Of a DNA stretch of 34,823 bases, positions 1-34,823 are shown piece after piece; position 1 is the stretch's first letter, and the number at the start of each line of letters is the position of its first letter. The translations under genes and the position numbers were made by a program. This DNA is from a virus: positions 1 through 34,823 of the IMG/VR virus record IMGVR_UViG_3300035680_000045; one strand, 5' to 3'. Under the pieces are notes generated by a model, which was given only the letters and a program-made list of their open reading frames with translations, made no database searches and was not told where the DNA came from.

Positions 1-127
1 AAATCGTTGCGGATGTTGGCGTAATCGTCAGTGCGTTTAAACTGCTATCCGTGAACGTGGTCGATCCGTTCGTTCCATCCATACTGAGCATCAGCGAAAC
101 GGCTGAATAGTAAGGGTCGCCACCATC
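1..127. repeat. Terminal direct repeat, copy 1 (contig overlap)
   Basis: Bases 1-127 are identical to 34697-34823. The repeat lies inside a coding sequence (the LamG protein), and joining the ends keeps its frame open. A length of exactly 127 matches the largest k-mer of common short-read assemblers, so this is best read as the assembly signature of a circular or circularly permuted molecule and not a physical terminal repeat. Confidence 0.95.
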
Positions 128-193
128 TATGACGATACCTCCACCTCCACCACCGACAGACTTTTTGCTATTGCGGATTATATTTGCAAGCAT
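1..193 (-). CDS. LamG-domain virion protein, N-terminal part (continues at the other end of the window)
   Basis: This is the 5' part of the gene completed at 33468-34823. The ATG at 193-191 overlaps the stop codon of the upstream tail fibre gene as TAATG, which argues for translational coupling. Residues 1-12 are MLANIIRNSKKS, followed by a glycine-rich linker and then the start of the first lectin-like domain. Read through the circular junction, the gene is 1,422 bases and encodes 473 residues. The basic, glycine-rich N-terminus is probably a flexible attachment segment; that is inference. Confidence 0.85.
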   Translation of the reverse strand, partial: MLANIIRNSKKSVGGGGGGIVIDGGDPYYSAVSLMLSMDGTNGSTTFTDSSLNALTITPTSATI

Positions 194-1914
194 TAGAAGT
201 TTTGACCTCCAATGTAACCTTGCCAAGTCGTTCCACCATCAGAGGTAAAGAATGCGAACGAATCCACCTTGCCTATCGCAGATGTAATCGTTGGAGGAGT
301 TCCACCAGCCCATTTGATTGATGTAGGCCAACTAACTGACCTTGGTATCCCGTCAGCAGTGAATATCAGCGTAAATGAAGCGCCGGAACCGCTTGCAGGG
401 ACGTTTGTTATAACTATGGGCGTGGTGATTGCTGCGTTTAAGTTGACCGTAAATATATTGGACGTTTCGAGATTGAGCGTGAGCGTGCCGGATGAGATTG
501 TTGGGCTGGAGACAGATTCGCTGTAATCACGAAGTTTGGCCCTGAACAGCTCGTTATCCTGTAGGTTTTGCGTGCCTGTAAAGCTGTTTGCACCTGTGCT
601 AGACTTGCCATCCAGTGTGGTCTGAAGACCTGTGACCTCCGAAATAGCGTGCGTGTGAGCCGATGGAGTAAATGTGCTTGGCTTGCCTGTCAGGTTCGCA
701 TAAGTGAAATTTGCTGATGGGAGCTTGGCGTCAAGTGCGGTTTGCAAGCCTGTCACGTTCGCGATGCTGTGTGTATGGCCCAAGACTGCGTAGGTTGCGT
801 TGGCACTGGATATTGTCAGGTATGGAGTTAGATTGGCCGAGGTTAAACCGTCAGTGATGCCATAACCAGCGAGCGTTGTGGGCGTGCCTGTGAGATTGGC
901 AAAGGTCAGGTTTGCGGATGTGAGATAAGACCCGACAGCCTGATAACGAGTGTCAGCGTAGCCTTGGGTTAGAATTGAGTTGGATGTGTAGACTGGCGAA
1001 ATATTGAGGTAAAACAGTTCGGCTTTATTTCGTGATGCCCTGATCTCTGTACCAGTTCTTACGCCTGAAATGACAGCGTCAGTTGTATGCTGGAAAGAAG
1101 TGTGGCTACCTGGGTTTCCTGAAAAACCGCCCAGACTTGGCCTGTTATCAAAGACCAATCCGTTGGTCATGTTGTAATCAATGCTGGAAGCCGTGTAAAT
1201 ATATTGGAATCCAATTGTAGACTTTAAAGCAACCTGCTGAAAACTGATACCTCTGTCAAAGCTAGAGTTAGGCCCGAATACAAGCTGGTAATCTTGGCTG
1301 TTATCCCCTGTGCCACCAAGGTTGCCTCGGAGCCGAAAACATCCACCCTGAGCATTACCCGAGATAACTCCACCGCCAAGACTTAGAACGCTTTGGGATG
1401 TTGCGTTACTTGCTATTATGGAGGCAAAGCCTGGTGCCGATACTACTGTAGAAAACCCTTGGGTGTTTGACGACACTAAAGAAAGGTTAAGCCCATCAGT
1501 TTCAACGCTGGTAGCAGACTGCAATGTTCCGTTCGAGTTGTAAAGGTAGCTTCCGATTGCATAATTGTCAGGGTCGTAGTAAGTCCCCGTACCTGTTTCC
1601 TTCTCCCCTCGCAAGCCAATATAATATCTCTTCAGGCCGTCAGCAACATATTCGCCTCTGATATAGTAATCCGTGTATCCGGGGATGTAAGGTATGCCTG
1701 TGTCAGTCAAGCCATATGTCGTGTTCGCAAGTTTTGGCTGAAACGTATTGGCTACCGACAGTACCCCATTCCCTGTGATCGTCAGGTTTGCTCCGACAGT
1801 AATCCCGCCGAGCGTGCTATTTGTGGCTGGAACCAGCGTTGTGCTGACGCTCCCAGATTTAGCAATGGTCAGGCTGTTTCCGGAGTTCTTGCGGATGACA
1901 ATCGAGTTGCTCAT
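193..1914 (-). CDS. Tail fibre / receptor-binding protein with HxH repeats
   Basis: A 573-residue fibrous protein rich in Ser, Thr, Asn and Gly. The middle has repeated units of the type GHTHS..VTGLQTALDAK (about residues 380-440). The HxH motif is known from phage tail fibres, where paired histidines coordinate metal along the trimer axis. Short NLTG-type phrases recur around residues 335-420. The C-terminus (about 470-573) is a separate beta-rich domain ending DGGTTWQGYIGGQNF, likely the tip or trimerisation domain. The start codon overlaps the stop of the 1911-2273 gene as ATGA, and its own stop overlaps the LamG start as TAATG. A role in host recognition follows from the motif and from its two neighbours. 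Confidence 0.85.
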   Translation of the reverse strand: MSNSIVIRKNSGNSLTIAKSGSVSTTLVPATNSTLGGITVGANLTITGNGVLSVANTFQPKLANTTYGLTDTGIPYIPGYTDYYIRGEYVADGLKRYYIGLRGEKETGTGTYYDPDNYAIGSYLYNSNGTLQSATSVETDGLNLSLVSSNTQGFSTVVSAPGFASIIASNATSQSVLSLGGGVISGNAQGGCFRLRGNLGGTGDNSQDYQLVFGPNSSFDRGISFQQVALKSTIGFQYIYTASSIDYNMTNGLVFDNRPSLGGFSGNPGSHTSFQHTTDAVISGVRTGTEIRASRNKAELFYLNISPVYTSNSILTQGYADTRYQAVGSYLTSANLTFANLTGTPTTLAGYGITDGLTSANLTPYLTISSANATYAVLGHTHSIANVTGLQTALDAKLPSANFTYANLTGKPSTFTPSAHTHAISEVTGLQTTLDGKSSTGANSFTGTQNLQDNELFRAKLRDYSESVSSPTISSGTLTLNLETSNIFTVNLNAAITTPIVITNVPASGSGASFTLIFTADGIPRSVSWPTSIKWAGGTPPTITSAIGKVDSFAFFTSDGGTTWQGYIGGQNF

Positions 1915-2273
1915 TCGGTCACACTCGGCAGGATTGCAAGCCCGCCCCTTATTTCATAGTCCACAGCGCCAGTATTGGAGATGAGTTTAAGGTCATACAC
2001 GTAATCGCCAGCCGTGATGTTGGCCGTCTGCGATGCTGGCATGGCCACAGACACAGTCCCATTGATGGCCGATGTGATCGAGATCCCGCCAGATGGGGAA
2101 GTCAGGTTGGCGACCGTTGTGCCGTTGTTGCTCGTGTAGTCGGTTTTGATCTTCATCCTCAGAGAACATCCGGTCAGGTTCGTGGCCGTCCCGTTTGCCT
2201 CTTGAAACGTCAAGTACAAGGCCCAATCGGCACCCTGTTCAATGTCGTTGATTGTGTATAGACCTGCGCTCAT
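1911..2273 (-). CDS. Baseplate/fibre-adaptor-like protein (BppU-type beta domain)
   Basis: A 120-residue protein with the pattern QGADW.LYLTF, NLTGCSLRMKIKT, GTVSVAMPASQT, ITAGDYVYDLKL. I recognise this as a small all-beta phage protein often encoded just upstream of tail fibres and resembling the N-terminal domain of baseplate upper proteins. It sits directly before the fibre gene, with four-base ATGA overlaps on both sides, so it probably links the fibre to the tail. Family assignment is from memory of the pattern, not a search. A specific baseplate function is inference. Confidence 0.6.
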   Translation of the reverse strand: MSAGLYTINDIEQGADWALYLTFQEANGTATNLTGCSLRMKIKTDYTSNNGTTVANLTSPSGGISITSAINGTVSVAMPASQTANITAGDYVYDLKLISNTGAVDYEIRGGLAILPSVTE

Positions 2274-3136
2274 TTGGAGAGTTCCATCAGCAGTTTCAGT
2301 CGAGCCGCTTCCACCACTCCCGCTGGGACTGACTTCTTGGCCTGGTCTTCAGTCTGCTCCTCTTCAGGAGCTTCCATCTGATCGTGCTCCGGTGTCTCTT
2401 CAGACTCGTCTTCCACCATCTGGGACTGACTGACCAGCCCGACCAGGTTGGTGATCTCTTCTGTCACACTGGATAAGACTTCAAGCATGGCTCGCAGCTT
2501 CATTTCGTTCTTGCTGCTCAGAACCCGACCAGCCTTGAGATCAGCACCCACCATCTGGCGAGCCGATTGGAGTGCTCGCTGGACAAAGTTTTTGAATGCG
2601 GGTGGGCATGACTCCCAGCTTTTGAAAGCCATGATGCGGGCGTTATCGTTCGCGGGAATCGCCACAGGTGAAACCTCCAGAAGTTTGGCCTTCTCAATCA
2701 GGCGGATTATCTTGGCAGCTTTGAGCCTTCGCAGGTCGTCCTTGTCAGGCTTGTAACCCGCCTTCTCCCATATCTGTTCCAGCTCGTAAGGGCTGATCAT
2801 GGAGGTCTGGAGTGGCTCCATGCCCACAGACAGCTTTTTGATCACCCCGTCTCGCATAAGTGTCCGCATCTGTTTAGAGGCGTCCACATCGCTGAACTGT
2901 CCCTTGACGTACAAGCCTTTACGATCTTCGTAGGCTTCCGTGTATTTGCCTAAAGGCTCGGTCCAGTTGTGCATACTCCCGCCGATGAACCCGTCATCAA
3001 GGAAGTCTTTCAAGCCGTCTTTGTAACAGCCAGGCATGACGACATCGCCAGCCTTGTCCAGCGTGTAAAACGTGCTGGCGTAGCCTTCAAAGCCGCCTGA
3101 GCTGGATTTCACTGTAATGTCTGTCATCTTAAGCAT
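2270..3136 (-). CDS. Prohead protease (HK97 family, peptidase U35/S78)
   Basis: Capsid maturation protease that trims the scaffold region of the major capsid protein. Visible family features are GGFEGYASTF...DKAGDVVMPG near the N-terminus, the catalytic-type histidine in MHNWTEPLGK, the serine in KKLSVGM, and LLEVSPVAIPANDNARI, which is diagnostic of the family. After about residue 180 there is an acidic, coiled C-terminal tail that could act as a scaffold. A TTG start at 3166 is possible; I prefer the ATG at 3136 with an AGGG sequence upstream. It follows the MuF protein, as in HK97-type modules, but the major capsid gene does not follow it: it lies 26 kb away in the window (about 8 kb across the circle). 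Confidence 0.9.
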   Translation of the reverse strand: MLKMTDITVKSSSGGFEGYASTFYTLDKAGDVVMPGCYKDGLKDFLDDGFIGGSMHNWTEPLGKYTEAYEDRKGLYVKGQFSDVDASKQMRTLMRDGVIKKLSVGMEPLQTSMISPYELEQIWEKAGYKPDKDDLRRLKAAKIIRLIEKAKLLEVSPVAIPANDNARIMAFKSWESCPPAFKNFVQRALQSARQMVGADLKAGRVLSSKNEMKLRAMLEVLSSVTEEITNLVGLVSQSQMVEDESEETPEHDQMEAPEEEQTEDQAKKSVPAGVVEAARLKLLMELSK

Positions 3137-3178
3137 GTTGCAACCCTGTAAGTAATAACTGGTCAAATCAGTGTAACA

Positions 3179-4048
3179 TCAGTCTTGCGTAGTGTCATCC
3201 CATTTCTCAGGTTGATCCACATCCAGCACGCCCGCCACAGCACAACGGCAACCAGGGTGCAGGGGAGGGCATTGAACAGTCGCGTAATATTCGACTTTGC
3301 TCTGGCCTGTCGCAAACGGTGATCCCTTCTTGACCAACCGTGGCCGACCATCCACCATGCCGATCCGCTTGCACTCATCACAGGCATCATCCGACAGGAT
3401 CCACTCGTATCCTGTGACCACTTCCATATCTGCGGTGCCTGCGAGATACCCATAGTTGTGTGCTCTGGCCGACTCCGTCACAGCGATCCGGCGAGCCTTG
3501 TGCCTGGCAGTCTCGGCAAAGAACTTGGAGAGTCGTTCGGTCTTCGATGCCAAAGTCTCGCCAGCCTTCTGGCCCGCGAGCAGCTCGGTTCGCATCTGGT
3601 CCAGAATCCGTTCGGCCTCGTCTGCTGTGGCCGCCTGCATGTCGTTAATCGTGGAGGTTGCCAGCTTGATCTCATGGTTTTTAATCTGGTCGTAGACAGA
3701 CTGATTGCGGATCTCCCATTGGTCCGCTTCCTTCTGACCGATCTTGATTCTGGCTCGCCTGGCGGATGCGTCAAACATGCCCACGATGTCGATCACGAAT
3801 CGCCGGATCAGTGGATCTTCCACATCATGGGTGATCTGAACGCGAATCGGTTCCGGCATCCGCTTCTGGATCGGACCCATCGCCATCGAGAACTTTGATT
3901 TATAGATGGGCTGGAGTCGCCACCAGAATGACGACAGAATCGCATACATGGAGCGAAAGATACGCTCCTCGTCTTTGGCTGGCACAATCGCTCGCAGCGA
4001 CGACTTAGTAGGTCGCTTCGGCTTGATTTTGACTTTGGATTTCGCCAC
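3179..4048 (-). CDS. Phage head morphogenesis protein (Mu gpF-like minor capsid protein)
   Basis: A 289-residue protein with the C-terminal MuF signature: ARRIAVTESARAHNYGY, DACDECK and CPPLHPGCRC (Cys/His positions of the domain). The N-terminal half is basic and helical. Such proteins are injected or bind the portal inside the head. The GTG start at 4048 lies inside the portal gene, overlapping it by 44 bases, so the two are likely translated together. Confidence 0.9.
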   Translation of the reverse strand: MAKSKVKIKPKRPTKSSLRAIVPAKDEERIFRSMYAILSSFWWRLQPIYKSKFSMAMGPIQKRMPEPIRVQITHDVEDPLIRRFVIDIVGMFDASARRARIKIGQKEADQWEIRNQSVYDQIKNHEIKLATSTINDMQAATADEAERILDQMRTELLAGQKAGETLASKTERLSKFFAETARHKARRIAVTESARAHNYGYLAGTADMEVVTGYEWILSDDACDECKRIGMVDGRPRLVKKGSPFATGQSKVEYYATVQCPPLHPGCRCAVAGVLDVDQPEKWDDTTQD

Positions 4049-5306
4049 CGTTCAGGCCCGCCATAGGTGCAGGAGCAGGTGCAGACTCAGAAACGTAATT
4101 ATCGCCGTCCTCGGTTGGTTCCAGAGCGACGATCCTTCGCCCCTCGTTGCGTGTGATCAGGCCGTTTTTGTAAAGTGAAACAGCGCGATCCGCCTGAGCT
4201 TTCTGATCTTCAGCCAGTGCCTCAACGTTTGCATAATCCCACTTCAGGCACATCCGGCCTGTGGGGTCATAAAGCGGAAGTAGCACATCTTCCAGCGTCT
4301 TGGCAATCAGGTTGTGAAACGGCACCACCGCGTTGATCCACGCAGCTCTCTGAGCCTCACGATAATTGCTGTAGGTTTTGCCGGGATCAGGCAGACCCAG
4401 CAGCATGGGCGATAATCCCATAGCGCTGGTGATCCGTGCGACAGCGTGCATGTCCACGTCCTGAAGCAGCATGTCCTTGGGAGTGGTGCCAAGGTTGCTG
4501 ACAGAGACGGGAGCAGAGAAGACCAGAGGCGAGCCTTGCTGGTCGATCCCAATCGACTCCATGATGGACTGCTTGAGCTGGTCCCTCTGCTTATCCTGAA
4601 TCTGATTGTCACCCACAGGCGTGACCACGATATTCGTCACACCGGTGTTTTTGAGGATAGCGCCCGTGTAGCCCGCCAGCATGTTGACCAGGGCGATCTC
4701 TCGACAGCAGGCCATCAAAGGTGTGTAGCCAAGCCGGTCGTTCCATGAGTCGATGCCGCGTTTGAATACGATCACCTGGTCAGGAGTGAACGTTTCGATT
4801 CGACCTGTTCCGGCAGGAATGTATTTCCACTGGGTCATCCACTTGGAGCCGTCTGTGGGGAAGTCGGGAGCCGTCTGGCGAGCATCCAGCCAGTACAACT
4901 CGCCGATGGCTCCACCGTTTGTCTGTGCGATGTAGCTGAAAGCGGTTCCAGCACACATCAGGTCGGTGATCCACGACGAGACCAGAGCGTGGCCGGAATA
5001 GATCGGGTTTGGCTTTTTCAAAAGGTCGAGGATCGGGTGGCCTTCCAGCTCGACCTCTTCACCAAACTTTGTCGTCATGTACAGACGCATGGGTACTGAC
5101 GTGACGTTGCGAATGATCCAGTCGAGGCCCAAGGCCACAACCGGATTCTGACGGAAGTCGCCCGCCTCACTGAGCCAGTCGAACCGTGCCGACGGTATTT
5201 GTCTGGCTCGCTGAGGGTAGATGGAACCGCCACCACCACGGCCAGAAAACAGAGTTTTCACGCCCGTGGCCAAGCTGCCCATCATCGTTTGGAAGTAGTT
5301 CTGCAT
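4005..5306 (-). CDS. Portal protein (HK97 family)
   Basis: A 433-residue protein that forms the dodecameric ring through which DNA enters the head. Family phrases are FRQNPVVALGLDWIIRNVTSVP, LLKKPNPIYSG, W..RLGYTPL, GLSPMLLGLPD and YSNYREAQRAAW, in the usual order. The C-terminus is Ala/Pro-rich and variable. It follows terL after a 56-base gap that carries two TTATTAC motifs and an AGGG ribosome-binding sequence. Length is normal for the family. Confidence 0.92.
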   Translation of the reverse strand: MQNYFQTMMGSLATGVKTLFSGRGGGGSIYPQRARQIPSARFDWLSEAGDFRQNPVVALGLDWIIRNVTSVPMRLYMTTKFGEEVELEGHPILDLLKKPNPIYSGHALVSSWITDLMCAGTAFSYIAQTNGGAIGELYWLDARQTAPDFPTDGSKWMTQWKYIPAGTGRIETFTPDQVIVFKRGIDSWNDRLGYTPLMACCREIALVNMLAGYTGAILKNTGVTNIVVTPVGDNQIQDKQRDQLKQSIMESIGIDQQGSPLVFSAPVSVSNLGTTPKDMLLQDVDMHAVARITSAMGLSPMLLGLPDPGKTYSNYREAQRAAWINAVVPFHNLIAKTLEDVLLPLYDPTGRMCLKWDYANVEALAEDQKAQADRAVSLYKNGLITRNEGRRIVALEPTEDGDNYVSESAPAPAPMAGLNGGEIQSQNQAEATY

Positions 5307-5362
5307 GGCGTAATAACCCTAAGCGTGTGTAATAAGTTAGACCTAATGTACCACACAAAAAC

Positions 5363-6520
5363 TCAAAGCGAAACACCCACCTTGCGGAACAGATAGTTGA
5401 AGGCTAAAGAGAAGGCGTCCACCTGGTCATCCGTCTGCCCATCCTCGCCATTGAAGTCGGCAACTTCATCGAGGAATGATGTGATCCAGTTGCCTTTGAC
5501 CAGCACCACATTGCCACGAGCCGTTTCCTTGGCCGATGGCATCGCGCGTGAATACTTCCCGCCCGTGTGCGATTCTTCCACAACGTGATAATCGGCCAGA
5601 GCCAGTCGGGTGTATTGGTTGATTCGCTTCCCGGCTGAACCTGGTTCGCGTTCTAGGATCACCGTCACATCCTGCCCATCGGTCTCGGCTGTCTGTCGCT
5701 GGATGGTGTCCAGCTCGTCCGGCCCCCACTGGCCACGGATCACACTGTCTATGTAATACTTCTGGTCAATCTTGTGCATTCGCAGACCAACAGAATGGTC
5801 ACCACCACCACTTGTGGCTGCGGTATCCCATGCCCTTACGGACAATCCTTCACCCTTGGGAAGCTCCTCGATAGACGGGAACCAGTGTCGTTTGTAGAGA
5901 GTGCCACCTGGCTCGACAAACTCACCCAAGAGTTCCTGTCGTTGCCAGTCTGCGGAACCGACTGTGGAGACGCTGGAAACGAAGTCTTCAGGGTTGAAGT
6001 AGTTACTGGCCGATGTGGCTGTTGTCACAGAGACATGAGCCTTCTTGACAAGATCGTAAAGCCAGTGCCGTGTTCCTCTTGGTGTGCTGGTCATCCATGC
6101 CTGGCCGGGAGACTGCCTCAATCGTCCGATGGCAATCAACCATGTTTCCTCGCTCATCATGGCCGACTCGTCGAGCCAGATCCATCCAAGGTTTGGCCCT
6201 CTGAGCCTGTCGGGATTGTCTGCGGACCTCCAGTAAATCGTTCGGTTGCCTTTTAAGGTCATCTCGTAATCGGATTTGTTGAACGACTGAATCAGTCCAG
6301 CGGGTCTGGCAATCTCCAGAAACGCTCTTAGAGATGCCGTTCTGAGCATCGGGAACGTGGGAGCCAACACCATGCCTGAGCTGTTCTCAGGCATCTGTAA
6401 GCACTTGATCGCACCTGCAAAGGTCTTTCCACTTCCGATGCCACCGATGAAGCCAGTGAACTTGCTTTGATCGGCCCAGAACTCTGCCTGCGGATCAGTG
6501 CACTTCGTGAGGTCAAACAT
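5363..6520 (-). CDS. terL: Terminase large subunit
   Basis: DNA-packaging motor and headful/end-cutting nuclease. The ATPase domain has Walker A GGIGSGKT (about residue 27) and Walker B WIWLDE (about 115), followed by the coupling motif MTSTPRGTRHW. The RNase H-like nuclease domain begins at AWDTAATSGGGDHSV (about 230) and ends with DDQVDAFSLAFNYL, providing the acidic metal ligands. At 385 residues it is a compact form. Its start overlaps the end of terS by 8 bases. The cutting mode (cos or pac) cannot be decided from the protein alone. Confidence 0.95.
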   Translation of the reverse strand: MFDLTKCTDPQAEFWADQSKFTGFIGGIGSGKTFAGAIKCLQMPENSSGMVLAPTFPMLRTASLRAFLEIARPAGLIQSFNKSDYEMTLKGNRTIYWRSADNPDRLRGPNLGWIWLDESAMMSEETWLIAIGRLRQSPGQAWMTSTPRGTRHWLYDLVKKAHVSVTTATSASNYFNPEDFVSSVSTVGSADWQRQELLGEFVEPGGTLYKRHWFPSIEELPKGEGLSVRAWDTAATSGGGDHSVGLRMHKIDQKYYIDSVIRGQWGPDELDTIQRQTAETDGQDVTVILEREPGSAGKRINQYTRLALADYHVVEESHTGGKYSRAMPSAKETARGNVVLVKGNWITSFLDEVADFNGEDGQTDDQVDAFSLAFNYLFRKVGVSL

Positions 6521-6896
6521 CTGTGATATCAGACTCGATGGACTTTGGCTTAGGCTTCGGAACTCTCACTAAAATGCCTGTATCTTCTGTGGCCTTAGGA
6601 GGTTCAGAGATGACAAGCCGGCGCGAGTATCGCTTGGGGAACTTCCGTTCCAGCAACCAGGCTGAGGCTTTCCAATCGTCGGTCGCCATCGTCTGAATGT
6701 TGCGAACATGCCTTAATTCAAAGGCGCTATTCGCTTTTTTCAGATCTGCGGCCAATTGCGGATCTGCTTGAACCCATTCCCGAAACGAACGATAACTAAC
6801 ACCGGCAGCACAACACGAAATCCCAATCGTTCCACCATTGGAGATATTGTCCAGAATGATCGGGATCAGTGTTTCGCGGTCTTTGGCTCGCGCCAT
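6513..6896 (-). CDS. terS: Terminase small subunit (HTH DNA-binding)
   Basis: A 127-residue protein upstream of and overlapping terL. The N-terminal half looks like a helix-turn-helix (GISCCAAGVSYRSFREWV) followed by a helical oligomerisation region. The phrase WLLERKFPKRYSRR is typical of this family. The C-terminus is charged and proline-rich, where contact with TerL is expected. Identification rests on these phrases plus position. Confidence 0.85.
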   Translation of the reverse strand: MARAKDRETLIPIILDNISNGGTIGISCCAAGVSYRSFREWVQADPQLAADLKKANSAFELRHVRNIQTMATDDWKASAWLLERKFPKRYSRRLVISEPPKATEDTGILVRVPKPKPKSIESDITDV

Positions 6897-6937
6897 CTCT
6901 TAAGCCTCTGGTAAGTAATAACCACACTCATTTTAAC

Positions 6938-6963
6938 AAACCCGCTGTGATTGCAACGGGTTT
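6938..6963 (-). terminator. Hairpin between early operon and terminase
   Basis: A 7-bp perfect stem (AAACCCG / CGGGTTT) with a 12-base loop, just after the stop of the 6980-7282 gene and before terS. The U-tract is weak on both strands, so it may attenuate rather than stop transcription. It marks the border between early and late genes. Confidence 0.5.
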
Positions 6964-6979
6964 CTCTTCAAACAGATTC

Positions 6980-7282
6980 TCAGAACTTCGTTTGCTTCCA
7001 TTCGGCCAACTGTGGCTCCTGCCTTGCAAGCCACGGGAGAGCCGCGATGAACTTGTCTACCGTCTTGACTGACGGGCTGGTGATGCGAAACCATCCCAGA
7101 TCGTCGTTCCTCATAAACAGGATCTCAATCCTCTGAGCGATGTCGTCCCACTTCGGCACGAACCGTGTGTATCCCAGATCTTGAAACAGCAAGTCAGAGA
7201 GGACAGTAGAAACCTGTTCGGCCTGTTTCTGACTGATCTTGCCCTTACTGATCACTTCTGAAAAGTCGATATGCTGATTCAC
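6980..7282 (-). CDS. Hypothetical protein, last gene of the early operon
   Basis: A 100-residue soluble protein that I do not recognise. It has a GTG start that overlaps the upstream stop as GTGA and a good AAGGAG ribosome-binding sequence. It contains an N-terminal helical stretch (ISKGKISQKQAEQVSTVLSD) and an aromatic C-terminal half. It is the distal gene of the leftward early operon, followed by a hairpin. Confidence 0.7.
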   Translation of the reverse strand: MNQHIDFSEVISKGKISQKQAEQVSTVLSDLLFQDLGYTRFVPKWDDIAQRIEILFMRNDDLGWFRITSPSVKTVDKFIAALPWLARQEPQLAEWKQTKF

Positions 7283-7482
7283 TCATTCTCCTTGTCTTGA
7301 GACTCGACCAGGGCGATATACGCCTCGTACATTTCGACACCCTTTAACCCCGAATAATCAAACTGGGCTGCCATTTCGCGGAACGCCTTGTCTACGACCT
7401 GCAAACGATTCCACAGGCTCAAAGCAACCGCCTTGCCTTCGCTGTCTGTGAGTGCAGCAATATCATCAAGATTGATCATCAT
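7279..7482 (-). CDS. Hypothetical small helical protein
   Basis: A 67-residue acidic, predicted helical protein beginning MMINLDDIAAL. The start at 7482 has an AGGGA ribosome-binding sequence and lies within the upstream gene (17-base overlap). Not recognised. The tight packing with its neighbours supports it as a real gene. Confidence 0.65.
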   Translation of the reverse strand: MMINLDDIAALTDSEGKAVALSLWNRLQVVDKAFREMAAQFDYSGLKGVEMYEAYIALVESQDKENE

Positions 7483-7786
7483 AGTTTTCCCTGTCAAAAA
7501 TGCCTTCGTATGGTGATAAACTGGCTATCGCCTCGGCTTGCTCTTTTTTATTCAAAATAGCCCAAATGCACGACTCTTTGGCTCTCTTTAGGCAGTCGAA
7601 TTCACCACTCCAGTCGTCCCTGTTAAGCTCGTCCCAAGAAAGTTCTTCCGGCGGTCTGTCTTTCAGACTTCCAGTGCTTGCAAAATAGTTAGTGTTGTCA
7701 AAAGACAACTCAATATGCGCCCAATACTTGCCGTGGGATAGGGTCCAGCTTGTGCCATCAGTTGTGCACCATCTTTGCTCGATCAT
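7466..7786 (-). CDS. Hypothetical protein
   Basis: A 106-residue protein rich in Trp and acidic residues (for example RPPEELSWDELNRDDW), with no recognised domain. Its start overlaps the preceding stop as ATGA and its end overlaps the next gene, as expected for an operon of small early phage genes. Confidence 0.65.
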   Translation of the reverse strand: MIEQRWCTTDGTSWTLSHGKYWAHIELSFDNTNYFASTGSLKDRPPEELSWDELNRDDWSGEFDCLKRAKESCIWAILNKKEQAEAIASLSPYEGIFDRENYDDQS

Positions 7787-8103
7787 TGTGCTTGCCTCGT
7801 CTTGTCTTTCTTTCGCCGTTCGGTGTCCACCATAGCCAGAACCACTGGTATGATTTCATTCATAAAGTATTTGCTTTCGTCTTTCGTTCTTATCGCTTGA
7901 GAAAGCCAGAACGCTTCCGCCGCCTGATCTGTCTCGGCTTCACCTTCCTTGTTCCCGCGTCGAAACCGATGCTCCATCGCACTCACAATGCAGTGATAAA
8001 CTTCATGTGACACTCGCGGTTTCAACCAAGCACTCAGCTCGTTGTTGGCAAAGTCGATAAACTCGCGACCACTGGCCAACAGGTAGTAATCAGGACAGCT
8101 CAT
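7783..8103 (-). CDS. Hypothetical protein
   Basis: A 106-residue protein. The start at the ATG (8103) makes an ATGA overlap with the upstream stop. It has a mixed helical sequence with a strongly basic C-terminus (TERRKKDKTRQAQ). Not recognised. Nucleic-acid contact is possible from charge alone but unproven. Confidence 0.65.
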   Translation of the reverse strand: MSCPDYYLLASGREFIDFANNELSAWLKPRVSHEVYHCIVSAMEHRFRRGNKEGEAETDQAAEAFWLSQAIRTKDESKYFMNEIIPVVLAMVDTERRKKDKTRQAQ

Positions 8104-8420
8104 CAATCGTTCTCCGTGTCAATCTGGCTGACTCTGTAAGCATGTTTCACCTTCTTGTTCTGGTGGTATCCTTGTAGATAGCGATTTTGTTTTACTGGAA
8201 TGCCGGTCACACTCCGTTGGCCTTTGGTACTGGCCATCAGTTCGGTGATCGCTGGATATCCATGATTGCTAGTGTTGCCATTTGAGCGATCATCCAAGAT
8301 GGCATTCGCGTGCATCCGCTCATATTCTGTGCCGATTCGCTTCAGCTCCAACAACTGATGCTGTGGCATGACTTCCATCTCGGTTCGCGAGTATTTAATC
8401 TCAGCTCGCTTGGATTTCAT
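8103..8420 (-). CDS. Hypothetical basic protein
   Basis: A 105-residue protein starting MKSKRAEIKYS. The start at 8420 is chosen because of a GGAG sequence 9 bases upstream; it overlaps the end of the RusA-like gene by 20 bases. The C-terminal half is basic (QNRYLQGYHQNKKVKHAYR). Not recognised. Its place beside a resolvase hints at nucleic acid work, but nothing in it proves this. Confidence 0.6.
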   Translation of the reverse strand: MKSKRAEIKYSRTEMEVMPQHQLLELKRIGTEYERMHANAILDDRSNGNTSNHGYPAITELMASTKGQRSVTGIPVKQNRYLQGYHQNKKVKHAYRVSQIDTEND

Positions 8421-8892
8421 TTGGTTGCTCCACAGTTTCAACGATGACAAAAGCGGAATCCTCATCGCCCCAACATTTGCGAGCCTCTCCCGAAATCACC
8501 TGACTGTCATCCTTCCAGAGCACACCCTTGAAAGCATCTTCCAAGCACCGCAACAGCTTTGTTCTATCCGGTTTCTGAGTGTGCCAGAATGGTGCTGTCG
8601 GCTTCATGATCGCTGAATTCTTGCCAGTCCGAAAATGCGCTTTAGGTCTCGCAAATGTAAACAGGACTTGCAGATTGATTGGCCCTGATGCACACCCCCA
8701 GCCCGATTCCTTCACGGCTGTGGTCGCAGCTCGCTTGCACAGGGTTTGCCATTTGGCTTTTCCCTTGGCGGTATCAACCACAACAATCCTTCCGGTCTTG
8801 CTGTGCTGGAATGCTTTCTTTGAGCCTGATGGCGATGGTTTGCCAAAAACAGTGAAGGAAATGCTATTCAATGTGTGGCTAAGGACTTTCAT
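8401..8892 (-). CDS. rusA: RusA-like Holliday junction resolvase
   Basis: A 163-residue endodeoxyribonuclease of the RusA family, which cuts four-way junctions in phage recombination or before packaging. Family features are an N-terminal FTVFGKPSPSGSKKAF strand and the acidic core HTQKPDRTKLLRCLEDAF followed by LWKDDSQV, holding the expected aspartates. An insert of about 20 residues makes it longer than E. coli RusA (120 residues). The start overlaps the upstream stop as ATGA. Confidence 0.85.
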   Translation of the reverse strand: MKVLSHTLNSISFTVFGKPSPSGSKKAFQHSKTGRIVVVDTAKGKAKWQTLCKRAATTAVKESGWGCASGPINLQVLFTFARPKAHFRTGKNSAIMKPTAPFWHTQKPDRTKLLRCLEDAFKGVLWKDDSQVISGEARKCWGDEDSAFVIVETVEQPNEIQAS

Positions 8893-9131
8893 TCTTGCTC
8901 CCCCGTGTAACGCTCGAATTCGACGTCATAAAATGAAACGGTGGCAAACCACTCCTTAGCATTCTCGACTGACAGGAACACCTGTGGCTCTTTGTGAGTC
9001 ATGAACATGTGATCGGAGGGGAGCTTGGCTATGTAAACGACAGGACGCTTGGCAAGTTCGGCCTCAAGTTCTTCCATCCTTGTTTGGAGGCGTTCGATCT
9101 CTTCTCCCATCAGCCTTTGCATCTCGTTCAT
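8889..9131 (-). CDS. Small coiled-coil protein
   Basis: An 80-residue protein whose first 30 residues form a clear coiled coil (GEEIERLQTRMEELEAELAK), followed by a small aromatic domain. I use the ATG at 9131, which overlaps the thyX stop as ATGA and has a strong GGAGG ribosome-binding sequence. Probably oligomeric. Function unknown. Confidence 0.7.
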   Translation of the reverse strand: MNEMQRLMGEEIERLQTRMEELEAELAKRPVVYIAKLPSDHMFMTHKEPQVFLSVENAKEWFATVSFYDVEFERYTGEQE

Positions 9132-9892
9132 ACCTTCCTCCAAATCGTTTCAATCCCTTGATCCGTCACCGTGTAATCACCAAACAGATTCGGTGATTCA
9201 GCCTGCAACACGTCCAGAACTGCAATTGCCAGCCGTTGAATCTCAGCGTCCGCATGGATTGAGCCACGTAATTCAAGGAAGTGTCGCCATGCTCGAGCGT
9301 TTCCAGTGACAAAGATCTTGGTTTCGGTACAGTTCGGCAGGACAGCGCGAGCAGTTTCGCGAGATTTCTTGCGTCGAAGTGTCGGGCTGTCGATGTCGGC
9401 AAAGTCGTTGTATTCCAGCGTTTCGCACAGCGCCTCGTAATGTCCCTGCGCTCGGCCAATGGCCTGAGCCCAGATCGCTTCTGGCGTGCTTCCCGGCTTG
9501 ATGCCTGGTGGTCGCACAAACGCACAGTCCGACTCGTCCACATATCGTTGACTTAGCTGCGAATAACTCATGCCAGCACGATGCCTGACCAGCTCGTGAG
9601 TCAATGATCTTGAGACACCGGTGAAGATCATCGAGTAAACAGCATGTTCGAGAACTGAGCCGTGACCCACTTCTAAGATGTGATTGATATAAGCCTGATT
9701 GCCACCTGGTCGCGGCTTGGCAAAGCTCATATAGCACAATCGGCCAGCGATCTCCACAAGATGCTCGCTAGCGTTATCAGTGTCGGTGTTCCAGTATTCG
9801 ACTCCGTGGGCTTCCAAGAACTCGGCACAATCAAGGCTGTTGAGTTCTTGTTTGCCGACCAGGTAGACGGATGGAGCGTTGATGATGTTCAT
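9128..9892 (-). CDS. thyX: Flavin-dependent thymidylate synthase
   Basis: ThyX makes dTMP from dUMP using FAD, NADPH and methylene-tetrahydrofolate. The signature RHR-x7-S is seen as RHRAGMSYSQLSQRY (about residue 102), and HGSVLEHAVYSMIFTGVSR precedes it as in the family. At 254 residues the length is normal. As a phage gene it raises thymidine nucleotide supply during replication. It is translationally coupled to the downstream coiled-coil gene. Confidence 0.95.
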   Translation of the reverse strand: MNIINAPSVYLVGKQELNSLDCAEFLEAHGVEYWNTDTDNASEHLVEIAGRLCYMSFAKPRPGGNQAYINHILEVGHGSVLEHAVYSMIFTGVSRSLTHELVRHRAGMSYSQLSQRYVDESDCAFVRPPGIKPGSTPEAIWAQAIGRAQGHYEALCETLEYNDFADIDSPTLRRKKSRETARAVLPNCTETKIFVTGNARAWRHFLELRGSIHADAEIQRLAIAVLDVLQAESPNLFGDYTVTDQGIETIWRKV

Positions 9893-9896
9893 GAAA

Positions 9897-10334
9897 TTAT
9901 CTTCCCACCGGCGATGGTTTAAGCAGATCAGCAGGGGAGACCTTTACGGTTTTTAATGCCATATACTGAGCTGAAAGTTTGCGAGAATCCAAATCAAACT
10001 CACGCCGTTTTTCTGTAGAGAAATGACTAATATCAACACCGCCCATCCCAGCTACGGCACGCTTGTATTTGCGGTATCCGCTTCGTTGACGCTTGCAATT
10101 GTGCTCATAGGCTTCAAGGTCGGTCAGGACGTGTACAGATCCTTTGTAAGCCTTTACTGTCCACTGCAAACCGATTCGGTGCAGTTCCCGTTCGATCATG
10201 CCGGCAAGCTGGACATCTGGAGGCATCGCCCCAGATTGCTCTTCATTTGGATCAACTCCCATGATCTTCAAAACGTCCTCGTTTTCGATCACGTCACCTT
10301 TTGCAAGATGATCAATAAAATGCAAGTTTGCCAT
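9897..10334 (-). CDS. Hypothetical protein
   Basis: A 145-residue soluble protein with a strong AGGAGG ribosome-binding sequence before ATG 10334. It is charged, with a basic central part (NCKRQRSGYRKYKRA). Not recognised. It is the first gene downstream (in transcription) of the structured hairpin array at 10370-10770, so an RNA carrying that array would be its leader. Confidence 0.7.
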   Translation of the reverse strand: MANLHFIDHLAKGDVIENEDVLKIMGVDPNEEQSGAMPPDVQLAGMIERELHRIGLQWTVKAYKGSVHVLTDLEAYEHNCKRQRSGYRKYKRAVAGMGGVDISHFSTEKRREFDLDSRKLSAQYMALKTVKVSPADLLKPSPVGR

Positions 10335-10369
10335 CTGTGTGCCTCCTGTTGATGTTTCAATCCAGAACC

Positions 10370-10770
10370 GTCAAATCCGCATGGACAAGTGTTTCGTTGC
10401 CACATGCGGCCCTTGCCTTGCCAAGCCGTGCCGTGCCACACCGAACCGTGCCGTGCCACACCATACCGTGCAAATCCGCACCGATGGAATCTCACCATCT
10501 TGTGCGGCCCATGCCTTGCCCGACCAGACCTCGCCCGGCCAGACCTTGCCAGACCTAACCAGACCGTACCTTGCCCTGCAAATCCGCACCGATGAATATT
10601 TTCGTCATCATGTGCGGCCCTTGCCTTGCCAAGCCCCGCCCTGCCTAGCCGTGCCTAGCCTAGCCCTGCAAATCCGCACCGATAGGCTTCCACTACCTTG
10701 TGCGGCCCATGCCAAACCGTGCCTCGCCCAGCCCTGCCTTGCCTCGCCGGGCCGCGCCGGGCCATGCCTC
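10370..10770. repeat. Array of four covarying hairpins separated by NNNCC pentamer runs
   Basis: Four hairpins lie at 10377-10409, 10476-10507, 10584-10617 and 10674-10705. Units 2-4 share the left arm TGCAAATCCGCACCGAT and the right arm GTGCGGCCC. The inner stems differ but stay mostly paired: GATGG/CCATC, GATGA/TCATC, GATAG/CTACC (one mismatch); unit 1 changes the outer stem to CCGCATG/CATGCGG. The hairpins are separated by 66, 76 and 56 bases made of 11, 13 and 9 pentamers ending in CC, and unit 4 is followed by 12 more. On the minus strand these read (GGNNN)n, a pattern able to form two-tier G-quadruplexes. No gene is supported in this 437-base gap. Confidence 0.85.
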
Positions 10771-10771
10771 G

Positions 10772-11362
10772 TTAGACAGTCTTGACCTCAGTAACCTCAA
10801 ACAGCCCAAACTTAGGCCGATAGTCACCAATGCCGATAAATCGGCCTGAGGTCTCAAGAATTGATTTAAAAGTGGATACGTCCAGATCAGAAAGCATCGC
10901 CTCAAAAGTGCAGTTCCACACGGCAAATATAGGCCGGTAACGCATGATCCGCGATCGGCTGATCATTACGCCGCGAACGTCCCTATACTTTGGGAGTTCC
11001 CAAAAGTCATCCGCTGTAGCCTTTTTGCCAGCAGGGTGGTCGTGGACAAGAGTCGGATTGTCGTTGATCAGAATCGAAGCCTTTGCAATCTGGCCTTGTT
11101 TTGATCGCTTGGCACCGGCCACACAACAGGCTTCCAACATGGTCCCAAGGATGACTGGTTTTTTGGCTTCATCGCAATAAAACGATGAGTACCAGTCAAT
11201 TCTTGCTAGTTCAAGATGGTCGGAATCGGTTTTATTTTTCTTGCCGCTGACAGCTTTGCGAGCCTTAGCCCACTCGGATAGTGGATCGGCACCGGCTGCA
11301 CTGTGCATCAAAAGAGGACGCACGCCACGAATATTGACTTTGACTGTTTGGAAATCGCTCAT
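10772..11362 (-). CDS. Conserved phage protein of unknown function
   Basis: A 196-residue protein. The start at 11362 is chosen because it makes an ATGA overlap with the csrA stop. Striking phrases are VKVNIRGVRPLLMHS at the N-terminus, YRDVRGVMISRSRIMRYRPIF in the middle and GRFIGIGDYRPKFGLFEV at the C-terminus. I recall this pattern from uncharacterised proteins in other phage early regions, which would make it a conserved family, but I cannot assign a function. It is co-transcribed with csrA and lies immediately upstream of the hairpin array. Confidence 0.75.
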   Translation of the reverse strand: MSDFQTVKVNIRGVRPLLMHSAAGADPLSEWAKARKAVSGKKNKTDSDHLELARIDWYSSFYCDEAKKPVILGTMLEACCVAGAKRSKQGQIAKASILINDNPTLVHDHPAGKKATADDFWELPKYRDVRGVMISRSRIMRYRPIFAVWNCTFEAMLSDLDVSTFKSILETSGRFIGIGDYRPKFGLFEVTEVKTV

Positions 11363-11553
11363 GATACTGCCTTGTTGGTTAATGTCCGTTGTTTTGCTTC
11401 CCACACTTCCAGTCGATCCACTCTGACATCAAGTGGAGCTTCAACACCAATCTTGACCTTGTCGCCCCTGATCTCAGTGACGCAGACCCTGAATTGAATG
11501 CCACCGTAATTGATGACGAGAACTTCATTGACCTTCCTGGACAAAACAAGCAT
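11359..11553 (-). CDS. csrA: CsrA/RsmA-type RNA-binding translational regulator
   Basis: A 64-residue protein starting MLVLSRKVNE, with the CsrA core IRGDKVKIGVEAP and DVRVDRLEVWE. The N-terminal arm (L4, R6) and the later arginine of the DRLEV strand correspond to the RNA-binding surface of the CsrA dimer, which binds GGA motifs in mRNA leaders. Length is the family norm. It has a perfect AAGGAGG ribosome-binding sequence; that sequence is itself an AnGGA-type CsrA site, so self-repression is plausible. A phage copy could redirect host mRNA translation during infection. That role is inference. Confidence 0.95.
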   Translation of the reverse strand: MLVLSRKVNEVLVINYGGIQFRVCVTEIRGDKVKIGVEAPLDVRVDRLEVWEAKQRTLTNKAVS

Positions 11554-11583
11554 GTGTAGCCTCCTTGATGCGTTTGATTTGAT

Positions 11584-11607
11584 GCCGGGAGTGGTCAAAC
11601 TCCCGGC
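11584..11607 (-). promoter_or_regulatory. csrA leader hairpin
   Basis: A perfect 9-bp stem (GCCGGGAGT / ACTCCCGGC) with a 6-base loop, about 30 bases upstream of the csrA start. No U-tract follows, so it is not a simple terminator. It may be a regulatory or stabilising leader structure. Confidence 0.5.
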
Positions 11608-11698
11608 GCGAGTATGATCAGTCAACTCCCCCTGGTATCCTTGTGAGTTCGGCAGGCTGATTGCCCACGAACAAACTCGAATCAACCAACTAGGGGTC

Positions 11699-11727
11699 TG
11701 TCAGTAGGCTGGATTTAGCCCCTGACA
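11699..11727. other. Stem-loop next to tRNA-like element
   Basis: Two stacked stems: TGTCAG/CTGACA enclosing GGCT/AGCC with a GGATTT loop (plus sense). It abuts the 3' end of the tRNA-like element on the minus strand. It may be a processing or termination structure. Confidence 0.4.
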
Positions 11728-11800
11728 AGCCGCCCAAGGGAATTGAACCCTTGCAAATCTCAATAACAGAGAGAACTCGAGATCTGAAACCATTTGCGAC
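11728..11800 (-). tRNA. tRNA-like element with Asn-type anticodon arm; D-arm not formed
   Basis: On the minus strand this 73-base segment has an ideal T-arm (AAGGG-TTCAATT-CCCTT), a 5-base variable region, and an anticodon stem of 4 of 5 pairs with loop CTGTTAT (anticodon GTT, Asn). The acceptor pairs at 5 of 7 positions. I cannot form a D-stem and the D-loop GG is absent. It may be a degraded phage tRNA, a captured tRNA 3' half, or a tRNA mimic. No neighbouring gene overlaps it: the 377-base gap 11554-11930 holds only this and two hairpins. Confidence 0.3.
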
Positions 11801-11930
11801 AAAATGCCATCCGTGGCAGCGGTCACCATCCATGAATCCCGTTTGACATCTGCTCATTACTGATCGCGCTCATGAAAATCGCCACAGATGCCGCCGCTAT
11901 GCGTCACCGGAGTCCAAGTCTCACCAAATC

Positions 11931-12176
11931 TCAGCGGCCTGACGGGATTGATTCATCACAGCACTCGTCCACAGACACAACCTTGGGCAAAACCACTCGA
12001 CTGGATGAAACTCGAAAGCCTCTGATAGCTCTGATAACATCCAAAGCAAACCGTTCCACAACGGCTGATTCTTGGTCGTCCAAAAATTCACCTGGCGAAA
12101 CGGTCAGGATCGGATTTGTTTGCTTTTTGAACCTGTCCATTTCGTCGTGAATGAACTCTAAATCTGTCTTTGTCAT
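11931..12176 (-). CDS. Hypothetical protein
   Basis: An 81-residue protein beginning MTKTDLEFIHDEMDRF. The start at 12176 shares one base with the upstream stop (TGATG). It has an acidic helical N-terminus and a C-terminus with two adjacent cysteines (DECCDE). Not recognised. Confidence 0.6.
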   Translation of the reverse strand: MTKTDLEFIHDEMDRFKKQTNPILTVSPGEFLDDQESAVVERFALDVIRAIRGFRVSSSRVVLPKVVSVDECCDESIPSGR

Positions 12177-12550
12177 CACTGGTCCCTTGTCATACCTGGG
12201 TAAGGTGACCACCGGCTCATTGCCTGTGATTCACTCACTAGAAAATCGTTGCCGTCTTTGTCTTTACCAACACTCACCAGCTTTTCAGGCGAGTAAGGAG
12301 AACTTTCCCAATCCAGCTTTTCTTCTGTCCATTCTGGATGTTCTGCCCTTAGTGTTGCCCTGGTCGCGAGCAGCTCGGCTTCGAGCAACTTCCGCCATCG
12401 AACATTGTGAGGTAGCAGATATGCCGGATCTGCTGATCTCACACCGTCCATATCTGCAAGCACTCGTTCGCGGTGCTTGGCTCGCTCAGATCCCACCAGA
12501 ACAGATTGACCTGTTCTGGCGGCAAAGATAATTTGCATGGAAGTGACCAT
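12176..12550 (-). CDS. Hypothetical protein following the ssDNA-binding protein
   Basis: A 124-residue protein coupled by TGATG overlaps to the ssDNA-binding protein gene upstream and the next gene downstream. The centre is helical and charged (RWRKLLEAELLATRATLRAE). Not recognised. Position suggests a replication or recombination accessory role, but no motif shows it. Confidence 0.65.
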   Translation of the reverse strand: MVTSMQIIFAARTGQSVLVGSERAKHRERVLADMDGVRSADPAYLLPHNVRWRKLLEAELLATRATLRAEHPEWTEEKLDWESSPYSPEKLVSVGKDKDGNDFLVSESQAMSRWSPYPGMTRDQ

Positions 12551-13278
12551 CAGAAAGGCACCCCATCAACTTCACCATGTGGATCAAAGGCGTGGCCATT
12601 TGTGCGAGTCTGGTCAAGATGTTGCTTCATGCCACGATCCGCATCGGTTTCAGTCACCCCACCACCTGGCCGAACTTGCATCCGGCCTCTCAGGTGTGGT
12701 GCGATCTCAACCGATTTCGGAAGGTCCGATAAAGGATTGAAACCTGTGGAGCCGCCAAACGACTCGCCATCGGCCAACTTCATAAAGGCGACTAGGTAAA
12801 GAGATACGCCAATATTTTTTGTCACTTTATAGGTGGCCGGCGTCACCAGCATCTGACCAATACAACCACCGTAAATCTCATTACGGTTTGTGATCGGTCT
12901 ACCGTGCCTGTCAATCACCATGGGTGGCTTTGATTCGCCTGTGCTGGCCGATATGACCCAACAGCCTGATTCAGCATGGCCGGTCTTAAGATTGCCATCT
13001 TTATCAAGCAACTTGTCACCATCTTTGATCGGACAATTTGTGTGGGTCGTCAGCTTCCGGTATTGTTGGCCGAAAGCAATTTCAGAGATGCGTTGCATTT
13101 CAGCAATCAGTTCATCAGGCATCTCAGACTTGAGAAGCAAAATATTGGCCGAATAAAACAGCCTGTTTTGCTTGATCTCGTTAGGCTTGGCCTCAAAGAG
13201 ATTTGGGTAGCTCAGGATGCCTTGTGGCGTCCACGTCTTGTGTCCGTATACGGATTCGGTCTTGGTTGCTGTGCTCAT
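12550..13278 (-). CDS. Single-stranded DNA-binding protein (Enc34/DUF2815, T7 gp2.5-like)
   Basis: A 242-residue OB-fold protein that coats ssDNA during replication. Recognisable family pattern: GILSYPNLFEAK, RLFYSANILLLKSEM, CPIKDGDKL, GCWVISAST...PPMVIDRHGRPI, EIYGGCIGQMLVTPATYKV and DGESFGG. The C-terminus ends DGVPF, like the acidic-tail D-x-PF tip through which SSBs recruit partners. Its leader contains five TTCAAAAG-like repeats directly before the ribosome-binding sequence, a possible site for self-control. Confidence 0.85.
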   Translation of the reverse strand: MSTATKTESVYGHKTWTPQGILSYPNLFEAKPNEIKQNRLFYSANILLLKSEMPDELIAEMQRISEIAFGQQYRKLTTHTNCPIKDGDKLLDKDGNLKTGHAESGCWVISASTGESKPPMVIDRHGRPITNRNEIYGGCIGQMLVTPATYKVTKNIGVSLYLVAFMKLADGESFGGSTGFNPLSDLPKSVEIAPHLRGRMQVRPGGGVTETDADRGMKQHLDQTRTNGHAFDPHGEVDGVPF

Positions 13279-13285
13279 CTGTCAG

Positions 13286-13340
13286 GTCCTTTTGAATACT
13301 TTTGAAGACTTTTGAAAACTGTTGAAGACTTTTGAATAAC
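13286..13340 (-). promoter_or_regulatory. Tandem TTCAAAAGT repeats in ssDNA-binding protein leader
   Basis: On the minus strand about five near-copies of TTCAAAAGT(C/A), one degenerate (TTCAACAGT), run at a 10-11 base period and end at the AAAGGA ribosome-binding sequence of the gene. The sequence is A-rich and predicted unstructured. It resembles the kind of leader used for autogenous control by T4 gp32. That function is inference. Confidence 0.55.
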
Positions 13341-13343
13341 TCA

Positions 13344-13371
13344 CCTGGGCCGAAGGGAGGTTCGGCCCAGG
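13344..13371 (-). terminator. Strong hairpin between two early genes
   Basis: A perfect 11-bp stem (CCTGGGCCGAA / TTCGGCCCAGG) with a 6-base loop GGGAGG (plus sense), between the stop at 13383 and the repeat leader. The minus-strand tail TGAGTTATTC is poor in U, so it may be an attenuator or an mRNA-stabilising/processing structure. Confidence 0.5.
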
Positions 13372-13382
13372 GTGCTGGAGAG

Positions 13383-13691
13383 TCACACCAATGAAGGTGC
13401 TTCGTGAGCTATCGCAGCTTTCGCAGTGCGGATAGCGTGATCGACAAGGTGCTTGCGAACGGTCGGTAGCCCGTCCTCTTCGAGCCAGCTCAATTCAGAC
13501 TCGATCCAATCGAGCTTTTGCCCAGCTTCGGCAAGCGTGACAAATTTGAGGATCCAGCGAGAATCGTCGATGGTTTCCTGTGATCGCTCCAACCGTTTTG
13601 CCATAACACGGTTGATCAGCTTTTGTTGCTCCCAAGTGCGTGCAACAATGTCACGCAGCTCGGCTTTAACGCAGTCGGTTTCGGTGCTCAT
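13383..13691 (-). CDS. Hypothetical helical protein
   Basis: A 102-residue, highly helical acidic protein starting MSTETDCVKAELRDI. The start at 13691 gives an ATGA overlap with the preceding gene. Heptad-like leucines and charged residues suggest an oligomer. Not recognised. Confidence 0.65.
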   Translation of the reverse strand: MSTETDCVKAELRDIVARTWEQQKLINRVMAKRLERSQETIDDSRWILKFVTLAEAGQKLDWIESELSWLEEDGLPTVRKHLVDHAIRTAKAAIAHEAPSLV

Positions 13692-13915
13692 GACTTGTCC
13701 CCTAAAAGTGCTTCCGCTGATTTCAGCTCGTTTCCTAAAACACGATGGTCTGTTGGGTGATCCAGCAAAAAGTTTGTCATGTTGAGCGGTATGTAAGCCG
13801 CCCAAATGAGCGATTGAAGTTGAAGTTCCAGCAACTGCACACGGCAGGCGAGACGAGTGATGCTTTCGCCTCTGGTGTAGGAGTTGTTATGCAGCATGAA
13901 TTCGGCCTTAGTCAT
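13688..13915 (-). CDS. Hypothetical small protein
   Basis: A 75-residue protein starting MTKAEFMLHNNS at 13915, with an ATGA overlap to the preceding gene. It has a helical middle with leucine repeats (LLELQLQSLIWAAYIPL). It could be weakly membrane-associating or an oligomerisation helix. Not recognised. Confidence 0.6.
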   Translation of the reverse strand: MTKAEFMLHNNSYTRGESITRLACRVQLLELQLQSLIWAAYIPLNMTNFLLDHPTDHRVLGNELKSAEALLGDKS

Positions 13916-14226
13916 CGGTCGTCCCCCATGGCAAGAGATCGAACCTTTGAGCATGAGATCATGGCTTGTGACAACAGAACTCTGGCTTCCTCGATGGTCG
14001 TCTGAGGACGATCGAGCAAATTGTTGATGGCTTGCAGGTCCTGATAATTCAGATCCAGCCATCTGGCTCGGTTCTCTTCACGTGCCTGACGATCGAGCCT
14101 AAACCGTTCAGACAGTTCGTTCGCCATGCGCTCTTCCTCCACCTGGTGGTTGTCATAATCCCTCAGCCCGTCACGAAGACGGGTCTGATGGTCAGCAGAT
14201 AGATCTTGATCAAGTAAGGTGTTCAT
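13912..14226 (-). CDS. Hypothetical charged helical protein
   Basis: A 104-residue protein rich in Arg, Asp and Glu, almost wholly helical (EEERMANELSERFRLDRQAREE). It has a GGAGTCACC ribosome-binding leader that repeats the leader of the upstream 14262-14459 gene. Not recognised. Confidence 0.7.
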   Translation of the reverse strand: MNTLLDQDLSADHQTRLRDGLRDYDNHQVEEERMANELSERFRLDRQAREENRARWLDLNYQDLQAINNLLDRPQTTIEEARVLLSQAMISCSKVRSLAMGDDR

Positions 14227-14252
14227 TTCGGTGACTCCAGCAAAGAGTTGTT
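14224..14252 (-). repeat. Repeated translation leader, copy 1 (AACTCTTT..GGAGTCACC)
   Basis: The stretch just upstream of ATG 14226 closely repeats the one upstream of ATG 14459: AACAACTCTTT, then GGAGTCACC and AAATG on the minus strand. It is a shared ribosome-binding leader. Confidence 0.7.
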
Positions 14253-14261
14253 TGGGTAAAT

Positions 14262-14459
14262 TCAGAACCAGCCACGGACAAGACGGACAACGATTCTGGC
14301 GTTGTCTTTGGTTAATGCCTTCAACCGGCGAGCCGTATCCACTCCCATGTAATCACGGTCAGACAGGCAGAACCGTTGATGGGTCAGGTGCGACATCAAA
14401 GCAGCACGCTGATCAGAGTTGAGAAGTTGACGACCTTTAGGGGCTTGTGTTGCGATCAT
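14262..14459 (-). CDS. Hypothetical basic protein, first gene of leftward early operon
   Basis: A 65-residue basic protein (MIATQAPKGRQLLNSDQ...). It is the first gene after the strong minus-strand promoter at 14511-14539, so it is probably the first protein made from this operon. Not recognised. Its high Arg/Lys content fits a nucleic acid- or host-protein-binding early protein. Confidence 0.65.
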   Translation of the reverse strand: MIATQAPKGRQLLNSDQRAALMSHLTHQRFCLSDRDYMGVDTARRLKALTKDNARIVVRLVRGWF

Positions 14460-14488
14460 TTTGGTGACTCCTGGAAAGAGTTGTTTAA
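14458..14488 (-). repeat. Repeated translation leader, copy 2 (AACTCTTT..GGAGTCACC)
   Basis: Near-identical to 14224-14252, with the same spacing to the start codon. Duplicated expression leaders like this suggest modular gene acquisition. Confidence 0.7.
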
Positions 14489-14510
14489 GACGTTTTCAAA
14501 CCGCACTCGT

Positions 14511-14539
14511 AATATACGTATGAAACGGAAATACGTCAA
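14511..14539 (-). promoter_or_regulatory. Early leftward promoter
   Basis: On the minus strand: TTGACG, 17-base spacer, TATATT. The -10 region lies in ATACGTATATTACG, a 14-base sequence shared exactly with the promoter at 17143-17171, so both are probably controlled by the same protein. It drives the operon from 14459 to 6980. Confidence 0.75.
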
Positions 14540-14559
14540 TTCTATTTTTTACGAAAAAA

Positions 14560-14577
14560 CGGAAATCGTGATTTCCG
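14560..14577. promoter_or_regulatory. Operator-like palindrome
   Basis: Perfect inverted repeat CGGAAATC-GT-GATTTCCG just upstream of the early promoter. A related CGGAAAT half-site lies within the promoter at 14526-14532. Confidence 0.5.
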
Positions 14578-14609
14578 GCTGTTTGTTCGGTAACTTATCG
14601 GTCTAAAAC

Positions 14610-14805
14610 TTAGTCCCAAAGTTAGTCCCAACCTACTTAGTCCCAAACCATCTTGGGACCACTCCCAAACCACTCCCACATTTTGCCAAGTGCCTTATTT
14701 TCTTTAGTCCCAACTTAGTCCCAACTTAGTCCCACGCGACTTAGTCCCAGTGTTGGGGGGTATATATACCCCAACTTGGGAGTTGGGACTAACTATTGGG
14801 ACTGA
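14610..14805. repeat. TTAGTCCCA repeat array (candidate origin or activator sites)
   Basis: Direct copies of TTAGTCCCA start at 14610, 14622, 14637, 14704, 14715, 14726 and 14741; the central three are spaced exactly 11 bases apart. Inverted copies (TGGGACTAA at 14784-14792, TGGGACTGA at 14797-14805) and shorter TTGGGAC pieces flank them. A perfect palindrome with a TATATATA core lies at 14757-14772. The array abuts and slightly enters the 3' end of the replication gene. Together with the promoter and operator to the left, it fills the 333-base gap 14460-14792. Confidence 0.75.
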
Positions 14806-16760
14806 CTTGGGTCAAAGTCGTAAAACGTGCATTTCTTGCCAGATGGGAAGTGTTCTTCCCACTTTGCAAGCACAGAGTTTGCAACCATAAACTTTAGTGC
14901 TCTATCAATCGTGTTCTTGGCATGCCCTTGCTCTTGCAATTCGTCCTGTATTTCGCCCCAAGCTGTTTTCCCACAGGACTTAATATGTGCTTTTATGGCG
15001 ATTTCTGCGCCAGCTCGCCCCTTAACTTGTTTCTCGTCGTTGCTGTCTGATCCGGTCGTTGAATACTCCCACCCAGACTCGCCCTGTCGGCCTTGGATTG
15101 TCGGAAGTTCAAAACGATTCCAACGAGCCTTCACGGATTTTATCGTGATGTTCTGCTCGTCCATCTCATCAGCTTCAAGACGAATCACGTTGTCGCATGT
15201 TCTGCCCATAGACCGGCCCCAGGTCTCGCCCTGGCTGTTCAGGTGGCCAACGAGCACGATAGGGATAGAAAACTCTCTCGCCAGTTCTCTCAATGGAGTT
15301 GCGATCTTGGCCACCTCTTGAGGATCCACCAGTGGTCTTGAGGAAGCGGCCATGAGCGTATCTATAACAACCATCCCAATCTTATAGCGACCACACCAGT
15401 GACGGATCATGGCCAACGTCTGCGGATCGTCGATATTTGTAAAGTTGTATGGGTCGTTCTCAGGTCCAGTGAATATGACGTTGGTGGAGGGTATACCAAA
15501 AGCGACTGCTGTTGTCGCTATCTGGTCCCAGTGGCTATCTGAAGCGACGAATAAAACCTTTGAATCTGGGTCCATCTCGGTTTTTGTGCCATCAGGCCAG
15601 TGTTGATCCAGTGACCAACGTTTGACCAGATCCAAAATCCATCTCGTCTTGCCTGTACCTTCTTTACCCTCAACGAGATGTAAGCCACGATCAACAAACC
15701 ATCCCACGTTCTTTTCGGTATCGCCCCAAAGCCATTTTCGTTCCTTCATCAAAGCTAAGATATGGTCAATATTGGCCGCATCCGGCAAACCTTCGAAAAA
15801 CTCTGTCGGCAATGGCTCAGTCGATATCTGTGGCGGAGCTGCTCCGTTGGCCTTGGCTATCTGGATCAAACTTCCAAACCGAATTTGCTTGTCGCCATCG
15901 ATTCGTTTAAAGGATCTGACTTTGATGGCACATTCTCCATCAATGTGCTTGGCATGGCGAGCTGACCACTCTTCCCAGAGTTCAGCCCCGTCTTCGCCAA
16001 ACTTGTGGGTAAGCGCCATGCCTACCGCAAGCCATTTGTCGTAGTCTCCAAGTTGAGTGTCCAGATATCCTTTAGCGAGCACCATTTTGGCCCACTCAAA
16101 ATCACTGGAAACATTTCCGGCCACAGGAGGAAAATCGACCTTTGGTTTCTCGGGTCGAGTGATTGCCTGTAGGATTGCCTGCTCTGCAGATTCAGGCAGG
16201 GCAATTGGTGCCATCGGAATTGAAACCCGTTTCCCATCGCTCGGAGCACAGGCGACCTGACTCCCAGCGTCAGCCAGGCCAACAAAGATTTCTATCTTAC
16301 CTTTAGATGGAAGTTCGATGGATTTTTTGCCTAAGCGCCCCCATGCCTGAAGGATGGAATCGGTCACCTGAAACCAGACATGGCAACCACCCTCCGTTTT
16401 GACGATCAGAGTTTCTGGCCAGTCGTCAGACCCAAACAGAAGTTGGGCGGACTCCTTCCAAGCATCTGGAAGAAACTTGGTGTCCTTGTTGTATGGGTCG
16501 ATGTCAAACACGACATGACCAACAGGCTTGCACCCAATCCCGACAGGTACTCCATTCTGAAGATATCCGATCAATCGCTGTCGCCACTGATCGGTTGTAA
16601 CATGCTGCCATGGCTCATCCTTGTTGGCCATCGGGCGTTTAATCTTGCCGTGCTTGTCTTCACCGTTGACGACTGGAAGCAAGCCAATAGAAACGAGCGC
16701 CTCGAACGCTGCAAACAAATCGTTGCGAGCGCAGGCGTCAAAGTAATCTGGCCAAGACAT
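14793..16760 (-). CDS. Prim-pol / RepA-like helicase replication protein
   Basis: A 655-residue fusion. The N-terminal archaeo-eukaryotic primase/polymerase domain shows DID in VVFDIDPYN (about residue 85) and the histidine in GGCHVWFQ (about 125). The C-terminal RecA-type ATPase has Walker A EGKEGTGKT (about 365) and Walker B MVVIDT (about 465), as in hexameric RepA/DnaB-like helicases. The last 80 residues look like a winged helix (AWGEIQDELQEQGHAKNTIDRAL), a likely DNA-binding end. With no DNA polymerase in the genome, this protein probably primes and unwinds at a phage origin and recruits the host replisome. Confidence 0.88.
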   Translation of the reverse strand: MSWPDYFDACARNDLFAAFEALVSIGLLPVVNGEDKHGKIKRPMANKDEPWQHVTTDQWRQRLIGYLQNGVPVGIGCKPVGHVVFDIDPYNKDTKFLPDAWKESAQLLFGSDDWPETLIVKTEGGCHVWFQVTDSILQAWGRLGKKSIELPSKGKIEIFVGLADAGSQVACAPSDGKRVSIPMAPIALPESAEQAILQAITRPEKPKVDFPPVAGNVSSDFEWAKMVLAKGYLDTQLGDYDKWLAVGMALTHKFGEDGAELWEEWSARHAKHIDGECAIKVRSFKRIDGDKQIRFGSLIQIAKANGAAPPQISTEPLPTEFFEGLPDAANIDHILALMKERKWLWGDTEKNVGWFVDRGLHLVEGKEGTGKTRWILDLVKRWSLDQHWPDGTKTEMDPDSKVLFVASDSHWDQIATTAVAFGIPSTNVIFTGPENDPYNFTNIDDPQTLAMIRHWCGRYKIGMVVIDTLMAASSRPLVDPQEVAKIATPLRELAREFSIPIVLVGHLNSQGETWGRSMGRTCDNVIRLEADEMDEQNITIKSVKARWNRFELPTIQGRQGESGWEYSTTGSDSNDEKQVKGRAGAEIAIKAHIKSCGKTAWGEIQDELQEQGHAKNTIDRALKFMVANSVLAKWEEHFPSGKKCTFYDFDPSQSQ

Positions 16761-16764
16761 GGAT

Positions 16765-16938
16765 TCAGCCTTTCTCTAATTTTGAGAGAGCCTGAATCGC
16801 GTCTCGCTCTTCTTTGTCGTAAGGGTCAATAAACCGTGGACCAGGCTCATCGAGCTGGCCACGGACTGTGCCAAGTGGTAGTTCCCAAGTGAGTTTATTT
16901 AAGACAACCTGTGTGGACTCATGTTGCGTTTTCAGCAC
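16765..16938 (-). CDS. Small hypothetical protein (57 aa) between RHH regulator and primase
   Basis: An open frame of 57 residues with a GTG start at 16938 and GGAG 8 bases upstream. It overlaps the RHH gene by 20 bases and ends 4 bases before the primase start. The sequence is protein-like (TVRGQLDEPGPRFIDPYD, then a helix DAIQALSKLEKG). Operon packing is the main evidence. Function unknown. Confidence 0.6.
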   Translation of the reverse strand: MLKTQHESTQVVLNKLTWELPLGTVRGQLDEPGPRFIDPYDKEERDAIQALSKLEKG

Positions 16939-17113
16939 AGCTATGACTCCTTATGAATTCCCGCAAAGCAGAGATCATGCACTCTCGCATGGTTAGATCG
17001 TTTTTTGCACAGTAAACGCGCATGTCTCGCTTTAAATCCATTGGCAGACGCACTTCAGTGCGATTCTTGCTATCCGTTGTCTTACTCAACTTGAGTTCCT
17101 CAGTAGAGAACAT
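16919..17113 (-). CDS. Ribbon-helix-helix transcriptional regulator (Arc/CopG-like)
   Basis: A 64-residue protein. Residues 18-55 fit an RHH fold: the DNA-contacting strand RTEVRLPMDL, then two helices (KRDMRVYCAKN and TMRECMISALREFIRS). Such proteins bind DNA as dimers in operator tandems. It is the first gene of its promoter and is followed by replication genes. With its own operator shared with the early operon, it is a good candidate for the lytic-lysogenic repressor or an autoregulated early repressor. Confidence 0.75.
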   Translation of the reverse strand: MFSTEELKLSKTTDSKNRTEVRLPMDLKRDMRVYCAKNDLTMRECMISALREFIRSHSCAENAT

Positions 17114-17142
17114 CCCGAAAACCGTGATAGATCAACAACCGT

Positions 17143-17171
17143 AATATACGTATAACCGTTTCGGTAGTCAA
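17143..17171 (-). promoter_or_regulatory. Leftward promoter of the regulator-replication operon
   Basis: Minus strand: TTGACT, 17-base spacer, TATATT, ending about 30 bases before the RHH start codon. It shares ATACGTATATTACG with the promoter at 14511-14539. A TTTCGG/CCGAAA inverted repeat overlaps the -35 box. Confidence 0.75.
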
Positions 17172-17201
17172 ACCGAAAAAACGCATTACGCTGAATCGTA
17201 T

Positions 17202-17230
17202 TTGACGGTTAGTCGTAACTCTCGTATAAT
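17202..17230 (+). promoter_or_regulatory. Rightward promoter
   Basis: TTGACG, 17-base spacer, perfect TATAAT, 24 bases before the ATG at 17254 and divergent from the leftward promoter. The two -35 boxes are about 30 bases apart, so one bound repressor could affect both. Confidence 0.8.
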
Positions 17231-17253
17231 CTAACGAATGGAAAGGAGGATAC

Positions 17254-17526
17254 ATGAGCAAAACAGAAGCGTTGACGGCTCGGCTGGATCTGAAGGTTGC
17301 CCCTCAAATCTTGGCAGACCTCGACATTGAGATTTCGAGATTGCGACTGACCAAGCAAATGTTTGGCAACCGCAGGCCTCGCCACGCAGCTTTGGTGATG
17401 GTCGCCATCAAGCAATTTATGACGCTTGCGCCAGAACTGCGCGATGCCGCATATGATCGCTGGTTTGGAGAACTGTCAGGTGAAACACCTGCAACGGTTG
17501 TCTTAAACACCGCATCCGTCAACTAA
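17254..17526 (+). CDS. Small regulator-like protein divergent from RHH gene
   Basis: A 90-residue protein with a very strong AAAGGAGGA ribosome-binding sequence. The N-terminal part ALTARLDLKVAPQILADLDIEISRLR followed by helices (HAALVMVAIKQFM) resembles a ribbon-helix-helix arrangement, but I cannot assign it firmly. Its divergent position to the other regulator and proximity to attP and int suggest that it belongs to the lysogeny switch. Inference from layout. Confidence 0.7.
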   Translation: MSKTEALTARLDLKVAPQILADLDIEISRLRLTKQMFGNRRPRHAALVMVAIKQFMTLAPELRDAAYDRWFGELSGETPATVVLNTASVN

Positions 17527-17589
17527 GCCTCGACTGACTTGGATAACTCCGTAATTCAGTCATCGCAAACCCTTGCAGAACCCCTTCCG

Positions 17590-17638
17590 GCGTCTTTCTA
17601 ATCCGTCGGTCACAGGTTCGAATCCTGTCGGGCGTACT
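17590..17638 (+). other. Probable attP: 3' half of a tRNA gene (Arg-TCT-like)
   Basis: Contains an intact tRNA 3' part: anticodon-loop sequence TTTCTAA (anticodon TCT if read in the standard register), 5-base variable region, T-arm ACAGG-TTCGAAT-CCTGT and acceptor strand CGGGCGT plus A. The 5' half is missing, so this is not a gene. A tRNA 3' end beside a tyrosine integrase is the classical phage attachment core; integration would restore the host tRNA. Confidence 0.75.
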
Positions 17639-17675
17639 ATCTTTAGTTTACGCGACAGAAAGTTTTAACATCTAT

Positions 17676-17703
17676 TTGACAAGGAACTTGCATGGTATAT
17701 AAG
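17676..17703 (+). promoter_or_regulatory. Integrase promoter
   Basis: Consensus TTGACA, 16-base spacer, TATAAG, about 60 bases upstream of the integrase start. Confidence 0.6.
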
Positions 17704-17764
17704 TATTTCTCTATCCTCTCATTCTGTTCAAAAATTCAACAAATTCTCTGGAATACTTCCGTAA

Positions 17765-18829
17765 ATGTACGGATATATCATAGATACCAGCGACATGGGA
17801 CGTAAGAAATCTCTTGTCCCAACTCATTGTCATCACAAAGGTTCCGGCCGTTCCTACATCACTTGGAACGGTACGGAAATATATACGGGTTTATCGGGAA
17901 GCATCGAGGCAGCGGAGTCCTATGCCAAGATGCTCTCGAATATCATGGCTTATGGTGAGCCATGTCCCAAGGTGGAAGTTCAAGTCAGACTCAGTGTCGC
18001 TACAATCGCTACAAAATACCTAGAGCACGTAAAAAGAGAAAAGCCCCCAGACTCTGATGAGGATAAAGCGGTTGGTCGAGTCGTCAAAGATCTGGAACGG
18101 TTTGAATATGCGGCGGAAAAGTTTTCGCCTGGTCGTCTGACTGAGTTGATCCAGATGTGGGTTGATAAACGATTGGCCCTGACGACCATCAACAAAAAGC
18201 ACAACTATCTTCTGAACATCTTTCGTTGGGCAGCTCAAATGGACTTGGTGACGCCAACCGTCTGGTCAGCCCTGTTGACTGTCAGGAAAATCAAGCCAGG
18301 CAGAACATCGGCCAAACAACCTAAGAAGGTCAAACCAGTCCCTTGTGAGGTGGTCGAGTCGATTCTGGATCACTGTCAGCCACGGATTGCCGCTGTGCTC
18401 AGGATGCAACTGTATACAGGCATGAGGTGTGGTGAGGTGCTCAGGATGACGATGGCCGAAATCCATGGGAACATTTATTCGCCATACAAGCACAAGAACA
18501 GATGGAGGAACAAAGATAGGACTGTCCATCTGGGTCCACGGGCGATGGCTCTGATAAACGAGTGGAAGACGGATGATCCTCACAAGCGAATCTTTACCGA
18601 TATGACGAGCGACTACTATGGAAGGTGGGTCAAGATTGCTTGCAAACGTGCCAAGGTTCCACACTTTACGAGCCACCAGATTCGGCACTACCACGCGACC
18701 ATGGTCAGAGCCAAGTTTGGACTGGACGCAGCTCAGGCGGCGCTTGGCCACAGTTCAGCCAGAACCACAGAAATCTATGCAGAAGTCTCGACCACACTGG
18801 GCAAAATGGTTTCGGAGGATGTCGGATGA
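17765..18829 (+). CDS. int: Tyrosine site-specific integrase
   Basis: A 354-residue recombinase that would integrate the phage at the tRNA site next to it. The arm-binding N-terminus (HKGSGRSYITW..TEIYTG) is of the type I associate with Planctomycetota integrases. A core-binding helical domain covers about 75-170. Catalytic residues visible: R221 (TGMRCGEVLRM), H304 and R307 (SHQIRHYH), H329 (ALGHSSARTT) and nucleophile Y338 (EIYAE). No clear ribosome-binding sequence precedes 17765; a start at the internal ATG 17795 (MGRKKS) is also possible. Confidence 0.93.
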   Translation: MYGYIIDTSDMGRKKSLVPTHCHHKGSGRSYITWNGTEIYTGLSGSIEAAESYAKMLSNIMAYGEPCPKVEVQVRLSVATIATKYLEHVKREKPPDSDEDKAVGRVVKDLERFEYAAEKFSPGRLTELIQMWVDKRLALTTINKKHNYLLNIFRWAAQMDLVTPTVWSALLTVRKIKPGRTSAKQPKKVKPVPCEVVESILDHCQPRIAAVLRMQLYTGMRCGEVLRMTMAEIHGNIYSPYKHKNRWRNKDRTVHLGPRAMALINEWKTDDPHKRIFTDMTSDYYGRWVKIACKRAKVPHFTSHQIRHYHATMVRAKFGLDAAQAALGHSSARTTEIYAEVSTTLGKMVSEDVG

Positions 18830-18854
18830 TCGTTAACCTACGCAACATAATTCA

Positions 18855-18871
18855 GGGGGGGGGGGGGGGGG
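18855..18871. repeat. 17-base G homopolymer
   Basis: Seventeen consecutive Gs 25 bases after the integrase stop, in noncoding sequence. Length is likely uncertain for any sequencing method. Confidence 0.9.
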
Positions 18872-18932
18872 TAGTTTAGGTAAGTGTTTGTGAAGGGTAA
18901 AAAATTATTTTGAGAATCTTGCATAAATATTC

Positions 18933-18961
18933 TTGACTGTGATATCAAAGTGCGATATATT
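18933..18961 (+). promoter_or_regulatory. Promoter of the plus-strand cargo genes
   Basis: TTGACT, 17-base spacer, TATATT, in AT-rich sequence. It lies 46 bases before the start codon at 19008. Confidence 0.7.
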
Positions 18962-18982
18962 CATAAGTGTAAGGCAGAAACA

Positions 18983-19010
18983 AAACCAACTAACGGGAGT
19001 CAGACAGATG
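18983..19010 (+). repeat. Duplicated leader of cargo genes, copy 1
   Basis: CCAACTAAC, GGGAGTCAG and CAGATG precede the 19008 gene. The same arrangement, with few changes, occurs at 19289-19314. Confidence 0.65.
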
Positions 19011-19241
19011 ATCGCAACCATGATCAAAGCAAAAACGTTCAAATTGACAGACGGCAGCAAGAGCGGTTCTTTCTATGTTGCTTGTTACTACACAGTTGTG
19101 GGCGACTTAGTAAAGGTTCAAAAATACATGCACGACTCATGGAACATGCTGCCAAGCGGTTGGAAGAAAGCTGAGTTTATGACGATCGAGGCTGCAAGAG
19201 CACACTATCGAAGCAATCTGGATCAAGGTTTCAAAGTCTAA
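19008..19241 (+). CDS. Hypothetical small protein in independently transcribed cargo region
   Basis: A 77-residue protein starting MIATMIKAKTFKLTDG. An ATG further upstream (18933) would fall on the promoter -35 box, so I use 19008, which has a GGGAG ribosome-binding sequence. Lysine-rich with several aromatic residues (GSFYVACYYTVVGD). Not recognised. It is followed by a good terminator, so it is an autonomous transcription unit, as for phage morons expressed from a prophage. Confidence 0.7.
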   Translation: MIATMIKAKTFKLTDGSKSGSFYVACYYTVVGDLVKVQKYMHDSWNMLPSGWKKAEFMTIEAARAHYRSNLDQGFKV

Positions 19242-19250
19242 TCATCACAC

Positions 19251-19272
19251 GCCCCGGTTCGCCGGGGCAAGT
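19251..19272 (+). terminator. Rho-independent terminator
   Basis: Stem GCCCCGG / CCGGGGC with a TTCG tetraloop, followed by AAGTTTTC, 10 bases after the stop codon at 19241. Confidence 0.8.
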
Positions 19273-19288
19273 TTTCCAAGTTTCATAA

Positions 19289-19314
19289 CACCACTAACAG
19301 GAGTCAGTCAGATG
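19289..19314 (+). repeat. Duplicated leader of cargo genes, copy 2
   Basis: Near-copy of 18983-19010 (CCACTAAC, AGGAGTCAG, CAGATG), placed identically before the next gene. Confidence 0.65.
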
Positions 19315-19602
19315 CAAACGCAAGAACAAGTCAGCCTTTTGGAATTCTGGAACGCAAGCGAAGTTGATTCAATCTGGTTTGTCAGTCACGGCCATCCGGC
19401 TGGCAAGGAATTGATCCACGATACAGATACGGAAGATGCCGAAGAATATTGCGACATCAACGAAGCAATCGAATTCTTAGGCGATCTCGACCAATATACG
19501 GGGACAGTGGAAGGCAGTACATGGGCTTGGGATGGAAACAGCGGCGAGCCATGCGACTGGAACCGAAACACCATTGTAAATCTTAAGGCGTTTGCCAAGT
19601 AA
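19312..19602 (+). CDS. Hypothetical acidic protein
   Basis: A 96-residue, strongly acidic protein (DTDTEDAEEYCDINEAIEFLGDLDQY). Its leader (CTAACAGGAGTCAGTCAGATG) nearly repeats that of the 19008 gene, so the two share translation signals. The surface charge recalls DNA-mimic or inhibitor-type small proteins, but no family is recognised. Confidence 0.7.
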   Translation: MQTQEQVSLLEFWNASEVDSIWFVSHGHPAGKELIHDTDTEDAEEYCDINEAIEFLGDLDQYTGTVEGSTWAWDGNSGEPCDWNRNTIVNLKAFAK

Positions 19603-19631
19603 ATTTGACGATTGCCAAGGAGGGCAACATC

Positions 19632-19883
19632 ATGGCCGGATGGACTATATCACTGAATTTCATGGGCTTCGGTCTGACTGTCGCCCAACAACCTGAAGAG
19701 CAACAATGGACCCAACAGAGCCTGTCAAACGAGGCAGGGGGCGACCTAAGGTCGAGAAGACGCAAAGGGCCGAGCGTGTTTACAAGGTTGATGAAGCGCC
19801 GGGGCGAGCCATCCGGTTCGTCTTCTCGCTCTCAGCGGCAGATCGTGCAAAAATCAGCAGGGTGGCGAAGAAGAACGGCGTGA
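19632..19883 (+). CDS. Possible small protein overlapping the next gene
   Basis: ATG 19632 has an excellent AAGGAGGG ribosome-binding sequence, which is hard to explain unless something is translated here. The first 25 residues (MAGWTISLNFMGFGLTVAQQ...) look protein-like. After 19706 the frame overlaps the next gene and becomes Arg-rich, like an out-of-frame shadow. Either a short real gene with a long overlap, or a leader whose end should lie near 19706. Confidence 0.4.
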   Translation: MAGWTISLNFMGFGLTVAQQPEEQQWTQQSLSNEAGGDLRSRRRKGPSVFTRLMKRRGEPSGSSSRSQRQIVQKSAGWRRRTA

Positions 19884-19930
19884 TGGATTCCGAGCAGGTG
19901 CGGCGGTGGATACGTGAAGCGACAGAATAA
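19706..19930 (+). CDS. Putative DNA-binding protein (AT-hook-like N-terminus, RHH-like C-terminus)
   Basis: A 74-residue protein. The N-terminus carries KRGRGRPK, the classical AT-hook pattern. The C-terminal half, RFVFSLSAADRAKISRVAKKNGVMDSEQVRRWIRE, fits a ribbon-helix-helix (strand, helix, helix). It would bind AT-rich DNA. No ribosome-binding sequence is evident, so translation may be coupled to the overlapping upstream frame. Confidence 0.6.
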   Translation: MDPTEPVKRGRGRPKVEKTQRAERVYKVDEAPGRAIRFVFSLSAADRAKISRVAKKNGVMDSEQVRRWIREATE

Positions 19931-19942
19931 TTCAAGGTAAAT

Positions 19943-19973
19943 TTGGCTCATGCCCGCTATAATACAATCTCAC
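19943..19973 (+). promoter_or_regulatory. Possible promoter with perfect -10
   Basis: TATAAT at 19968-19973 with only a poor -35 match (TTGGCT, 19-base spacing). It could start a short transcript ending at the terminator 20093. No convincing gene lies between: the 19931-20135 gap otherwise holds only this and the terminator. Confidence 0.35.
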
Positions 19974-20092
19974 ACAACTGGCGAAGGCCAGAGCGGGATT
20001 GTTGGCGGGTATGTTCGCCCACCAGTGATCAGCAAACAAGGGGGGCGCCCGGATCGCTCTGGACACGCTTCTTCAGTTAAATCTTACGATTG

Positions 20093-20136
20093 GCCCGCGG
20101 TTTACGAGGTGTGGGTTGCGGGCTATTTAATTTTTT
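20093..20136 (+). terminator. Terminator between converging transcription units
   Basis: Stem GCCCGC / GCGGGC followed by TATTTAATTTTTTT on the plus strand. It ends the cargo transcription unit just before the converging stop codon of the distal tail gene at 20136. Confidence 0.7.
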
Positions 20137-21863
20137 TATTCAACCGTCACGTAGGTGTTTGCTGAATCCGTTGATCCGTCAGCGTGATTGACAATACAGG
20201 TCACTGTATAGATTCCTACGCTGGCCCAAGTGTGGTTGATGGCTGTTCCCAGCGTGACAGAGTCAGACGATCCGTCACCCCACGAAATCGCGGCACTACT
20301 GATCCCTGTCGTTTTGCGTGTGCTGTACGCGACTGCTGTAAAAGCAACCCCAGCAGATCCAATGGTGGTGAGTTGGATACCACATGTTGGCAGGATTGAT
20401 GAGATGCGTGATCCAAACGGAAGGCAAAGCATATTTCCTTCATTGGCGTATTCTGCGGCCCCAGTCTCTTCCGTTGGAACGACTGGGTCACCTGAGCCGG
20501 GGTATCCTCCAGCGCCACTGGAGGTCGCCGGCTTCCAAGGTATCTGTTCCGTGAAAGTGATGTAGCCTGATGTTGATCCTGTCGAAACCTGATCAAACTT
20601 CAGGAACTTTGAACCGATGAGCGATCCGCTGGAGAAGAATTCGATATGCACATACTGCCAGGTGTTGGATGCCTGGGTAAATGAAAATGAAATTCCAATA
20701 GAATCGGCAAAACTGGCATCGACATTGAAAAGCGGATCTGGTGGTTCGTGCATGGTCTCAAATACGCCGGCCTGACTGTAAACCACTTCGTCAGCCACTG
20801 GTAGATCATAAGCACCTTTCACGACTCTGTGCGGGTCTGGCAGGCTCCATGTGTTTGGTGATGGTGGCGTTGCCCGTTTGAACCAGATGGAGGCTTTTGC
20901 CTGAATATTGTATCGGTCCATGCGACCAGGGTAATTGTCGCACCACTGCTGCAAGAACCAGTGATGATAACCAGCCAACTGCAATGTTGAACCGTAAGTG
21001 GTTACGCCAGTGGTCGGATCAGTTGAGTACAAGTATGTACCTTGAATTGGCTCGTCTGGATAAGGTGCAAAACCTGCTGCAACCACCCATTCAATATTTC
21101 CACCCCAACGATATTGGCGAGATACGGAATTCTTAAATATGTGGTCGCCGAAATGGGCGTGCCAACCGTTGGTCCTGATTCGGATACCACGTTGGCCATC
21201 AATAATCAAAAGCGTATCTGAGCCTGGCGTAATTTTAACCTTGTTCCCCGCAGGAATCAAAGATCCCAGATTACTCCAGTTCTGAATCGTTGGAGTTTTC
21301 CCGCTCAGTTCAATTGTGCATTTGCTCAGCAATTCCATTTTCATCGTGTGGTAGATCATGTGGTCGGTGCTATCACCGTGAGGTCCATACAAATAACTCA
21401 TCCTGATTGGACCGGCATAGCGATCAAAATTGATTGTCCCTGGCGGACTTCCCACAGGCGTGTAACCGTTGGAAACAAAGTAGTGACCACCAAATTCAGT
21501 CAGGCCCATAAACAATCGTTCGATCCCGTAAAACTTAGGATAGTAAACACCTGGTGCAGTCGGATCTGAATATCCTGTCGGTTTATTGGCCCACCACATG
21601 ACAAAATCCCGCCAGTCAGTTCGTCCGTACACGACGTCCATTTCGTCGTTGGCTGTGGCGTTAATGTCTAATTCGGAAGTTGACGCACTGGCTTGGAAAT
21701 ACCAACCAGAATATCCACGAACCTGATAGGTGTTGCCGTCATCGCCTTTCAGGATGGCTACACGCCAGTCTTGAATATGCTTTAACGGTGTTTTGTCAGG
21801 CACAGAAGGATTGATGTAATAATTTCCGTATGCGTCCACCTGATCAAGATAAACAAACTCCAT
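20136..21863 (-). CDS. Distal tail / adhesion protein with C-terminal PKD domain
   Basis: About 575 residues from ATG 21863 (MEFVYLDQVD). The same frame is open up to 21986 and overlaps the preceding gene at a T9 run; a -1 shift there would fuse both into about 700 residues. The bulk is beta-rich with many Trp, Tyr and Gly. The last 80 residues (AISWGDGSSD...NHTWASVGIYTVTCIV) are a PKD-type immunoglobulin-like fold, common in surface-binding proteins. As the last tail gene it is probably at the tail tip. Confidence 0.75.
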   Translation of the reverse strand: MEFVYLDQVDAYGNYYINPSVPDKTPLKHIQDWRVAILKGDDGNTYQVRGYSGWYFQASASTSELDINATANDEMDVVYGRTDWRDFVMWWANKPTGYSDPTAPGVYYPKFYGIERLFMGLTEFGGHYFVSNGYTPVGSPPGTINFDRYAGPIRMSYLYGPHGDSTDHMIYHTMKMELLSKCTIELSGKTPTIQNWSNLGSLIPAGNKVKITPGSDTLLIIDGQRGIRIRTNGWHAHFGDHIFKNSVSRQYRWGGNIEWVVAAGFAPYPDEPIQGTYLYSTDPTTGVTTYGSTLQLAGYHHWFLQQWCDNYPGRMDRYNIQAKASIWFKRATPPSPNTWSLPDPHRVVKGAYDLPVADEVVYSQAGVFETMHEPPDPLFNVDASFADSIGISFSFTQASNTWQYVHIEFFSSGSLIGSKFLKFDQVSTGSTSGYITFTEQIPWKPATSSGAGGYPGSGDPVVPTEETGAAEYANEGNMLCLPFGSRISSILPTCGIQLTTIGSAGVAFTAVAYSTRKTTGISSAAISWGDGSSDSVTLGTAINHTWASVGIYTVTCIVNHADGSTDSANTYVTVE

Positions 21864-21931
21864 CAATCCACCAAAACCGAATAAGCTGACTGGCCAGCCG
21901 GGGTCGGTGGGAGCTGTGCAAGAATTTGCTC

Positions 21932-22237
21932 TCAAAAAAAAAGCGGTTGGCCGGTGGATTGATCTCGCTTGGCACGATAAACCCATCCAAGCGTGGCGTC
22001 TTGATTGTTTAATTCAAAAGCTGGGTCGTAGCCTGGTCCGCCACTCTGGGTGCTCGACTGGTAACTTCCATCCGTGGCGCGTGTCACCTGAGTCCATGTG
22101 TACTGGCTCACGCCATTGACAACGGTTTTTGCTGTGACTTTGATCAGGAATTCACCATCACTGATCTGCTGAAGTGTCAGACCGTTGGGAGTGACACAGG
22201 CTCGCATGCCAGAGACATTGAGTGATTTGCGTTTCAT
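21932..22237 (-). CDS. Small tail protein; possible upstream half of a frameshift fusion
   Basis: A 101-residue protein ending ATLGWVYRAKRDQSTGQPLFF and stopping inside a run of nine Ts. Reading -1 on the T TTT TTT heptamer continues as LRANSCTAPTDPGW into the 20136 gene without a stop. The chain reads naturally across the joint. Standing alone it is a small beta protein. Not recognised. Confidence 0.65.
   Translation of the reverse strand: MKRKSLNVSGMRACVTPNGLTLQQISDGEFLIKVTAKTVVNGVSQYTWTQVTRATDGSYQSSTQSGGPGYDPAFELNNQDATLGWVYRAKRDQSTGQPLFF
21934..21942 (-). promoter_or_regulatory. T9 slippery run (candidate -1 frameshift site)
   Basis: Nine consecutive Ts on the coding (minus) strand directly at the stop codon of the 21932 gene. 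The phase fits a T TTT TTT -1 slip that joins the two tail genes. Confidence 0.45.
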
Positions 22238-22239
22238 GA

Positions 22240-22749
22240 TTATGTGGTCGGCGGTGCCGATCCTCCCTGTACGATTGCAACCTGGGCGGTTGTGGGTATG
22301 CCTACCAAAGTGTAATCGAATGCAATCTTGGCGATGTCGTTCACGTCGGTACTTATCTTGGCGGACGAGAAATAGCCAAAACCAGCGTAATGGACCGAAC
22401 CGATCAAGACTTTAAAATAGTACCTGGGCGAAGTGAATGAAGTCGTCACACCCGAAACCGTCGGGACCACAGAGGACGGCTGGATGTATCCTTCAATGGA
22501 TCCTGAAATCGTGGTGCACTCCGACCAGCCGTCCACGAACCCGTTAAACGCGGTTGTTGGAGCTGTGGACACAGGGGTGTTGTGCTCGATGGACATGGTG
22601 CCGTTCAGGATCGAAGTCAAGGTGGTCGGAATTGAGCCGTCACCCGGGTCAGGTGCATAGCCAAACCATTGAAAAGAGACTCTCTGACCTGAAAGGTTCT
22701 TGAGTCCGGCACCAGTGAAAACCGTGTTCGTGTAAACGATGGCTGGCAT
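22240..22749 (-). CDS. Tail protein, function unassigned
   Basis: A 169-residue beta-rich protein starting MPAIVYTNTVFTGAGLKNL. Balanced hydrophobic strands (RYYFKVLIGSVHYAGFGYF) suggest a tube-like or baseplate fold. It lies between two distal tail genes downstream of the tape measure. Not recognised by name. Confidence 0.65.
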   Translation of the reverse strand: MPAIVYTNTVFTGAGLKNLSGQRVSFQWFGYAPDPGDGSIPTTLTSILNGTMSIEHNTPVSTAPTTAFNGFVDGWSECTTISGSIEGYIQPSSVVPTVSGVTTSFTSPRYYFKVLIGSVHYAGFGYFSSAKISTDVNDIAKIAFDYTLVGIPTTAQVAIVQGGSAPPTT

Positions 22750-22758
22750 GGGTCAACC

Positions 22759-23964
22759 TCAGGTGTAAGGCCAGACGGCAGGTGTCGCCCAACTGGCATT
22801 CGGGTCGAATCCGTAGAAAAACAAGGTGGAGGCTGCGGATGTCCAGAAATCCGCGTACTGATAGACGCGGTTTTTATAGGAGTCGTAGTTGTTTGTCGTG
22901 TAAAGGTTGGGGTACAGTCCCGGAGGTTGTCCAGATGGGTCTGAGCCGTTGCTGGTGAGCATGGGAGGGCGATAGGTGGCCCATCCGTAACTTGTCTCTT
23001 TCCAAGAGATGTTGACCGTGCTGTTCGCTGTGGCCGATGGCGTGATCGGGATTAAATTCCAGTCGCGATCCTTGGCCGTAAAATGGTGGGTGATTTTATA
23101 GCCCATAATTCCGAGTGGAGAGATGGCCGATTCGACATCCGATCCCTCATACAAGAGCGAGCCTGCTGGCCATTGCACAGTGTCGTGTAAGTTGATCTTT
23201 CCACGCAGAGACCGCATCAAGGAAAGGTTGACCCGGTCAGAGGCAACCCACGGATATTCAATTGTAATTGAGTCTTTCGGCTCAATCAGGGTTTGGCCTT
23301 TGGACAGCGGGTAGAGCTGCAAATAAGACCAAGTTGAATTCGCCCAGGTGGTTGTGTTGGCGGGCGTAAACTGAGTAATCACGTCAATTCCACTTTTACC
23401 CGGTGTATCCAGCGGCCAAGTGGAACTAGTGATATTACTCCCAGTGGATCGCCGTGTATCCTGAATAAAATAGCCTGTCCTGTCAGCGCCCATTTCCTGA
23501 AACTCGCCTGTACCGTTTACGCTTACGTACGCGCAGTTGATCCCAAACGAGTTTATTGGCTTAAGCATCCATTCCACGTCCACGATGCAGTTGCCCGCAT
23601 TCTGGATGATATTCTGAGACGTTGCATTTGAGGTCCATATGCCATCGCCAGAATTTCCAGAGACAGAGTCCATGACATTCGGTGCAAAGTCATTTAATGG
23701 CTTGATGGACATCCGCTGAGCTGTCAGGCTGGGAATCAGAGAGTGCTCGATCTGTTCCTTAAAAGCATACGTTGGCGATGGGGTTGATAGTGTGGCGTTT
23801 GCTGCGGCAAGGAACCGGCCAGCGGGGTCGATCAGGTTTCTGGCGTAGGTGAGCGTTTCGGTCGTGTAAGGTGCCCGCCAGCGTCCTGAGTAGGTCAGGG
23901 TGTTGGCTTCACCGGAATATCCAAAGCCATCCGTGTGAGGGATCCAGAGCGGAAAGATTTTCAT
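22759..23964 (-). CDS. Distal tail structural protein, function unassigned
   Basis: A 401-residue protein directly downstream of and ATGA-coupled to the tape measure gene, the place where distal tail (Dit-like) proteins are encoded. Beta-rich with many Asn, Ser and Trp and no coiled coil. No family motif is recognised, so the Dit role is by position only. Confidence 0.65.
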   Translation of the reverse strand: MKIFPLWIPHTDGFGYSGEANTLTYSGRWRAPYTTETLTYARNLIDPAGRFLAAANATLSTPSPTYAFKEQIEHSLIPSLTAQRMSIKPLNDFAPNVMDSVSGNSGDGIWTSNATSQNIIQNAGNCIVDVEWMLKPINSFGINCAYVSVNGTGEFQEMGADRTGYFIQDTRRSTGSNITSSTWPLDTPGKSGIDVITQFTPANTTTWANSTWSYLQLYPLSKGQTLIEPKDSITIEYPWVASDRVNLSLMRSLRGKINLHDTVQWPAGSLLYEGSDVESAISPLGIMGYKITHHFTAKDRDWNLIPITPSATANSTVNISWKETSYGWATYRPPMLTSNGSDPSGQPPGLYPNLYTTNNYDSYKNRVYQYADFWTSAASTLFFYGFDPNASWATPAVWPYT

Positions 23965-25388
23965 CCGGCGAAACCTCCCAAGGCCGTTGGCGCACTTCCG
24001 GTAGCCAGCGTTGTCTTCTTCGTCACAGTGGAAACGCCGGTGTCTTTGGGTGCGGTGTTTGTCGCAATTTGTTCAAGCACGGAAAGTTGCTTGTCTGGCT
24101 TTTGAGCAAATACGCCAGAAAGCAGCGAGTTGAAGGCGGAGGAGCTGGCCTTCATGCTGGTCGCGGCAGGAGCGTTCATTCCTAACGCGCCGGCATTGCT
24201 TGCTGAAGGTGTCACCGTGGCGGTGAACTTCTCCTTCATGTCAGAGACTTGTTTGTCGTATGCCTCTTTGGATGCAGCGATGCGGGCTTTTGCGGCTTCG
24301 TTCTCTTCGGCAAGCCCCTGCTTGGCGTCGCCCATGTCAGCCTTGGCGATCAGGCCAAGACTGAGTTTATTGGCGATGCCAGTCAGTGTCTCCCAAATCG
24401 AGAGAAACGTGATTGCGATATTGTTAACGATCAATCGCCATGTGTCCAAAGGGTTGGCCAGATACGCGGCCACCTGCGCGGCAAAGCCTGCAATAGAGGC
24501 CATAGCGTTGGTGAGAGCGTTCACAATCGGTTCAATCAAGGTTTCAGCCGCCAGGGCGACATACGAAAACGCGGTGTAAATGTTTTCGCCGAGCTTTTTA
24601 AATGCCCCGCCTTCGGCCACCTTCATGATGGTGTCCATGAATCGGCCACGAAAGTATTGGAAGGCTTGCCCGACAATCAAGAGATCTTGCCCGACTTTGG
24701 CAGATGCGGACGTGGTTTTAGTGTCTGCCGCTCTCCCAAGGTTGGCGTACCCAAATTTGGTCCTGTCAAAATCACCTTCCGCTCGCTGTGTTCTGGCCAG
24801 AAATTTATCCATGGCGTACTGCGACCGAGATTTGCCAGACGCCTGCTGCTCCTCGGCTGAAGCATCGACTCCGTACTTCCGCAGCACCTGATATTCTCCA
24901 GCCGCTGCCGCCGCCATATCGGCTCTGATCTGATTTGGGTCGGCATTGTCCTGCGATGCCACATCACCAATTCGGAGTTCCACTTTTTCGGCCAGCCCCT
25001 GAGCCATCTCTTTTGACATGCCTTGATTGGTTAAGGCTGTGACTGTTTTCAGGTAGCTGTCCAAGACTTCCGCTTGAGATCCGAGTCCTTTTGATGCCAG
25101 TGCTGCCGCAAATTTTTTGGCGGACTCTGCACTATTCCCCAAAAGCACATCTGTTTTGGAAAGCGTTTCGTTTAAGGTGCTGGCGTTCTCAATACTGCTG
25201 CCAATGTTGCCAGCAACGGCTTGAAAAGCTCCACCGATTCCCTTGGCCATCAGGTTTCCGATAGCAACCGCACCAACCGATTTGGCAAACCCACTCACTG
25301 CTCCAAAGGCTTTGGATAGTCCAGAGGTCAAGCCCGAAAGATTGGTGCCGATCTTGACATACAGATTGGAGATTTCGTTACCAGCCAT
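23961..25388 (-). CDS. Tape measure protein
   Basis: A 475-residue protein, Ala/Gly/Lys-rich and largely helical. It has a hydrophobic N-terminal segment (VGAVAIGNLMAKGIGGAFQAVAG) and a central hydrophobic region at about 280-345 (ALAAETLIEPIVNALTNAMA, AITFLSIWETLTGIANKL), as expected for tape measures. At about 0.15 nm per residue it predicts a tail near 70 nm. It follows the tail chaperone frames, the standard siphovirus order, and overlaps the end of the second by 11 bases. Confidence 0.85.
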   Translation of the reverse strand: MAGNEISNLYVKIGTNLSGLTSGLSKAFGAVSGFAKSVGAVAIGNLMAKGIGGAFQAVAGNIGSSIENASTLNETLSKTDVLLGNSAESAKKFAAALASKGLGSQAEVLDSYLKTVTALTNQGMSKEMAQGLAEKVELRIGDVASQDNADPNQIRADMAAAAAGEYQVLRKYGVDASAEEQQASGKSRSQYAMDKFLARTQRAEGDFDRTKFGYANLGRAADTKTTSASAKVGQDLLIVGQAFQYFRGRFMDTIMKVAEGGAFKKLGENIYTAFSYVALAAETLIEPIVNALTNAMASIAGFAAQVAAYLANPLDTWRLIVNNIAITFLSIWETLTGIANKLSLGLIAKADMGDAKQGLAEENEAAKARIAASKEAYDKQVSDMKEKFTATVTPSASNAGALGMNAPAATSMKASSSAFNSLLSGVFAQKPDKQLSVLEQIATNTAPKDTGVSTVTKKTTLATGSAPTALGGFAG

Positions 25389-25623
25389 GCTTATAAATCT
25401 CCTTAATTGAGTTGATCAGCTCTAACCTGGTGTGCGTTTGCAACAACCCTGGTGGATCTGATTCAGGTGTTACAAGAGCGATGGCTTGCAGCGGTGTCAG
25501 GTCCATTACGTCCCGATAAGGCATGTGGAATTCTGTCACGAGATGGCGGATCAAGAGGTGCCAGTTGACGGGGTCGCCTGATCCGCTGGAAGGTTTGGGT
25601 CGTCTGGCCTCTTGCCGGTCCAT
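25378..25623 (-). CDS. Tail assembly chaperone, C-terminal part made by -1 frameshift (GT-type)
   Basis: This frame lies -1 to the upstream chaperone gene and overlaps its 3' end by 73 bases. The real product is probably a fusion of 217 residues: chaperone residues 1-146, then PSSGSGDPVNWHLL to the end. The T-part (HLLIRHLVTEFHMPYRDVMDLTPLQAIALV) matches the style of gpT segments. In lambda-like phages both G and GT are needed to load the tube protein onto the tape measure. Confidence 0.8.
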   Translation of the reverse strand: MDRQEARRPKPSSGSGDPVNWHLLIRHLVTEFHMPYRDVMDLTPLQAIALVTPESDPPGLLQTHTRLELINSIKEIYKHGW

Positions 25624-26030
25624 GCAAAGGTTGCCAGAGTGGCAAAGGCTGTCGGGTCCATTCCTTCAACCAACTTGGCCACCTGATCTTTGGTCAGTTC
25701 AGGCTGAAATTTCGCCAGCATTTCACCCACAACTGCGGTTTGCAGTTCTAATGATCGCAGAATCAGAGCCACACCGTCTTCCGAGTCGATGGCTGGTGGC
25801 CAATAGGCTCTTCGCTGACATGCCCTATTGAAGATCTCCGCTGCCACCTGGGGAGGCATGTCACGCATGGCCTCTTTGCTCAGGTCCATCGGATTGTCTG
25901 CGAGCTTTCTTACCACAGCTTGAAGGCGAGACCTTCCGCCCAAAGTCAAAGGAGACAGGCGGTAAGTGGTCCCGCCTGACTGCACTTCCATGAAATCATC
26001 ACCTAGCTCATTCAAATGAAAGACAGGCAT
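25551..26030 (-). CDS. Tail assembly chaperone (G-type)
   Basis: A 159-residue protein between the tail tube and tape measure genes. It contains the typical short beta start (GGTTYRLSPLTLGGRSRL) and a helical centre (AAEIFNRACQRRAYWPP). Near its end the heptamer CCCAAAC is in correct phase (C CCA AAC) for a programmed -1 frameshift into the next frame. Identification rests on order, the slip site and the overlap. Confidence 0.8.
   Translation of the reverse strand: MPVFHLNELGDDFMEVQSGGTTYRLSPLTLGGRSRLQAVVRKLADNPMDLSKEAMRDMPPQVAAEIFNRACQRRAYWPPAIDSEDGVALILRSLELQTAVVGEMLAKFQPELTKDQVAKLVEGMDPTAFATLATFAWTGKRPDDPNLPADQATPSTGTS
25593..25599 (-). promoter_or_regulatory. Programmed -1 frameshift site CCCAAAC
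   Basis: X XXY YYZ heptamer C CCA AAC in the zero frame of the chaperone gene, shifting to CCC AAA in the downstream frame. It is analogous to the GGGAAAG site of lambda G-T. Confidence 0.8.
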
Positions 26031-26038
26031 AAAACCCC

Positions 26039-26491
26039 TTAGTTGGCCAGGATGGTCATGTTGTTGGTTGTCAGGTCGCCGTGGTTGGTCAGCGACAGGT
26101 CAATGTTCACGATGTCGTTTGGATCAAGGCTGTGCTTTTGATCCGTGATCATGAACGTGCCGATCTTGTTCATGCTCCCAACGGTGATATTGCCGGTGAC
26201 ATAATCACCCTTCTTGAGATTCCAGGTCGTGCCGTTGGCAAATGGTGTGGTCAGGTTGCCTTGAGAGATATACCCAGAGAGTTCCAGAGAAACCTTTTCG
26301 TTGCCGGGTGCGACCAACGTGCCGGCTGTGTTGGTGGGTGCCTCGGCTGACTCGACAGACTCGTCAAACGAACCGGATTTAATGATCAGGCTGATGGAGG
26401 TGGCGTTGGCCTGAATGACGCCGTTGGCTGTGATTGGAGTCAACAGGACTGTGCCACCTTTGAACGTTTGCGGATTGCCTTTGATGGGCAT
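26039..26491 (-). CDS. Major tail tube protein
   Basis: A 150-residue beta-rich protein with alternating polar and hydrophobic strands (ATSISLIIKSGSFDESVESAEAP, VSLELSGYISQGN, GTFMITDQKHSL, IVNIDLSLTNHGD). It lies between the tail terminator and the chaperones, the conserved place of the tube protein. No sequence motif proves the family, so the call rests on order and composition. Confidence 0.7.
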   Translation of the reverse strand: MPIKGNPQTFKGGTVLLTPITANGVIQANATSISLIIKSGSFDESVESAEAPTNTAGTLVAPGNEKVSLELSGYISQGNLTTPFANGTTWNLKKGDYVTGNITVGSMNKIGTFMITDQKHSLDPNDIVNIDLSLTNHGDLTTNNMTILAN

Positions 26492-26503
26492 GATAGTTTC
26501 CTT

Positions 26504-26881
26504 TTAGCTGGGCGTGATCTTGAAATCGACATTAAATCCAAAGCACCAGACGTTCGCCTGGCCAGTCTCCGACGGGGTTGCAAAGTCATCCGGCTCAGCA
26601 CTGACCATGATCAGTCCGGGGCAGGTGAAAGCATAAAGCAGCGTGATGGCGTTGAATCCATTCTCATAGGCGGCCACAGGATCTGTGTCGAGCATGTCAA
26701 ACTTGTATCTGTGGGTGTCCATGATCAGGCCAACGTTTGCGTAGTCTCTCGAAAAGCCCGCAGGGCGGTAAATCGCAACAGGTGGCGTGCTGGTTGCAGG
26801 CGAATACTCCAGCCATAGAGGAGGTAACGCACCGCGATTCGCTGTCCAGTAAGCTGCGATTTTTTGTGGGAGATTATTCAC
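26504..26881 (-). CDS. Probable tail terminator protein
   Basis: A 125-residue protein with a GTG start that overlaps the upstream stop as GTGA. The pattern of an N-terminal helix (NNLPQKIAAYWTA) followed by strands and a C-terminal strand (VWCFGFNVDFKI) is like tail-completion proteins. Order (connector, gp10-like, closure, this gene, tube) supports the role. Not recognised by motif. Confidence 0.6.
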   Translation of the reverse strand: MNNLPQKIAAYWTANRGALPPLWLEYSPATSTPPVAIYRPAGFSRDYANVGLIMDTHRYKFDMLDTDPVAAYENGFNAITLLYAFTCPGLIMVSAEPDDFATPSETGQANVWCFGFNVDFKITPS

Positions 26882-27246
26882 GATGGCACCGCCAGTGACG
26901 GTGTGCGTCTCACAAGGCTCAGTTCCGTGTGATGGCCGGAAAGACCAGGGTAACGAACCGAATCAACCTGTCCGGTGAATGTCACGCCGTAATCCGCCTT
27001 GATCTTTAGCCAGAACGTAGTTTCAACAGGCTGCATATACTCTTTCGGTAGATAGACGATATAGCGAGCCAGTGTTTGCTCAAAGTTGCCGTCCTCGACA
27101 TACCGGGAGCTGGACTTTTGATCCACACGGCATCGAGTGGAACCAGACTTGACCAGCGTTTGCGTGATCTCGCCAAACTGGCCTTGACCGTTAGTCTCTT
27201 GGTATATGGTTGCTGTGGCGTTGAGCAGGTGAGATGGTAGGCTCAT
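26878..27246 (-). CDS. Head-tail joining / head closure protein
   Basis: A 122-residue protein starting MSLPSHLLNATATIYQ at 27246 (ATGA overlap). The layout of an N-terminal strand, TRCRVDQKSS, and a late FTGQVDSVRYPG strand resembles SPP1 gp16-like closure proteins of the head-tail joining family. The middle (ARYIVYLPKEY) is also typical. Moderately confident. Confidence 0.65.
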   Translation of the reverse strand: MSLPSHLLNATATIYQETNGQGQFGEITQTLVKSGSTRCRVDQKSSSRYVEDGNFEQTLARYIVYLPKEYMQPVETTFWLKIKADYGVTFTGQVDSVRYPGLSGHHTELSLVRRTPSLAVPS

Positions 27247-27650
27247 TTTGTGCCTGCTCTCTGCATCGCTTTTGAGACTTCCTGTTTGATCCAGGGCAAG
27301 CATTTTTCAAACGCGGGTCTCAAAAACGGCCTTGCTGGAAGGTTGCCACCTTCGGCCTTGGTGCCAAACTCGTGGACCCGACCATAGACCAGTAAATCTT
27401 TTGGACCCACTCTGGCCGACAACTTGTCGTTGGATAACTGGAAATCAATGCTTCGTCGCAATTCGCCAGTCTGCTTGTGTGGCGGCTCACCGGCGGGAGA
27501 TGGTTGGCCTGGGAAAGCACCTGAAACCATTGATTTCTTTGTGGTGCTTTCCACTTTGACCGCAGCACGATTGATTGCCTTGACCAGCTCCCTGTGAACC
27601 GACTGACTGTACTTGTCGCCACGCCAAGTCATTTTGACATTTGTAGCCAT
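27243..27650 (-). CDS. HK97 gp10-like neck protein
   Basis: A 135-residue protein with clear HK97-gp10 family phrases: TGELRRSIDF, VGPKDLLVYGRVHEFGT and LPARPFLRPAFE. It is a component of the neck or tail-completion region in HK97-type phages. Its end overlaps the next gene by four bases. Confidence 0.88.
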   Translation of the reverse strand: MATNVKMTWRGDKYSQSVHRELVKAINRAAVKVESTTKKSMVSGAFPGQPSPAGEPPHKQTGELRRSIDFQLSNDKLSARVGPKDLLVYGRVHEFGTKAEGGNLPARPFLRPAFEKCLPWIKQEVSKAMQRAGTK

Positions 27651-27654
27651 AGCA

Positions 27655-28209
27655 TCACCCTGCGGAGTAAACGCGATAAGGTTGGATCAGGGTGGAAATG
27701 TAAGGTGGCAGGCCCTTCATGAAGGCCGTGTTCAGCGTGTAGCTGTAATCGCCGATGGACTCACTGGACGCGACAGAAGACTTGTTTTGCATGTCGAGCA
27801 TCCATGTCATCACCGCACCGATCAGCATGTCCTGTGTGTTTTGATCGAGACCGTCGCTCGTGTAGGTCACCACGATGTTTGAGATACCGGGATCCCATCC
27901 AAGAAGCTGATTCCAGAAACCGTTGTTTTGTCTCGTCAGTCTGCCTTCAGAGTCCCAGTGCAGGGATGTCAGGTCTTGTGCGTTGTTGTTGCAGACCACG
28001 GAAGTGACTGCGGAAACTGGCGTCGCAGTCAGCCATAAATAAGTTTGATTCTTGCCCGTGAACGTTTGCGTTTTTGTGCCTGGTGAAATCTCTCGGCCTA
28101 AAGCCTGAACCAGATAAGTCTCAGCCGCGTTTGCCAAAGCCTGAAGTGGACCCGGGGCCAGATTGGCCAATTGTGGGTACATGTATGTGACTTGCGGGCT
28201 GATGGCCAT
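27655..28209 (-). CDS. Head-tail connector (gp6-like)
   Basis: A 184-residue protein, the first gene after the major capsid protein and its terminator. It has an N-terminal helical part (LQALANAAETYLVQALGREI), a beta insertion with WLTATPVSAVTSV, and a C-terminal helix (DMLIGAVMTWMLDM), as in portal-adaptor proteins. The assignment uses both fold pattern and order. Confidence 0.7.
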   Translation of the reverse strand: MAISPQVTYMYPQLANLAPGPLQALANAAETYLVQALGREISPGTKTQTFTGKNQTYLWLTATPVSAVTSVVCNNNAQDLTSLHWDSEGRLTRQNNGFWNQLLGWDPGISNIVVTYTSDGLDQNTQDMLIGAVMTWMLDMQNKSSVASSESIGDYSYTLNTAFMKGLPPYISTLIQPYRVYSAG

Positions 28210-28225
28210 AATAATCGCCTGACGG

Positions 28226-28271
28226 ATAAAAAGATGGGATGGGCCACAACGGGAGAATCATGACCCATCCC
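28226..28271 (-). terminator. Terminator after the major capsid gene
   Basis: Stem GGGATGGG / CCCATCCC (28264-28271 with 28236-28243) with a 20-base loop; the minus strand continues ATCTTTTTATCC. It is a leaky stop, placed to keep capsid protein in excess over connector and tail proteins. Confidence 0.7.
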
Positions 28272-28280
28272 CTGCGGGGC

Positions 28281-29723
28281 TTACTTGCTCTTCAGCACGC
28301 GGATTGCGTTAGGCTGAACCACACGACCACCACGACGAGCGCGAAGCACAAACTCGTAGGAGCCGTTCTTGTATGCCGGTTGATCATTGACCTTGATCGT
28401 CGGAGAGACGCGGTCGAGCATGTAGTAGGCGGACTTCCAGTCAGCATAGTACAGAGGCAGTGTGCCAGCCGTAGCCGACAGGCTCGGGACGTTCTCACTG
28501 ATGATGATCGGTCGGCCCAAAAGGCTTCCGTTGGCCCATGTGGTTCCACCACCAGGTGTGGCACCGATGAAGCCGTAGTTTGGCAGGAACAGAGGGCGAG
28601 ACTGACCGTCAACCAGTCCAGCAATGGCGCCCAGCGTGGCTGAGTTCATCAACCAGGCACCTTCAGTTCTGAACTGCTGAGGGGTCTGGTAGAACATGTT
28701 GATAAGGTCTTGGTACGTGATCACAGCGCCTGTCGTGGTCGCAGTGATCTGAGTGACAACACTCGATTCGGTCAGGCCATAAGGCTGGCTGGAACCAGAA
28801 CCGGAGATGATGGCGAGGTCAGTGGCCACAGCCAGCGACTTTTGGAAGATGTCGGGAATCAGTGTGGAAAGACCGTAAGCGTTGTCTTCCAAAAGACTGA
28901 TCGAGAACAGGCCATAGGCCCAGACTTCATTAACGTTGATGTCGATTTGCTCGACAGTCATATTCGATCCTTGATCGGTCGGGCTGGATGGAGTTTCACC
29001 GCCCCACGAGACCGTAACAGGATAGGCTGGATACTTGTTGTCAGTCGTCTTGACCCGTGGGAAACGAGTCGTCAGGGTGGTTGTCGGGATGGTCCGAACA
29101 GCGTCCTGGAGCATGCCCGCCTGTGGAGGCGTCATGATCAGCTCGGACCACTGGACTGGGACCAGAGCCGCACCACCACCAGCCGTGCCAGCAGCAACAC
29201 CTTCCGTGAAGGCTTTACGTACCATGTCGCCAGCGCCTGCATAATCGCGGCCACCAGATCGCATGAACTTCAAGATCTCGCGTTTGTAAGCTGGCGTACA
29301 AGCCTTTTCAATCGTGTCGAGCGAATAGCCTTCCGCCAGATATGCCTCGACGGTTTCGCCTTTTGGCTCGATCTCAGGTCGGTAAGCCTTGTTGGCCAGA
29401 CCGGGGTGAACCATGCCAGGCTGTGGGTAATGCCCGCCAGCAGGAGTGGACTTCACATCGTAAACGTGACCAGGGCGATTGGAGGCAGGAACCTGTCCAG
29501 CCCACTGATCGTTCTGCTCGATGCTGGCTTTCAAAATGGCCACGGTGTTTTCGCGTTCTGTGGCCTTGGTCACAGCTTCATTGATTTCGCCCAGGCGAGC
29601 TGTCGCCCGACCCATTTCGGCCACCTCGTCAACGGTGTGGCCTTGCTTGTTAACGAGTTCCGAAGCACGAGCCTTAAGGGCGGTGGCTTCGGATTGCAAC
29701 TGTGCAATCTCAGAGTTCTGCAT
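28281..29723 (-). CDS. Major capsid protein (HK97 fold) with N-terminal delta domain
   Basis: A 480-residue protein from ATG 29723 (MQNSEIAQLQSEATALKARA), with AAAAGG upstream. The first 100 or so residues are a coiled-coil scaffolding domain that the prohead protease would remove. The rest shows HK97 features: VRTIPTTTLTTRFPRV, DINVNEVWAYGLFSISLLEDN, AIISGSGSSQPYGLTES, GAWLMNSATLGAI and YYADWKSAYYMLDR. Upstream ATGs at 29783 and 29762 are possible but lack good signals. Unusually, it is about 8 kb (circularly) downstream of its protease. Confidence 0.92.
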   Translation of the reverse strand: MQNSEIAQLQSEATALKARASELVNKQGHTVDEVAEMGRATARLGEINEAVTKATERENTVAILKASIEQNDQWAGQVPASNRPGHVYDVKSTPAGGHYPQPGMVHPGLANKAYRPEIEPKGETVEAYLAEGYSLDTIEKACTPAYKREILKFMRSGGRDYAGAGDMVRKAFTEGVAAGTAGGGAALVPVQWSELIMTPPQAGMLQDAVRTIPTTTLTTRFPRVKTTDNKYPAYPVTVSWGGETPSSPTDQGSNMTVEQIDINVNEVWAYGLFSISLLEDNAYGLSTLIPDIFQKSLAVATDLAIISGSGSSQPYGLTESSVVTQITATTTGAVITYQDLINMFYQTPQQFRTEGAWLMNSATLGAIAGLVDGQSRPLFLPNYGFIGATPGGGTTWANGSLLGRPIIISENVPSLSATAGTLPLYYADWKSAYYMLDRVSPTIKVNDQPAYKNGSYEFVLRARRGGRVVQPNAIRVLKSK

Positions 29724-29801
29724 GCTTCGGTAACCTTTTCTTCGGGCTAAGGATAAGTTCATGGCCTGCCCGTTAAGGGCCACGAATAAAGATCTTCCTA
29801 C

Positions 29802-29829
29802 ATTATCACTTGACTTTGTGATTATGCAA
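29802..29829 (-). promoter_or_regulatory. Possible capsid gene promoter with inverted repeat
   Basis: Minus strand TTGCAT, 16-base spacer, GATAAT; an imperfect inverted repeat CATTATCAC / GTGATTATG spans it. It lies about 80 bases before the capsid start. The -35 match is weak. Confidence 0.35.
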
Positions 29830-30613
29830 GAAGTGGAGGCAAATTGTTTGGGTCAGCCACCGTAGCGCTCACGCAGTAGGCGTCCCATCCACGACCTTCT
29901 ACGTTTCTCTCGGTGATCCAGCAGTATCCATTCCAGCCCCAGCGGGTTCCCCATGAGTTTTGCATTAGGATCGCCCATTTGCCGTTTGGCAATCGCTTCA
30001 TTCCCACTCCGCCTGTTACAGCGTGATTGTGCGTTCCGGCTCGGTTGTCTGGGACACCATCTTTGTCGAGCGTGTTGAAGTTGGCGTTGACTGGCACAGA
30101 AAAGTTGAACGGCATTCTCAGTTGTGACGCGATACACAAATCACGGAACGTATTCAGCCGATATCCGATTTCGATTTTGAACCGTTTGGCGTCAGATCTT
30201 GCGTTAGCAGGAATTCTTGCAGGGTTGATTGTTGCATATGGAACCAGCGGCTCAGAGCAGGTGCCCTTGTTTTCAAGGTAAACGAGAGCTTCCGCAATGT
30301 TTGAGCCAACGTCCCAGCCATTGCAAAGATCAGCATATATGAGCCAAGGACTGAGAGGGACATGCAAAGCGCCAGAAATGTACCGACCGATCTCCAGACT
30401 GGATGCCGCTGCATGGCCATTGCAAGCCCCTTTGCCGTTCTGATCCTTGACCTTGACGGGATACTTTGAATCATCCCTTAGGTCGAATTCTTGCCATTTG
30501 CTTTCGGGAATGTCTGGGAGTTGTTTGCCAGTGGCCAGCATGAGCGTAGATTCATGACTTCCCAGGTATCTCAGCTCGCCGTCAGGTGTCACCCAGCCAA
30601 GCAGATTGCTCAC
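29822..30613 (-). CDS. Papain-like cysteine peptidase (C1A family)
   Basis: A 263-residue enzyme with the complete C1 layout: VKDQNGKGACNGHAAASSLE (oxyanion Gln and catalytic Cys, about residues 58-65), GTHNHAVTGGV (catalytic His) and QNSWGTRWGWNGYCWI (the Asn-Ser-Trp-Gly block). No signal peptide or propeptide is evident. GTG start coupled (GTGA) to the upstream secreted protein gene. It lies between the membrane/lysis genes and the capsid gene. No other lytic enzyme is visible in the genome, so a role in lysis or entry, cutting peptide links or host surface protein, is possible but inferred. Confidence 0.85.
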   Translation of the reverse strand: MSNLLGWVTPDGELRYLGSHESTLMLATGKQLPDIPESKWQEFDLRDDSKYPVKVKDQNGKGACNGHAAASSLEIGRYISGALHVPLSPWLIYADLCNGWDVGSNIAEALVYLENKGTCSEPLVPYATINPARIPANARSDAKRFKIEIGYRLNTFRDLCIASQLRMPFNFSVPVNANFNTLDKDGVPDNRAGTHNHAVTGGVGMKRLPNGKWAILMQNSWGTRWGWNGYCWITERNVEGRGWDAYCVSATVADPNNLPPLLA

Positions 30614-31119
30614 TTGATCACCTCCACCAGCTTGATGATGTCATCCTTGGTCTGAGGACTCGTAGACTTGACGATCTTGCCGTTTTGATCCTGCAAGATG
30701 ACGGTCGGTAAACCTATCTGACCAACGGTTGTTTGAAACCCGAGTCGATCTATGTCCACTTCCCCTGCGATGTACGATCTGTACTGTATCCCACGACTTT
30801 CCAGTAACTTGCGAATCTCTGGATCGGTACGCCATGCTTGCTGCTCCGGTTTGGACTCATCCACAACAACCGAAAACCACTTGATACCACTGACCGGCTG
30901 AGGCTTTTCATCCTCATCAGGGACTGGTGGCGGAACAGGTCGAACACCACCCTGTTCGATGGCGATGACACTTCCACTGGACTTGCCCACAAAGTAGGTA
31001 AATCCAGCATGACTAAACACCACCCGTTCCTCGACTGCTGGCGGAACCAGAGTCGATGGAACAGGTTGTTGTGCAAGCAGAACTGCGATCAGAAGACTGA
31101 TCAAAGTCCGACCTCCCAT
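30610..31119 (-). CDS. Secreted or membrane-anchored thioredoxin-fold-like protein
   Basis: A 169-residue protein with an N-terminal signal peptide or anchor (GGRTLISLLIAVLLAQQ), a Pro-rich linker (PVPPPVPDEDEKPQP) and a C-terminal domain resembling a thioredoxin fold with the cis-Pro loop GLPTVILQDQNGKIV but no CxxC. It is therefore not an oxidoreductase of the usual kind. In a lysis block it could act in the envelope, for example as a spanin-like partner; that is speculation. Confidence 0.6.
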   Translation of the reverse strand: MGGRTLISLLIAVLLAQQPVPSTLVPPAVEERVVFSHAGFTYFVGKSSGSVIAIEQGGVRPVPPPVPDEDEKPQPVSGIKWFSVVVDESKPEQQAWRTDPEIRKLLESRGIQYRSYIAGEVDIDRLGFQTTVGQIGLPTVILQDQNGKIVKSTSPQTKDDIIKLVEVIK

Positions 31120-31289
31120 TGAACAGATTTAAGCTGCGACTGAATCGACTCTTCACGCTGATTCATCGCCGATTTCACACTGGTCTCGTCAATAGACACC
31201 AGTTCGCCGTTGGCCAGCTTGGAGAGCATCTCGCGGATCACCTCGACAATAATCGGAGTCAACAGGCGGATGATGATCTTGCTGATCAT
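31101..31289 (-). CDS. Small protein with hydrophobic N-terminal helix
   Basis: A 62-residue protein. Residues 1-25 (MISKIIIRLLTPIIVEVIREM) are hydrophobic or amphipathic and the rest is charged and helical. It overlaps its neighbours at both ends. It could be a membrane-associated lysis accessory. Not recognised. Confidence 0.6.
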   Translation of the reverse strand: MISKIIIRLLTPIIVEVIREMLSKLANGELVSIDETSVKSAMNQREESIQSQLKSVQWEVGL

Positions 31290-31519
31290 TTGCTTGCTTC
31301 CACTTCATAAATGTAAATTGCTTTGGGGCTGAATAAGCCGCGAGGTTTGGCCAAGAGGAATCTTGGTGGTCGCGGCTTGCCGTTGATTGGTCGTGGAGGC
31401 AGGAATTGAACCTTGACCTCTTTTTGCTCGACTGTGGTGGTCGTTGTGGTCACTGTCTGCTTTGGACACTGGCCAGACTGACAGGATTGAGCTGTGTAGA
31501 TCATGAACTCTGCGAACAA
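31286..31519 (-). CDS. Small hypothetical protein, Thr- and Pro-rich
   Basis: A 77-residue protein from the TTG at 31519 (AAGG 7 bases upstream), or a shorter form from ATG 31504. It contains two cysteines (QSCQSGQCPK), a run of threonines, and a basic Pro-rich half. No recognised family. Coupling to the next gene by a four-base overlap is the best support. Confidence 0.5.
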   Translation of the reverse strand: MFAEFMIYTAQSCQSGQCPKQTVTTTTTTVEQKEVKVQFLPPRPINGKPRPPRFLLAKPRGLFSPKAIYIYEVEASK

Positions 31520-31550
31520 GGATCACCTTACCTCTCTTGGGTTTAGGGTA

Positions 31551-31651
31551 TGTTCCCGAAACAGATTTCGGGAACATTTGTCAACCATTTTCCTGACATC
31601 AGGAAAATGGTAACCGTCTCGCCTGTCATCTCGACGGTGAGACGGTAGGCG
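31551..31651. terminator. Three consecutive hairpins inside the lysis block
   Basis: Hairpin A, 31551-31576: an 11-bp perfect stem (TGTTCCCGAAA / TTTCGGGAACA), CAGA loop. Hairpin B, 31584-31611: a 13-bp perfect arm pair with only CA between (TCAGGAAAATGGT arm). Hairpin C, 31614-31645: CCGTCTC / GAGACGG. They fill the 142-base gap 31520-31661. Strong U-tracts are lacking, so Rho-independent action is uncertain; mRNA processing or attenuation is possible. Confidence 0.6.
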
Positions 31652-31661
31652 GGGAGACTGC

Positions 31662-31847
31662 TCACTTCTTTGGGTCTCTGAGAGACCTACGGTACGCTGC
31701 GATGGCGTAGATGATTGCTGCGGTGGCATACATCGTTTGAGGGATGGACGGATCAATCGAACTGCCTTGCACCGCTTTATCTGTGACGACTTGGGCCACA
31801 GGCACAATCCAGCCATAATCTGGATTCACAATCTCTTCGATCCGCAT
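31662..31847 (-). CDS. Small single-span membrane protein
   Basis: A 61-residue protein with a transmembrane helix near the C-terminus (TMYATAAIIYAIAAYRR) followed by a basic tail. AAAGG sequence before the start. It lies directly after the second holin-like gene. Possibly an antiholin or spanin-like accessory, by position only. Confidence 0.6.
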   Translation of the reverse strand: MRIEEIVNPDYGWIVPVAQVVTDKAVQGSSIDPSIPQTMYATAAIIYAIAAYRRSLRDPKK

Positions 31848-31851
31848 GCTA

Positions 31852-32073
31852 TTAGACCTTTGGTTCTGGTGGCGTTTGGCCAGAGTTTAAATAGTAAATC
31901 GCTTGGGCAATCCCAAACGCCAAAGCCATGCCCAATGGGCTGGTGGTCGCAACAATGGAATCAAGGTGTTGACTAAGTACACCCAAGGCCGAAACCGTAC
32001 CCACCAGAGCCATCCGTATGATGATCGCTCTGGCTTGTATCGCATTGATTTGGCCAATCCAATTTGGTGTCAT
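31852..32073 (-). CDS. Holin-like protein (two transmembrane segments)
   Basis: A 73-residue protein with two hydrophobic segments: about 16-34 (AIIIRMALVGTVSALGVLS) and 44-62 (TSPLGMALAFGIAQAIYYL), and a short polar tail. This is the size and layout of class II holins. It lies 2 bases after the nuclease gene. Confidence 0.6.
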   Translation of the reverse strand: MTPNWIGQINAIQARAIIIRMALVGTVSALGVLSQHLDSIVATTSPLGMALAFGIAQAIYYLNSGQTPPEPKV

Positions 32074-32074
32074 A

Positions 32075-32428
32075 TCAATCCCCTTGTTTTACGTTGAATC
32101 CTGATTTGATCATGTGTTCTGAGACTGATTCGATGCCGGTCTGGTGGATCACATACACGTCGGCCAAGTATCTGGCGAATGTCTGTTGAAAGCTCTGTGT
32201 CGTTGTCACCACTAATTGTTTACCCGAAAGCAGCATCTCTAGTTCAGCCTTAGCCCTAATTCCTTCTGTGGCGTGCGTCTTGTTCATCTCTGGAGCGTTG
32301 TAACCCCTAAACCTCACATGCTGCCGTGTTCGCACGTCAAAACCTAAGTCAATCATCAAGACTGCCGTATCACCGTCAATGATGCGTTCCAAGCGTGCTG
32401 CGTAGGTGTAATTGACAACTGGCGGCAT
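32075..32428 (-). CDS. Staphylococcal nuclease-like (SNase/TNase) protein
   Basis: A 117-residue OB-fold nuclease. Start MPPVVNYTYAARLERIIDGDT at 32428 (TAATG overlap). Family phrases: VIDGDT-type IIDGDT, VRFRGYNAPE (Arg and acidic metal ligand), GIRAKAELEMLLSGKQL and FARYLADVYV (second active-site Arg). No signal peptide is seen. Phage SNases may degrade host nucleic acid. Its place among holins suggests action late in infection. Confidence 0.85.
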   Translation of the reverse strand: MPPVVNYTYAARLERIIDGDTAVLMIDLGFDVRTRQHVRFRGYNAPEMNKTHATEGIRAKAELEMLLSGKQLVVTTTQSFQQTFARYLADVYVIHQTGIESVSEHMIKSGFNVKQGD

Positions 32429-32673
32429 TAGATCGGCCTTGGATTTGGTGGCACTGGTATCGCGGATGGATTCCATTTGTAATTCGGATCGTCCAGGTAG
32501 TTTTGCAGCACAGGGGCGTGAGCGCTGACAAGCTGGGTGACCAGTTGAGCATGTCGCCTGCTGTCCGAAGCGTAACGCTGTATTGCATTTTGCCGTGCTG
32601 CTCGCTGAGCCAGTTCTTCAGGGGTTGGCTTGGGTTTGCCCCTGAGCCAGTCGAGTAATTCGCGTCCGGTCAT
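32428..32673 (-). CDS. Hypothetical basic protein
   Basis: An 81-residue protein starting MTGRELLDWLRGKPKPT at 32673, coupled to the upstream holin-like gene (ATGA) and to the nuclease (TAATG). Arg/Gln-rich helix in the middle (QRAARQNAIQRYASDSRRH), Pro-rich C-terminus. Not recognised. Confidence 0.6.
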   Translation of the reverse strand: MTGRELLDWLRGKPKPTPEELAQRAARQNAIQRYASDSRRHAQLVTQLVSAHAPVLQNYLDDPNYKWNPSAIPVPPNPRPI

Positions 32674-32879
32674 TTGGATAGCCCTTTCGGCACAGTAAAA
32701 CAATGTCCTAGAACGATTCCAACACCGAGAGCAAAGCTGAGGCTGTGCTGGTTGACTTCCCAGATCGCTTCCGACCAAGTCGTGTCGCCTGACTGCCATT
32801 TGAAGAGGTCAACCAACAGCAGCACGATTGCAACTGTGATGAGTACGACAAAGTTCTTGGCAGCGGCACTAAAGGTCAT
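32670..32879 (-). CDS. Holin-like protein (two transmembrane segments), second copy
   Basis: A 69-residue protein with segments at about 8-25 (NFVVLITVAIVLLLVDL) and 46-62 (SLSFALGVGIVLGHCFTV), separated by a Trp-rich polar loop. Two holin-like proteins in one cluster may form a holin/antiholin pair. Confidence 0.6.
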   Translation of the reverse strand: MTFSAAAKNFVVLITVAIVLLLVDLFKWQSGDTTWSEAIWEVNQHSLSFALGVGIVLGHCFTVPKGLSK

Positions 32880-33454
32880 CAGATTGGCCCGTTAGCTGTT
32901 CCGTTGGATGTTCCGTTGCCATTGTTTACAGGCCAGAGTGGTGGAAGGCTTGCAAAGAACTCGCCCACCGTAGGGACAGCCTGAGTACCCGCTTGAACAG
33001 CCTGAACCATGCCGTAAAACAAGCTCCAGATAGAGTCGCGATAAGCAATTGCGGCATCACCTTCAGACTTGTAGGTCGTGATGTTTGAGAGCGTCCAGCT
33101 TGTGGCTGAGAGGATGCTATCGTATTGCTTGACAGAGACTGCCTGATCAAGAAATGAGCCGATGCCGTTACCGATTTCAGTCAGCCTTTGAATGACGTAC
33201 GCCTGTTGTTCTTCGGCTGTCAGATCAACGACAATATATATGTCGGTCACGGTAAAGCCGTTGACTGCGAAATGCTGATCAAGTCGTTGGGTGGCAGGGT
33301 TGTACGCTGGGATGGGCGATGGAATGTATGGGTAATAGCCGTATGTGGCTAAGGATGCATCATCCAAGGCGTTGAAATTGCTGACAGTCGTGAATGACTG
33401 TGGTAGCCACTGTGGGCTGGAGATACCGTTTGGACTGACTTGGCAATATTGCAT
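32879..33454 (-). CDS. Tail fibre-associated protein (DUF4376-like)
   Basis: A 191-residue protein: N-terminal YGYYPYIPSPIPAYNPATQRL, then WxV-like DIYIVVDLTAEEQQAYVIQRL and a long helix. I know this layout from small phage proteins encoded right after fibres, some with assembly roles. The C-terminus is Gly/Asn-rich (NGNGTSNGTANG). It follows the LamG protein gene. Confidence 0.65.
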   Translation of the reverse strand: MQYCQVSPNGISSPQWLPQSFTTVSNFNALDDASLATYGYYPYIPSPIPAYNPATQRLDQHFAVNGFTVTDIYIVVDLTAEEQQAYVIQRLTEIGNGIGSFLDQAVSVKQYDSILSATSWTLSNITTYKSEGDAAIAYRDSIWSLFYGMVQAVQAGTQAVPTVGEFFASLPPLWPVNNGNGTSNGTANGPI

Positions 33455-33467
33455 GTTACACTGCTCC

Positions 33468-34823
33468 TTATGCGTTGGGAAATGCGGTTGTGGGTGGAGT
33501 GAAATTTGCGGTGTATCTTGCGTATTTGGTGATGCGGAGATCGTCTAATTTCCCTAGGAAGTTGCGGTCACCACCGTTGTTTGCAAGATTGTCGCCAATC
33601 ATCAAATTTCTTGTGCTTGATCCGCAATTCCCTGAGTGCGTACCGCTTGCAGCTAGTGAACCGTCGATGTACATAGCAAAAGCACTACCATTGCGAACAA
33701 TAGCAAAGTGATGCCAGTTTCCATCTCTGTAGTCGCCGCTGGACGGAATTAATATCGGGACGCTTCCAGAGAATTCGTTGATCCAAAATGAAGGTCTGAA
33801 CTGGGTAGACGATGCCAGCGCATAGAGCGAAAATGCTCCAGCCGACCAAACATTGTTCTCGTTTGAAACTAAGGTTTTGCCGTATGGACTCCCGCTAGCC
33901 CCTGCTGGAATATTAAACCAGAATTCGATAGTAAAATTGCCCGTGCCGAAGTTGAATCCGCTTGACGCAGGAATCGTTAGCGAAGAGCTGGATGTGCCTG
34001 GAAAATCCCCGGCCTGTCCAAACCCGCTTTTCGCCCCGGTACTTGTGGTGGTCACACTACTCGATGTTACCGTCAGTGCATTTGACGAGTTATCAGTAAA
34101 AGACGTGCCACCTTCAGCCCCATCCATGTGCAGCAGGAGCGATGTGTAATTGTAGTAAGGGTCGGCCACCGTGGATGATGCCGTTGTTGGCAATGCTGCT
34201 GTGGGAGGCGTGAAATTGGAGACGTAGCGAGCGAATCGGGAAATCCTGAAATCGTCTATGTAGCCGTTCACAAACCTTGCATTTTTGGGGTAGTCTGTTC
34301 CAATTAAGGTTGCACCATCGCTAAACGAGCCTGTTGTAGTCCATGTCGAGCCGACTTGCGTACCGTTGATGTACATCTTGACCGACGAGCCTGACCTAGT
34401 AACCGCAACGTGAGTCCACTGGTTAGCAACTACGGTAGGCCCAACAATTCTATTTGCCCCCTGATAAACTACCCATGCTTGCGAAGCACTTGTGCCGATG
34501 ACAAATCCGTTGCCGTTTGGATTGGTTTCGTTTGTGCGGGAGTCGTAAAGAGAGAATGTGCGAACATCCAGAGGATAAATCCAGAACTCAATCGTGAAAT
34601 CGCTAGTCCCAAGCGTGATTGCCGAGCTTGCTGCCGTCAGGTAAGCACTTGTCCCGTTAAAAAAGCCAGACGCACCATACTTAGCCTGAGAGGTCGAAAT
34701 CGTTGCGGATGTTGGCGTAATCGTCAGTGCGTTTAAACTGCTATCCGTGAACGTGGTCGATCCGTTCGTTCCATCCATACTGAGCATCAGCGAAACGGCT
34801 GAATAGTAAGGGTCGCCACCATC
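33468..34823 (-). CDS. LamG/concanavalin A-like lectin-domain protein (start lies across the circular junction)
   Basis: Residues about 23-473 of the protein that begins at 193. Two LamG-type jelly-roll domains in tandem, each opening with LMLSMDG or LLLHMDG followed by TxFTDxSxNALT and containing FTIEFW, and each ending YARY..NFTPPT. The repeat is internal duplication with divergence. LamG domains bind glycans or proteins, so the protein likely adds receptor binding next to the fibre. The complete product is 473 residues. Confidence 0.88.
   Translation of the reverse strand, partial: DGGDPYYSAVSLMLSMDGTNGSTTFTDSSLNALTITPTSATISTSQAKYGASGFFNGTSAYLTAASSAITLGTSDFTIEFWIYPLDVRTFSLYDSRTNETNPNGNGFVIGTSASQAWVVYQGANRIVGPTVVANQWTHVAVTRSGSSVKMYINGTQVGSTWTTTGSFSDGATLIGTDYPKNARFVNGYIDDFRISRFARYVSNFTPPTAALPTTASSTVADPYYNYTSLLLHMDGAEGGTSFTDNSSNALTVTSSSVTTTSTGAKSGFGQAGDFPGTSSSSLTIPASSGFNFGTGNFTIEFWFNIPAGASGSPYGKTLVSNENNVWSAGAFSLYALASSTQFRPSFWINEFSGSVPILIPSSGDYRDGNWHHFAIVRNGSAFAMYIDGSLAASGTHSGNCGSSTRNLMIGDNLANNGGDRNFLGKLDDLRITKYARYTANFTPPTTAFPNA
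34697..34823. repeat. Terminal direct repeat, copy 2 (contig overlap)
   Basis: Exact second copy of bases 1-127. One copy should be removed when the genome is circularised, which leaves 34,696 unique bases. Confidence 0.95.

Follow-up and report, generated by a model that had tools for sequence, protein, structure and literature searches.

A probable VIPR locus with four predicted guide RNAs beside a RAMP protein gene in a temperate tailed phage

Introduction

VIPR systems were first described in a preprint of April 2026, which sorts them into seven types, I-VII. As described there, each comprises a RAMP protein encoded by the phage, together with a vap gene and with vrRNAs in which 9-16 YNNGG repeats precede an invariable, structured 3' tail, pseudoknotted in the SUSP1 clade of type II (PMC13142463, bioRxiv 2026.04.26.720920). 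Their NN pairs are described as reading double-stranded DNA with a one-base skip, the targets taking the form NNxNN and lying mostly within coding sequence, and the resulting complex as repressing competing phages; ribonucleoprotein formation, the skip rule and silencing are shown there for the Escherichia phage SUSP1 and for Pseudomonas fulva, and perturbation of the GGY motif abolishes Vipr silencing in SUSP1 (PMC13142463). VIPR has also been proposed as ancestral to CRISPR effectors, and constitutes a compact, PAM-free and reprogrammable DNA-binding system.

Here we describe a repeat array in a viral DNA stretch of 34,823 nt, hereafter the window. With a probability of roughly 0.94, it belongs to a VIPR locus carried by a temperate tailed phage and specifies four guide RNAs (vrRNAs); their processing and target class are what we infer for this phage, and ribonucleoprotein formation, the skip rule and silencing are carried over from what the preprint reports for SUSP1 and P. 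fulva. The assignment is made because of (i) the homology of the adjacent protein to Vipr, (ii) its RAMP fold, (iii) the YNNGG grammar, (iv) the structure of the tails, (v) the neighbouring vap gene, and (vi) the association of these elements across lineages. A previous sequence-only reading of this DNA had found no named family that matched, a statement no longer true since VIPR matches (PMC13142463).

Results and Discussion

Organization of the array

Read on the minus strand, which also encodes the surrounding genes, the array spans window positions 10372-10771 and starts directly past the TAA of the vipr gene (11362-10772). It comprises four units of ~90-108 nt, each a pentamer run followed by a hairpin ending ...GCGGAUUUG, with lengths of 103, 90, 108 and 99 nt and 13, 10, 14 and 12 pentamers in order from the vipr stop. 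The predicted vrRNA 1 (10771-10669) has its repeats at 10771-10707, abutting that stop codon, and its hairpin tail at 10706-10669; vrRNA 2 (10668-10579) and vrRNA 3 (10578-10471) carry theirs at 10668-10619 and 10578-10509, each with a hairpin tail and with fold z-scores of -4.9 and -3.8, respectively; vrRNA 4 (10470-10372) has repeats at 10470-10411 and a variant tail, CCGCATG...CATGCGG. On the plus strand the same runs appear as CC with a period of five, beginning at 10411, 10509, 10619 and 10707 with 12, 14, 10 and 13 pentamers, and no further run of at least five CC or GG pentamers occurs elsewhere in the window.

The hairpins lie at 10377-10409 (33 nt), 10476-10507 (32 nt), 10584-10617 (34 nt) and 10674-10705 (32 nt), separated by spacers of exactly 66, 76 and 56 nt; the sequence-only reading had its coordinates, arms and spacers right. 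Its total of 45 pentamers rises to 49, because one more run, at 10707-10771, continues past the last hairpin and abuts the stop codon of the adjoining gene. All 49 obey Y-NN-GG, and each unit, with 10-14 repeats of fixed GGY and hypervariable NN, falls within the 9-16 repeats of described vrRNAs.

A pattern scan of viral contigs revealed the same array, in the same place, in 11 further contigs with 3-10 units each; the YNNGG rule is kept in 800 of 806 units of the related arrays, where all 16 NN dinucleotides are in use. The exact hairpin pattern had no match in genome_contigs, nor did a near-identity search of phage records return any. Rfam gave nothing credible in the array at gathering or permissive thresholds, and in 40 related loci it reported just three ordinary tRNAs and no hammerhead ribozymes.

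The Vipr protein and its association with GG-periodic arrays

The gene preceding the array (11362-10775, stop codon 10774-10772, minus strand) encodes a 196-residue protein. Previously set down as a conserved unknown gene beside csrA, it is vipr itself, matching PDB entry 36pp, "SUSP1 Vipr protein", with E=2.3e-29 in phmmer and E=8e-71 with a family profile. It belongs to phrog_4652, whose function is annotated as unknown, and no Pfam family matched it. Its AlphaFold2 (AF2) model (pLDDT 95) finds Csm3/Cas7-type CRISPR RAMP subunits as top PDB matches in Foldseek (E=4e-6, TM about 0.5), as expected for the small single-domain RAMP protein of VIPR. The PDB set covered entries released up to 2026-04-08, 36pp being absent among the matches listed, and the fold match of the predicted model is independent of the sequence homology to 36pp. 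Homologues 33-37% identical are found in Felixounavirus, Pseudomonas, Gordonia and Mycobacterium phages, and the gaps around them also contain GG-period-5 runs and hairpins.

Scans of viral and genome contigs with three sub-alignments of the Vipr family yielded 131 distinct loci, 127 of which have a GG-period-5 tract on the vipr-sense strand within 3 kb. As controls over the same loci, CC with period five occurs in 6, and GG with periods of four, six and seven in 10, 20 and 0, respectively. A vap homologue, detected by iterative HMM, adjoins vipr in 110 of the 131.

In the window the gene following the array (10334-9897, minus strand, 145 residues) is distantly related to vap1, the neighbour gene of SUSP1 vipr, and thereby provides the accessory gene of a VIPR locus by distant homology: profiles of the window-clade family and of the type II family, the latter including the SUSP1-type gene, align with a probability of 86% (E=4.9e-6). 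Its AF2 model (pLDDT 89) shows a helix-strand-strand-helix layout with no significant fold match in the PDB. The preprint describes type II vap as DNA-binding (PMC13142463), and it is from this statement that such a role could be extended to the window protein.

In a maximum-likelihood tree of Vipr, the window groups with loci L052, L200, L191 and L189 (support 100/98), and SUSP1 Vipr sits in a separate 43-row clade (support 99/91) from which the window is absent. The window Vipr is thus placed outside the SUSP1/P. fulva clade of type II and, judged by its sequence, is a new VIPR member whose separate Vipr lineage lies on a well-supported branch away from SUSP1.

At L189, in the clade nearest to the window and on the same contig as L013, an array of ~13 guides extends from about +640 to +1660 relative to vipr; its tails form a mini-hairpin (GGGCC-GNRA-GGCTAG) whose tetraloop is of the GNRA type in nearly all copies (GCAA, GAGA, GTAA, GGAA, GAAA). 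GG-period-5 tracts run on without interruption for about 190-400 nt near the divergent Vipr genes of L106, L108-L110, L179 and L180, and are possibly the arrays that the preprint calls "staggered".

Composition and turnover of the guides

The NN pairs provide a target-free test of the VIPR reading code: if the skipped base falls on the wobble position of coding targets, guides should be composed like codon positions 1-2. In the window clade, the NN usage of guides correlates positively with the phage's own genes at codon positions 1-2 (r=0.68) and negatively at positions 2-3 (r=-0.31) and 3-1 (r=-0.53); the sense 1-2 model wins all of 2000 bootstraps in a likelihood comparison, and positions 1-2 of either strand give the best fit for 42 of 54 guides. 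The same trend is weak across 41 loci of the whole family (mean r 0.22, against at most 0.08 for the other phases). In composition, then, guide dinucleotides resemble codon positions 1-2.

Guides are also exchanged. When 68 guides were compared, runs of at least six identical consecutive NN were shared by 42 pairs from different contigs, where shuffling predicts 0.15 such pairs, and the tail is kept in 18 of 22 full-length guide matches and in just 3 of 20 partial ones, which points to recombination inside the array. Contigs with an identical Vipr protein hold different guides, 57 distinct guides being recovered from 12 contigs. The locus thus adds to VIPR a separate Vipr lineage, this set of guides, and their exchange between related phages.

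An alternative is that of a VIPR relic, in which guides are present and Vipr or the array is inactive in the window phage. The target searches fit it, and weigh against the main reading: exact nine-dinucleotide (18-base NNxNN) cores from one conserved guide family and two window guides had no match in viral_contigs, and all guides, run with skips of 0, 1 and 2 against 3.5 Mb of sequence on both strands and, in a tolerant search, against near-relative contigs, gave no excess over shuffled guides. The vipr reading frame is, however, intact and the repeat grammar perfect, and the occurrence of the same Vipr with different guides in other contigs looks like active turnover. A relic is therefore regarded as improbable, although it is the least improbable of the rival readings.

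The csrA-like neighbour

Directly upstream of vipr lies a csrA-like reading frame (11685-11359, minus strand; Pfam CsrA, 4e-15), a neighbour rather than a demonstrated part of VIPR. Since its CsrA domain covers residues 45-99, the true start is probably internal. Its stop overlaps the vipr ATG in the sequence ATGA, an arrangement that suggests a possible translational coupling of the phage CsrA with Vipr.

This overlap invites a reading of the array as a cis-acting or decoy RNA that titrates the CsrA encoded just upstream. CsrA needs GGA, usually within a hairpin loop. The repeat tracts contain none, because each of the 49 units places a pyrimidine after the preceding GG, and the five GGA of the array are found at the 3' foot of the tails (four) and in a loop (one). 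As the same arrays, moreover, accompany vipr in many phage lineages, the CsrA sponge was rejected and we consider it very unlikely.

Covariation and sense strand of the hairpin tail

The alignment of 30 distinct hairpin copies from 12 related contigs has standard pairs in all 330 pair cells. Double-sided, compensatory changes affect 6 of the 11 pairs and amount to 44 cells, where shuffling would give 9.2; sliding the partner register by 1-3 columns lowers pairing to 24-40%, and RNAalifold, which models nested pairs, returns the same structure unprompted. Deriving the structure from these same 30 sequences inflates the number of paired cells, and does not produce the compensatory changes. Covariation shows that the hairpin tail is a selected RNA structure, and it corresponds to the invariable, structured 3' tail that follows the repeats in VIPR. 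One-sided changes are always G-U in the minus-sense strand and would be A-C on the opposite one; what had been noted as a mismatch in the fourth hairpin is such a G-U pair. These pairs, standard in the sense strand only, favour an RNA transcribed with the operon over a DNA cruciform.

The sequence-only reading had anticipated much of this. Its structured non-coding RNA, with GGNNN on the minus strand, is borne out by the tail covariation and the 49 regular units, and its claim that structure is under selection stands once homologues are added. Two of the outcomes it had named as counting against it, loss of covariation with more homologues and pentamer arrays elsewhere devoid of hairpins, were looked for, and neither occurred.

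It had also entertained a DNA recombination or packaging element. In such a DNA-level reading, which also takes in a degenerate minisatellite, the hairpins would act as cruciforms. Reshuffling of guides and tails between relatives, with the same tail at so few partial guide matches, would suit such an element. Against this, the G-U changes become A-C mismatches in the other strand, the arrays stand beside vipr and vap with GG on the vipr-sense strand at nearly every locus, and fixed Y and GG around free NN is not a product of slippage; the DNA-level proposal thus lacks support and has, in our estimation, very little chance of being correct. The GG pairs are better understood as the constant framework of guide RNAs that serve the neighbouring RAMP protein, which leaves scarcely any room for the G-quadruplex-forming regulatory RNA that the five-base recurrence of GG in the transcribed strand had suggested, given that a quadruplex needs neither a strict five-base period, nor a pyrimidine after every GG, nor an adjoining RAMP protein, and that disturbing GGY abolishes silencing in SUSP1 (PMC13142463).

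Tails in other lineages

At ten loci of actinobacterial phages or a prophage (L060, L062, L066, L067, L070, L072-L075 and L227), the vrRNA tails, located up to ~700 nt upstream of vipr or up to ~1.5 kb downstream of it, are tRNA-like. They consist of an acceptor-type stem of 5-7 bp stacked on a T arm with the loop TTCGANT (GGTTCGANTCC), followed by A, C or G, and have no D or anticodon arms; the 18 copies present 11 different acceptor stems, all paired. ARAGORN called no tRNA in them. Such a tail is a possible RNase P/Z processing signal.

We tentatively propose, while leaning somewhat against it, that the vrRNA tail is a module swapped among VIPR lineages; that the window clade forms a VIPR type of its own, with the array immediately following the vipr stop, ahead of vap, and guides and tails recombining freely; and that the tail in actinophage VIPRs is a tRNA-like acceptor/T-arm minihelix, and their arrays may therefore be cut by host tRNA-processing enzymes. 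The main text of the preprint mentions neither an own-type, swapped-tail placement nor tRNA-like actinophage tails, and tRNA itself is not mentioned there (PMC13142463).

Other features of the window

The window phage also encodes terminase, portal, capsid, integrase and ThyX, and its tail, terminase and capsid matches scatter over phages of many unrelated hosts. Iteron-like repeats of 11-13 bp (TTAGTCCCAAC / AAACTTAGTCCC) at 14606-14807 adjoin a primase-helicase gene (16760-14793, minus strand) and may mark a replication origin. Five 10-bp repeats, CTTTTGAAGA, lie at 13289-13338 just upstream of an SSB-like gene, and large laminin-G-like and PKD-domain proteins are encoded on the minus strand at 33468-34787 and 20136-21986.

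Proposed mechanism

A transcript of the operon csrA - vipr - array - vap - thyX would be the precursor, co-transcription with vipr being suggested by the common strand and by the array abutting the vipr stop. Trimming after each tail would release four vrRNAs of ~100 nt, in each of which 10-14 YNNGG repeats lead into a hairpin tail at the 3' end. By homology with SUSP1, Vipr subunits would cover the repeats by holding the constant GGY, with the two variable bases displayed; these NN pairs would then base-pair with double-stranded DNA, one target base being skipped per repeat (NNxNNx), as SUSP1 homology indicates and guide composition supports. The complex would finally keep genes that belong to competing phages or satellites from being transcribed, in line with the silencing shown elsewhere for SUSP1.

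Comparison with known systems

Compared by description, TIGR-Tas (tandem interspaced guide RNA) resembles the window locus in being a phage-borne guide-RNA array with noncanonical reading, and differs in both protein and array (PMC12045711). With Class 1 CRISPR-Cas, in particular the Csm3/Cas7 backbone of type III, the locus shares the RAMP fold and presumably the periodic coating of RNA by the protein. On the contrary, its array has a five-base period with fixed GGY in place of identical repeats and 30-40-nt spacers; no cas genes were found among the window proteins scanned, and no CRISPR-type identical repeats in the window.

Closest among described systems is VIPR type II, as described for Escherichia phage SUSP1 and a Pseudomonas fulva prophage (PMC13142463), with which the locus shares phage carriage, a Vipr RAMP protein, a vap neighbour, and several units of ~100 nt as YNNGG vrRNAs in which NN is hypervariable and the 3' tail structured. 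It differs in that the array, flanked by vipr and vap, sits right up against the vipr stop, whereas SUSP1 has one vrRNA upstream and three downstream of the genes; in that vipr adjoins csrA, unlike in the SUSP1 and P. fulva systems; and in that its tail is a two-step hairpin unrelated in sequence to their type II tails.
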